Assembly (NCBI GenBank): GCA_012959995.1
Contig: DUCC01000009.1
Coordinates: forward strand, 1 to 45,798
Length of the DNA stretch: 45,798 bases
Source: Acidimicrobiia bacterium
Lineage (GTDB): Bacteria; Actinomycetota; Acidimicrobiia; Acidimicrobiales; MedAcidi-G1
Reading direction: 5' to 3'
A model generated the notes under the pieces. It was not told where the DNA came from. It saw only the letters and a program-made list of their open reading frames with translations, and searched no databases. Of the stretch, positions 1-45,798 are shown piece by piece (position 1 is the stretch's first letter; each line of letters opens with the position of its first letter). Made by a program: the position numbers and the translations under genes.

Positions 1-2
1 AC

Positions 3-179
3 GGATGGTACGGCGGCGGCACCCGAGCCGCTCACGTGGCAGAACTCGATGCCCGCGGCTTAGGCCACGACGGAGTGCCCTCAGCGCCACCAACTACTAC
101 GACCACCACGGAAGCGTCTGAAGAAGGTGAAGGCGAAGGTGAAGGCGAAGGCGAAGGTGAAGGCGAAGGCGCCGAGTAG
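3..179 (+). CDS. C-terminal end of an unidentified protein with Thr-rich and Glu-Gly tail (partial)
   Basis: An open frame runs from the left edge to a TAG at 177-179. It encodes about 58 residues: a short ordered part containing GWYGGGTR and AELDARGLGHDG, then a Pro/Thr linker of six consecutive threonines, then eight Glu-Gly pairs ending in AE. Thr-rich linkers of this kind are common in secreted or surface proteins of Acidimicrobiia, so an extracytoplasmic protein is plausible. The domain that would name it lies outside the window. It is convergent with the aminotransferase gene, whose stop is only 7 bases away. Coding potential is inferred from the uninterrupted frame and the low-complexity but protein-like composition. 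Confidence 0.5.
   Translation, partial: GWYGGGTRAAHVAELDARGLGHDGVPSAPPTTTTTTEASEEGEGEGEGEGEGEGEGAE
123..170 (+). repeat. Hexanucleotide repeat GAAGGY, 8 copies
   Basis: Eight tandem copies of GAAGGT or GAAGGC are read in frame as Glu-Gly dipeptides at the C-terminus of the partial gene. The mix of T and C at the sixth base shows some drift, but the repeat remains a candidate for slippage and length variation. Confidence 0.85.
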
Positions 180-186
180 TGATGCT

Positions 187-1365
187 TTAAAGCTTTGGTA
201 AACCTGCAACCATTTGGTCGATCATCTGGTTTAACAACTCGGGGGCCACACCAAAGGTAAAGCGCACGTGGTTGGTTCCTTGGGCGCCAAAGTTTTCGCC
301 ATCTTGGCCAGCAATCCCGGTATGACGATGCAACCATTTGTCGGTGCGTTCATCTGGCGAATAAGCCGAAAAGTCAAGCCACCCCAAAAATGTTGCTTGC
401 GGCAAATGCACCCGCACCCGGGGCAACTCTGCCGCCAAGCGATCAACCAGACAATGACGATTAGCATCAAGGATCAGTTTCATTTCATCTAACCAACCTT
501 GGCCGTTATCCCAAGCAGCGACGGTGGCTTCGGCCCCCATGCGGTTGGCGCCCCCACCCAAAAGTTTGGCAGAGACGCTTTGAAGGTTTTCCAAAAGATT
601 CTCGTTGGCTGTTTGGGCCACCGCACATTTAATACCACCAAACCCAAAGGTCTTAACGCCGGAAGCCAAGGTGACCGTGCAGGCCTCGGCGCCCGGAATG
701 GCCAACATCGGAATGTGCTTAGCGCCAGGGTGCACTAAGTCACCGTGGATTTCATCAGAAATAATCTTCACATTGTGTTGGGTGGCTAAAGCCACAATGC
801 GGGCTAGCTCGGCTTCGGTAAAGACCACCCCGGTCGGGTTATGAGGATGGCAAATCACCATTAAACGAATACCGGGGTCGCCGGCCAGCAAAGATTCCAG
901 CCCATCAAGATCGTTATGCCACCCCTGGTCATCTCTATACATAGGCCATTCCACCTGGCGACGGGCGGTGCTGGGACTGATATCTAAAAATGGCGGATAA
1001 ATAGGGGTTGAAATAACTACCCCGTCGCCGGGTTGGGTAAAGACCTCTACGCCCAGCCAAATACCTTGCAACACGTTTTCGGTCAAAATTCCTAACTCAG
1101 GGTCAGGCGTCCAACCATGCCGTTGGGTGGTCCAACGCGAAAAAGATCCCAACACGTTTTCGGGTTCAAAATGGTAGCCAAAAGCCCCACCGGCTACCAA
1201 CTCGTGCAACCGAGTACGCACCTCGGGGGGCGCCCCTAAGTCATGTTCGGCCAACCAAGCGGCTTGGGCATCCCCATAGCGGGTCCATTTAGCCATGCGC
1301 ACCTGTCGACGGCCATCTGGCGAAAGGTCTGGCACGGGAAGGTTTTCGTACAGAGATTCAGGCAT
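187..1365 (-). CDS. PLP-dependent aminotransferase, MalY/PatB (C-S lyase) type
   Basis: This 392-residue fold-type I PLP enzyme resembles the MalY/PatB branch, whose members cleave cystathionine or other cysteine conjugates or act as aminotransferases. Visible landmarks are the HNPTG motif with Asn176, the SDEIH motif with Asp204 contacting the pyridine nitrogen, the family-typical HGDLVHPG stretch after it, and the Schiff-base lysine Lys238 in SGVKTF. Length is normal for the family. It is the last gene of a minus-strand run behind the dihydrolipoyl dehydrogenase gene, 60 bases downstream. A role feeding 2-oxoacids (pyruvate, 2-oxobutyrate) to the neighbouring dehydrogenase complex is possible but only inferred from position. 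The exact substrate cannot be read from the sequence. Confidence 0.85.
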   Translation of the reverse strand: MPESLYENLPVPDLSPDGRRQVRMAKWTRYGDAQAAWLAEHDLGAPPEVRTRLHELVAGGAFGYHFEPENVLGSFSRWTTQRHGWTPDPELGILTENVLQGIWLGVEVFTQPGDGVVISTPIYPPFLDISPSTARRQVEWPMYRDDQGWHNDLDGLESLLAGDPGIRLMVICHPHNPTGVVFTEAELARIVALATQHNVKIISDEIHGDLVHPGAKHIPMLAIPGAEACTVTLASGVKTFGFGGIKCAVAQTANENLLENLQSVSAKLLGGGANRMGAEATVAAWDNGQGWLDEMKLILDANRHCLVDRLAAELPRVRVHLPQATFLGWLDFSAYSPDERTDKWLHRHTGIAGQDGENFGAQGTNHVRFTFGVAPELLNQMIDQMVAGLPKL

Positions 1366-1425
1366 GGGTTCAGACTATGGGACACAAAGATCATTCAGGC
1401 AACCGAACCGCGAGAATTTTGGCCC

Positions 1426-2832
1426 CTAAGATTTCTCGTTTTTGGACACACGAGAAACATGCACCGGGCGCCCGGCTAAGCCGAGTGCGGCTTCCATAAT
1501 GCTTTCTCCCAAAGTGGGGTGAGCATGAATGGTGCGGGCCAGATCCTCAACGGCGGCCGCCATCTCGATAGCTAAAACTGCTTCGCCAGCCAACTCGGCC
1601 ACGTGGCTACCCACGGCATGCACACCTACTACGGTGCCGGCGTCATCAGCCACCACGGTGACAAACCCCTCACTGTCGCCCATTGTGCGGGCCCGACCCG
1701 AAGCCGCAAACGGAAAACGGAAAGACTCAAGCCCTTGCTTTTTGGCTTGGCTTGGGTCCACCCCCACCGACAAAACTTGCGGGTCGGAAAAAACAATCAT
1801 GGGGATGACCGTGGGGTCAAAAACTTCGGCACCCCCGCAAGCCACCTCGGCGGCCACCTCAGCTTCAGCGGTTGCTTTGTGCGCCAACGCCGGGCCTTCG
1901 GTCAGATCGCCAATCACAAAAATATGGTCAGCGGCCCGTCGCTGGGCATCAACATCCACCAACCCCTGGCTATTGATCAACACCCCGGCTTCTCGTAGCC
2001 CTACCGTGTCGCTGTTGGGGCGGCGGCCCACCACCACACAGATTTTGTCCGCAGGCAACGCTACCGAACCCTTGGGGCCCGCAACCAAAAGGCCTTCACT
2101 TTCTAGCTTTTGCGCTCGGTGATTAAGCAACAGCGCCACCCCGAGTTTTTCTAAGCCCCGAGCCACCAAACCAGCCACCCGTTTATCAAAGCCAGTAAGT
2201 AACTGTTTTTCTGCTTCGACAATGGTGACGTGGCTACCCAACTTGGCAAAAGCCGTCGCCAACTCAACCCCGATGTAGCCGCCGCCCACCAGAACAAGGT
2301 TTTCTGGTAATTTGCTCGAAAAAAGCAATTCTGTAGAACCCACCACTCGTTGCCCATCAACAGGCAGGTCAGGTAAATCAATAGGCCGCGAACCAGTCGC
2401 CACGATCACATCAGCAAACTCAAAATGACTCAGCGAGTCGCCGTGTTCTACTGCCACTCGGTTCGGCCGGCTAAAACGAGCAGTGCCCGAAATAAGCTGA
2501 ACCCCCGCTTGGCTAAGCAACTGTGCCACCCCGCCGGTTAGGTCAGAAACGATTTGCTGCAAATGGCTTTGAACCTGCGCCATGTCGATAGAGGTAGTGG
2601 CTGCTACTCCCCAGCCGGCAACCCGCCCCGGTAGAGCGGCGGCATCGGCAACTTCTAAAAGCGCCTTAGAAGGAATGCACCCCACGTTGAGACAAACACC
2701 CCCGAGGTGTTCTTTTTCAATCAAAGTAACCGTTCGGCCCAACCTTGCCCCGTGCAACGCTGCGGCGTAACCACCCGGGCCGCCGCCAATAACCAAAAGG
2801 TCGAGGCTTTCCGCCACTTCACCTACCACCAT
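1426..2832 (-). CDS. lpdA: Dihydrolipoyl dehydrogenase (E3)
   Basis: This 468-residue flavoprotein is the E3 subunit that reoxidises the dihydrolipoyl arm of E2 using NAD+. The FAD-binding glycine motif GGGPGGY is near residues 16-22. The redox-active disulfide pair Cys47/Cys52 lies in GGVCLNVGC, a second dinucleotide-binding GGGYIG motif sits mid-protein, and the C-terminal interface carries the catalytic His438 and Glu443 in HAHPTLGE. The ATG overlaps the E2 stop by one base (TAATG), so translation is likely coupled. All catalytic residues expected for the family are present. Confidence 0.95.
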   Translation of the reverse strand: MVVGEVAESLDLLVIGGGPGGYAAALHGARLGRTVTLIEKEHLGGVCLNVGCIPSKALLEVADAAALPGRVAGWGVAATTSIDMAQVQSHLQQIVSDLTGGVAQLLSQAGVQLISGTARFSRPNRVAVEHGDSLSHFEFADVIVATGSRPIDLPDLPVDGQRVVGSTELLFSSKLPENLVLVGGGYIGVELATAFAKLGSHVTIVEAEKQLLTGFDKRVAGLVARGLEKLGVALLLNHRAQKLESEGLLVAGPKGSVALPADKICVVVGRRPNSDTVGLREAGVLINSQGLVDVDAQRRAADHIFVIGDLTEGPALAHKATAEAEVAAEVACGGAEVFDPTVIPMIVFSDPQVLSVGVDPSQAKKQGLESFRFPFAASGRARTMGDSEGFVTVVADDAGTVVGVHAVGSHVAELAGEAVLAIEMAAAVEDLARTIHAHPTLGESIMEAALGLAGRPVHVSRVSKNEKS

Positions 2833-4082
2833 TAGAAAATGTCCCCAGCGAGAAGTTTTTGCGGATCAGCCAAATAGCCCAAGACCTCATGGCGAAATGC
2901 TTCCAGTAAGTCGCCATCGACCAGTCGGTGATCGGCTCCCATGACGATGGGCAAAGCGGGCCGAGCCACCACCTGACCGTCGACCACTAGGGGCCGGTCG
3001 GCAATGCGGCCCATGCCCCAAATAGCAGATTGGCCGGGTGGGATAATCGGCAAAGCCCAGCGGCCACCCAATGACCCGTAGTTAGTAACGGTAAACGTGC
3101 CACCCGAAAGGTCAGCCACCGACAGGCTGCCCGAGCGACCCCGTTGGGCCAGGTCGGCAATGACTTGACAGATTTCTGCCACGTTCAGGTGGTCAGCGTT
3201 TTTGATTACCGGAACGACCAACCCCGTTTCGGTAGCCACCGCAACCCCGATGTTTACGTGGTCAGGGATAACTACTTCTTGCGTGTCTTCCCCAGAATTA
3301 ATGTGCCCATTAACCATGGGGAAACGCCGCAACGCCCGAGCCAAAGCAGCAATCGTCAAACCCAATGGGGTCAGAGGCATGCTAGAAGCTTTTGACTCCT
3401 GGCAAAAGCCCAGCAAGACGCTGGCATCAATTTCATCCAGAGAATGGATATGAGGGATCTCGCTCCAAGACTGCGCCATGTTGCGAGCTATCGCACCCCG
3501 CACCCCCCGCAAGGGGTGCCGGCCAGCGGGCATAACGCCCAGACCGGGGTCGAGGGAGCGAGCAGCGCCCCCCTGGTTACCGGTAGAAAAACTCTGGACA
3601 TCCTCTAACAAAATGCGCCCGCCGGGGCCACTGCCGGGCACCTGAGTTAAATCCACACCAAGGTCCCGAGCGAATTTTCGAGTAGCCGGTGCCGCTTTAG
3701 GCCGGGTACCCGGAGAAACAGATGATGAAGGTGCCGCAGCGGCGAAAGGAGGCGGGCTGCCCAAGGTTGACGGGGGAGTGGCGGCCGGTGTTTCTGCTGG
3801 AGCCTTGGCAGACGTTTCCCGCTCTTCAAAATCTTGTTTGACCGTTACCCCGTCGTCGATTTCAATGAGTAACTGGCCGACCAGAATGCGTTGGCCTTCC
3901 ACGCCTCCCAACACAGCCACCCGACCGGCAACCGGTGAAGGCAACTCCGAACTGGCTTTATCGGTCAACACCTCAACGAGCGGTTGGTCGCGGACCACAA
4001 CATCGCCCACTTCGACCAGCCATTCAACGATCTCGGCTTCTTCGAGGCCCTCACCAATGTCGGGCAACAAAAACTGAAACAT
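2832..4082 (-). CDS. 2-oxoacid dehydrogenase E2, dihydrolipoamide acyltransferase
   Basis: This is the core subunit of a pyruvate or branched-chain 2-oxoacid dehydrogenase complex, 416 residues. An N-terminal lipoyl domain (about 1-80) carries the lipoylated Lys42 in LTDKASSE. A Pro/Ala-rich linker follows, then a peripheral-subunit-binding domain around 130-165 (ATRKFARDLGV, GPGGRI), and then the acyltransferase domain. The catalytic motif DHRLVDGD places His385 and Asp389 near the C-terminus. There is only one lipoyl domain, unlike the two or three in the mycobacterial DlaT/SucB type. Its ATG lies directly on the E1 beta stop. Whether pyruvate or branched-chain oxoacids are the substrate cannot be decided from sequence alone. 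Confidence 0.92.
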   Translation of the reverse strand: MFQFLLPDIGEGLEEAEIVEWLVEVGDVVVRDQPLVEVLTDKASSELPSPVAGRVAVLGGVEGQRILVGQLLIEIDDGVTVKQDFEERETSAKAPAETPAATPPSTLGSPPPFAAAAPSSSVSPGTRPKAAPATRKFARDLGVDLTQVPGSGPGGRILLEDVQSFSTGNQGGAARSLDPGLGVMPAGRHPLRGVRGAIARNMAQSWSEIPHIHSLDEIDASVLLGFCQESKASSMPLTPLGLTIAALARALRRFPMVNGHINSGEDTQEVVIPDHVNIGVAVATETGLVVPVIKNADHLNVAEICQVIADLAQRGRSGSLSVADLSGGTFTVTNYGSLGGRWALPIIPPGQSAIWGMGRIADRPLVVDGQVVARPALPIVMGADHRLVDGDLLEAFRHEVLGYLADPQKLLAGDIF

Positions 4083-5059
4083 CAGGCCGCCAACACCTTG
4101 CGAACCGCCGCCGTAATGCGAGCCTCATCAGGCACATAAATATCTTCTAATAAACCCACCGGGTAAGGCACGTCGTAGCCAGTAACCCGCTCTACCGGCG
4201 CCTCAAGCGAATAAAAGCACTCTTCGTTAATGGTGGCGATGACCTCCGCCGCAAACCCAGCAGTGGTAGGGGCCTCTTGGGTCACGACCACCCGGCCGCA
4301 AGCACGCACCGCATCGCCAATGGCTTCAAGATCCAGCGGCACCAGCGAACGTAAATCCAACACCTGCACCGAGGCGCCCTCTTTGGCCAACCGGTCTGCG
4401 CTACGGCAAGCCAAAGAAACCTGATGACTCCAAGCAATAATTACCACATCGGTGCCTTCCCGAGCCACCCGTGCTTTGCCCAACGGCACCAGATACTCGC
4501 CGTCTGGCACCTCGTCTTTGATGCCTCGGTAACCGCGTAACGGTTCTAAAAACAAGACCGGGTCGGGGTCACGAATAGCAGAAGCCAACAACCCTTTGGC
4601 ATCGGCCGCCGTGGCCGGCAAAACCACTTTCAACCCGGGAATGTTGGCAAATAAAGCTTCTAAAGAGTCCGAATGCAACTCTGGGGTACGCACCCCTCCG
4701 CCGAAGGGAGAACGAATAGTAATCGACGAAGAAAAACGCCCCTGATAGCGATTACGCAGGCGAGCAATTTGGCCCCCAATTTGATGCATGGCCTGGAGAG
4801 AAAAACCCAAGAACTGCATTTCGATAACCGGCACCAAACCAGCCATAGCCAAGCCCACCGCTGAGCCAGCAATAACCCCCTCAGCCAACGGCATATCGGT
4901 GACCCGCTGCTCACCAAACTTTTCGTACAGTCCTTCGGTGGCCCGAAAAACACCACCCACATGGCCGACGTCTTCGCCTAGCACCACCACCCGTTCATCA
5001 CGAGCCATTTCAAAATGCAAAGACTCGTTAATGGCCTGCAACATGTTCAGTTCAGCCAT
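4082..5059 (-). CDS. 2-oxoacid dehydrogenase E1 component, beta subunit
   Basis: This is the transketolase-type beta subunit of the thiamine-diphosphate E1 enzyme, 325 residues from the chosen start. Family landmarks are the N-terminal INESLHFEM, GEDVGHVGGVF, the MPLAEGVIAG segment and a C-terminal GYDVPYP. A longer frame reaches 5143, but the ATG at 5057-5059 is preceded at proper spacing by GGAGGT and begins the conserved MAELNMLQA start, so I use it. It overlaps the end of the E1 alpha gene by 8 bases, consistent with coupled synthesis of the two subunits of one heterotetramer. Confidence 0.93.
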   Translation of the reverse strand: MAELNMLQAINESLHFEMARDERVVVLGEDVGHVGGVFRATEGLYEKFGEQRVTDMPLAEGVIAGSAVGLAMAGLVPVIEMQFLGFSLQAMHQIGGQIARLRNRYQGRFSSSITIRSPFGGGVRTPELHSDSLEALFANIPGLKVVLPATAADAKGLLASAIRDPDPVLFLEPLRGYRGIKDEVPDGEYLVPLGKARVAREGTDVVIIAWSHQVSLACRSADRLAKEGASVQVLDLRSLVPLDLEAIGDAVRACGRVVVTQEAPTTAGFAAEVIATINEECFYSLEAPVERVTGYDVPYPVGLLEDIYVPDEARITAAVRKVLAA

Positions 5060-6053
5060 GATGACCTCCGGAAGCAAGCAAAGCGGCACGCTGACGGGCC
5101 ATGCGCGGCGTGTCCTCGGCATAGCAGTGATCCAGGACAGCATCGGGGCTCAACGGCCACTGGCACGCCCGCTCAAAGGAGGCGTCAAAAAGGTCTAAGG
5201 CAGATTGGGCTACCTCTGCATGGTGAGCATCGTCCCAGAGCCCTTCGCTGCTCAGTAGTTCACGGTATTTGGTTACCGGGTCGTTGTCTTGAGCGGCCAC
5301 TAAGTCTTCGGGCGGCACATAAAGGGTAGGGTCATCAGCCGTCGTGTGCGGGCCAAGGCGGTACAAACTGGCCTCAATCAAAGTCGGGCCACCCCCATTG
5401 CGCGCCCGATCTCGAGCCTCGGAAACCGCAAGGTGCACAGCCTCAGGGTCGGTGCCGTCAACGGTCACCCCAGGAAAACCAAAAGCAGCTGCTTTAGCGG
5501 CGTAAGAATCAGCAGCCGTTTGTTTACGGCTGGGAGTTGAAATGGCCCACTGATTGTTCACGCAAAGAAAAATCACCGGCGTTTTAAGCACCCCAGCCAG
5601 ATTGCCCGCTTCGTAAAAATCCCCTTCTGAACTCGACCCATCGCCAAACGAAACCAGCGCCACCCCAGGGTCGTCACGTAACGTCATGCCCCACGCCAAA
5701 CCCACCGCGTGAGGAATCTGCGTAGCCAAAGAAATCTGACAAGGCAGCGCTCGGATGGGTTCAGGGATAAAACCACCAGCAGGGTGCCCCAAGTTATAAA
5801 GCAAGTAGCGGTCCAAAACCTCCGGACCGTAACGCATCAAAGCCAACGCCTCTCGGTATTGGGGAACAAACCAATCAACCTCAGGGTCTAGGGCATGGAC
5901 CGCCCCCACAAAAGTTGCTTCATGGCCATCGATGGGGGCCAAAGTGCCGACCCGGCCTTGGCGTTGCAGGTTCCATAAACGCCCCGCTTGGGTACGCGCC
6001 GCAACCATGTCGGTAAGCATGGACAGGCGATCAGCATCAGACAAAATAGTCAC
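5052..6053 (-). CDS. 2-oxoacid dehydrogenase E1 component, alpha subunit
   Basis: This 333-residue subunit binds thiamine diphosphate. The TPP motif starts with GDGSSSEGDF at 137-146 and closes with NN at 166-167. The phosphorylation-loop region reads YRLGPHTTADDPTLY, a form shared by pyruvate and branched-chain 2-oxoacid dehydrogenases. The start is a GTG at 6051-6053. This is the first gene of the operon E1 alpha, E1 beta, E2, E3, aminotransferase, so its promoter must lie in the 317-base gap upstream, where a palindrome is found. pdhA and bkdA are both possible names; I leave the symbol empty. Confidence 0.93.
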   Translation of the reverse strand: MTILSDADRLSMLTDMVAARTQAGRLWNLQRQGRVGTLAPIDGHEATFVGAVHALDPEVDWFVPQYREALALMRYGPEVLDRYLLYNLGHPAGGFIPEPIRALPCQISLATQIPHAVGLAWGMTLRDDPGVALVSFGDGSSSEGDFYEAGNLAGVLKTPVIFLCVNNQWAISTPSRKQTAADSYAAKAAAFGFPGVTVDGTDPEAVHLAVSEARDRARNGGGPTLIEASLYRLGPHTTADDPTLYVPPEDLVAAQDNDPVTKYRELLSSEGLWDDAHHAEVAQSALDLFDASFERACQWPLSPDAVLDHCYAEDTPRMARQRAALLASGGHHG

Positions 6054-6105
6054 CTACTGACCCTACCGCGGGCTCTCATCGCGGCGCCAGTAAAAAGTGT
6101 CAGAA

Positions 6106-6122
6106 GTCACTAAATTAGTGAC
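6106..6122. promoter_or_regulatory. Perfect 8+1+8 palindrome upstream of the oxoacid dehydrogenase operon
   Basis: The sequence GTCACTAA-A-TTAGTGAC is a perfect inverted repeat, 53 bases before the E1 alpha GTG. Its size and symmetry fit the binding site of a dimeric repressor such as a GntR- or TetR-family protein. It is flanked by two direct copies of AAAAGTGTC at 6093-6101 and 6136-6144. No regulator gene is adjacent, so the binding protein is unknown. The site could instead serve the 6C RNA promoter on the other strand. Confidence 0.45.
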
Positions 6123-6201
6123 CGCCAGAGCCATGAAAAGTGTCGCTTATTGGCTACGGTAAACCACACAACGGTCCCACCTTTTCGGGGCCTTCAATCT
6201 C

Positions 6202-6280
6202 CGGTTTCGATTCATTCACCCCCCCGAATCGAAATCGTGAGCATAAGCACTTCCCGCCTACCCCCCTTGGCGGGAAGTGC
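6202..6280 (+). ncRNA. 6C RNA (two hairpins with poly-C loops)
   Basis: Two tandem perfect hairpins lie on the plus strand. The first pairs 6202-6213 with 6226-6237 (12 bp, one G-U) around a 12-base loop containing seven consecutive C. The second pairs 6247-6258 with 6269-6280 (12 bp) around a 10-base loop with six consecutive C. This is the defining architecture of the 6C RNA, a small RNA of Actinobacteria whose C-rich loops pair with G-rich ribosome-binding regions of target mRNAs in mycobacteria. The true 5' end is probably somewhat upstream. No U-run follows the second stem, so the 3' end is uncertain. The next gene starts 90 bases downstream. Confidence 0.85.
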
Positions 6281-6370
6281 CATTTATCTGGCGATTTGCT
6301 TGGCGGAGCAAACAGCGGCCCACCCAGTTTGGGGTTTGGGCAGAAACACCAAGTGGTTTAAGGTGGTCTT

Positions 6371-6829
6371 ATGGCCAACAATCACCGAAACAAAATACGC
6401 ATGAGCGACCAAGAACAAACCGCCTTCATTGAAGAGAAAAAAAGTTTGCAGGTGGCCACGCTTAACGCCGATGGGTCACCGCACCTATCAACTCTTTGGT
6501 TTGCCCTAGTGGACAACAAAATAGTTTTCGAAACTTACACCCGTTCGCAAAAAATAGTGAACCTCCACCGAGACCCTCGCATCACCGTTTTGGTAGAAGA
6601 CGGATTGGAATACCAAAACCTCCGCGGGGTAATGATTCAAGGCACCGCCACCCTGCACGAAGACCAAGAGGCGGTTCAAGGTTTTGCTCGAGAAGTGGTG
6701 TTACGAAACGAACCCGAAGTACCCGCCGAACTCGTTGACCAAGTAGCGGCCCGCATGGCGGCGAAACGCACCGCAGTGGTTATCGAGCCCACAAAAACCA
6801 TTTCCTGGGACCACACCAAACTGGGGTAA
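6371..6829 (+). CDS. PPOX-class split-barrel flavin/F420-dependent protein
   Basis: This 152-residue protein has the split beta-barrel of the pyridoxamine-phosphate-oxidase-like superfamily, in the branch that in Actinobacteria usually binds the deazaflavin F420. The pattern KSLQVATLNADGSPHLSTLWF near residues 24-44 and RDPRITVLVED in the middle are typical. AAGGTGG precedes the chosen ATG; an internal ATG at 6401 lacks such a site. The substrate is unknown, since members reduce varied small molecules or merely bind cofactor. It follows the 6C RNA on the same strand. Confidence 0.8.
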   Translation: MANNHRNKIRMSDQEQTAFIEEKKSLQVATLNADGSPHLSTLWFALVDNKIVFETYTRSQKIVNLHRDPRITVLVEDGLEYQNLRGVMIQGTATLHEDQEAVQGFAREVVLRNEPEVPAELVDQVAARMAAKRTAVVIEPTKTISWDHTKLG

Positions 6830-6889
6830 GAGCCCCAGGCAAGGCATTAATAAAGATTTCTTGCTTTTGTGTCCAACTCTTGATCTAGC

Positions 6890-7603
6890 ATGGGGGCAAT
6901 GGAAGCATTGTTTGCGGTGCAAGAAGAAGATACGAACCTTCGGCAACTCCAGCATCGCCATGAGCATCTTCCCGAAGCCGAACACTTAGCGGAGTTAAAA
7001 GCTGCCCACGCGGCACAGGTGGCCGCTCAACAAAATTTGGCCGCCGAAAGCCTTGAATCTATGCAGCGACAAAAACGCTACGAACAAGAAGTAGCGGCGG
7101 TAGAAGCCCGCATCGCCGACCTTGACCAGAAACTCTATGGCGGCATGATTACCTCGCCTAAAGACGCCAGCAGCCTGAGTAACGAAATAACCCTTCTTAA
7201 AGAACGCCAAGACGGCTTGGAAGAAAAAGTCTTGGAATACATGGAAATCCTCGAACCGCTTAATGAGCAACTTGAAGAGATGAACCGGACGAAGGAAGAA
7301 CAAGAAAAAGAAATCGAACAAGCCACGGCGGTATTTCAAAAAACCGAAGCCGAACTCCTGGGCGACAAAGCAGCAGCCGAAAAAAGACGAGACGACGCTG
7401 CAGAACAAACCGACCCGGGCTTACTGGTCCGCTATGAAGGCCTTCGTCGATCTTTTGGAGCCAGCGTGATTGTTCGTTTTGACGGCCATAGTTGCCAAGG
7501 CTGCCCCACAACAATGCCCGCCATGGAAGCCGACCGCTTCAAAGGAATGGATGAAGGGACAATGTCCGACTGCAACGAATGCGGTCGCCTTGTTGTGCGC
7601 TAA
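6890..7603 (+). CDS. Coiled-coil protein with C-terminal C4 zinc ribbon
   Basis: The protein has 237 residues. Residues about 5-180 are rich in Glu, Gln, Lys and Ala with heptad-like spacing, predicting a long antiparallel coiled coil. The C-terminal 40 residues carry two CxxC pairs (CQGC and CNEC), forming a zinc ribbon of the zf-RING_7 / CT398-like family. Members are widespread in Actinobacteria next to a phosphatase/phosphoglycerate-mutase gene, as here, and have been proposed to act as adaptors in nucleic-acid transactions; the function is not established. The following membrane protein starts 3 bases after its stop, so they are probably cotranscribed. Confidence 0.8.
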   Translation: MGAMEALFAVQEEDTNLRQLQHRHEHLPEAEHLAELKAAHAAQVAAQQNLAAESLESMQRQKRYEQEVAAVEARIADLDQKLYGGMITSPKDASSLSNEITLLKERQDGLEEKVLEYMEILEPLNEQLEEMNRTKEEQEKEIEQATAVFQKTEAELLGDKAAAEKRRDDAAEQTDPGLLVRYEGLRRSFGASVIVRFDGHSCQGCPTTMPAMEADRFKGMDEGTMSDCNECGRLVVR

Positions 7604-7606
7604 ACC

Positions 7607-8089
7607 ATGGTGATTTGGTTCGCCGTTTTGGCGCTAATAGGTGTGGCACTCGTTTTTGATAGCGCGAACCTGGATTACCGCTTGGTGATGGCCGGCGCTT
7701 TGTTGCCTACCTTCGAAGGATTATTGGGGCACCCTTGGGTAGGACACACCTTGGTGACACCGGTAGCGGTGATGGCTTTTATCATGCTGGTGGCTCGAGG
7801 GAAACGCCTAGTGCAACGTCGCTGGTTGGGGGTACCCATCGGCATGTTTGCTCACCTAGTGCTTGACGGTACGTGGGCCAACACCCAAGTTTTTTGGTGG
7901 CCATTTGCCGGTTGGGGCAAACTCGGCGAAGCACAAGTGCCGGAGCTCTCTCGAGGCACAACAGGCTGGGTCTTTGAAGCCTTGGCCCTGCTACTGGCTG
8001 GCTGGGCCTGGCAGCGTTTTGGTTTGGGAAACCCCGCCAAACGCCAAGACCTCTGGAAAAATGGCCGGCTTAGCGGCCTGAGCCGCTGA
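7607..8089 (+). CDS. Conserved membrane protein, YdjM-like metal-dependent hydrolase type
   Basis: The protein has 160 residues and several hydrophobic segments (about 2-20, 47-63 and 125-137). The middle holds GHTLV and HLVLDGTW, His- and Asp-containing motifs resembling membrane-bound YdjM-like hydrolases. The WWPFAGW motif is typical of the actinobacterial relatives. It lies between the zinc-ribbon protein and the histidine phosphatase in one tight plus-strand group. The biochemical activity is unknown, and the assignment rests on the spacing of His and Asp in the membrane context. Confidence 0.65.
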   Translation: MVIWFAVLALIGVALVFDSANLDYRLVMAGALLPTFEGLLGHPWVGHTLVTPVAVMAFIMLVARGKRLVQRRWLGVPIGMFAHLVLDGTWANTQVFWWPFAGWGKLGEAQVPELSRGTTGWVFEALALLLAGWAWQRFGLGNPAKRQDLWKNGRLSGLSR

Positions 8090-8105
8090 TGCTGAGTATT
8101 TACTA

Positions 8106-8675
8106 ATGCTGCACATTGTTCGCCACGGACGCACCGCTACCAATGCGGCCGGAAAACTCCAAGGCCGAATGAACTCAGAGCTCGACACCTTAGGCCTGCA
8201 ACAAGCAACACAACTAGCGCAGGCTTTGGGCTCGGTTGACCGAGTAGTAGCCAGCCCACTCCTGCGTACCCAACAAACAGCAGCCGCCTTCGGTCAAAAA
8301 ATCGAAACAGATGAACGCTGGATAGAAATGGATTACGGCGAATTCGACGGCCAACCACTCACCGCCATCGATCCCGAGGTTTGGGCGGCATGGCGAAACG
8401 ATGTGAACTGGGCGCCCCCAGGCGGAGAATCTCTACGACAAGTGGGGGAGCGGGTACAAGCAGCGGCACAAGACCTATTAGAAGCGTCACAAACCACAGA
8501 AATTGTGGTGGTCACCCACGTATCGCCCATCAAAGCTTCGCTGGCTTGGGCACTGGGCGTCGGCGATGAAGTGGCCTGGCGGAGTTATGTGGCAACGGCG
8601 TCAATAACCAGCATCGGTGCTGGCCCCTCGCTGCGCCGCTTCAACGACACCAGCCACTTACATCTAGGAATCTAA
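8106..8675 (+). CDS. Histidine phosphatase family protein (phosphoglycerate-mutase-like)
   Basis: This 189-residue protein starts with the catalytic RHG motif (IVRHGRTATN, phosphorylated His at residue 6). It has the second Arg in the SPLLRTQQT segment and the acid-base Glu in EMDYGEFDG, and the second catalytic His lies in VVTHVSPIK. Gene order with a zinc-ribbon protein matches actinobacterial loci in which this enzyme is sometimes fused to RNase H or acts as an alpha-ribazole- or mannosyl-phosphoglycerate-type phosphatase. The substrate cannot be assigned. It is convergent with the kinase-like gene downstream. Confidence 0.85.
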   Translation: MLHIVRHGRTATNAAGKLQGRMNSELDTLGLQQATQLAQALGSVDRVVASPLLRTQQTAAAFGQKIETDERWIEMDYGEFDGQPLTAIDPEVWAAWRNDVNWAPPGGESLRQVGERVQAAAQDLLEASQTTEIVVVTHVSPIKASLAWALGVGDEVAWRSYVATASITSIGAGPSLRRFNDTSHLHLGI

Positions 8676-8698
8676 GATCTACGGATTTGGCCGGCGGG

Positions 8699-9790
8699 TT
8701 AGAGGCTGGGCATTAATTCATCGGCGTCAAGGTCTTCGATTGCTGCACATACCCGGTCAAACATGTCGCTCACCAACTGAACCGCACGCTCGTTCACCAA
8801 CTCCACACCACCCGCCGACTGGATGGGGTAGCAAAGGCAAAACAACACCGCACGACGATAATGATCCCAAAGTTCATCAGCAGGGTAGTCAATGCCCGCA
8901 GCAGCCAAAGCTCGCCGGTACCGCTCAATCAACGCTTTTTCGTGAGTTCGCCGGTCTTCAACAGTCAAACTTTGGCTCAAAAAATAACCCAAGTCGTAAG
9001 CCCCGGTGGTGCGGACACAAATCTGCCAATCAATAACCGTTAACTCTGACCCATCAAAAAACAGGTTGTCTAAACGAAAGTCACCATGGGCCAGCGTGAC
9101 CGGTGCTTCAGCGAACTGCATGAGTTCTGTGGTGACCGAAGCAAAGCGGTCACCCACCGCACGAATGCGATCCGAAATACGATCACCAAAAACCTCTAAA
9201 CAAATGGGCCAAGCAGCAGCCACCCCGGCTTCAACCCCCTGAGGCATTGGCGGGTCCCAACCTTGGGGAATCCAAGCCAAATCGGTTTCAAAACGAGGGC
9301 TATTCCAAAAAGCAACATGATGGGCCGCTAAGGCATCGATGGCGTATTCCGCTTGGGTAATGGGGCAACCATCTATTTGGCTGTAAACCTCAGAACCACC
9401 CAAGTCTTCTAAAACCAAAACAAAATCGTCAGTATCGGTAGCGTAATGAGCAGCCAAACACCGCGGCGTACCCAACGGAGAGTCCGCGGCAGCATCCCGA
9501 TAGAAACCCACCTCTTTTTCATAAAACATGAAGGTCTTGGCTAAAAACCGAGTGTGCTCGTGTTGCACCGGCAACTTAACCACTAACGAAACCGGCGCCG
9601 ATGTAGCACCGCCAGAGTAACGCGGGGTGACTCGATGCAAAAGACCCAAAATGCCTACCCCCTGACCAATCAACTCAACTTCCAGGCCAGTGACCTCGCC
9701 ATGAGATAAGTCGCCAGAGTCTCGCAGAACTTGGGTTAACCAAGCAGGAGTCACCTCTTCAATAGTGGTCGGAAAGTCGGTACTGGCCAT
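8699..9790 (-). CDS. Aminoglycoside phosphotransferase-like kinase (APH/EcKL superfamily)
   Basis: This 363-residue protein has the protein-kinase-like fold of small-molecule kinases. The catalytic loop HGDFRLDN carries Asp and Asn, and the Mg-binding Asp is in VIDWQ; the ATP-lysine is probably in LVVKLPV. Proteins of this subgroup are numerous in Actinobacteria and generally phosphorylate hydroxylated small molecules or lipids rather than conferring drug resistance. The frame can extend to 9847, but GAGGGGG lies at suitable distance before the ATG at 9788-9790, so I use that start. The substrate is unknown. Confidence 0.8.
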   Translation of the reverse strand: MASTDFPTTIEEVTPAWLTQVLRDSGDLSHGEVTGLEVELIGQGVGILGLLHRVTPRYSGGATSAPVSLVVKLPVQHEHTRFLAKTFMFYEKEVGFYRDAAADSPLGTPRCLAAHYATDTDDFVLVLEDLGGSEVYSQIDGCPITQAEYAIDALAAHHVAFWNSPRFETDLAWIPQGWDPPMPQGVEAGVAAAWPICLEVFGDRISDRIRAVGDRFASVTTELMQFAEAPVTLAHGDFRLDNLFFDGSELTVIDWQICVRTTGAYDLGYFLSQSLTVEDRRTHEKALIERYRRALAAAGIDYPADELWDHYRRAVLFCLCYPIQSAGGVELVNERAVQLVSDMFDRVCAAIEDLDADELMPSL

Positions 9791-9877
9791 GCGGAAGCCC
9801 CCTCGTAGACGGTATTTAGAAAAAGACCTTAAAAAAGAAACTAACACGCTCTAAATAGGCGAGCAATTTAAACTTTG

Positions 9878-10573
9878 CTACTCGTGGTCGGTTACGCCGC
9901 CCGAAACAGGAGGAACGAAATCAGCAGGCCAAAGCGTGGCATCGTCGTAACGGATGCCTTCTAAGAGCACGTCCTCAAATTGGGTATCAGAAAAATCCGC
10001 CCCACCTAAATCGGCGTAAGAAAGATCCACACCCACTAGGGAAGCTCCGCGAAAGTTGCTGCCCGTCAAGTTGGCCGCCCGAAAAGACGTGCCGGTGCAA
10101 ATAGCGCTACGAAAATCGGCGCCCATGGCAAACACCCCCGTCAGGTCAGCATCACGAAGACAAGTGCGGGTAAGCGAAGTCCCCGCCAGCGTGGCGCCCC
10201 CCAACTTGGCTTCGGTCAAGTCGGCCCCGGTTAGCCAGGCTCCGCCGAGTTCTGCCGAGCGAAGATCGCCACCCACCAAATGAGTATTACCCAGCCAACT
10301 ACGGCTCAAAGTAGCGCCCACAAACCGAGCACTGGCCAAGTCAGCAGACCACAAGTTGGCGTGATGCAAATCAGCATCCGCAAAAGTAGTTTCCCGACAC
10401 ACCGCATTGCGAAGATCGGCGCCCACCAACGAAGCATCAGATAAATTCGAGCGGCTCAACATAGCCCCACAAAGCCAAGAATCAGAAAGGTCAACGCCAC
10501 ACAGGTCAGCATCGGTAAGGTCAGCGCCCGCTAAATCTGCGCCACTACCCAAGGAGTGCCCGTTTACTTCCAC
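9878..10573 (-). CDS. Pentapeptide-repeat protein
   Basis: Nearly the whole 231-residue protein consists of A(D/N)LXX-type pentapeptides, such as ADLAG, ADLTD, ANLTG and ADLGG, predicting a right-handed quadrilateral beta-helix of roughly ten coils. The last 30 residues leave the repeat with YDDATLWPADF, a common terminus for bacterial members. There is no signal peptide. Known relatives include DNA-mimicking gyrase protectors (MfpA, Qnr), but most have no known role and nothing here supports a gyrase function specifically. It is divergent from a lipoprotein gene, the two starts being only 52 bases apart. Confidence 0.85.
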   Translation of the reverse strand: MEVNGHSLGSGADLAGADLTDADLCGVDLSDSWLCGAMLSRSNLSDASLVGADLRNAVCRETTFADADLHHANLWSADLASARFVGATLSRSWLGNTHLVGGDLRSAELGGAWLTGADLTEAKLGGATLAGTSLTRTCLRDADLTGVFAMGADFRSAICTGTSFRAANLTGSNFRGASLVGVDLSYADLGGADFSDTQFEDVLLEGIRYDDATLWPADFVPPVSGGVTDHE

Positions 10574-10625
10574 GATGGCAGCCTATGGTGTGGCGATGAG
10601 CAACGAAGCGATGAGCGGAGCAGAC

Positions 10626-11804
10626 ATGTCTAAAAAATATTTATTCAAAGCGTTAACGGCAGCCTTGACCCTGGCTTTGGTGGCCAGCGCTTGCGCTGAC
10701 AAAGACGAAGCAGTGAACGATGCGGTAGCAGCGTTAGAAGAAGCCGCCGATGCGTTAGCAGTTGCCCAAGTGGCACGCGAAGAAGCCGAAGCAGTGGCCG
10801 CCGCTGCAGTAGCTGAAGCCCAAGCAGCCGCAGCCGCAGCCGCTCAAGCAGTGGCCGACGCAACGGCCGCAGCGGCGTTAGCAGAAACCGGCGACGCCGC
10901 AGCACAAGCCGCAGCACAAGCTGAGGCCGATACTGCCGCTTTGGCCGCAGAACTTGCCGAAGCGGCAGCCGCCTACGCTCAAGAACAAGCTGACATCGCC
11001 GAAGCCGAAGCGGAAGCCGCTGCGCTTTTGGCTGAAGCACAAGCCGCGGCGCAAGCAGCAGAAGACGAAGAAGAAACAGAAGACGAAGGAAGTGGCCCAA
11101 GCTTTGGGAACCTCCAACCAGGAGTAATTTCTCCAGTATTGCCCGCCCTCACCCTGCCGCCCATCATTTCAATTTCTCCCATTTTTATAACTTGCTTGGG
11201 CGACGAAAGCCCTACGGCAGATTACGACGAGGGCCCCATTTGGCCAGCACGCATTGATGGCGATGCCATTGATGATTACGCCAGCGTTGGTTATGGCAAC
11301 GACACCGGTCGGTGGTATTTGCGAGTTGACTCTTCTTACCATGGGGTGACTTTTTGGCGAGACCTCGGACCTGATGCTGGCGAGGTCGATTTCTCAATCG
11401 GATACATCACCGATATCAATGTAAACGACCGAGCGGAAATTTGGGTTTCTTCTTTTGACGCAAGCGGCCCCCATGCACCTTTTGCCCATGTGCTTTACCT
11501 CTTGTATGGCTGTGCTTTAACACCAGTCGGGAGCAACTTGGCCGGGTCTGAAGACGTGCTTACCGTTTTCCTCGGCCAAGCAGTAACGGGCGAAGCTTTT
11601 TATGTGTCGTGTAGTACTTTCGAAGGGGAACCGCTGTTCACCTACTTTGAGGACTATCCGGTAGGGCTGGGCATGTGGGCGTATCGCCCGTTGCCATTTC
11701 ATCTGGACGGCTCAACCTTGAACTTAGTGCTGGATGAAGCGCTCGAAGGGGGCATTGCTGCACCTCCAGAAAGTATTACCAATATGAATTGCCCGAATGG
11801 GTAA
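10626..11804 (+). CDS. Lipoprotein with long Ala/Glu-rich helical stalk and unknown C-terminal domain
   Basis: The protein has 392 residues. Residues 1-22 form a signal peptide ending in a lipobox-like ASAC, with Cys23 as the likely lipidated residue. About residues 30-150 are dominated by Ala with regularly placed Glu, Gln and Asp, predicting a long helix or alanine-zipper coiled coil that could span the cell envelope. After a GSGPSFG linker comes a globular domain of about 210 residues with WYLRVD, four to five Cys and acidic patches, which I do not recognise. A longer frame from 10407 reads through the pentapeptide gene antisense and is rejected in favour of the signal-peptide start. Confidence 0.75.
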   Translation: MSKKYLFKALTAALTLALVASACADKDEAVNDAVAALEEAADALAVAQVAREEAEAVAAAAVAEAQAAAAAAAQAVADATAAAALAETGDAAAQAAAQAEADTAALAAELAEAAAAYAQEQADIAEAEAEAAALLAEAQAAAQAAEDEEETEDEGSGPSFGNLQPGVISPVLPALTLPPIISISPIFITCLGDESPTADYDEGPIWPARIDGDAIDDYASVGYGNDTGRWYLRVDSSYHGVTFWRDLGPDAGEVDFSIGYITDINVNDRAEIWVSSFDASGPHAPFAHVLYLLYGCALTPVGSNLAGSEDVLTVFLGQAVTGEAFYVSCSTFEGEPLFTYFEDYPVGLGMWAYRPLPFHLDGSTLNLVLDEALEGGIAAPPESITNMNCPNG

Positions 11805-11874
11805 ATGAAACCGGTTACTCCATGCGGAAACTGTTGAGTTAAAAAACCGCACTTCAAGAATCTAAGATTGGGGT

Positions 11875-12252
<378 letters not shown>

Positions 12253-12388
12253 ACGGTAAGTGTGGCTTGAGCCGAGGGTTTCCGCAACAGCGCGGGCGGT
12301 TTTGCTCAACTATTTGAAGTGGCTCGAAAAAGAGTTTTCGTTGTCCTCTTGCGCTGCCGTCAAATTGGGTGTAGCACTAGCAGGCAAG

Positions 12389-12652
12389 ATGCAGAAACAA
12401 GTTACTTTTACTAATGGTTCTTTAGTTTGGAAACAAGCCGGGGCTTGCCGCGGGCTTGATGCCGCTATTTTTCATCCGGACCCGACAAAAGGCCAATCGG
12501 CGAGCCAAGCTTTGGCGGTATGTGGCGAGTGCGTTATTCAAAAAAAATGCTTAGATTTCGCTTTGTCGGCCCGTGAAGACGTAGGAGTGTGGGGTGGAAC
12601 GACCGAACGAGAACGCCGGCGCATCCGTCGGCAACGCCGCCAGTTATCCTAA
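12389..12652 (+). CDS. WhiB-family iron-sulfur transcription factor
   Basis: This 87-residue protein belongs to the actinobacterial WhiB family, which binds a [4Fe-4S] cluster and interacts with the principal sigma factor. The four cysteine ligands are in ACRG and in CGECVIQKKC. The GVWGG turn follows, and then a basic C-terminus (ERERRRIRRQRRQ) expected to contact DNA. I cannot assign it to a particular WhiB subclass. The upstream frame extends to 12260 but overlaps no conserved sequence; the ATG at 12389 gives the usual family length. It lies 6 bases before trpD on the same strand. Confidence 0.9.
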   Translation: MQKQVTFTNGSLVWKQAGACRGLDAAIFHPDPTKGQSASQALAVCGECVIQKKCLDFALSAREDVGVWGGTTERERRRIRRQRRQLS

Positions 12653-12658
12653 GGGACT

Positions 12659-13708
12659 ATGCCAACGGATAAAAAGCAGTCATTGGAAACTCACGGAGGA
12701 TGGCCGACGCTCTTAGGCCGCCTTTGTAAGGGAGAGGCCCTTTCGGCCGATGAGACCGAAGCCATCTTGAGCGAGATTCTTTCTGGTGAGGCTGACCCCG
12801 TGCAGATCGCCGCCTTTTTAGTAGCGCTCAAAATAAAAGGCGAAACGGTAGAAGAAACCACCGGTTTGGTGCGGGCTATGGTCGCTAACGCCGTGCCGTT
12901 GAACCTGCCTGAAGGCACCATCGACATCGTGGGCACCGGGGGAGGCCAACGCCGGCAAGAAGCAGCGTTAAACGTTTCTACTATGGCCTGTTTCGTGGCT
13001 GCGGCTGCCGGAGCCACGGTGTGCAAGCACGGCAACCGTAAAGCGTCATCTACCTCAGGAGCCTTTGACCTGCTTGACGAGTTGGGTTTTAAAGTGGAGT
13101 TAACCCCGGCCGAACTAGAAACCCAGGTCGCCGAACATGGTTTGGGTTTTGCTTTTGCTCGTACCTTTCATCCGGCAATGCGCTTTGCCGGGCCGGTCCG
13201 GGCCGGGTTAGGTATCCCCACCGTTTTTAATGTTTTGGGGCCGTTGTCTCACCCCGGTCGAGTGCGGCATCAAGTTATTGGCACTGCCGAACCTGCAGTA
13301 GCGGAGCGCCTCGTTGAAGTATTTCGGGCCAATCAGTCGTTACACACCTGGGTGGTCAACGGCGATCTTGGCGTTGATGAAATAGCCGTAACCGGACCCA
13401 CACAAGTTTTGGAACTACAGCACGACCAGATTAGCGAATGGACGCTCAACCCTGAGGACTACGGCATTGCCCTGGCCGACCCAGATGCCTTGCGCGGTGG
13501 TGGGCCAAAAGAAAACGCCGCCATTGTCCGAGCGATCTTTGCCGGCGAAGACTTGGGCCCGCGCCGCGACATGGTGGTAATCAACGCCGCCGCCGGGCTG
13601 GTGGTGGCCGGTTTGGCCGATGATTTAACGGCCGGCATTGCTTTAGCGCAAGACGCCATCGACAACGGAAAAGCCGCTGCCAAACTGGTAGAAACTAGCG
13701 CCTGCTAA
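12659..13708 (+). CDS. trpD: Anthranilate phosphoribosyltransferase
   Basis: This 349-residue enzyme transfers the phosphoribosyl group from PRPP to anthranilate, the second step of tryptophan synthesis. Family motifs include GTGG at 92-95, NVST at 105-108, KHGNR at 123-127 followed by SS, the FHPAMRFAGPVR region and GVDEIAVTGPT. The PRPP loop is unusual: the normal GTGGDGxxTxNxST is replaced by GTGGGQRRQEAALNVST, longer by about three residues and lacking the Asp. No other trp gene is adjacent. It may be cotranscribed with whiB, and a terminator follows. Confidence 0.9.
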   Translation: MPTDKKQSLETHGGWPTLLGRLCKGEALSADETEAILSEILSGEADPVQIAAFLVALKIKGETVEETTGLVRAMVANAVPLNLPEGTIDIVGTGGGQRRQEAALNVSTMACFVAAAAGATVCKHGNRKASSTSGAFDLLDELGFKVELTPAELETQVAEHGLGFAFARTFHPAMRFAGPVRAGLGIPTVFNVLGPLSHPGRVRHQVIGTAEPAVAERLVEVFRANQSLHTWVVNGDLGVDEIAVTGPTQVLELQHDQISEWTLNPEDYGIALADPDALRGGGPKENAAIVRAIFAGEDLGPRRDMVVINAAAGLVVAGLADDLTAGIALAQDAIDNGKAAAKLVETSAC

Positions 13709-13714
13709 CGAATG

Positions 13715-13737
13715 CCCTTTGAAATTAAGGGTTTTTT
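13715..13737 (+). terminator. Rho-independent terminator after trpD
   Basis: CCCTT (13715-13719) pairs with AAGGG (13727-13731) around a 7-base loop and is followed directly by six T. The stem is short but the position, a few bases after the trpD stop, is right. It argues against starting the next gene at 13712. Confidence 0.6.
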
Positions 13738-13771
13738 CGCATTGTCACACCCCTCAGGCAGTATGTGGGGC

Positions 13772-13987
13772 ATGGACATACATGACGAAAACTCATTAAC
13801 TATTGACTGTGCCACCTGCACGGCACAAAACTCGCCAACTTGTGAAGACTGTGTGGTGACCTTTCTTTGCCTCAGGGAACCCGGTGATGCGGTAGTGATC
13901 GACCTGGCCGAAGCCCGAGCACTGCGGGTATTAACCGAGACAGGCTTGGCCCCACCGGTTCGCTACCGGGGTATATCAGCGAGGTAA
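13772..13987 (+). CDS. Small conserved Cys-rich actinobacterial protein
   Basis: This 71-residue protein starts MDIHDENSL. It has CATC, C and CEDC within its first 35 residues, giving five closely spaced cysteines plus a further one in FLC, a pattern suggesting metal binding. The C-terminal half (VIDLAEARALRVLTETGLAP) is a plausible helix. Short proteins of this CxxC...CxxC type with a DCVVT motif recur in Actinobacteria and are uncharacterised. Alternative ATGs lie at 13763 and 13712; the latter sits on the trpD terminator and is unlikely. Confidence 0.7.
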   Translation: MDIHDENSLTIDCATCTAQNSPTCEDCVVTFLCLREPGDAVVIDLAEARALRVLTETGLAPPVRYRGISAR

Positions 13988-13998
13988 AGCCGCTGTTT

Positions 13999-14175
13999 AT
14001 GCGCAGAAAACTGTATTCAACCCTCTTGGCGTGTTCGCTGGTGGCGGGGGCTTGTTCGGCTGGTGGCGAAGTTTCAGAGCCAGTACCAGACCCTCCGGCT
14101 TCGATGTCGGTTGGTTCGTCGGAAACAGGAGATGCCCCGACAGTTACCGTGGCGCAGGTCAAGAGATGCTGCTAG
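13999..14175 (+). CDS. Very small putative lipoprotein, possibly a truncated gene
   Basis: A 58-residue frame begins MRRKLYSTLLACSLVAGAC, a textbook lipoprotein signal with lipobox LVAGAC. It is followed by a short acidic and Pro/Ser-rich tail ending in KRCC. No folded domain follows the signal. An overlapping frame (about 14139-14217) reads SYRGAGQEMLLVGETIASMVD then stop, which looks more protein-like than the in-frame end, so a frameshift may have shortened the gene. It lies 12 bases after the Cys-rich protein on the same strand. Confidence 0.5.
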   Translation: MRRKLYSTLLACSLVAGACSAGGEVSEPVPDPPASMSVGSSETGDAPTVTVAQVKRCC

Positions 14176-14214
14176 TCGGTGAAACTATTGCTTCAATGGT
14201 GGATTAACAGAATC

Positions 14215-14248
14215 GCAGTTCCGCTGGGGTCCTACCCGGCTGCTTTTT
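14215..14248 (+). terminator. Candidate terminator between convergent lipoprotein genes
   Basis: GCAG (14215-14218) pairs with CTGC (14240-14243), and an inner GGG/CCC stem adds to it. Five T follow at 14244-14248. The imperfect stem makes this moderate evidence. It would end the plus-strand transcript of the small lipoprotein. Confidence 0.45.
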
Positions 14249-14257
14249 GCGTAAGGG

Positions 14258-15625
14258 TCAAGAAAATATTTCCAGCATGGTTTCTTCGGGCAGAGAGACA
14301 AACGCATCAAACTCGGCAATGAACTCTTCAGAACTCATACCGTAAGCATTGGCAAACGCCCCTTCCCAACCCAACTCGTTTAAGTTCGGGTAAAAAGAGT
14401 CAAGTAAGACGCCTGGGCTGAACTTAAAGGCCAAATAGGCATGAGCCCAAGCGCCGTAGCTATATGCAGCATGGCCGTCGTCGCCGTAGCCAATGGTTGA
14501 AGGGCTTTGACCGGGATTGTCGCTCATCCACTCCTGAATATCCCAAATCATCCAGCCAAAACGCTCAGGTAAAGGCGCCCATTCTGAAGCGGTCAATACC
14601 CCGGAATTTCGCATTTCTTGTGACCCAACTTGAGCCATGTATTCGGCGCCGCCTTCGCTCCACCAAATGTTCTCTCGATGCATTAACTCATCGCGAAGAT
14701 CCCAATTTGCCGTAGCAATAAACGCATGCTGCACGGTATGGAAGTATTCATGAAAGACAGTTTTTTGATCATCGGCAAAAGGGCAGATGCTTGGTTCGGC
14801 AAAACAAATGGGGTAAGACGAAGAGTAAAGATGCAGCCCCCATTGGCGGTTGCCGTTTCGCCCTGCGTCGCCGCCACCCCAACCGTTGACAATGCGCTCA
14901 GAAGAATCAATGGCTCTTTCCACAAAGAAATTTGGGGTGTGGTCCCAGTCGAGGCAATTGGCAACGCTGCTGAGGTTTCCTAACTCAACGCGCTTTGCGC
15001 AGAACTGGTCACCAAGGTCCTCGGCCGCGGCGACATCTAAGCCCGCTACCCAATATTCAAGCGGGCCGTAATTGCCCCAGAGAGCGGTTGCGGCAAGCAG
15101 AGCTTCTTCAAGAAGGCTTTGACTATATTCTGGGACGTCACTGGCGTAAAAGAACTCCGGTGAAGTGCTGACCGTGGCTCCCCAAGAAGCATCAAGATGG
15201 GCAGCAGTTTCTCGCCGCACCGCGATGTCATCTATGCAAGCAGTGAGCGCAGTCTCGTCTTCTACGGAGAGAGGATTGTCTAAATACTCGTCCGGGGCCA
15301 TGTCTAAAAGCGACCACGCAGCATCTATGCCGACTGCTTCTACTGTGCAATTAATAAAAACATTGTCGCCTTGCTCCACTGCCAACGCAGCATTTTCTAG
15401 GCCATTAATGAATTTATCTTCATCGGACAACGTGGTGGTAGCAGGTGCAGCGGTAGTCGCCGGTGCGGCAGTAGTGGCGGGCACAGCAGTAGTTTCGACT
15501 ACACCGGCATCAGGCGCAGCGGTCGTAGTAGCGGGAGCGGCGAGTTCTCCGCCACTGGATGAACAGCCAGCAACCAGCGAAAAAGCCAAGAAAATAGAGA
15601 TTAATAGAGAGATGTTTTTAAGCAT
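14258..15625 (-). CDS. Lipoprotein with HExxH zincin-like motif
   Basis: The protein has 455 residues. Residues 1-20 are a lipoprotein signal with lipobox LVAGC and Cys21 as the anchor. Then comes a Thr/Ala/Pro linker with ATTAAP repeats (about 30-68) and a globular part. The motif HEYFHTVQH at 292-300 and, 28 residues after His296, WWSEGGAEY (Glu324/Glu328) fit a zinc peptidase of the gluzincin type, so a surface-anchored protease is likely. Outside this motif I cannot place it in a named peptidase family. It is monocistronic, convergent with the preceding genes and divergent from queG. Confidence 0.7.
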   Translation of the reverse strand: MLKNISLLISIFLAFSLVAGCSSSGGELAAPATTTAAPDAGVVETTAVPATTAAPATTAAPATTTLSDEDKFINGLENAALAVEQGDNVFINCTVEAVGIDAAWSLLDMAPDEYLDNPLSVEDETALTACIDDIAVRRETAAHLDASWGATVSTSPEFFYASDVPEYSQSLLEEALLAATALWGNYGPLEYWVAGLDVAAAEDLGDQFCAKRVELGNLSSVANCLDWDHTPNFFVERAIDSSERIVNGWGGGDAGRNGNRQWGLHLYSSSYPICFAEPSICPFADDQKTVFHEYFHTVQHAFIATANWDLRDELMHRENIWWSEGGAEYMAQVGSQEMRNSGVLTASEWAPLPERFGWMIWDIQEWMSDNPGQSPSTIGYGDDGHAAYSYGAWAHAYLAFKFSPGVLLDSFYPNLNELGWEGAFANAYGMSSEEFIAEFDAFVSLPEETMLEIFS

Positions 15626-15677
15626 TTAGCCACCCTAGTCGTATAGAGGGCGTGCCTCACAGGTCCTCAGTGGGGGA

Positions 15678-16754
15678 GTGAGGGGTGGACTCGGTGGCTT
15701 CTTCTGCGACGATGAGGAGGTGAACACGGAATCTCAAACATTTGCTGCTTTGGCCGAACGCTGCCAAGCGACTGGTCTTGCCGCCGGTCTAGATGCCGTG
15801 GGGGTTTGTGCTGCCACCCCATTTTCTGACGTGAAGGTTTTGTTAGAAGAACGCCGCACCGCTGGGCTAGCGGCCAACATGCAATTCACCTACCGCAACC
15901 CGGCCCGCTCCACCACCCCGCAGCGGATACTTGAAAACGCCCAAACCTTGGTGGTGGCTGCCCTACGCACCCCCGCCCCCCGCTTAAACCCCGCCGAACC
16001 TGGGCAAACCCGCATCGCTGCCTACGCCCGAACCGACCATTACACAGAACTAAAAACCGGCCTTGAGGTAATCGCCGAAGAACTACGCCAAGCCGGCTGG
16101 CAGGCTCGGGTGGTGGCCGACGACAATGCCTTAGTGGACCGAGCCGCTGCCGTGCGGGCTGGCCTGGGCTGGTACGGCAAAAATGCCAACGTATTGTTAC
16201 CGGGCCGAGGCAGTTGGTTTGTCTTAGGCTCCGTAGTCACCGATGCCCCGCTACCGGTAAACCAAGAACTGGTGCCCGACGGTTGTGGCACCTGCGACCA
16301 GTGCATCACCGGTTGCCCCACCGGAGCCATCGTGAAACCCGGGGTGGTTGATGCCCGCCGCTGCATTGCCTGGCTGGTGCAAGCGCCTGGGCCTATACCT
16401 ATTGAATTTCGAGAAGCGATGGGCGACCGCATCTATGGTTGCGACGAATGCCAAGAGGTCTGCCCGGTAGGCCGACCCGAGCGGACCAGCGAAGGCAAAA
16501 GCGACCCCACTGCCGACCTCGATGCCTTGGCGATACTCAACGCCACCGACCAAGAGCTTTTAGACAGTTACGGTCGTTGGTACATCGCCGAACGCGACCC
16601 CAAATATCTTCGCCGTAATGCCTTGGTGGTGTTAGGAAACACCCCAGGCGAAAACGCTCAAATTGACCAGTGCCTAGAATATTACCGAGACCATTACGAC
16701 CCCTTATTGTGCGAACACGCCCAATGGGCGATAAACAAGCGGGCAACGCTATGA
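15678..16754 (+). CDS. queG: Epoxyqueuosine reductase
   Basis: This 358-residue cobalamin- and iron-sulfur-dependent enzyme carries out the last step of queuosine formation in tRNA. Two ferredoxin-like clusters are visible: CGTCDQCITGCPTGA and CDECQEVCPVG, together with the family's GLGWYGKN segment and a C-terminal RRNALVVLGN helical repeat. The start is uncertain: GTG at 15678 has GGGGGA before it, while a second GTG at 15720 also lies next to GAGGAGG. The stop overlaps the following ATG (ATGA), so pimB is translationally coupled. Confidence 0.92.
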   Translation: MRGGLGGFFCDDEEVNTESQTFAALAERCQATGLAAGLDAVGVCAATPFSDVKVLLEERRTAGLAANMQFTYRNPARSTTPQRILENAQTLVVAALRTPAPRLNPAEPGQTRIAAYARTDHYTELKTGLEVIAEELRQAGWQARVVADDNALVDRAAAVRAGLGWYGKNANVLLPGRGSWFVLGSVVTDAPLPVNQELVPDGCGTCDQCITGCPTGAIVKPGVVDARRCIAWLVQAPGPIPIEFREAMGDRIYGCDECQEVCPVGRPERTSEGKSDPTADLDALAILNATDQELLDSYGRWYIAERDPKYLRRNALVVLGNTPGENAQIDQCLEYYRDHYDPLLCEHAQWAINKRATL

Positions 16755-17890
16755 GACGACATCTGCTGGTCACCAACGACTACCCGCCCAAAGTAGGAGG
16801 TATCCAGTCGTACCTGTGGGAACTCTGGCGCCGTCTGCCCGCTGAGGACGTCGCCGTGCACACCACGCCCTACAACGGCACCGAGAGCTTTGATGCCCAA
16901 CAGGACTACACCCTTACCCGGTCTAAAGAACCCGTATTGTTACCTCACCGCTGGGTACGGCGCCGGGCCGCAAAACTGGCCGCCCAACACCAAGCAGAAA
17001 TGATTATTTGGGACCCCGCACTCCCGGTAGGGCTAGCCGCACCCCGAGTAAAATTTCCTTACGCCGTGGTCCTCCATGGCGCAGAAGTAACCATCCCCGG
17101 CCGACTGCCCATTACCCGGCAACTCCTAGCCCGGGTACTGCGCCGAGCCTCACTGGTTATCTGCGCCGGCCAATACGCCGCCGCCGAAGCCCAAAGAGCC
17201 GCAAAACAAGAACTCCCCACGGTGATTATTCCCCCCGGAGTAGATACCGAACGCTTTAAACCACTGAGCCAAGAGCAGCGCCGAACAATACGCAGAAAAC
17301 TTGGCTTAGACGAAACAGCCCCCCTGGTAGTCAGCGTAAGCCGCTTGGTACCCCGCAAAGGCATGGACACCCTCATCAAAGCCTCGCTGGAAATTCAAAA
17401 AACTATTCCCAACGTGACGGTGGCTATAGCGGGCACCGGCCGAGACGAAAAAAGATTAAAAAAACTTATTGAAACCACCGACGCCCCCGTAAAAATGCTG
17501 GGCCGAGTAGACGACGATTTGCTCCCCGGTCTTTACGGAGCCGGCGACGTGTTTGCCATGTTGTGTCGTACCCGGTGGGCGGGCCTCGAACAAGAAGGGT
17601 TCGGCATTGTTTTTGTAGAAGCGGCCGCCGCCGGCGTGCCCCAAGTTGCCGGCCAAAGCGGGGGAGCGGCCGAAGCGGTAAGCCACGGCGAAACCGGCTT
17701 GGTGGTAGACCCGCCCGACGACCCGAAAAAAGCGGCAGCAGCCCTCATAGAAATATTGAACGACCCAGCAAAGCAAACCGCCATGGGCCAAGCATCACGG
17801 CAACGAGCCCTAAAAGAGTTCTCCTACCAAGTGTTAGCCGACCGTCTACAAGCCAGCATCGACCAAACGACCCTGCGAGAAACAAAATGA
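16751..17890 (+). CDS. pimB: GT4 glycosyltransferase, phosphatidylinositol mannosyltransferase (PimB) type
   Basis: This 379-residue retaining glycosyltransferase has a GT-B fold. It begins with LLVTNDYPPKVGGIQSYL, very close to the start of PimB, which adds the second mannose to phosphatidylinositol mannosides using GDP-mannose. The C-terminal half has VSVSRLVPRKGMDTLI and the donor-binding EQEGFGIVFVEA (E-x7-E). The ATG at 16751 overlaps the queG stop, and the frame upstream of it lies inside queG. Related GT4 enzymes act on other lipids, so the acceptor remains an inference. Confidence 0.82.
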   Translation: MRRHLLVTNDYPPKVGGIQSYLWELWRRLPAEDVAVHTTPYNGTESFDAQQDYTLTRSKEPVLLPHRWVRRRAAKLAAQHQAEMIIWDPALPVGLAAPRVKFPYAVVLHGAEVTIPGRLPITRQLLARVLRRASLVICAGQYAAAEAQRAAKQELPTVIIPPGVDTERFKPLSQEQRRTIRRKLGLDETAPLVVSVSRLVPRKGMDTLIKASLEIQKTIPNVTVAIAGTGRDEKRLKKLIETTDAPVKMLGRVDDDLLPGLYGAGDVFAMLCRTRWAGLEQEGFGIVFVEAAAAGVPQVAGQSGGAAEAVSHGETGLVVDPPDDPKKAAAALIEILNDPAKQTAMGQASRQRALKEFSYQVLADRLQASIDQTTLRETK

Positions 17891-18312
17891 ACACCATAGC
17901 CAACCCCGGCCAAGGCATCATCAAAGTATCTTGGGGTGGCACGCTGGGCTTCACCCTCATGGCAGCAATTTCTGTCCTCTACTCGGGGCCGTTGCGCACC
18001 CTCGGGCTACTGGCCAATCTTGCATTATTTTTGACAGGCTGCGGGGCGTTCCTGATGGCCTTCGCCCGAGCAGTTGGAAGAAGCCGAACCGAAAACATCG
18101 GGGTGGGTGGGCTCTATTTTTTAGCCGGTTGCGCCCCACAAGTGGTACGCCGCCAACTCATGGGGGCACTAAGCATCCAAGTAGTAGTGGGCTTTACCGC
18201 CGCGTCGTTTCGGCCTTTTACCACCGTGGCTTCTGCAGTATTGGTTCCCGTTTTCGGCTTGGGCTTGGCCGGGCTCTGGGGCGCTCGCCACGGCAGTTTC
18301 GGCCCACGGTAA
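17887..18312 (+). CDS. Small integral membrane protein, unknown function
   Basis: The protein has 141 residues with about four hydrophobic spans (near 15-34, 38-62, 92-108 and 115-135) and a short basic terminus. The ATG overlaps the pimB stop (ATGA), so it is made with the mannosyltransferase and may assist envelope lipid synthesis; that is inference from position only. I do not recognise a family. Confidence 0.75.
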   Translation: MNTIANPGQGIIKVSWGGTLGFTLMAAISVLYSGPLRTLGLLANLALFLTGCGAFLMAFARAVGRSRTENIGVGGLYFLAGCAPQVVRRQLMGALSIQVVVGFTAASFRPFTTVASAVLVPVFGLGLAGLWGARHGSFGPR

Positions 18313-18390
18313 ACATTCCAATCCGGTGAGTGTTTAGCATCCCCGCTGCCCCGCTTCTCGCTCCGGTATGGTCAAGACAGGGAGAAACCA

Positions 18391-18849
18391 ATGACCGATC
18401 ACGCAAGCCAACACATTCTCATTCAAGCCTCACCACAAGAGTGCTTTGCCGCCGCCCTCGACGTAGAGCGTTACCCCGACTGGGCCGACGACATTAAAGA
18501 AGCCACCGTGGTTGCTCGAGACGACGAAGGGCGCGTCGGTGATGCGGCTTTCCGGGCCGCCGCCATGGGGCGCAGTACTACCTACACCTTGCGCTACAGC
18601 TACGGGTCAAACCCGCTACGCATGGCTTGGCGGCTCCTGGACGGCGACGTGATGCGTCGCATGGACGGCGAATACGAGTTCACCGCAGTAGAAGGCAGCC
18701 CAAACGTAACAAAAGTGCATTACCACCTTGAAGTAGATCTCTTGGTTCGGTTACCAGGCTTTGTAAAGCGTCGCCTCGAAGCAAAAATCGTCCACACCGC
18801 AGTAGACGACCTCAAAACACGTATTGAGTCAGGAATTAACCAGCGGTAA
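18391..18849 (+). CDS. SRPBCC / polyketide-cyclase-like (START-fold) protein
   Basis: This 152-residue protein has the typical opening of the family: a first strand followed by IQASPQECFAAALDVERYPDW, then the curved sheet and a long C-terminal helix (VDDLKTRIESG). Such proteins bind hydrophobic ligands such as lipids or quinone precursors in a deep cavity. AGGGAG precedes the ATG. It stands alone, convergent with glpK. The ligand is unknown. Confidence 0.8.
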   Translation: MTDHASQHILIQASPQECFAAALDVERYPDWADDIKEATVVARDDEGRVGDAAFRAAAMGRSTTYTLRYSYGSNPLRMAWRLLDGDVMRRMDGEYEFTAVEGSPNVTKVHYHLEVDLLVRLPGFVKRRLEAKIVHTAVDDLKTRIESGINQR

Positions 18850-18864
18850 GAGTTTTGGCAACCG

Positions 18865-20346
18865 TTATTGCGACGGTTGCTCCCACCGGCGACTGCGATC
18901 AACGGCTTGTAGCCAGCGTTGATGCAAAACGTTCACATTTTTACGATCCGCAGTGGGCAATGCTGTGCGGTCCGCTTGCCAAAGGTCAGAAAGTTCATCA
19001 AGGGAACCCCATACCCTTTCGGCAAGTCCGGCCAGCCACGCCGCCCCCAAAGCAGTCGCTTCAGTAGTAGCCGAACGAGTTACCGGAATATTCAGTTGGT
19101 CGGCTTGCAGATCAAGGAGAAGTTCCATGACCGCCGCCCCGCCATCGATACGCAAATCGGCAATGGTAAGACCCTCTCGAGACATGGCATCAACAACATC
19201 TCTGGTCTGAAAGACCATGGCTTCTACCACCGCACGAGCCATCTCAGCTCGGCCGGTTCCTCGGGTCAGCCCCACCAAGGTTCCACGCGCCCAAGGGTCC
19301 CACCAGGGGCTTCCCAAACCATTAAAAGCCGGAACCAAGAAAACATCCCCGGTATCGGGCACGCTTTGCGCCAAATCTTCAAGGTCGGATGCGTGATCAA
19401 TGATGCCCAAGCCATCGCGCAACCACTGGACCGCCGAACCGGCGGAAAAAATAGACCCCTCGCTGGCGTAAGTCAACGGGCCACCTTGCTCGAGTTGCCA
19501 AGCCACCGTGGTCAACAAGCCATCGGCCGGGGATGGCAAATCATCGCCAATGTTCGCTAATAAAAAACACCCCGTGCCGTAAGTGTTTTTGGCCTGCCCA
19601 GCGGCAAAACAAGCCTGACCAAAAAGTGCCGCCTGCTGGTCACCCGCCATGCCACTAATGGGTACCCCGGAACCCACCGGGCTGGCCGCATCGGTTACCC
19701 CGAAACGCCCCGACGAAGGGAAAACCTCGGGTAAGGCCGCCAGAGGAACACCCAGAAGGTCACAAAGTTCCTTTGACCAGCACCCGCTCCTTAGGTCAAA
19801 AAGCATGGTGCGACTGGCGTTAGAGGGTTCGGTTGCGTGGACCTTCCCGCCAGTGAGTTTCCACAACAGCCAAGAATCAATAGTGCCGAGACGCAGGTCA
19901 GCATCTGCAGAGACATTCCCTTCGCTAAGCAGCCACGCCATCTTGGTGCCAGAAAAATAAGGGTCAAGAACTAGCCCAGTGACTTCTCGCACAAAAGGAA
20001 GATGCCCGGCTTGAGTAAGTTCTTGGCACCGGTCGGCAGTACGGCGATCTTGCCAAACAATGGCTCGATGCTGGGGTAAACCAGTGACCGCATGCCAAGC
20101 CACCACGGTTTCTCGTTGGTTGGCAATGGCGATCGAAACCACTGGTTGAGTTAGGCGTTCAGCCACTTCAGTAAGGGTTTTTTGAGCGGCCTCCCAGATT
20201 TCTTGAGCATCGTGTTCCACCCACCCGGGCTGCGGAAAATACTGCGGAAACTCCTGCTGGGCCTGATCAACAATTTCCCCCCGCTCGTTTATCGCCAAAG
20301 TGCGCACGCTGGTGGTGCCGGCATCAAGAGAAAGAATTATCGCCAT
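18865..20346 (-). CDS. glpK: Glycerol kinase
   Basis: This 493-residue FGGY-family kinase makes sn-glycerol 3-phosphate from glycerol and ATP. It begins LSLDAGTTSVRT (phosphate-binding loop). It has the NQRETVVAWH and IVWQDRRTADRC segments, SGMAGDQQAALFG with the catalytic Asp, KNTYGTGCFLL, and the C-terminal DGGAAVMELLLDLQAD. It starts only 9 bases after the GerMN lipoprotein stop and reads as the last gene of the mtrA-mtrB run, an unusual company. The neighbouring genes contain no glycerol transporter or dehydrogenase. Confidence 0.93.
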   Translation of the reverse strand: MAIILSLDAGTTSVRTLAINERGEIVDQAQQEFPQYFPQPGWVEHDAQEIWEAAQKTLTEVAERLTQPVVSIAIANQRETVVAWHAVTGLPQHRAIVWQDRRTADRCQELTQAGHLPFVREVTGLVLDPYFSGTKMAWLLSEGNVSADADLRLGTIDSWLLWKLTGGKVHATEPSNASRTMLFDLRSGCWSKELCDLLGVPLAALPEVFPSSGRFGVTDAASPVGSGVPISGMAGDQQAALFGQACFAAGQAKNTYGTGCFLLANIGDDLPSPADGLLTTVAWQLEQGGPLTYASEGSIFSAGSAVQWLRDGLGIIDHASDLEDLAQSVPDTGDVFLVPAFNGLGSPWWDPWARGTLVGLTRGTGRAEMARAVVEAMVFQTRDVVDAMSREGLTIADLRIDGGAAVMELLLDLQADQLNIPVTRSATTEATALGAAWLAGLAERVWGSLDELSDLWQADRTALPTADRKNVNVLHQRWLQAVDRSRRWEQPSQ

Positions 20347-20355
20347 AGGAAGAGA

Positions 20356-21021
20356 CTAATCAACGGGGTCTACCGGCAGGTCATTGGTAAAGCCCTCGAT
20401 TAAATCAGGCGGCAAAAATGAGACGTAGTTTTCGCAGCGCACCGGCGCCCCCTCGGCCGACGGTTCGCCGTCACTTATGGGAGCATTGACCGAAGCAAGC
20501 AAGCCGTCTCGTTTAACGAGCACCAAAACTTGCTCAACTTCGATGCCGGCAATCAACTCGGTGGCCGTGCAGACCAGCATGGCGAAAGCCAGTTGGTTGC
20601 TGTACGAGTCGTCAATAGGGAACCCATCCAAACTGTTCAGTTGCACTTGCAAAATGTCACCGTCGAGCACCGTCCCCACCAAAATGCTCCCCTCGGCTAA
20701 CGGGGAAATAAGCCCTTGTTCTTGTTCCTTGCTCGTCGGGCCCACCAGCACCTGAGCCAAAATGGTGTTGACCGAACCGTCGGGTTCAATCTGGCGCTCC
20801 ACGGTTTGCAGCACCATGACCCCATCGCCTGAATCTTGGGCTAAAAAGATTTCTACTGTTTCTAATACCGCGGGGGGAGTGGTAGTGGTGATTGCTCCTT
20901 CGATGAGGGCGTCCGGGAGTTCAGCCGAGAGGTCTCGAGGTGAGCTTTCTAAAGGAATCCCGCAAGAAAATAGAGAGAGGCTGAGCAAGAAAGCAAACGA
21001 CCGAAAGAGTAAGCGCAACAT
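20356..21021 (-). CDS. GerMN-domain lipoprotein in the LpqB position
   Basis: The protein has 221 residues from the ATG at 21021; a GTG three bases earlier is an alternative. The signal ends in a lipobox (LFSC, Cys20). The region reading LVGPTSKEQEQGLISPL then LVGTVLDGDILQVQL matches the GerMN domain found in spore-germination and LpqB proteins. In many Actinobacteria LpqB follows mtrB and modulates the MtrAB system, and the order here is the same. Unlike LpqB, which is about 580 residues with a C-terminal beta-propeller, this one ends after the GerMN part. The start overlaps the mtrB stop by one base (TGATG). Confidence 0.8.
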   Translation of the reverse strand: MLRLLFRSFAFLLSLSLFSCGIPLESSPRDLSAELPDALIEGAITTTTPPAVLETVEIFLAQDSGDGVMVLQTVERQIEPDGSVNTILAQVLVGPTSKEQEQGLISPLAEGSILVGTVLDGDILQVQLNSLDGFPIDDSYSNQLAFAMLVCTATELIAGIEVEQVLVLVKRDGLLASVNAPISDGEPSAEGAPVRCENYVSFLPPDLIEGFTNDLPVDPVD

Positions 21022-22454
21022 CACAAATCCTCCAAGCCAGGGTTGAAGCGGGGGAGTTCTACAACAAAACGAGCGCCTAAAATACCATCTGGCCGCTCCT
21101 CTACCCAGACTCGACCGCTATGAAGGCGAATATCTTCTCGCACCATGCTGAGACCCAACCCGCTCCCGGCATCGTCTTCCCTTTGCCCCCCGGCCAAGCC
21201 TCGAGAAAACCGTTCAAAAATCTTTTCCCGTTCCGAAGCCATCACCCCAGGACCGTGATCATCCACGGCCACCCAAACATGCTGGGAGTCAGCACTAATA
21301 ACCACGGCGGAGATCCCGTTGCCGTAACGCAGGGCATTGGTAAAGAGGTTCGAAAACACGCGTCCCAAACGACGTTTATCTCCGTTGACCAACAAGTCAA
21401 TAGCCCCATCGTTCTCAGTAAGCGCTGTTTTTTCAAGATGTAAAGAGCGCAAGGTTGCGGTTAACAAAGCATGAATTTTGAGCCCGGAGAGATCCAGAGA
21501 AGCAGCCCCAGCATCAAAACGAGAAATCTCCAAAAGGTCCTCTACTAAACGACTAAAACGCGTGAGATCGCTAGAGAGAAGATTCAAAGCAGTTCGTGAA
21601 CGTTCTGACAATTCATGGCGGCGCGCCTCCAAAACTGCCACGCTGGAAGTCAAGGTGGTTAAAGGGCTGCGCAATTCGTGGCTTACATCGGAGGCAAAAC
21701 GGGCATCTCGTTGAATGCGTTTTTCTAAAGCTTCGGCCATTTCGTTAAAAGATTGCGTGAGTTGATCAAGATCAGGGTCATCGATATCTGCTAACCGTGT
21801 ATCGAGACGCCCACCTGCAATGGCCGCCGCCGCTACCCCTACCCGGCGTAAAGGGCGAAGCGTTCTACGGCTGGCCCAAAGCCCCACCAATGCGCCCATC
21901 AAGGTGGTGAAAGCAGCAGCGCTTCCCAAAATTATTTGCAAAGTACGCAAGGTGTCGTCAAGATCAACCAAGTCAACGACTTCAAAATAGTCGGCATCAA
22001 ATGCCACCAACGGAATACCAATAACAAGGTGAGGGCGCCCTTTGATCTCGGTAAGCAGTTGTCCAGCAGCGCCGTTGGCTACTTGAATCCGTAACAAAAG
22101 CGGGAGGTCTTCGCGCCCAATCTCCGGCCCCGGAAGCCAACGATCGTTAAGTCGTACCACCGGTTGAGCGCCCTCAATGCGAGTCAACGAGTCAACGATG
22201 GACGGTAAACTTTCAATAGTTGACTCCGGCGTGAGTTGGTTGCTGAGACGGCTGGCGTTGTTTACCGCTATGGCCGCCGCCGCCCCCTCGCGGTTTTCTA
22301 CCAACTGTTGACGAGCCAAAATCAATGTAGCGCCGGCCAGCAGCAAAGAAAGAGCGAGCCCGCCAATGGCAAAAGAAAATAAAATGCTTGACTGGAGGCC
22401 GAATTTAAGAGCGGAGGAAGGGTCCGTATCTTGGCCGGCTGCGAGTTCGCTCAT
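21021..22454 (-). CDS. mtrB: Two-component sensor histidine kinase, MtrB type
   Basis: This 477-residue membrane kinase has TM1 about 21-47, an extracytoplasmic sensor of about 120 residues, TM2 about 171-195, HAMP 196-248 and then the HisKA domain with phospho-acceptor His259 in SHELRSPL. The ATPase domain shows NLFTNALRYG (N box), DHGPGV (G1) and GSGLGL (G2). With the response regulator upstream and the GerMN lipoprotein downstream it forms the MtrAB-LpqB-type envelope-stress and division regulator of Actinobacteria. It starts 16 bases after mtrA. Confidence 0.88.
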   Translation of the reverse strand: MSELAAGQDTDPSSALKFGLQSSILFSFAIGGLALSLLLAGATLILARQQLVENREGAAAAIAVNNASRLSNQLTPESTIESLPSIVDSLTRIEGAQPVVRLNDRWLPGPEIGREDLPLLLRIQVANGAAGQLLTEIKGRPHLVIGIPLVAFDADYFEVVDLVDLDDTLRTLQIILGSAAAFTTLMGALVGLWASRRTLRPLRRVGVAAAAIAGGRLDTRLADIDDPDLDQLTQSFNEMAEALEKRIQRDARFASDVSHELRSPLTTLTSSVAVLEARRHELSERSRTALNLLSSDLTRFSRLVEDLLEISRFDAGAASLDLSGLKIHALLTATLRSLHLEKTALTENDGAIDLLVNGDKRRLGRVFSNLFTNALRYGNGISAVVISADSQHVWVAVDDHGPGVMASEREKIFERFSRGLAGGQREDDAGSGLGLSMVREDIRLHSGRVWVEERPDGILGARFVVELPRFNPGLEDL

Positions 22455-22470
22455 AAGGGAAGTTTAAGAA

Positions 22471-23160
22471 TCAGGGCTGTAGTTTGTACCCCATGCCACG
22501 CACCGTCATGACATAGCGCGGGTTGGCGGGGTCGAGTTCAATCTTGGTGCGCAATCGACGAACGTGCACGTCAACTAGCCGACCGTCGCCGAAATAGTCG
22601 TAGTCCCACACCTTTTGCAAGAGATCTTCGCGGCTGAGCACCCGTCCTGGCTGTGCAGCTAACTCAACAAGGAGACGAAACTCGGTTCGGGTGAGATGGA
22701 TTTCTTTATCCTCAACTTTGACCACCCCTTCATCGGGAATCAATTCAAGGCGATCAATAACGATGCGTGAAGGGACGTTGTCAGTGGATCGGGCCCGTCG
22801 CAGCAACGCTCGAATGCGAGCGGAAAGTTCTTTAGGGGCGAAAGGTTTCGTTAAATAATCGTCGGCCCCAGCCTCCAAGCCCGCAACCACATCATGGGTA
22901 TCGTCGCGAGCAGTCACCATGACAATTGGGACATCGCTGTTTCGGCGAATATTGCGGCAAACCTCAAACCCGTCCATACCGGGCAACATGATGTCAATCA
23001 GCACCACATCTGCGGGTTGGCGAGCAAAAGCGGTTAATGCTTCTTCGCCGGTTGCTGTTTCGTCAACCGTCCAGCCTTCTTCTTCTAAGGCCAAACGCAC
23101 CGCAGTACGGATACGTTCGTCGTCTTCAACGGTAAGTACGCGGGTTTCTCTTAAGGTCAT
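22471..23160 (-). CDS. mtrA: Two-component response regulator, MtrA type (OmpR family)
   Basis: This 229-residue regulator has a receiver domain at 1-120 with the acidic pocket Glu12-Asp13-Asp14, phospho-acceptor Asp56 in LIDIMLPG, Thr83 and Lys105 (LTKPF). An OmpR/PhoB winged-helix domain follows, with the DVHVRRLRTKI recognition helix near the end. In characterised Actinobacteria, MtrA controls cell-wall hydrolases, division and dnaA. The operon upstream of it carries an inositol-phosphatase-family gene 55 bases away, so it may have its own promoter. Confidence 0.9.
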   Translation of the reverse strand: MTLRETRVLTVEDDERIRTAVRLALEEEGWTVDETATGEEALTAFARQPADVVLIDIMLPGMDGFEVCRNIRRNSDVPIVMVTARDDTHDVVAGLEAGADDYLTKPFAPKELSARIRALLRRARSTDNVPSRIVIDRLELIPDEGVVKVEDKEIHLTRTEFRLLVELAAQPGRVLSREDLLQKVWDYDYFGDGRLVDVHVRRLRTKIELDPANPRYVMTVRGMGYKLQP

Positions 23161-23215
23161 ACAGTCTCAACAGAGAGGGCAAAAGTGGATCTCATCGGTG
23201 CCCATCATCGCACAT

Positions 23216-24001
23216 TTAAAGGTACTCCGCCGAACGAAGCAATTTGATGAGTTCCGGGTGAAGTTCTGCTGTGGTGGCGAGGACAAAATCTTTTTGAGGA
23301 AAGTTTCCTTCAAGGTCGGTCACCACGCCCCCCGCTTCGGCAACTAAAACAAGGCCCGCAGCCATATCCCAGAGGTTCAGTTCACTTTCAAAGTAACCAT
23401 CTACCCGGCCACAAGCCACGCTGGCCAGTTCGTAGGCCGCACCACCAAAACGGCGAATGTCTCGCACCTGAGGCAGGACCGCTACCAAAGACTGCGCTTG
23501 TTCGCCACGTCGCTCAGGTCGGTAACCAAAACCGGTAGCCAACAAGGCATGAGTCAAGTTTGGTGCCGGCCTGACCCTAATTTCTTGCTCATTTCGGGTA
23601 GCCCCTTGGCCAAGAGCGGCCGCAAATTCGTCACCTGCTGCCGGGTCTACGATGACCCCGGCGACCAGCACACCGTCTACCTCGGCGGCGATGGAAACGG
23701 TGTACCCGGTGAGCCCGTACATAAAGTTGGTGGTGCCATCAATGGGGTCAATGATCCAGCGCACCCCAGAGGTGCCGTTTACCGACGCTCCTTCTTCGCC
23801 CAAAACGCCGTCGTTGGGGCGTTGGCTAAGGAGATAGTTGACGAGCGTTTCTTCTGACCAACGGTCGGCCGCGGTGACCATGTCGGTCAGCGTGCTTTTT
23901 GTATCTTCGGCGGGGGTTCGGCCGGCTTTTTGGCGCAAAGTGGGAGCCACCAAACGTGCCGCCGCTAAGGCCAATTCTCGAAGTTGCGTTGGGTCAGCCA
24001 C
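23216..24001 (-). CDS. Inositol monophosphatase family protein
   Basis: This Mg-dependent sugar or inositol phosphatase has 261 residues from the GTG at 24001. The metal-binding motifs are complete: GEEG, WIIDPIDGTTNF and WDMAAG near the C-terminus. Members may dephosphorylate inositol phosphate (relevant to phosphatidylinositol synthesis), histidinol phosphate or nucleotides, and sequence alone does not decide. The frame could begin at an ATG at 24061, which would overlap the upstream membrane gene by 55 bases. Neither start has a good ribosome-binding site. Confidence 0.85.
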   Translation of the reverse strand: MADPTQLRELALAAARLVAPTLRQKAGRTPAEDTKSTLTDMVTAADRWSEETLVNYLLSQRPNDGVLGEEGASVNGTSGVRWIIDPIDGTTNFMYGLTGYTVSIAAEVDGVLVAGVIVDPAAGDEFAAALGQGATRNEQEIRVRPAPNLTHALLATGFGYRPERRGEQAQSLVAVLPQVRDIRRFGGAAYELASVACGRVDGYFESELNLWDMAAGLVLVAEAGGVVTDLEGNFPQKDFVLATTAELHPELIKLLRSAEYL

Positions 24002-24006
24002 GGGGT

Positions 24007-24327
24007 TTAGTTGTTGGAGCGTCGCTGGCGTAGGGACTGTTGGCGTTGCCCGGTGCGCCATTCAGTCATGGCTCGCAAGGTCAAGACCGAAACGATGCCC
24101 ACCCCGCCGGCGGCCAGCACAGCGCCAAAGACCCCGAAGGACCCCGCCCAAGCGGTGCAACCATCAGCGCACTGTAAATCAGCAACGGAGTAGCCGACCA
24201 AACCTCCGCAAGCACCAGCGACGACAATAGCCACCAGAGCGAGAAGGCGTGCTGTCAACGAGGGAGCAGCAGATTGTGCAGGAGTAGAGGTGATGGCGGG
24301 CTGATCGTTCACGTGTTGGCTTCTCAT
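24007..24327 (-). CDS. Small membrane protein with two transmembrane segments
   Basis: The protein has 106 residues: a polar N-terminus, a hydrophobic span near 26-47, a short loop with two Cys (LQCADGCTAW), a second span near 61-84 and a basic C-terminal tail. It heads the minus-strand run leading into the phosphatase and mtrAB. I do not recognise the family. The paired loop cysteines could form a disulfide outside the membrane. Confidence 0.6.
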   Translation of the reverse strand: MRSQHVNDQPAITSTPAQSAAPSLTARLLALVAIVVAGACGGLVGYSVADLQCADGCTAWAGSFGVFGAVLAAGGVGIVSVLTLRAMTEWRTGQRQQSLRQRRSNN

Positions 24328-24359
24328 TGGTTTGGGTAGTTATTTGGATCCTATTGCTT

Positions 24360-24371
24360 GCCTCGCGAGGC
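24360..24371. promoter_or_regulatory. 12-bp perfect palindrome in a divergent promoter region
   Basis: GCCTCGCGAGGC is perfectly self-complementary and lies between the divergent membrane-protein and NUDIX genes. It could be an operator or chance in GC-rich DNA. Confidence 0.25.
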
Positions 24372-24467
24372 TAGCGAAGAGGTCAGTAAACGAGTGAGCC
24401 AAGCGAACAAAAAGTTTGCGTATGGGTAGGGGTCACCTTGCCTGCTGCGAAGTGGCAGACTAGGAAG

Positions 24468-24953
24468 ATGAGGCATTGGAAAGTAGCAGGAGCATTACTG
24501 CAAAACCCCCAAGGCCTTTTGTTGGTAGCCAACCGGCGACGCAACGGTTCTCTGGATTGGACACCTCCCGGTGGGGTAGTCGACGAAGGAGAAACACCTT
24601 TGGAGGCCTTACGGCGAGAAGTGATTGAAGAAACTGGCCTGCGAGTTGATCAGTGGGGCGAGCTTGCTTACACCGTAGAAGTAGCGTTTACAGATCGTGA
24701 CATGCTGCTACAAGTTGAAGTACACCGTGCCCACTTGTGGTCAGGCGAGTTCATTTTCGAAGACCCCGATGGGATTGTTGAAGAGGCGCGCTTTGTTCAA
24801 CAAAAAGATGCCGGGTTGCTTTTAAAAGAGTCACCACTTTGGGTGCAGGAACCGGTGAGTAGTTGGTTGACGAGTCCGCAAACCTTGGGTGCTCATTTTT
24901 CGTATCAGGCACGAAAAACCAGTCAGGGAGAACTTCGAGTAGAGCGCCAGTGA
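24468..24953 (+). CDS. NUDIX hydrolase
   Basis: This 161-residue protein has a complete Nudix box: GGVVDEGETPLEALRREVIEETGLRV fits GX5EX7REUXEEXGU (the first 20 residues begin at about residue 36). Such enzymes hydrolyse nucleoside diphosphates linked to another group, often damaged nucleotides. The chosen ATG gives the usual N-terminus; a TTG start at 24438 would add ten residues. The TGA overlaps the GTG of dinB, coupling a possible nucleotide-pool cleaner to a translesion polymerase. Confidence 0.88.
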   Translation: MRHWKVAGALLQNPQGLLLVANRRRNGSLDWTPPGGVVDEGETPLEALRREVIEETGLRVDQWGELAYTVEVAFTDRDMLLQVEVHRAHLWSGEFIFEDPDGIVEEARFVQQKDAGLLLKESPLWVQEPVSSWLTSPQTLGAHFSYQARKTSQGELRVERQ

Positions 24954-26203
24954 CAAAAACGCCGTCCATTTTGCATGTTGATATGGATGCATTTTTTGCT
25001 TCGGTAGAAATTGTGCAACAACCCGGGTTGCGGGGAAAACCCGTGGTGGTGGGAGGTGCCGGAGAACGAGGGGTGGTGGCGGCTGCTTCGTACGAAGCTC
25101 GCATCTACGGCATCCACTCGGCCATGTCGTCGTACCGTGCTCGGCAGCTTTGCCCTCACCTGATTTTTTTATCTGGCCACTACGGTCTTTACGAAGAAGT
25201 CAGCCGCCGGATCATGGATATTTTTGAACAGTTCACTCCGCTGGTAGAACCCATATCCCTTGACGAAGCATTTCTTGATGTTTCCGGGGCCGGCCGGTCG
25301 TTGGGGGCACCGCAAAAATTAGCTCAAGAAATCCGAGACCGAATATACGCCGCCGAAGGTTTGCGATGCGCAGTGGGGGTGGCTCCCAACAAGTTCTTAG
25401 CCAAGTTGGCCAGCAACGAGGCAAAGCCCCGAGTCAAAGGCAAAGAGATTCTTCCTGGCCTTGGGGTTTGCGTGGTGGAGACAGAAAACATCAACGGGTT
25501 TCTTTTTCCGTTGCCCATAAAAGCAGTTTGGGGAATAGGGCCCAAAACTGAAGAACGGCTCCACCGTTTAGGTATCCAAACGGTGGGGGACCTCGCTCAA
25601 GTACCAGAAACCACGTTGATAACTACTTTAGGAAATGCGGCGGGTCGCCAACTCTGGCGGTTGGCTCGGGGAAGGGACGAACGAAGAGTTAACCCGCAAC
25701 AAGGGGTTAAATCAATCGGTCACGAGGAAACGTTCGCTCAGGACCTTTTTGCTCGCCCCGCTTTACGGCGAGAACTTACCCGCATGGTCGATGCGGTAGC
25801 CGGGCGGTTGCGCAAGGCAGACAAGTTGGGGCGCACCATCAGCATCAAGGTAAGGGCACCAGATTTCACCACCTTGACCCGATCGCATACCTTGCCTGAT
25901 GCCACCGACCTGGGAGTCGAGATCTTATCGGTGGCCCAAACCTTGCTGGACAACTTGGACCTCAGCAAAGGGGTACGACTTTTAGGGGTCGCCGTGAGCG
26001 GACTGCAGGGGGCGGAAGCGCAACAACTGCGCCTCGAAGATGCCGGGGCTCCGTCGTGGCGTGAAATAGACGAAACGGTAGACGAAATACGCCGCCGATT
26101 TGGGGGAGACGCCATTGGTCCGGGTTCGGCGGTCGGCCCCGACGGGCTAAAGCCGAAGCAACGAGGTGACCAGCAGTGGGGCCCCAACAAAGACGAGAAT
26201 TAA
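24950..26203 (+). CDS. dinB: DNA polymerase IV (Y family)
   Basis: This 417-residue translesion polymerase begins TPSILHVDMDAFFASVE, with catalytic Asp residues, followed by the second acidic motif SLDEAFLDVS. The helix-hairpin-helix part appears as AVWGIGPKTEERLHRLGI, and a little-finger domain begins near SIGHEETF. The C-terminus lacks an obvious beta-clamp motif, though a short hydrophobic-poor tail follows. The GTG start overlaps the NUDIX stop (GTGA); the longer frame runs back into the NUDIX gene. Confidence 0.93.
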   Translation: MTKTPSILHVDMDAFFASVEIVQQPGLRGKPVVVGGAGERGVVAAASYEARIYGIHSAMSSYRARQLCPHLIFLSGHYGLYEEVSRRIMDIFEQFTPLVEPISLDEAFLDVSGAGRSLGAPQKLAQEIRDRIYAAEGLRCAVGVAPNKFLAKLASNEAKPRVKGKEILPGLGVCVVETENINGFLFPLPIKAVWGIGPKTEERLHRLGIQTVGDLAQVPETTLITTLGNAAGRQLWRLARGRDERRVNPQQGVKSIGHEETFAQDLFARPALRRELTRMVDAVAGRLRKADKLGRTISIKVRAPDFTTLTRSHTLPDATDLGVEILSVAQTLLDNLDLSKGVRLLGVAVSGLQGAEAQQLRLEDAGAPSWREIDETVDEIRRRFGGDAIGPGSAVGPDGLKPKQRGDQQWGPNKDEN

Positions 26204-26319
26204 AAAAGGCTCAGTGGAAGAAATTTTTACCACTTGTTGCCTCGACTTATTAAGAACGGAGTTGTGGCTGGGGGCAAGGTATGCGATGCTAGGGGGGTAA
26301 AACATGATTGGATACATAG

Positions 26320-26706
26320 GTGCCACTTTCTGAAGACGAGGAACGAATCCTCAGCGAAATAGAAGAGCAACTTTACGAAACCGACCCCGGGTTGGCTCGT
26401 GAGGTCGCAGAAACGACGGTTTACACCTATTCGCTGCGCCACCTCAAGTGGTCTGTCCTCGGTTTTTTGGTGGGCTTGGCCGCCATGGTGCTTAGCTTGT
26501 CTACTTCGTATGTTTTTGCCTTCGGAGGTTTTTTGGTAATGATGGCCTCGGGTTTAGCATTAGAACGAAGCGCTCGCCATTTGGGGCGCACCAGTTTGCA
26601 ACAAGCAGCACAATCCAATCGCGGTTCTACTTTGAAAAATACTTTGGGTGATACTCGGGCCAAAATGCGTGAACGTTTTCAACGGGGAGAACAAGGAAGA
26701 CGCTAA
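26320..26706 (+). CDS. DUF3040 membrane protein
   Basis: This 128-residue protein starts MPLSEDEERILSEIE, the hallmark of DUF3040, an actinobacterial family commonly found just upstream of mraZ and the division cluster. Two transmembrane spans lie near 44-64 and 67-82. The C-terminus is basic. The start codon is GTG. No function has been assigned to the family. Confidence 0.88.
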   Translation: MPLSEDEERILSEIEEQLYETDPGLAREVAETTVYTYSLRHLKWSVLGFLVGLAAMVLSLSTSYVFAFGGFLVMMASGLALERSARHLGRTSLQQAAQSNRGSTLKNTLGDTRAKMRERFQRGEQGRR

Positions 26707-26801
26707 GCGTGACCCAAAGCCAGTTAGCAAAAGTTTTGTGCGGTACGGGTGGCGAGGTAAAGGCAAATGGTAAAGGCTTCGATGCGAAGAGTTGAGGAGT
26801 G

Positions 26802-27059
26802 ATGAGGGGTAAGTGGTTGCTGCGTGTAGGTGTCGCCTTGTTGGCGCACCCCAGCCTGTGGCTGACCGCGCTGGTGCAAGCCCACCGATTGGCCGGGAAG
26901 CACTGGTGGCTGCGTCCTCCGTTTTTGCCGTTGCCGGACCCTGCTTTAATGGCCTTACGTAGCGTCACACAATATGGCGATGCGGCACAGTTGCCGTCCA
27001 CGGAAGATGTGGTGACTTGGCTGCGTTGGACGCGGAGCTTTTCTCGAGTAACAACTTGA
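26802..27059 (+). CDS. Small conserved protein of unknown function
   Basis: This 85-residue protein has a GAGGAG ribosome-binding site just before its ATG. It is rich in Trp, Leu and Pro (HPSLWLTAL, WWLRPPFLPLPDP), suggesting membrane association or a small folded domain. The stop overlaps the likely TTG start of the lipoate-ligase-like gene, so the two are coupled. I do not recognise a named family. Confidence 0.6.
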   Translation: MRGKWLLRVGVALLAHPSLWLTALVQAHRLAGKHWWLRPPFLPLPDPALMALRSVTQYGDAAQLPSTEDVVTWLRWTRSFSRVTT

Positions 27060-27703
27060 GCCGTTCCTCCTGGAAGATCTCGTATCCAAAAGGCTCGGTA
27101 GCAGAACTGCATCAGTTGGAACCGGATTTTAGTCAGCGAGGGTTGCTGGTTTGCCCAATAGAAAAACCCACGCTTGTTTTAGGTAGCGGACAAGACCAGG
27201 CCGTTGCTCGGCGAGCGGAGCAACTCGGGCGAGAAGTAACAAAGCGCCGATCGGGAGGAGCGGCGGTGCTGTTGCGGGCCGAAGATGTCTTTTGGGTCGA
27301 TGTGCTGTTGCCGCAGAAAGATGAACTTTGGCTTGATGATGTTGGTCAAGCGACCTGGTGGTTGGGTCAGGTGTGGGAACAGACCCTTAAAGACCTGGGT
27401 TGGGAAGCGGAAGTTCACCGAGAGGCGATGCAAGCCTCGGAGTGGTCTGGTGATATCTGTTTTGCTGGGTTGGGGCCAGGAGAGCTAACGGTGGGGGGCC
27501 GCAAGGTGGTGGGGGTTAGTCAGCGTCGAACCCGGCAGGGGGCCAGGTTTCAGTGTGCGGTTTTGCTGGCTTGGGAGCCACAAGAGTTGGTCGATGTTTT
27601 CGGTTTGCCAAAGAGAGCAGCCACCGAGTTGGCTGATTTAGCGGCCGGGTTGAATGTTTCGGCCCAAGATCTCCTGGCAGCTTTTTTGCGTCGCCTCCCT
27701 TAA
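27056..27703 (+). CDS. Lipoate-protein ligase A family protein
   Basis: The protein has 215 residues if started at TTG 27056, which overlaps the previous stop (TTGA); the frame extends to a TTG at 27017. The BPL/LPL catalytic fold is shown by KRRSGGAAVLL (the ligand-binding Arg-Arg-Ser-Gly-Gly) and by GGRKVVGVSQRR, which has the conserved Lys. Such enzymes attach lipoate or octanoate to E2 or GcvH proteins and could serve the E2 at 2832-4082. Small size and lack of the C-terminal accessory domain point to a transferase-like or divergent ligase; activity is not certain. Confidence 0.75.
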   Translation: MSRSSWKISYPKGSVAELHQLEPDFSQRGLLVCPIEKPTLVLGSGQDQAVARRAEQLGREVTKRRSGGAAVLLRAEDVFWVDVLLPQKDELWLDDVGQATWWLGQVWEQTLKDLGWEAEVHREAMQASEWSGDICFAGLGPGELTVGGRKVVGVSQRRTRQGARFQCAVLLAWEPQELVDVFGLPKRAATELADLAAGLNVSAQDLLAAFLRRLP

Positions 27704-27783
27704 CTGCCTCCCTTGACTGGGGGTTGTAGGGGAGCAAAGCGGTGAAAGATCTCTCTTTTTGCGCGCCCAAAGGGTGAATTGAT

Positions 27784-27813
27784 TTGCATTGTGGAGGAAT
27801 AGTTGATTAGAGT
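27784..27813 (+). promoter_or_regulatory. Candidate promoter of mraZ
   Basis: TTGCAT (27784-27789) and TAGAGT (27808-27813) are separated by 18 bases. Both differ from consensus, and the assignment is tentative. The overlap with the MraZ boxes fits autoregulation. Confidence 0.3.
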
Positions 27814-27837
27814 GGAGCCTTGTGGGGGAAAAGGGAG
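27791..27837 (+). promoter_or_regulatory. MraZ-box repeats (operator of the dcw cluster)
   Basis: GTGGAG occurs at 27791 and 27812, GTGGGG at 27822 and AGGGAG at 27832. The last three are spaced exactly 10 bases and the first is two turns upstream. MraZ is known to bind direct G-rich hexamer repeats with about 10-base spacing in front of its own gene, so this is very probably its operator. mraZ starts 64 bases after the last repeat. Confidence 0.65.
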
Positions 27838-27900
27838 AATCAACTCCTAAGGTGAACATCAACACCACCACCTGAACTATCAACAGAGAGGAGCAACAAA

Positions 27901-28326
27901 ATGGCCTTCGTCGGAACCTACGACCACACCCTGGACGGAAAAGGACGCTTGGTGCTCCCCGCTAAGTTCCGCAGCCATTTTGCGGACACGGCCTACCTCT
28001 CGCCTTGGGCCGGCTGCGTAGCGCTCTGGACCGCCGAACGCTTCGAAGTAATGGTGCGTCGCCTAGAAACAGAAGTAAGGGCCGGAGCCACCGACGCCAA
28101 TGTTTTGCGAGGCTTAGCGGCACGCTCTGAAGAAGTACGCCCCGATGCTCAGGGTCGCATAATGATCCCCGCTCGTTTGCAAAGCTTCGCCAAATTAGAA
28201 CGAGACCTGGTGGTTTGCGGAGCCATTGACTGGATTGAAATTTGGAACGCCCCATCGTGGGACGACATGGCCGACGACCTTGACCACTCCGTCGCCGAAG
28301 CCTTCCGCCAAGGCAGCGGAATCTAA
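27901..28326 (+). CDS. mraZ: Transcriptional regulator MraZ
   Basis: This 141-residue protein is made of two SpoVT/AbrB-like halves, each with the signature DxxGR: DGKGRLVLP near 12-20 and DAQGRIMIP near 82-90. MraZ forms a ring-shaped oligomer that binds repeats upstream of its own operon and represses it. GAGAGGAG precedes the ATG. It is the first gene of the division and cell-wall cluster, but a 224-base structured gap separates it from rsmH. Confidence 0.95.
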   Translation: MAFVGTYDHTLDGKGRLVLPAKFRSHFADTAYLSPWAGCVALWTAERFEVMVRRLETEVRAGATDANVLRGLAARSEEVRPDAQGRIMIPARLQSFAKLERDLVVCGAIDWIEIWNAPSWDDMADDLDHSVAEAFRQGSGI

Positions 28327-28394
28327 ACCGAGACAGAAAGGGCACCCCAAGGCAGCAACACCGACCAAAGAACTGGGAAACGGCCCGGTCCGAA

Positions 28395-28508
28395 CATTGA
28401 CAGTCCTTCGATCGGCAGGACGGGAGGCCCCTACTCCGCCCGCTTGCCGTCCAGCCCGATCAGGAGAGACAACCCGACGGGCGTTCGCTGGTCGAGGGAC
28501 TGTCAATG
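28395..28508 (+). ncRNA. Structured leader upstream of rsmH, candidate mraW RNA motif
   Basis: A 12-bp perfect stem (28395-28406 with 28497-28508) closes a three-way junction. Arm one has GATCGG 28410-28415 pairing with 28456-28461, then GGACGG 28418-28423 with 28447-28452. Arm two has CGAC 28475-28478 with 28491-28494 and GCG 28481-28483 with 28486-28488. A conserved structured RNA, the mraW motif, is known upstream of mraW (rsmH) in Actinobacteria, and both position and phylum match. I could not compare it with the published consensus, so identity with that motif is inferred. It is likely a cis-regulator of the downstream genes. Confidence 0.7.
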
Positions 28509-28550
28509 GGCGGGCTTGTTGCCCCCGGTCTTTCGAGGAGCCAACGCATC

Positions 28551-29528
28551 ATGAGCACTCTTTCCCCCTCCGAAGCATTTTTGCATCAGCCCGTGATGCT
28601 GAAAGAAATTTGCCAAGCTCTTGACCCCGCACCCAGCGGCGTTATTTTAGATGCCACCTTGGGCGGTGCCGGGCACGCCAGCGCACTACTTGAACAACGT
28701 CCCGATTGGACCTTGCTGGGTTTAGACCGTGATGCCGTAGCCCTTAAAGCAGCAGCCGAACGATTGGCCCCCATGGCCGAGCGCACCACCTTGCACCAAG
28801 CGACCTTCGCCGAACTAGGCAACGTGATGGACCAGTTAGGCATTACGGAACTTTCTGGATTCCTCTTTGACCTCGGGGTGTCTTCGCCGCAACTCGACCA
28901 CGCCGACCGGGGTTTTAGTTTTCGCCACTGCGGGCCGCTGGATATGCGAATGGATCGCCGCCAAGATCTGACCGCCCACAAAATTGTCAACGAGTACCCG
29001 GCAGACCAGTTGTCTCAAGTCCTCTATCGCTATGGGGATGAACGCTTCTCTCGTCAAATAGCGGCCGCCATAGTAAGCAACCGCCCCCTCGAAGACACCG
29101 CAACCCTGGCCGACGTTATTAAAGAAGCGATTCCCGCTGCGGCACGTCGCAAAGGCGGCCACCCCGCTAAACGTACTTTTCAAGCACTTCGCATTGAAGT
29201 AAACGGTGAGCTGGCGCAAATCGAACCAGCCCTCCAAACAGCGATCAAGCGGCTTCGCCCCGGTGGGCGAGGAGCAGTTTTGTCTTACCACTCCGGTGAA
29301 GACCGTCTGGTAAAAAAAACCTTTGTGAACGCCTCTACCGGCGGGTGCCAATGCCCGGCACAACTGCCCTGTGGCTGCGGCGCACAACCTTTGGTCCGCT
29401 TACTGCGGCGAGGCTCGGTCACCCCCACGGAATCCGAAAAACAAGTCAACCGGCGGGCGGCCAGCGCCCGGCTTCGCACCGTTGAACGACTCAAAACGAA
29501 AGAAGTAATTCATCATGACGGCAATTAA
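28551..29528 (+). CDS. rsmH: 16S rRNA m4C1402 methyltransferase RsmH
   Basis: This 325-residue SAM-dependent enzyme (formerly MraW) methylates N4 of C1402 in 16S rRNA. It opens with HQPVMLKEI, has the SAM motif DATLGGAGHA, LDRDAVAL, the FDLGVSSPQLD catalytic region, and DMRMD. Near the end a Cys cluster (GGCQCPAQLPCGCG) is present, as in many relatives. The ATG at 28551 has GAGGAG 9 bases before it; an earlier in-frame ATG at 28506 lies within the RNA stem and is unlikely. It overlaps ftsL by 14 bases. Confidence 0.95.
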   Translation: MSTLSPSEAFLHQPVMLKEICQALDPAPSGVILDATLGGAGHASALLEQRPDWTLLGLDRDAVALKAAAERLAPMAERTTLHQATFAELGNVMDQLGITELSGFLFDLGVSSPQLDHADRGFSFRHCGPLDMRMDRRQDLTAHKIVNEYPADQLSQVLYRYGDERFSRQIAAAIVSNRPLEDTATLADVIKEAIPAAARRKGGHPAKRTFQALRIEVNGELAQIEPALQTAIKRLRPGGRGAVLSYHSGEDRLVKKTFVNASTGGCQCPAQLPCGCGAQPLVRLLRRGSVTPTESEKQVNRRAASARLRTVERLKTKEVIHHDGN

Positions 29529-29913
29529 CTGGCCGCTACGGGGCGCCACCCAAACCGCACCCCGGGCCACCACTGACCAACCAAGTCGAGTGGGCTCTTG
29601 GGCCATCCTGGTGGTACTCGCAGTGTTCGTTTTGTTGCTTGCTTTGGCAGGGTTTCGCAGCGTTTTAGTGAGCGAGCAATTTGGTCTCGATCGCTTAAAT
29701 GCCCGTCTCGAAAACGCTCAGGAACAATCACAAGTACTCCGCATGGAAGTAGCTCGGCTGGAAAACCCTGATCGCATTTTGGCAGTAGCCCAAGGACGCT
29801 TAGGCATGGTGCCGCCGCCTGCTCGGGTGTATCTGGCCGCGGTGGTGCCTGGTGACCTACTGCATCCCGTGCCTGCCCCCTCATATAACCCCTTCTCAAG
29901 GACCAGTCGATGA
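29515..29913 (+). CDS. ftsL: Cell-division protein FtsL-like
   Basis: This 132-residue bitopic protein has a cytoplasmic N-terminus of about 27 residues, one transmembrane span at about 28-50, and then a coiled-coil region (RLNARLENAQEQSQVLRMEVARLENP), of which the Asn-Pro turn is typical of FtsL/DivIC proteins. A short Pro-rich tail follows. It bridges the septal synthase to FtsQ. The sequence is poorly conserved, so placement between rsmH and ftsI is the main support. The stop overlaps ftsI (ATGA). Confidence 0.85.
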   Translation: MTAINWPLRGATQTAPRATTDQPSRVGSWAILVVLAVFVLLLALAGFRSVLVSEQFGLDRLNARLENAQEQSQVLRMEVARLENPDRILAVAQGRLGMVPPPARVYLAAVVPGDLLHPVPAPSYNPFSRTSR

Positions 29914-31763
29914 GCGCAGCAGTGAAAAAGAACTCCAAAAAGGCTAGCGGAGGGCGTCAAATACGACGCCGTTCAGCCTTTGCCGGTTTTACTTTTATTT
30001 TGGCGGCCGCCTTCTTCGGTTGGCGCCTGGTGAACCTCCAAGTCCTACAAAATGATCAGCGCTATCAAGAATTCGGAAGCGCTCAAAGTATTCGCACTGT
30101 CACCCTGCCGGCCGGGCGGGGCGCCATCATCGACCGCAATGGTGTGGACCTCGCTCTCTCGGTGCCCTTGCAATCACTGATAGTGGACCCCCGTTTGGTA
30201 ATTGAACCAGGCCGTTCTGCCCGAGCGCTAGCCGACCTGATCAGCACCAGCGAGGAAACCCTCTACAACCGGTTAGCTAGCGATCGCTCCTTCGCCTACT
30301 TGGTACGACAAGTAGAAGAAAAAGTAGTGGACGATGTTTTGGCCCTCAACCTCCCTGGGGTTTACGCCATTGACGAACGCTCGCGAGTCCGGCCCGGCAA
30401 CGAGTCAAGCTTGGCCGTACTGGGACGCACCGACATTGACAGCATCGGTATTAGCGGTCTTGAACTGGTCTACGACGGTTTGCTTTCGGGAACCACCGGT
30501 CAAATGGTTGTCGAAGTGGGCGCTAGTGGCTCGACCATCCCCGGCGGCCAGTATCAAATAGACCCGGCCAAAGAAGGGGAGACGCTGGTCCTCTCCATTG
30601 ACCGGTCGCTTCAGTTTGAGGCAGAGCGGTTGCTGACTGAAGGGGTGATTAATGCCAATGCCGAAGCGGGGATACTGGTGGCCATGCATCCGGCCACCGG
30701 AGAAGTCCTCGCATCGGCCACCGTGGTCCGCGGCGAGGACGGCTTGGTTGTGCCCGCGTCGGAACATCGTGCGGTCACCTGGACCTACGAGCCTGGCTCC
30801 ATTATGAAGCCGTTAACTTTTTCAGCGATCTTAGAAACCAAAACGGCTGGCCCTTCCTCAAGTCGTTTGGTTGACAACTGGGTACGGGTATCTGACGGCG
30901 AGTTCACCGACTCATTTGCCCACGAAGAAGAAGAATGGACGGTGGCCGACATTTTGCGCCAATCCTCCAACGTGGGCACCATATTGTGGGCTCAAGACCT
31001 TGGCGCCGAGCGACTCTACGACCAGTTGGTGGAGTTCGGCATTGGCTCACCCACCGGACTAGATTTCCCCGGGGAAGCCAGCGGCCTGCTGACCCCAGTA
31101 GGTAAATGGACGGGCACCTCGTTGCCTACCATCGCCATTGGGCAAGGCGTGGCGGTGTCTCCTATGCAGATGGTGACGGCTTACGCCACCATCGCCAACG
31201 GCGGGTTACGTCCTGCCCCCACATTGGTCTTAGGAACGCGCGACAATGATGGCATGTTCAATATTTTGTCCAGCGAAGCCTCTCGCCGAGTCTTCCCCGA
31301 AGAAACCGCCGAGATGCTGATCCCCATGATGGAAGCAGTGGTCGCCGAAGGTACCGGCGTGAACGCTCAAGTGCCGGGCTATCGAGTAGCCGGAAAAACC
31401 GGAACCGCTTGGAAGCCGCACCCCGCGGGTGGCTACGGCCGAGAAATCGGAGAACTCGAATACGTAGCAAGTTTCGCCGGCTTTCTTCCTGCCGAAGCAC
31501 CTGAACTGGCCATCCTCGTGGTGATCGATGAACCCACCTACCCCACCTACTCCGGGGGCAGCGCTGCAGCACCAGTCTTTGCTGAGTTCGCACAGTTTGC
31601 GGTCCGTCAAATGCGTATCCCCTCAGAGTCAGAACGCATCGGCCTCGAAGACGTCGGCCGGGTCATTGCTGCTACCCCCGCTCAAGTTCGGGCCATCGCC
31701 GAAGCCGAAGCTGCTGCCGCCGCTCTTAACGACGGTGAGGTGGCCCTCTCGGCCACCGGCTGA
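29910..31763 (+). CDS. ftsI: Septal peptidoglycan transpeptidase FtsI (class B PBP)
   Basis: This 617-residue protein has one N-terminal transmembrane span (about 24-42), a pedestal domain starting with the class B motif GRGAIIDRNG, and the transpeptidase domain. The active-site motifs are Ser297-x-x-Lys300 (GSIMKP), SSN at 352-354 and KTGTA at 496-500. The first motif has Ile-Met where Thr-Phe is usual. The last 55 residues are Ala/Glu-rich, and no PASTA domain is visible. It starts on the ftsL stop. Confidence 0.95.
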   Translation: MSAAVKKNSKKASGGRQIRRRSAFAGFTFILAAAFFGWRLVNLQVLQNDQRYQEFGSAQSIRTVTLPAGRGAIIDRNGVDLALSVPLQSLIVDPRLVIEPGRSARALADLISTSEETLYNRLASDRSFAYLVRQVEEKVVDDVLALNLPGVYAIDERSRVRPGNESSLAVLGRTDIDSIGISGLELVYDGLLSGTTGQMVVEVGASGSTIPGGQYQIDPAKEGETLVLSIDRSLQFEAERLLTEGVINANAEAGILVAMHPATGEVLASATVVRGEDGLVVPASEHRAVTWTYEPGSIMKPLTFSAILETKTAGPSSSRLVDNWVRVSDGEFTDSFAHEEEEWTVADILRQSSNVGTILWAQDLGAERLYDQLVEFGIGSPTGLDFPGEASGLLTPVGKWTGTSLPTIAIGQGVAVSPMQMVTAYATIANGGLRPAPTLVLGTRDNDGMFNILSSEASRRVFPEETAEMLIPMMEAVVAEGTGVNAQVPGYRVAGKTGTAWKPHPAGGYGREIGELEYVASFAGFLPAEAPELAILVVIDEPTYPTYSGGSAAAPVFAEFAQFAVRQMRIPSESERIGLEDVGRVIAATPAQVRAIAEAEAAAAALNDGEVALSATG

Positions 31764-31764
31764 C

Positions 31765-33177
31765 ATGGACCTTCAGTCATTAATAAATGCCGCAGGGCTA
31801 AAGGGCGCAGAATCCGTGGCGACCGAAACCCTTGCCGTTGAAATCACCGGAGTTGCTTACGATTCTCGCCAAGTAAAACCAGGCAACATTTTTTGTTGCG
31901 TTCGGGGCTTGGCTCATGACGGCCACCAGCACATTGCGTCTGCCCTGGCGGCTGGAGCAGTTGCCGTGGTGGCGGATCGACCGGTCGCAACAAACGTTCC
32001 CGTGGTCATGGTGGATGACGTCCGGCCCGCCATGGCGCTACTAAGTAGCGCTATTTTTGAAGACCCCAGCCGCCACCTGATGGTTATTGGCGTTACCGGC
32101 ACCAACGGAAAAACCAGCGTGGCGCACCTTTTGACACAAATACTTTCTTTTGCCGGACGCCAGGTGGCCTTATCGGGCACCTTAAATGGGGAGCGCACCA
32201 CTCCAGAAGCACCCGATCTTCAACAGCGCTTAGCCCAATGGAAAAATGAAGGCATGGACAGCGTGGTCATGGAGGTTTCCTCACACGCTTTAACGCAACA
32301 CCGAGCAGATGGTACAAGTTTTGCTGCAGTGGCTTTCACCAACCTGTCTCGTGATCATCTTGACTACCACCCCGACTTGGCCGCCTACCGGGCAGCAAAA
32401 GAACGACTTTTCTCATTGGCCTTTTCGCAGCAAGCAGTAGTAGTGATCGATGACCAAGTTGGCCAAGAAATCGCCACGCAGGCCCAAACAAAGGGTTTGC
32501 AGGTGGCCACCGTTTCGTCAGACCAAGCAAAAATTGTCGTTCACCCCACCAGCACGGTGTTTGTGTGGCAGGGCCACGAGATTGTGTTGCCTCTGGGGGC
32601 CGCATTTATGGCGACCAATGCTTTAGTAGCGGCAGAGTTGGCGCAAATCGTTGGGGTGGGGCCGGCCACCATTGTCGAAGCGCTCCAACAAGTGACACCG
32701 GTACCAGGCCGCTTTGAGACCATTGCGGCAGCAGGTGGGCCAGTAGTAGTAGTCGACTATGCCCACACGCCAGAGGCCTTAGCGACGGTTTTGCTGGCCG
32801 CCCGATCCTTAGCGGGAAGCAAAAAAGTGTTGCTGGTCTTTGGCTGCGGTGGAAATCGTGACCACGGGAAGCGCCCGTTAATGGGAGCGGCGGCACAAAA
32901 AGGTGCCGATTTATGCTTCGTGACTTCAGATAATCCGAGGGATGAACCACCTAGGGGGGTCATAGAGGACATTCTTGTAGGGATGACCGAGCAACCTGCC
33001 CTCCAAGAACTTGACCGAGCGAAAGCAATAGCCGCCGCGCTCTATGCCGCCAACCCCGGCGACGTGGTAGTGATTGCCGGAAAAGGACACGAACAGACCC
33101 AAGAAATAGCGGGCCAGTTCTTTCCTTTCGACGACCGTCAAATAGTTGAAGAACTTCTCTCGGAGATGAACCAGTGA
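31765..33177 (+). CDS. murE: UDP-MurNAc-tripeptide synthetase MurE
   Basis: This 470-residue Mur ligase adds the third stem residue. The ATP loop is GTNGKTS at 112-118, with the carbamylated-Lys region AAYRAAKER near 207-214. The amino-acid selectivity motif is DNPRDEP at 389-395; DNPR is the meso-diaminopimelate form, so this organism probably has meso-DAP peptidoglycan. The frame could be extended upstream into ftsI, but the ATG at 31765 right after the ftsI stop gives the normal N-terminus. murF would be expected next but mraY follows directly with a 4-base overlap. Confidence 0.95.
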   Translation: MDLQSLINAAGLKGAESVATETLAVEITGVAYDSRQVKPGNIFCCVRGLAHDGHQHIASALAAGAVAVVADRPVATNVPVVMVDDVRPAMALLSSAIFEDPSRHLMVIGVTGTNGKTSVAHLLTQILSFAGRQVALSGTLNGERTTPEAPDLQQRLAQWKNEGMDSVVMEVSSHALTQHRADGTSFAAVAFTNLSRDHLDYHPDLAAYRAAKERLFSLAFSQQAVVVIDDQVGQEIATQAQTKGLQVATVSSDQAKIVVHPTSTVFVWQGHEIVLPLGAAFMATNALVAAELAQIVGVGPATIVEALQQVTPVPGRFETIAAAGGPVVVVDYAHTPEALATVLLAARSLAGSKKVLLVFGCGGNRDHGKRPLMGAAAQKGADLCFVTSDNPRDEPPRGVIEDILVGMTEQPALQELDRAKAIAAALYAANPGDVVVIAGKGHEQTQEIAGQFFPFDDRQIVEELLSEMNQ

Positions 33178-34217
33178 TCGGCTTACTGCTGGCCGCTGCG
33201 GTCTCTATGGTCGTTTCGCTTATTGGCACACGTTTTTTAATTCTTTGGCTTACTCGCCTCCGCATAGGCCAACCGATTCGCGACGACGGCCCCCAAGGGC
33301 ATGCCTTTAAAGCGGGCACCCCAACCATGGGCGGCCTGGCCATTGTGGTCGGTGCCTTTACCGGCTACATGGCCAGCAACCTGTACCGCGGCATTTACAC
33401 CCGGAGCGGAATTTTTGTCATCTTGGCCATCGTGGGCGGGGGAGCGGTGGGCTTGCTCGACGACTGGATCAAGGTGGTACGAGAACGCAACCTTGGTTTA
33501 AATAAACGCACTAAAATGTTGGGCCTGCTTGCCGTAGCCATCACCTTTGGGGTGCTTATGGTCAACTACACCTCGGTGCATACCACCCTTTCGTTTACCC
33601 GTTATTCGCAACCGGGAATCGAACTGGGAAACATTTTGTGGGTGGCTTGGGCAGTGCTATTGATTATCGGTTCATCCAATGCTGTGAACCTCACCGATGG
33701 ACTCGACGGGCTGGCCGCCGGAGCCAGCACCTTAGGTTTTGCCGCTTTTGTGGTTATGGCTTTTTGGCAGTTCCGCTACTACGACACCTATCAGGTGGCG
33801 CACGCTTTGGACTTGGCCATCGTGGCGGCCGCCATGGCCGGTGGCTGCATCGGGTTTCTCTGGTGGAACGCCGCCCCGGCGCAAATATTTATGGGCGACA
33901 CCGGGTCACTGGCTATCGGTACCGGTTTGGCTGCTTTAGCGTTAGCTACTAACACCCAGTTGCTGTTGCCTATCGTGGCCGGATTGTTTGTTATGGAAAC
34001 CGTTTCGGTGATTTTGCAAGTCGGCAGTTTCCGCCTTTTTGGAGGACGACGTATTTTTCGGATGGCCCCGGTGCATCACCACTTTGAACTCGGTGGGTGG
34101 CCCGAAACAACGGTTATTGTTCGTTTTTGGATTATCTCTGGCCTTTGCACGGCGGTAAGTTTGGGCTTGTTCTACGCCGATTCCATCAAAGCAGGGGTCA
34201 CGGTGTTTGGCCCGTGA
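33174..34217 (+). CDS. mraY: Phospho-MurNAc-pentapeptide translocase MraY
   Basis: This 347-residue polytopic enzyme with about ten membrane spans makes lipid I from UDP-MurNAc-pentapeptide and polyprenyl phosphate. Conserved cytoplasmic motifs are GTPTMGG, LLDDWIKV (catalytic Asp pair), NLTDGLDGL, and the C-terminal APVHHHFELGGWPE. It starts with GTG overlapping the murE stop and ends overlapping murD by 4 bases. Confidence 0.97.
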   Translation: MIGLLLAAAVSMVVSLIGTRFLILWLTRLRIGQPIRDDGPQGHAFKAGTPTMGGLAIVVGAFTGYMASNLYRGIYTRSGIFVILAIVGGGAVGLLDDWIKVVRERNLGLNKRTKMLGLLAVAITFGVLMVNYTSVHTTLSFTRYSQPGIELGNILWVAWAVLLIIGSSNAVNLTDGLDGLAAGASTLGFAAFVVMAFWQFRYYDTYQVAHALDLAIVAAAMAGGCIGFLWWNAAPAQIFMGDTGSLAIGTGLAALALATNTQLLLPIVAGLFVMETVSVILQVGSFRLFGGRRIFRMAPVHHHFELGGWPETTVIVRFWIISGLCTAVSLGLFYADSIKAGVTVFGP

Positions 34218-35524
34218 GCCAACACACCTTGGTGGTTGGCTTGGGTGTCACCGGCCAAGCAGTGGTACGAGCATTGCAAAGCCGTCAAGAGCCGGTGCGG
34301 GTAGTGGACGATCACCCCACGGAACTTTCTCGTGAAACGGCAAAAAGGCTCAACGTAGATTATTTCGAAGCTCCACAAGGCAACCAATGGGCAGAGTTGT
34401 TGAACGGTTGCCGACAGGTGGTGGTGAGCCCCGGCCTACCCGATGCGCACCCAGTTTTTACTCAGGCCAAAACAAGTCATGTGCCGATTCTCGACGAGTT
34501 TGACTTAGCGCAAGCGTGGGACGATCGGCCGTGCTGTGCCGTCACGGGAACCAACGGAAAAACTACGGTGGTTACTTTGGTGGTGAACATGCTGGCTGAA
34601 TCAGGCATAAAGGCTTGTGCGGTTGGCAACACGGAAATTCCACTAGTTGCGGCCCTCGATGATCAAGCCACCGAGCGGTTCGTCTTAGAAGCCTCCTCGT
34701 TTCGGTTGGCTCACACCCAAAAGTTTTCTGCTCACCCTGCGGCCTGGTTGAACTTCGCCCCCGACCACCTTGATCTCCACCAGGATTTGGCCGCCTATCA
34801 AGCAGCCAAAGCACGTATTTGGGAAGGTCTTGAAGAACCGGTCCAAGCCATTGCAAATTTGGCCGACCCGGTAGTGGCGGCCCATGCCCCAGCAGGGGCC
34901 ACCAGTTTTGGTACGGCAGAGGCGACCTGTCGGTTAGAAAATGGATGGCTAGTTTTTGACGAGCAGCAAGTGGTGGCCATCAGCGAATTGCCTCGTCGTT
35001 TCCTCCACGATTTGGCCAATGCCCAAGCAGCGTTGGCTTTGGCCATGCGCTTCGGTGCATCAGTATCGGGGTGCGCAATAGCCCTACGCTCCTTTACTGG
35101 GTTACCGCATCGCATGCAGGTCGTCGGAGAAATTGATGGCGTGACGTTTATTAATGACAGCAAAGCCACCACTCCTCATGCGGTGATGAGCGCCGCGGAA
35201 TCTTTTTCAGAACTGACCCTTTTGGTTGGTGGGCGCAACAAAGGGGTGGACCTTTCGCCGCTTGGCTCGCTGGCCCCCACCCAAGTGGTGGCCTTCGGTG
35301 AAGCAGCGAAACAAATGGAAGCAGTTTTTGAAAAAGTGTGCCCCGTAGTGGTGGTCAGTTCATTAGAAGAAGCCGTCGGCCAAGCCATTTCGGTAACGAA
35401 AAACGAAGGCACGATTCTTTTGTCACCGGGTTGCACCTCATTTGACCACTACGACTCTTATGTCCAGCGTGGGGAAGATTTCATCCGTCTGGTGCAAAAT
35501 CATAAAGAAGCAAAACCCGCATGA
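34214..35524 (+). CDS. murD: UDP-MurNAc-L-alanine:D-glutamate ligase MurD
   Basis: This 436-residue Mur ligase adds D-Glu, the second stem residue. It begins HTLVVGLGVTGQ (UDP-binding), has the ATP loop GTNGKTTV, the LNFAPDHLDLH segment, and near the C-terminus NDSKATTPHA and LLSPGCTSFDHYDSY, which are specific for MurD. The GTG start overlaps the mraY stop (GTGA). The frame continues upstream inside mraY but without homology. Confidence 0.95.
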   Translation: MSQHTLVVGLGVTGQAVVRALQSRQEPVRVVDDHPTELSRETAKRLNVDYFEAPQGNQWAELLNGCRQVVVSPGLPDAHPVFTQAKTSHVPILDEFDLAQAWDDRPCCAVTGTNGKTTVVTLVVNMLAESGIKACAVGNTEIPLVAALDDQATERFVLEASSFRLAHTQKFSAHPAAWLNFAPDHLDLHQDLAAYQAAKARIWEGLEEPVQAIANLADPVVAAHAPAGATSFGTAEATCRLENGWLVFDEQQVVAISELPRRFLHDLANAQAALALAMRFGASVSGCAIALRSFTGLPHRMQVVGEIDGVTFINDSKATTPHAVMSAAESFSELTLLVGGRNKGVDLSPLGSLAPTQVVAFGEAAKQMEAVFEKVCPVVVVSSLEEAVGQAISVTKNEGTILLSPGCTSFDHYDSYVQRGEDFIRLVQNHKEAKPA

Positions 35525-36705
35525 ACCTCAGTCTAAAGCAACTCTTTCGTTCGCTTGGTAAAGAAAGCACCGGGGCAAAGCCAGAAAAGATCGTTCGCTC
35601 GCCGCGTCGGGCTTCGGGTAAACGCAGCCCTCGTTTTTTAATTCTCGGAGTGGCCGCTTTGCTATTGTCATTGTTGGGGGTAGTGATGGTGCTTTCTGCC
35701 TCATCGGTCAACGACCTTCAGGCTCACGAAGATGCATGGTTTCACCTGCGTCGCCAAATGATATTTTTTGTGGTGGGTTTAGTGGCTTGTTTGGCCGTTA
35801 TGCGCATTGACTACCGCTTGTTGCGGAACCTCTCGGGGGTAGCTTTGGGTACCGCCGGGGTACTGCTGGTCGTGGTGATGCTCCCCGGAGTAGGTATCAG
35901 CGCGAATGGTGCGACCCGCTGGTTGGGGGTAGGCCCGTTGATCTTTCAACCTTCTGAAGTGGCCAAGTTGGCGGTGTTGCTTTTCTGCGCCGATTTTCTC
36001 TCGCGTCCTGGTTATCACATTGATGATTTCAAAAAAACGGTCCGCCCACTCTTAGGACTCACTGGTCTTTTCGGTTTCTTGCTCATGATGGAACCCGACC
36101 TCGGTACCGCCATTATTATCGCCACCATGGTGGCCTCTGCACTTTTCTTTGCCGGCCTGCGGTTGCGTGTTTTGGCCGGGCTAGGCGGCGCCGGGGTTTT
36201 GACGGCTGGTGTTCTGAGCATGAACGCTGGCTATCGACGACGGCGCCTTTTAGGGGTGTGGGATCCATGGAGCGACCTGCATAACACCGGTTGGCAAACC
36301 ATTCAGGCGGGGGTGGCGGTATCCAACGGAGGTATTTTTGGTTTGGGGTTGGGGGCCAGTCGAGCTAAGTGGGGTTTCCTCCCCTTTGCTCATACGGACT
36401 TTATTTACGCCATCGTGGCGGAAGAACTCGGGCTATTGGGGGCCATGCTGGTCATTGTCTTGTACCTCGTTATTGGCTTCACCGGGTTATCGACGGCAAT
36501 CCATGCCCCCGACGCTTTCGGGCAACTCCTGGCAGCCGGGGTCACCGTTTGGATATTGATTCAATCTTTTGTCAACATCGGTGCGGTGTTGGGCTTGCTT
36601 CCTATTACTGGGGTGCCTTTGCCATTTGTGTCCTTCGGCGGCAGTGCATTAGTGGCCACCATGGGTGCTTATGGTATTTTGCTTAACGTCGCTCGACAGA
36701 CCTAA
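35521..36705 (+). CDS. ftsW: SEDS glycosyltransferase FtsW
   Basis: This 394-residue septal peptidoglycan polymerase works with FtsI. It has a cytoplasmic N-terminus of about 38 basic residues and ten predicted membrane spans. The family signature motifs include GATRWLGVGPLIFQPSE and the C-terminal PFVSFGGSALV. It overlaps the murD stop (ATGA) and is followed by murG after 22 bases. Confidence 0.95.
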   Translation: MNLSLKQLFRSLGKESTGAKPEKIVRSPRRASGKRSPRFLILGVAALLLSLLGVVMVLSASSVNDLQAHEDAWFHLRRQMIFFVVGLVACLAVMRIDYRLLRNLSGVALGTAGVLLVVVMLPGVGISANGATRWLGVGPLIFQPSEVAKLAVLLFCADFLSRPGYHIDDFKKTVRPLLGLTGLFGFLLMMEPDLGTAIIIATMVASALFFAGLRLRVLAGLGGAGVLTAGVLSMNAGYRRRRLLGVWDPWSDLHNTGWQTIQAGVAVSNGGIFGLGLGASRAKWGFLPFAHTDFIYAIVAEELGLLGAMLVIVLYLVIGFTGLSTAIHAPDAFGQLLAAGVTVWILIQSFVNIGAVLGLLPITGVPLPFVSFGGSALVATMGAYGILLNVARQT

Positions 36706-36727
36706 CACCCAACACCAAAGACTAAGC

Positions 36728-37846
36728 ATGGCAAAAGTAAAACGAAGCACCGTAATCATTGCTGGTGGGGGCACCGCGGGGCATGTTCTGCCCGGGCTGG
36801 CCATAGCACAAGCTTTGGTCGATGAAGGGGTAGTAACTGAGGCCTCCGAGGTGCACCTATTGGGCAGCGAACGGGGGATAGAGGTCCGACTGGCTCCGGA
36901 GGCAGGTTTCTCGCTGAGTGCCCTGCCGGGGCGCGGTATTCAACGGCGACTCGCTTTGGCCAACATCGCGGCGGTATGGGGTTTGCTCAAGGCCATGGCC
37001 ATGGGCATCAAAATAGTTGCCAATCGGCGTCCTGGCGTGGTGGTGTCGCTGGGCGGCTATGCCAGCGTGCCGGGGTCGTTGGCCGCAGTACTGCTACGGG
37101 TTCCGTTGGTCGTGGTTGAACAAAATGCTGTACCGGGTGCCGCCAATCGATTATTTGGCCGTTTTGCGTCAGCATGTGTGGTGGCTTTTGATCACACCGG
37201 CTTGCCTAAGGCAACGAACCTGGGTAACCCGGTGCGCGAAGAAGTGCGCCGACTAACTAATGGGACGGGTCGTAGTGCCGCACGAGCGGATCTTCAATTG
37301 GACGCTCAGCATCTGGTGGTGGTGTTTGGTGGCTCGTTGGGGGCGCGCCGCATCAATCAAGCAACCGCCCAAATGGTAGAAGACTGGGCTGGCGCGCCGA
37401 TTGTGGTGCACCACGTGTTGGGGGGACGAGATTTTGCTCAGAGCGATTGCCAGCCCCGGCAGGCCCCTTCGAACGTTGATTATCGGCCGGTGGAATACGA
37501 AAACAATTTACCCAAGTTATTGGCGGCCGCTGATGTGGTGATTTGCCGCTCTGGAGCAACCACGGTGGCGGAACTCTCCACCATTGGGGTACCGGCGATA
37601 CTTATTCCTTTACCGGGTGCGCCAGGGGATCACCAAACGCTCAACGCACAGGAACTACAAACTTGCGGGGCGGCGGTGTTGTTGCCCGATGCAGACACGA
37701 CCGGAAGGCAACTCGCAGCGACCCTGGGGGAGTTGTTGGAAAACAATGCTCGGCGAGCGACCATGGCCCAGGCTGGCGCAGCGCTGGGCCGCCCCTACGC
37801 GGCACAAGAGGTAGCAGTACTAGTGAAGGAGAAAATGCGTGACTGA
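36728..37846 (+). CDS. murG: Lipid II synthase MurG
   Basis: This 372-residue GT28 enzyme adds GlcNAc to lipid I. It starts IIAGGGTAGHVLPGLAIA (G loop 1). It has VVSLGGYASVPG and EQNAVPGAANR, and in the second domain VFGGSLGARRIN, SGATTVAELS and LIPLPGAPGDHQTLNA for UDP-GlcNAc binding. The ATG at 36728 lies 22 bases after ftsW; the longer frame falls in ftsW. It overlaps murC by 8 bases. Confidence 0.96.
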   Translation: MAKVKRSTVIIAGGGTAGHVLPGLAIAQALVDEGVVTEASEVHLLGSERGIEVRLAPEAGFSLSALPGRGIQRRLALANIAAVWGLLKAMAMGIKIVANRRPGVVVSLGGYASVPGSLAAVLLRVPLVVVEQNAVPGAANRLFGRFASACVVAFDHTGLPKATNLGNPVREEVRRLTNGTGRSAARADLQLDAQHLVVVFGGSLGARRINQATAQMVEDWAGAPIVVHHVLGGRDFAQSDCQPRQAPSNVDYRPVEYENNLPKLLAAADVVICRSGATTVAELSTIGVPAILIPLPGAPGDHQTLNAQELQTCGAAVLLPDADTTGRQLAATLGELLENNARRATMAQAGAALGRPYAAQEVAVLVKEKMRD

Positions 37847-39287
37847 ACTTGATGCAAACGGCGGGCCAGAAAACGGATTGAGTCAACCCTCTGGGTTTCC
37901 TGATGACCAAATGCCCGATCTTGCCGTGCCACGGACAGTACACGTAGTCGGGGTAGGCGGTGCAGGTATGGGAGCCATCGCCGAAGTTTTGAATGCTATG
38001 GGGCACACCGTTTCTGGCTCCGATCTTAAAGAATCTGCAGGCCTTGATCGTTTGCGGGCTCTGGGGGTCACGGTAACGGTGGGTCATCATCCCGACAATG
38101 TGGGGTCGGCGGAGGTGGTTACTCGTTCAACAGCAGTGCCGGACATTAACAGCGAGTGCCGTTTCGCCTGGGAACATGGGGTGCCGGTGGTGAGTCGAGC
38201 AGCGGCCTTAGCGGCAATAGCTGCTCAGCGGTCCAGCATCGTGGTTTCGGGGACACACGGCAAAACAACGACTTCTTCGATGTTGGCGCTCATATTACGT
38301 GAGGCCCATTGTCGGCCTTCGTTCATTATCGGCGGCGAAGTAAATGAAGTGGGCGGTGGAGCAGCCTGGGATGAAGGCGACCTTTTTGTGGTGGAAGGTG
38401 ATGAAAGCGACGGATCTTTTCTGCGCTTGCCCCGCAAGTTTGCTGTGGTGACCAACGTGGAAGCCGACCACCTTGAACATCACGGAGGCTTCGCGGCGCT
38501 CCGTGAGGCTTTCCAGCAATTCGTGCGAGAAACTGATGGACCGGTGGTGGTAGGTATCGACGACGAACAAGGCGCCCTTTTGGCCCAAGCGACCGGAGCA
38601 ACCACGGTGGGAACTTCGCCAGAGGCTGACTGGTTAATTAGTGAGGTAAACGAAAAATGGGAGGGGGTGTCGTTTCTTCTGGACGGTCCAGATGGCCTGA
38701 GTGTGCCGGTTTCTCTTCCTGTTCCGGGTTTGCATAATGCACGCAATGCTGCCTGTGCGGCGGTTATTGCCTTGTTGGCGGGTGCAGAACCAGCGGCCGT
38801 TACTGAAGCACTTTCTCGCTTTAGCGGTGTAGCGCGACGCTTTGAACACCGGGGTCAAAAAGAGGGTGTGCATTTTGTTGATGACTATGCGCATCTGCCT
38901 ACCGAAGTGGTTGCCACCATTTCTGCAGCAAAAAGTGGCAACTGGAATCGACTAGTGGCGGTTTTTCAACCCCACCGCTATAGCCGCACCGAAGCACTCT
39001 GGCGCTCTTTTGGTGAGGCATTTAACGAAGCGGATTTACTTTATGTCACCGATGTTTACCCCTCAGGGGAAGCACCTCGACCGGGGGTCTCTGGACAACT
39101 AATTGTGGATGCGGTGCGTGCAGACTGCCCCGATCTTGAAATCCACTATGTTGAACGGCGCACCGATCTGGTGGCTGCTTTAGGCAACGTGTTGGCGGAC
39201 GGCGATTGCTGCCTGACCATGGGTGCGGGTGACCTCACCACGGTTCCTGACGAGGTGCAAATGCTTTTGAGCGGCAAAAATGAATGA
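37839..39287 (+). CDS. murC: UDP-MurNAc:L-alanine ligase MurC
   Basis: This 482-residue Mur ligase adds L-Ala, the first stem residue. The UDP-binding motif is HVVGVGGAGMGAIAEVL, the ATP loop GTHGKTTTSS, the metal and substrate region EGDESDGSF, and the C-terminal domain has FQPHRYSRTEAL. A GTG start gives an N-terminal extension of about 25 polar residues before the conserved core. It overlaps murB by 8 bases. Confidence 0.95.
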   Translation: MTELDANGGPENGLSQPSGFPDDQMPDLAVPRTVHVVGVGGAGMGAIAEVLNAMGHTVSGSDLKESAGLDRLRALGVTVTVGHHPDNVGSAEVVTRSTAVPDINSECRFAWEHGVPVVSRAAALAAIAAQRSSIVVSGTHGKTTTSSMLALILREAHCRPSFIIGGEVNEVGGGAAWDEGDLFVVEGDESDGSFLRLPRKFAVVTNVEADHLEHHGGFAALREAFQQFVRETDGPVVVGIDDEQGALLAQATGATTVGTSPEADWLISEVNEKWEGVSFLLDGPDGLSVPVSLPVPGLHNARNAACAAVIALLAGAEPAAVTEALSRFSGVARRFEHRGQKEGVHFVDDYAHLPTEVVATISAAKSGNWNRLVAVFQPHRYSRTEALWRSFGEAFNEADLLYVTDVYPSGEAPRPGVSGQLIVDAVRADCPDLEIHYVERRTDLVAALGNVLADGDCCLTMGAGDLTTVPDEVQMLLSGKNE

Positions 39288-40212
39288 CGTACTGCGGGTC
39301 TTGGCAAAGGACCTTCGAAAGATTTCCCTAACCAAAGGGTGTCAGGAAGAACACCCGCTAGGTGCTTTGTCTACTTACAAGGTGGGTGGTTCAGCGGCTT
39401 TGTTTGTACAGGTTGAGTCGCCAGAAGAGTTGCAAAAAGTGGCAAGTGTTACGGCAAGACACGATGTTTGTTTTTTGGTTATTGGACGCGGCTCAAATCT
39501 TTTGGTCGCTGACCAGGGGTTTGCTGGCTTAGTGGTGCAACTTGGTGCAGCTTTTGAATCGGTTTCTTTGGAGGAGGCCACCGTTACGGCAGGGGGGGCG
39601 GCTCTTTTGCCGGTGGTGGCTCGCCAGAGTGTGCAAGCGGGTCTCCAAGGTTTCGCTTGGGCGGTCGGGGTTCCGGGGTCCATCGGGGGAGCGGTGCGCA
39701 TGAATGCGGGGGGCCATGGCGCAGAAATGAAAGAAGTTCTCCAAAGCGTGTTGGTGGTTGATCTCTCAATTGGGGAAACATCCCGATGGTCAAAGTCGGA
39801 TCTTGCTTTGGGTTACCGACGGTCAGCTTTAAAGCCTTGCCATGTGGTGGTCGAGGCAACCTTGCTCTTAGCTGCAGACGGCACGGGCGAGGGCCCCCAG
39901 GAATTGACTGAGATTGTGCAGTGGCGAAGGAACAACCAACCAGGGGGTCAAAATGCGGGGTCAGTTTTTGCTAACCCTTCAAATGATTCTGCGGGTCGGT
40001 TGATTGAATCGGTGGGGCTGAAAGGTCACCGTTTGGGGACGGCCGAGGTATCTACGAAACATGCGAACTTTATTCAGGCGGACCTCCAGGGCCGGGCCGA
40101 TGACATCTATGCCTTGATGCAATTAGTGCAAAAAAAAGTTCTAGAAGAAACAGGGGTTGCCCTGCAGGCAGAAACAGTAATGGTGGGGTTCGTTGATGAA
40201 CATGGAGGCTGA
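39280..40212 (+). CDS. murB: UDP-N-acetylenolpyruvoylglucosamine reductase MurB
   Basis: This 310-residue FAD enzyme makes UDP-MurNAc using NADPH. Flavin-binding motifs TYKVGG, GRGSNLLV and GVPGSIGGAVRMNAGGHG are present. The catalytic Ser and Glu region reads NAGSVFANPSNDSAGRLIESVGLKGHRLG, here only briefly quoted from residue about 227. Length and loop arrangement fit the shorter type II enzymes. The end overlaps ftsQ by 17 bases. Confidence 0.95.
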   Translation: MNDVLRVLAKDLRKISLTKGCQEEHPLGALSTYKVGGSAALFVQVESPEELQKVASVTARHDVCFLVIGRGSNLLVADQGFAGLVVQLGAAFESVSLEEATVTAGGAALLPVVARQSVQAGLQGFAWAVGVPGSIGGAVRMNAGGHGAEMKEVLQSVLVVDLSIGETSRWSKSDLALGYRRSALKPCHVVVEATLLLAADGTGEGPQELTEIVQWRRNNQPGGQNAGSVFANPSNDSAGRLIESVGLKGHRLGTAEVSTKHANFIQADLQGRADDIYALMQLVQKKVLEETGVALQAETVMVGFVDEHGG

Positions 40213-40939
40213 AGAAAATACGAAGCCCCAGGGCGCACGCTGGCTTCGCTGGGCTTGGGCGGTTTTGGCCGTAGTGGTTGTGCTGGTGGGGGCTTTTGCG
40301 GCCACCCGTTCTTCGCTGCTGGCTGTCGCCACTATTGAGGTCCATGGTGAGGACGGAAGGGTTCTCGAGGCGGAGGTGTTGGCGGCTTCTGGGCTGGTTT
40401 ACGGCTCGCCCATGGTTGACGTTAATGCGGAAGAAATCGATGATCGGGTGACCGCCCTTCCTTGGGTGGAGGAAGCTTCGGTGGAGCGAGCGTGGCCTCA
40501 AACCGTGCGTATAAGTTTTACCGAGCGGGTGCCTATGGTGGTGGCGGTGAATCCGATCGGGGAGAGGTTCTTACTGGATCGCACGGGCACGGTTTTGGCG
40601 GCGACTCAACCGGGGCAGGAGACCTTGCCAGTGATTCGGGTTGACTCGGTAGGTGGCCCCGGTACTCGTGTGAGCAGCATCACCCCGTTGTTGCGAGCGG
40701 CCGAAGAAGTCACTCCTGATTTGGGTGCCTGGATTTTAGCCTTGGCGCCAACCGGTGATGGGGTGCGCGCGGAGTTGGTAGGAGGGGTGATAGCTGAGTT
40801 GGGGATCGGCACGGATTACCGAGATGAGATGCGTTCCTTGGCCACCGTGCTTACTCGGGTGGAGCTTTCTTGTCTAGAGGTGATCGATGTGTCAATTCAT
40901 CAAAACCCGGTTTTGCTTCGCACACAGGGCACTTGTTAA
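40196..40939 (+). CDS. ftsQ: Cell-division protein FtsQ
   Basis: This 247-residue bitopic protein has a cytoplasmic N-terminus of about 20 residues, a transmembrane span near 22-43 and then a POTRA domain. The POTRA domain begins IEVHGEDG and contains the typical LPWVEEASVERAWPQTVRISFTER core (about residues 95-118). FtsQ links early and late divisome proteins. TTG 40193, ATG 40196 and ATG 40202 are all possible starts. It is the last gene before a 186-base gap preceding ftsZ; no ftsA is present, as usual for Actinobacteria. Confidence 0.9.
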   Translation: MNMEAEENTKPQGARWLRWAWAVLAVVVVLVGAFAATRSSLLAVATIEVHGEDGRVLEAEVLAASGLVYGSPMVDVNAEEIDDRVTALPWVEEASVERAWPQTVRISFTERVPMVVAVNPIGERFLLDRTGTVLAATQPGQETLPVIRVDSVGGPGTRVSSITPLLRAAEEVTPDLGAWILALAPTGDGVRAELVGGVIAELGIGTDYRDEMRSLATVLTRVELSCLEVIDVSIHQNPVLLRTQGTC

Positions 40940-40979
40940 GGTTTTTTTCTCCAGTGAAACCTTGATTTTCTAAGGTTTT
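40938..40979 (+). promoter_or_regulatory. Mutually exclusive AAGGTT/AACCTT hairpins after ftsQ
   Basis: AAGGTTT 40938-40944 can pair with AAACCTT 40957-40963, while the same AACCTT can instead pair with AAGGTT 40972-40977. Each ends in or is followed by a T-rich run. This resembles a weak terminator with an alternative fold and may reduce read-through from ftsQ to ftsZ. Confidence 0.4.
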
Positions 40980-41013
40980 CAGGTTTTTCCTTCGGTTGTT
41001 TAACGACCACGGG

Positions 41014-41043
41014 TTGATGTTGCGTGACTACTCCGCGTAGTAT
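41014..41043 (+). promoter_or_regulatory. Candidate sigma-A-type promoter of ftsZ
   Basis: TTGATG (-35) and TAGTAT (-10) are separated by 18 bases, giving a start near 41050 and a leader of about 75 bases. A 5-bp inverted repeat ACTAC/GTAGT lies between and over the -10 and may be an operator. Confidence 0.5.
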
Positions 41044-41081
41044 CTCAACTATTAGAAGAGGTTTAACAACAGAACCCTAAA

Positions 41082-41101
41082 CCTCAACCTTAAGGTTGGG
41101 G
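41082..41101 (+). promoter_or_regulatory. Palindromic hairpin in the ftsZ leader
   Basis: CAACCTTAAGGTTG (41085-41098) is perfectly self-complementary, and flanking bases extend pairing with a G-U pair. It lies 25 bases before the ftsZ ATG and also repeats the AACCTT/AAGGTT words seen after ftsQ. Confidence 0.4.
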
Positions 41102-41125
41102 TGGGAAAAGTGAGGAAAGAAAAAA

Positions 41126-42202
41126 ATGGCAAACAACCCGCAAAACTATCTCGCAGTGATCAAGGTCATCGGCGTCGGCGGTGGTGGCGTAAACGCCGTC
41201 AACCGCATGATAGAATCTGGCCTTCGAGGCGTCGAATTTATCGCCGTCAACACTGATGCTCAAGCACTGCTTATGAGCGACGCTGATGTCAAACTCGACA
41301 TCGGTCGTGAACTGACCCGTGGCTTAGGAGCCGGCAGCGACCCCGAGGTTGGGCGCCAAGCAGCCGAAGACCACCGGGCCGAAATTGAAGAAGCCATTGA
41401 TGGCGCCGACATGGTGTTCATCACCGCCGGCGAAGGTGGCGGCACCGGAACCGGCGCAGCCCCAGTGGTAGCCGAGGTTGCCAAGTCACTCGGTGCATTG
41501 ACCATCGCCGTGGTTACTCGTCCTTTCGGTTTCGAAGGCCGACGCCGCGCCGTGCAAGCCGAAAACGGCATCGTGCAACTTAAAGAAAAAGTTGACACGC
41601 AAATCGTTATTCCAAACGATCGTTTGCTGAGCATCTCGGATGAAAAAACTGCATTGTTGAATGCTTTCAACATGGCCGACGAAGTTCTTCTTCAAGGCGT
41701 GCAAGGCATAACCACTTTGATCACCACCCCAGGATTGATCAACACGGACTTCGCCGACGTAAAGATGGTGATGCAAAATGCAGGTTCCGCTTTGATGGGT
41801 GTCGGTCAAGCCACCGGAGAAAGCCGTGCCGTTAATGCGGCCCGCAACGCAATCTCTAGCCCACTGCTGGAAGCTTCCATCGATGGGGCACGAGGTATTT
41901 TGTTAACCATCGCGGGACCCGCCGACTTGGGCCTGTTCGAGGTCAACGAAGCGGCAGAGATCATTCACGCCGTAGCGCACCCCGATGCCAACATTATTTT
42001 CGGCACCGTAGTTGACGATGAAATGGGAAGCGATGTTCGAGTAACGGTCATCGCCGCCGGTTTCGACCGCTGGGACGGAGATCGCCCGGCTCTTCGTCAA
42101 CGGGCAACTACCGCCACCCCCGACAGCCCCATGGTTGACGTTTTTGCAGACACCTCTGCAGAAGCCGATGACGGGCTTGACGTACCAAGCTTCCTTAAGT
42201 AG
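41126..42202 (+). CDS. ftsZ: Cell-division GTPase FtsZ
   Basis: This 358-residue tubulin homologue builds the division ring. The nucleotide motifs are [18 protein letters not shown], the tubulin signature [11 protein letters not shown] and the T7-loop region around [10 protein letters not shown]. The C-terminal linker is short (about 35 residues) and ends in [11 protein letters not shown], the conserved peptide bound by SepF and other anchors. A GAGGAAAG site precedes the ATG. Confidence 0.98.
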
Positions 42203-42207
42203 GGGCC

Positions 42208-42942
42208 ATGGCCCGGAAGTTGGCGCAACGACGACTGTCGTCGGGTCAACTGGTCTGGGTCGCCATGTCTGAGGTTGCCGACGGCGATATAGCCGTCGGC
42301 AACCCAGCACAATCTTCCGCCATTAAAAATGTGGCGGACTCACTTTCTTCTTCTGATGCTCACCTGGCGCTCCCGCCCGGTGAGCATTGGACGTTTCTGC
42401 GCCAAGTGCACGGAGACCAAGTAGTGCATGTTGCCGGCCCCGGTGCGCAAAACAAACGGACCGCCGACGGCGCAGTCACCGACTGCCCGGGAGCGGTCTT
42501 AGCCATTGCCGTCGCCGACTGCCTCCCCATTGCCTTAATCAGCGAAGGGGGAGGGGTGGCCGCCCTGCACGCCGGCTGGAAGGGGACAAAGGGGGGGATT
42601 ATCGACGCCACGGTAAAGCAACTACGTAAGGTTTCACCGGGAGAAATATCAGCCGTTATGGGCCCTAGCATCGGCCCTTGCTGCTATGCCTTCGGCCTGG
42701 CCGACCGGCAATCGTTTGTTGATCAGTTTGGCCCGTCGGTAGTAGCCACCACTACCGACGGAAACCCGGCCCTCAACCTGCGAGCGACAGCTATTTGCTC
42801 GCTTAATTCCCTGGGAATAAATGAAATCACCGTGGACGACGTTTGCACGTCTTGCGACGACCGACACTGGTCGCACCGGGCGAGCAAAGCCCCGCAGAGG
42901 CAAGCGCTGGTCGTCTGGCAAGAAACAGCCCCTAGTCTTTAG
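42208..42942 (+). CDS. pgeF: Peptidoglycan editing factor PgeF / YfiH (laccase-domain) protein
   Basis: The protein has 244 residues of the DUF152 / multicopper-oxidase-like fold. The metal ligands are expected in FLRQVHGDQVV, VADCLPIAL, and LHAGWKGT; GPSIGPCCYAFG and DVCTSCDDRHWSHR complete the signature. Relatives either remove misincorporated L-Ser from UDP-MurNAc or act as purine nucleoside phosphorylases. Its place between ftsZ and the yggS gene is the common one. It starts 5 bases after ftsZ. Confidence 0.88.
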   Translation: MARKLAQRRLSSGQLVWVAMSEVADGDIAVGNPAQSSAIKNVADSLSSSDAHLALPPGEHWTFLRQVHGDQVVHVAGPGAQNKRTADGAVTDCPGAVLAIAVADCLPIALISEGGGVAALHAGWKGTKGGIIDATVKQLRKVSPGEISAVMGPSIGPCCYAFGLADRQSFVDQFGPSVVATTTDGNPALNLRATAICSLNSLGINEITVDDVCTSCDDRHWSHRASKAPQRQALVVWQETAPSL

Positions 42943-42944
42943 CT

Positions 42945-43616
42945 ATGGCTGCATCCCCTTTAGATTTTTCGCAAGTAACGGAGCGTGCGGCGGCCCTCCA
43001 AGCAGAACTCAACCAACGAAGCGGTGGCCTGACCCGACTCCTGGCGGTAACCAAAGGGTTCCCGGCCGACGCAGTAGCGGCTGCCCAAGAAGCGGGACTA
43101 AACGAAGTTGGTGAAAACTACGCACAAGAAATGTTGGCCAAACAAGAAGCAATGAACGACCCGAAAATTGCCTGGCACATGATTGGGGCGGTGCAACGCA
43201 ACAAAGTAAAACATTTGGCCGGCCGGGTAGCTCTTTGGCAAACCGTAGACCGCCCGTCACTTGTTGATGAAATTGCTAAACGAGACCCCGGGGCGGCTAT
43301 TTTGGTGCAGTTCGCCCCCTGGCAGACCGCTGGAAAAAATGGCTGTTCGGTAGAAGACCTCGAACCACTGGTTGCCCGAGGGGTAGCTGCCGGGCTCAAA
43401 GTAAAAGGCTTAATGACCGTTGGGGTGGCCGAAGATGAACAAGCCACCATCGAAGCTTTTAAAGAATTAGTAAAAAGAGCCGACCAACTCAGCCTACCCG
43501 AACGCTCCATGGGGATGAGCAACGACCTCGCCGTGGCCGTCGATTGCGGCTCCACATTGGTTCGTATTGGGCGCTCACTCTTTGGCGATCGCCCCCCTCG
43601 GCAACACTCTTCCTGA
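42945..43616 (+). CDS. PLP homeostasis protein (YggS/PLPBP family)
   Basis: This 223-residue single-domain PLP-binding protein has the fold-type III barrel. The PLP lysine is in LAVTKGF. The conserved GENYAQEM, WHMIGAVQRNK and MSNDLAVAV, plus a C-terminal VRIGRSLFG phosphate site, identify the family. It buffers pyridoxal phosphate and affects amino-acid metabolism. It begins 2 bases after the pgeF stop. Confidence 0.93.
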   Translation: MAASPLDFSQVTERAAALQAELNQRSGGLTRLLAVTKGFPADAVAAAQEAGLNEVGENYAQEMLAKQEAMNDPKIAWHMIGAVQRNKVKHLAGRVALWQTVDRPSLVDEIAKRDPGAAILVQFAPWQTAGKNGCSVEDLEPLVARGVAAGLKVKGLMTVGVAEDEQATIEAFKELVKRADQLSLPERSMGMSNDLAVAVDCGSTLVRIGRSLFGDRPPRQHSS

Positions 43617-43681
43617 GGCCTTGGCCAAAAAAGAGCGAGCATGCCCCCATTGCTGGTTCTTTAGGCAGTAATGTTTAGCCC

Positions 43682-44182
43682 ATGATGAAGAAGTTGATGC
43701 TTTACCTTGGTCTGGGCCCTGATGAGGCGTACGACGATTATCAAGATGACCCGGCGCCCCCACGAGGGGCACTGTCTTCGGGCCAATTTGCGGAGGCCCG
43801 TGCCGCCGCTGACGCCGACCAGCAACAACTTCGGGTGGTTCCCCCCGGTCAGGCCTCGGTGCGCCCCCTGACGCCCACGCCTACCGGCACGGTTCGCCCC
43901 ATCGCCCCGGCCGTAGCGTCGAAACCTCATGCGGTGGCCCCCACTTCTTTTAATGATGCGCAAGAAATGGCCGACCGCTTTGTGGCCGACCAACCAGTGA
44001 TCGTCAACCTGCAAGGGGTGGACGCTGACCTCTCTCGCCGCATAATTGATTTTGCCAGTGGCCTGTGTTACGGCTTGGGTGGCGAAATGGAAAAAGTAGC
44101 TAACCAAGTTTATTTGATGACGCCAACTGATGTTGAGGTTTCTGCTGATGAACGTCGGCGCCTTGAACAAGAAGGCCCGTAG
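43682..44182 (+). CDS. sepF: Cell-division protein SepF
   Basis: This 166-residue FtsZ-membrane anchor starts with MMKKLMLYLGLGPDE, the amphipathic membrane-targeting helix, followed by a Pro/Ala-rich linker. The SepF core (about 93-155) includes ADRFVADQPVIVNLQG and RRIIDFASGLCYGLGG. Since ftsA and zipA are absent, SepF is the expected main anchor of the ring in this organism. A second ATG follows at once, so the exact start is ambiguous by one codon. Confidence 0.95.
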   Translation: MMKKLMLYLGLGPDEAYDDYQDDPAPPRGALSSGQFAEARAAADADQQQLRVVPPGQASVRPLTPTPTGTVRPIAPAVASKPHAVAPTSFNDAQEMADRFVADQPVIVNLQGVDADLSRRIIDFASGLCYGLGGEMEKVANQVYLMTPTDVEVSADERRRLEQEGP

Positions 44183-44193
44183 ACCAACAAAGC

Positions 44194-44451
44194 ATGAACG
44201 AAATAATTTGTAGCCTCCTTGGGCTGTACTTGCTATTGGTTTTGCTTCGGGTGGTCTTAAGTTGGATCCCCCTGAACCCGCAAGGAACCGCAGCCACCGT
44301 GGCTGGCTTTGTCTATTACCTGACCGACCCAGTCTTGTTGCCCCTGCGGCGCATCATGCCCCCCCTGCGTATGGGCGGTATGGGTCTTGACTTAGCGCCT
44401 TTGGTGATCTTTTTTGCGATTTCCATTTTACGCCGAGCAATTTGCGCATAG
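44194..44451 (+). CDS. YggT family membrane protein
   Basis: This 85-residue protein has two transmembrane segments (about 3-22 and 64-81). Between them lies the family motif LSWIPLNPQGTA plus YYLTDPVLLPLRRIMPP. YggT proteins follow sepF in most Gram-positive division clusters and affect cell shape or osmotic behaviour; the mechanism is unknown. It starts 11 bases after sepF. Confidence 0.92.
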   Translation: MNEIICSLLGLYLLLVLLRVVLSWIPLNPQGTAATVAGFVYYLTDPVLLPLRRIMPPLRMGGMGLDLAPLVIFFAISILRRAICA

Positions 44452-44469
44452 CCAACTTTGCTTGAAGGT

Positions 44470-44495
44470 GCCCCCGCCATGGGGGACATGGGGGC
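44470..44495 (+). promoter_or_regulatory. Competing G5/C5 hairpins upstream of divIVA
   Basis: CCCCC at 44471-44475 can pair with GGGGG at 44481-44485 or, as GCCCCC 44470-44475, with GGGGGC 44490-44495. The second G-run lies about 13 bases before the divIVA ATG, so pairing could affect ribosome access. There is no T-run to make it a terminator. Confidence 0.35.
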
Positions 44496-44507
44496 TATCA
44501 TGCGCTT

Positions 44508-45473
44508 ATGGACGGCGACATTTTACATATTCTCAACGACACACAATTTGGTCAAAAACTTCGCGGCTACGACCCCCTTGAAGTAGACGAAGTGTTGGAT
44601 GCAGCAATCGAGGAAATCAAAACTCTACGGGAGCAAGCCAAAGCCGCTACCGATCGAGCCACACGGGCGGAAGAACAGATCGAAAGCGAGTTAGGCCCGG
44701 CGCGGCAAAACCGTCTGGAAGCCGAAGAGGGGCTGGCGGCCGCCAAAGAAGAAGCTCTTTCTTGCGTGGAAAATGCCAAAAAAGAAGCAGAGAATTTAGT
44801 ATTGGAGACGGAGCGCGAGGTGCGGCAAGCCGTGGAAAAGGGGCGAGTCAAAATGTTGGCCGAAATGGCGGCCCTTGACTCCGACCGTCAGTGCATGGTT
44901 GATGACATGAGCATCATGGAAAAACACATCGAGGCACACCGTAAGCGTTTGCGGTCTGCCTTGACGGACCTTGAGACCCTGGTGGGGGGCATTGAGGCTC
45001 GACCCGAACAGGCATCGGCGCCCTCGTCGGCGGTCATTGCCGAAGAACCTCCGGCTGACTCGAAACCTTTACCTCAGGTTGAGGAAGAATTAGTAGCGCC
45101 CGAAGAGGTGGTAGTCGAAAAGATTGTTGAAGTTCTTGAAGAGCAGCCAGCCCCAGAACCTCCAGCTAAAGAAAGGCGGGAGCCGGTTATCTCAGCGACT
45201 CCTGAGGTGGCGGCCGAAGAAAAGACGCAAGTCGAGGTCTCCCCGGTGGTTGAAGAAGAAAGAGAAGAGCCGCTTGAAGAGCCAGAGGTAGCGCCAAGCG
45301 AGAATGCGGAGAAAGAAGAAGAGGAGTATCCGGCAACGGAAGTGGTTGCCGCGACACCACCTCCGACAGAACTTTTGGACGAGTTGCGTCAGTCTGTCGG
45401 CGGCGATGGTGAAGCGATGGATGCATTCTTCGACGACGACGAACCACCGTCTTCGTTATTTCGCCGCGGCTAA
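44508..45473 (+). CDS. DivIVA-domain (Wag31-like) protein
   Basis: The protein has 321 residues. The N-terminal DivIVA lipid-binding domain is recognisable from FGQKLRGYDPLEVDEVLDAAI (about 17-37). A long coiled coil rich in Glu, Ala and Lys extends to about residue 160. The C-terminal 150 residues are highly acidic with many Glu, Val and Pro, a disordered tail. DivIVA/Wag31 proteins mark curved membrane at poles and septa and recruit the cell-wall machinery. This follows the dcw cluster as in other Actinobacteria. Confidence 0.88.
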   Translation: MDGDILHILNDTQFGQKLRGYDPLEVDEVLDAAIEEIKTLREQAKAATDRATRAEEQIESELGPARQNRLEAEEGLAAAKEEALSCVENAKKEAENLVLETEREVRQAVEKGRVKMLAEMAALDSDRQCMVDDMSIMEKHIEAHRKRLRSALTDLETLVGGIEARPEQASAPSSAVIAEEPPADSKPLPQVEEELVAPEEVVVEKIVEVLEEQPAPEPPAKERREPVISATPEVAAEEKTQVEVSPVVEEEREEPLEEPEVAPSENAEKEEEEYPATEVVAATPPPTELLDELRQSVGGDGEAMDAFFDDDEPPSSLFRRG

Positions 45474-45566
45474 CTTTTCTTCTGGGATACCCATTTATTG
45501 CTGCTAAAGCGGCTACCATGCCGCCGTTCAGGTTTCGGGCTATGAACTGCATACATCTTTGATCAT

Positions 45567-45581
45567 CTGGTCAAAGACCAG
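45567..45581 (+). promoter_or_regulatory. Short hairpin just before the ribosome-binding site of the last gene
   Basis: CTGGTC-AAA-GACCAG is a perfect 6-bp stem with a three-base loop, directly upstream of GGAGAG and the ATG. It may influence translation of the Lys-rich protein or be a processing site. Confidence 0.35.
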
Positions 45582-45595
45582 GACAGGAGAGATAA

Positions 45596-45798
45596 ATGGC
45601 TGAAAAAAAGAAAGCGGCGGCGAAAGCGCCAACAAAAAAGGCTGCGGCGAAGAAAACGCCCGCTAAGAAGGCTGCGGCGAAGAAAACGCCTGCTAAGAAA
45701 GCGCCCGCTAAGAAGGCTGCGGCGAAGAAAACGCCTGCTAAGAAAGCGCCCGCTAAGAAGGTTGCGGCGAAGAAAACGCCTGCTAAGAAAGCGCCCGC
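45596..45798 (+). CDS. Histone-H1-like Lys/Ala-repeat protein, 5' part
   Basis: The gene starts at ATG 45596 after a good GGAGAG site and runs off the window. The 67 visible residues are repeats of [10 protein letters not shown] and KAPAKK, the composition of histone-H1-like tails, which bind DNA non-specifically. In Actinobacteria a gene at this position after divIVA is often a DksA/TraR-type zinc-finger protein, sometimes with a Lys-rich N-terminus, so that identity is possible; the decisive domain is beyond the edge. Confidence 0.7.
45639..45798 (+). repeat. Tandem repeat GCTGCGGCGAAGAAAACGCC with AAGAAAGCGCCCGCTAAGAAG
   Basis: Near-identical 27- and 42- to 45-base units encode the Lys/Ala/Pro repeats. 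Their nucleotide identity, beyond amino-acid identity, indicates recent expansion by slippage or recombination. The repeat continues past the window edge. Confidence 0.75.

Follow-up and report, generated by a model that had tools for sequence, protein, structure and literature searches.

A conserved three-way-junction RNA in the mraZ-rsmH gap of Acidimicrobiia as a candidate leader of rsmH

In the window (i.e. the whole stretch of DNA that was analysed, 45,798 nucleotides of the Acidimicrobiia bacterium contig DUCC01000009.1), mraZ and rsmH are separated by a gap that holds a real and strongly conserved folded RNA (positions 28395-28508), which we file as a cis-regulatory leader that occupies the place of the mraW RNA without belonging to it, and which probably controls the amount of RsmH made. 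The predicted fold of this segment is a three-way junction (minimum free energy, MFE, -67.4 kcal/mol; z -7.2), as compared to a mean of -40.1 kcal/mol (sd 3.8) for its dinucleotide shuffles, none of which (0 of 200) was as stable as the native sequence. A preliminary description, made from the sequence alone, had proposed a three-way-junction RNA between mraZ and rsmH, and sequence, fold and coordinates all agree with it: the gap that it gave as 224 bases does measure 224 nt (from the mraZ stop at 28326 to the ATG at 28551), its two internal hairpins are present in the MFE fold, and its perfect closing stem of 12 bp corresponds to the outer, Watson-Crick part of a stem (P1) that we refine to 22 contiguous pairs, the 10 inner ones including three G-U (Table 1).

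Table 1. Features in and around the mraZ-rsmH gap (positions within the window)
Feature	Position	Strand	Evidence
mraZ	27901..28326	+	PF02381 E 4.4e-25, above cut-off
Whole three-way-junction RNA	28395..28508	+	MFE; model R1 114.6 bits
Closing stem P1, 5' arm, 22 nt	28395..28416	+	MFE fold, covariation
Hairpin 1 (P2), 13-nt conserved loop 28429-28441	28418..28452	+	MFE fold, covariation
Conserved core ACTCCGCCCGCTT; C28439 stands at C1402	28433..28445	+	conservation, 16S match
Hairpin 2 (P3), least conserved part	28454..28482	+	MFE fold
Closing stem P1, 3' arm; contains GAGGG 28494-28498 and ATG 28506-28508	28487..28508	+	MFE fold
Alternative in-frame rsmH start codon within P1	28506..28508	+	ORF 28506-29528; +2 position in relatives
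Shine-Dalgarno-like GAGGAG, 10 nt 5' of ATG 28551	28535..28540	+	sequence
rsmH (mraW), 16S rRNA C1402 N4-methyltransferase	28551..29528	+	TIGR00006 E 2.1e-96; PF01795

The neighbouring genes were assigned by profile. RsmH scores 323 bits with TIGR00006 (cut-off 154), the mraZ product is recognised by Pfam while the NCBIfam MraZ models score below their own cut-offs, and rsmH is followed by ftsL (below cut-offs), a gene for an FtsI-kind transpeptidase (Pfam), murE and mraY. Upstream of mraZ (27791-27826) stand the repeats GTGGA, GTGGA and GTGGG (the second and third, at 27812-27826, spaced by 10 nt), which we take to resemble the boxes of MraZ autoregulation; one match was found versus 0.5 expected by chance, which is weak by itself. 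A Rho-independent attenuator or terminator was rejected, as no terminator-like site (a GC-rich hairpin with a run of U behind it) was found in 28200-28700. At Rfam gathering scores the only match in the window is a bacterial class A RNase P RNA (11876-12247, minus strand, 247 bits), and no Rfam 15 family covers 28395-28508; five weak matches in the gap at E<=10 (mir-341, scr5239 and others) lie far below gathering scores, and none of them is the mraW RNA.

The conservation of the fold was assessed in an alignment (A1) of 28 sequences hand-picked from 39 delimited loci (omitting the divergent L038, L044, L049 and L050, the mis-delimited L032, and L006, L009, L022, L027, L040 and L046, six close relatives of included rows). 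In A1, 94.8% of the cells are paired, and both partners have changed in 105 cells; such compensatory changes affect 22 of the 28 consensus pairs, a number equalled in 0 of 500 shuffles, none of which reached any of the five measures taken, and when the partners were slid the pairing dropped to 31-50%. The closing stem, in which the preliminary description would have taken a lack of compensatory changes among relatives as evidence against the RNA, carries both-side changes at 15 of its 18 modelled pairs, and hairpin 1 at 5 of 8. A larger alignment (A4, 89 sequences out of the 117 loci that the model matched) shows both-side changes at 27 of 28 pairs, although it was fitted to the model and hence leans to it; it omits 13 loci (L006, L009, L016, L038, L044, L049, L108, L113, L126, L137, L149, L156 and L159) and another 15 (L041, L177-L179 and L181-L191). 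P1 extends across loci to a median of 18, and up to 32, contiguous pairs (G-U allowed). As a conserved element hairpin 2 is weakly supported: it has 2 pairs only in the consensus, and in 102 of 116 loci its segment can form a fold of 4 bp or more, by a lax test that had no control. Since the loci are related, and some near-identical, counts across them are not independent; L041 (N run) was excluded from the start-codon and stem counts, and L034 (rsmH beyond the sequence piece) from the 115 loci used for start codons.

A covariance model of the element (R1, with the window locus L002 as a seed) scores that locus far higher in sense than in antisense (23.1 bits), and it matches 154 of the 296 genomes of the class, in 98 of 148 genera (E<=0.001), which is a lower bound because L264, L350 and L351 have the element in genomes that R1 did not list. 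Across the phylum 11 of 292 genomes were matched, all 11 within Acidimicrobiia, the class of the window, and the gene context was checked for 117 loci with an R1 match. DNA similarity likewise places the element before rsmH in relatives from the same family and order, and many of the folded gaps of relatives, among the matches listed, have the same architecture. When 84,980 named genomes were scanned with an exact-sequence pattern of hairpin 1, 81 stretches were found (partly from genomes that supplied the pattern), 73 of them flanked by an upstream mraZ and a downstream rsmH that share one strand; the other eight have either rsmH only (2) or mraZ only (6), and there the sequence ends 2-308 nt away on the unseen side. 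By label, 70 of the 81 are actinobacteria (unspecified or of the Acidimicrobiia type), 5 are given as a bacterium without further specification, 3 as Bifidobacterium breve and 3 as Acidobacteria. The six MAGs behind the last two labels (L280, L299, L323, L283, L292 and L325) have the same mraZ-RNA-rsmH arrangement, and their labels are probably wrong. A stricter motif search found one copy each in 11 of 148 genomes of the class (4 genomes with the reversed-pattern control) and in 3 of 149 genomes across the phylum, all three in the class (control 5 genomes).

Outside the class we surveyed stretches upstream of rsmH (47 stretches, 45 of them from outside the class; 44 of these 45 were read, the 403-nt gap of L209 being omitted, and several gaps represent the last 251 nt, the mraZ stop being unplaced). 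The fold was recognised by eye in 0 of these 44, and short CTCC[GA]CC strings are nonetheless present in five (L234, L239, L252, L254 and L262). In four loci from other lineages of Actinomycetota (L197, L200, L252 and L262) the mraZ-rsmH gap seems, by eye, to encode a small membrane protein. Within the family of the window, one genus (L007, L010, L011, L013, L018 and L023) is without the RNA (the model finds nothing there at E<=5), with gaps of 115-121 nt in the five loci read; we consider this genus a natural loss that offers a comparison.

The position of P1 relative to rsmH is informative about what the RNA may do. When ATG/GTG codons were counted per offset from the modelled RNA end in the 115 loci with rsmH in view, an in-frame one was found at +2 in 30 loci (the next best offset reached 10 loci), so that stem and start codon overlap there; these loci span at least 10 families (f4, f8, f11, f12, f15, f16 and f22-f25). 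Behind the G-rich tract of the P1 3' arm, 26 of the 30 open an RsmH N-terminus with the H.PV-like motif within 25 residues (by eye; e.g. MSQDFEHRPVM, MSQVFEHEPVM and MAQEFTHQSVLL), and the remaining four (the window, L003, L045 and L139) have no immediate RsmH-like N-terminus. Short forms of the RNA were seen in 13 loci (<85 nt, i.e. 73-79 nt: L177-L179, L181-L185 and L187-L191), in which hairpin 2 is, by length, missing or much reduced; 11 of the 13 carry the in-frame rsmH start at +2, and L350 and L351 resemble them by eye. As P1 covers the rsmH start region in these 30 of the 115 loci, the anatomy points more narrowly at rsmH than at the balance between MraZ and the cell-wall enzymes, which the preliminary description had suggested as something that the RNA could set.

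We propose, with a probability of about 0.5, that the RNA is a cis-acting leader controlling rsmH translation, the loop of which binds a trans-acting factor. The element, most likely co-transcribed with both mraZ and rsmH, would place P1 over the rsmH start region in some lineages and just before the start in others, and P1 would keep initiation low; the loop of hairpin 1 may act as the docking site for a factor that sets how often P1 blocks rsmH. The single transcript, the control at the level of translation and the proteinaceous nature of the ligand are what we infer from this arrangement, and the strength of P1 (with its median of 18 contiguous pairs) favours a mechanism based on a protein or on processing over a small-molecule switch. 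On the other hand, this same strength makes switching hard, the in-frame +2 start occurs in only 30 of the 115 loci (4 of them without a clear RsmH N-terminus), and in the window itself, although GAGGG stands 7 nt ahead of the in-frame +2 ATG at 28506, the ATG at 28551 with its GAGGAG is the more ordinary start.

RsmH methylates C1402 of the 16S rRNA, and the hairpin-1 loop was compared with that molecule. Loops were located by a pattern containing CTCC[GA]C, which fits 116 of the 117 loci (so that the selection costs one row); the 96 distinct loops have the core ACUCCGCCCGCUU, with C-U-C-C-R-C-C in 96 of 96 (R stands for G in 87 of them and for A in 9). The window loop ACUCCGCCCG (28433-28442) agrees in 9 of 10 bases with positions 1396-1405 of the E. 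coli 16S rRNA, in the region around C1402, which is its best 10-mer match in the whole E. coli molecule; a search for 16S rRNA in the window's own genome found none. Among 5000 mononucleotide-shuffled loops, 89 reach at least 9 matches within the 31 nt around C1402, and the longest exact run in that region (7) is equalled by 230 of 5000. Taken as a suggestive likeness, found post hoc and in part contradicted, it would make RsmH the leading candidate for the bound factor, a proposal that we make tentatively and rate as unlikely: as the loop copies 9 of the 10 bases at the site of its rRNA substrate, RsmH in excess would bind to its own leader and thereby repress it, in the manner of free ribosomal proteins. 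The loop would then be an rRNA decoy for self-regulation, doubtful to the same degree, which copies the decoding-site sequence around C1402, is perhaps itself methylated by RsmH, and would make rsmH and the division operon respond to how many unmethylated 30S subunits are available. Against RsmH as the ligand, the loop has a U opposite A1398 in 116 of the 117 loci, and this near-invariance (higher than that of the G at the G1401 position) weakens the idea of a mimic; moreover, an A replaces G1401 in 9 of the 96 distinct loops, a genus with small genomes (1.3-1.9 Mb; L036, L039, L040, L046 and L047) has the diverged loop CCUCCUCCACCUCCUCC, and the loop of the mraW RNA itself reaches only 7 of 10 with the C1402 region. 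RsmH and RsmI are furthermore reported, in the part of the source available to us, to be active on 30S subunits and not on protein-free 16S rRNA (PMC5053481).

Other uses of the loop were tried and rejected. A pseudoknot between it and the flanks could form 8 pairs (G-U allowed) in the window, and across loci there is no excess over shuffled flanks (downstream mean 5.51 versus 5.40 in 115 loci; upstream 4.79 versus 5.04 in 114). Kissing of the loop CUCC with a GGAG of hairpin 2 was dismissed by eye, because CUCC persists in relatives that have no GGAG, and so was a peptide-coding loop, because the changes show no preference for third codon positions.

The main rival explanation, unlikely in our estimate, is that RNase III cuts the long P1, so that the mraZ mRNA is separated from the rsmH-fts mRNA and the start site of rsmH becomes free. 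The length of P1 (up to 32 contiguous pairs) would suit the enzyme, but to our knowledge its sites need no conserved hairpin loop such as that of hairpin 1. Cleavage of the mraZ mRNA by RNase III is indeed reported for C. glutamicum (Maeda 2016, as cited in the portions of PMC8247434 and PMC7205459 available to us), although the cut described there falls in the coding region and in a different organism. We regard as improbable a sensor of ribosome methylation, in which the stem over the start would tie rsmH translation to 30S subunits already methylated at C1402. It would accord with the 30 of 115 loci whose rsmH start is located at the stem, and with a 2026 preprint on B. subtilis, in the available part of which a lack of MraW methylation is reported to lower the translation efficiency of mRNAs that have stem-loops on or close to their start codon (PMC13317604). 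Such a sensor would nevertheless mean positive feedback on rsmH, and it leaves the conserved loop unexplained. A three-way junction with a conserved loop ahead of a cell-wall operon, with a P1 that in some loci extends to the start codon, also recalls a small-molecule riboswitch (e.g. for a cell-wall precursor) with P1 as its expression platform; this we hold to be decidedly improbable, since P1 is much longer than the switching stems of the riboswitches familiar to us, the conservation is located in a hairpin loop, and the short forms seem to be without hairpin 2 and thus without a junction. A small RNA that is released to act in trans might be expected to have the compact stable fold and exposed C-rich loop seen here, yet it is very improbable given that the element adjoins mraZ and/or rsmH in 81 of 81 stretches and that stem and start codon are adjacent in 30 of the 115 loci.

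Least probable of all is a divergent member of the Rfam mraW family. The preliminary description had matched the RNA to the mraW RNA motif by its position and phylum and had suggested a search with the Rfam model; of this, the position directly upstream of rsmH stands, the occurrence in Actinomycetales does not fit, and the identification itself fails. RF01746 gives no match at E<=10 in 28250-28650, short of the covariance model score of at least 50 bits taken for membership, and matches 0 of 61 genomes (the window's own and 60 relatives) in a search that detects C. glutamicum among 14 controls; across the phylum it matched 19 of 296 genomes, 13 of them above the cut-off. The architecture differs as well, the mraW RNA being one long hairpin, the apical loop of which reads CACUUCCCCG in the RF01746 consensus and ACUUCCCC in the seven alignments listed. 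In favour of a distant kinship are the identical gap and phylum, the C-rich apical loop and a nominal agreement of the two loops at 7 of 10 positions; forms intermediate towards the mraW RNA were not recognised by eye in other classes among the rsmH upstream stretches read. A literature search, weak insofar as subscription papers lay mostly outside its reach, found no report of an acidimicrobial mraZ-rsmH RNA.

As a leader that would control the translation of rsmH, the RNA may be compared with three known systems. The autoregulatory leaders of ribosomal proteins (e.g. S15) are structured, lie at the start site and possibly mimic the rRNA on which the protein acts. By analogy, the acidimicrobial RNA would share the structured leader, the location at the start site and a putative rRNA mimicry, and would differ in that the encoded protein is an rRNA methyltransferase whose binding to the leader is putative. 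Were the loop a decoy for RsmH, the question of why the division cluster includes an rRNA methyltransferase could be tested directly, and the expression of division genes could depend on how far ribosomes have matured. With the cmpA and isp mRNAs of B. subtilis it may have in common a stem in the start region and an involvement of C1402 methylation, although these are other genes and the available part of the preprint does not mention a three-way junction (PMC13317604). With the mraW RNA, which is listed for Actinomycetales in the accessible text of PMC2864571 and reported for C. glutamicum and C. diphtheriae, close to where mraW transcription starts, in that of PMC3890552 and PMC5784534, it shares the mraZ-rsmH gap, the phylum Actinomycetota, a long stem and a C-rich apical loop; it is set apart by its three-way junction, by the conserved letters of its loop and by R1 matches that all fall in Acidimicrobiia. 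Two lineages have therefore placed structurally different RNAs at the same site, between mraZ and rsmH.
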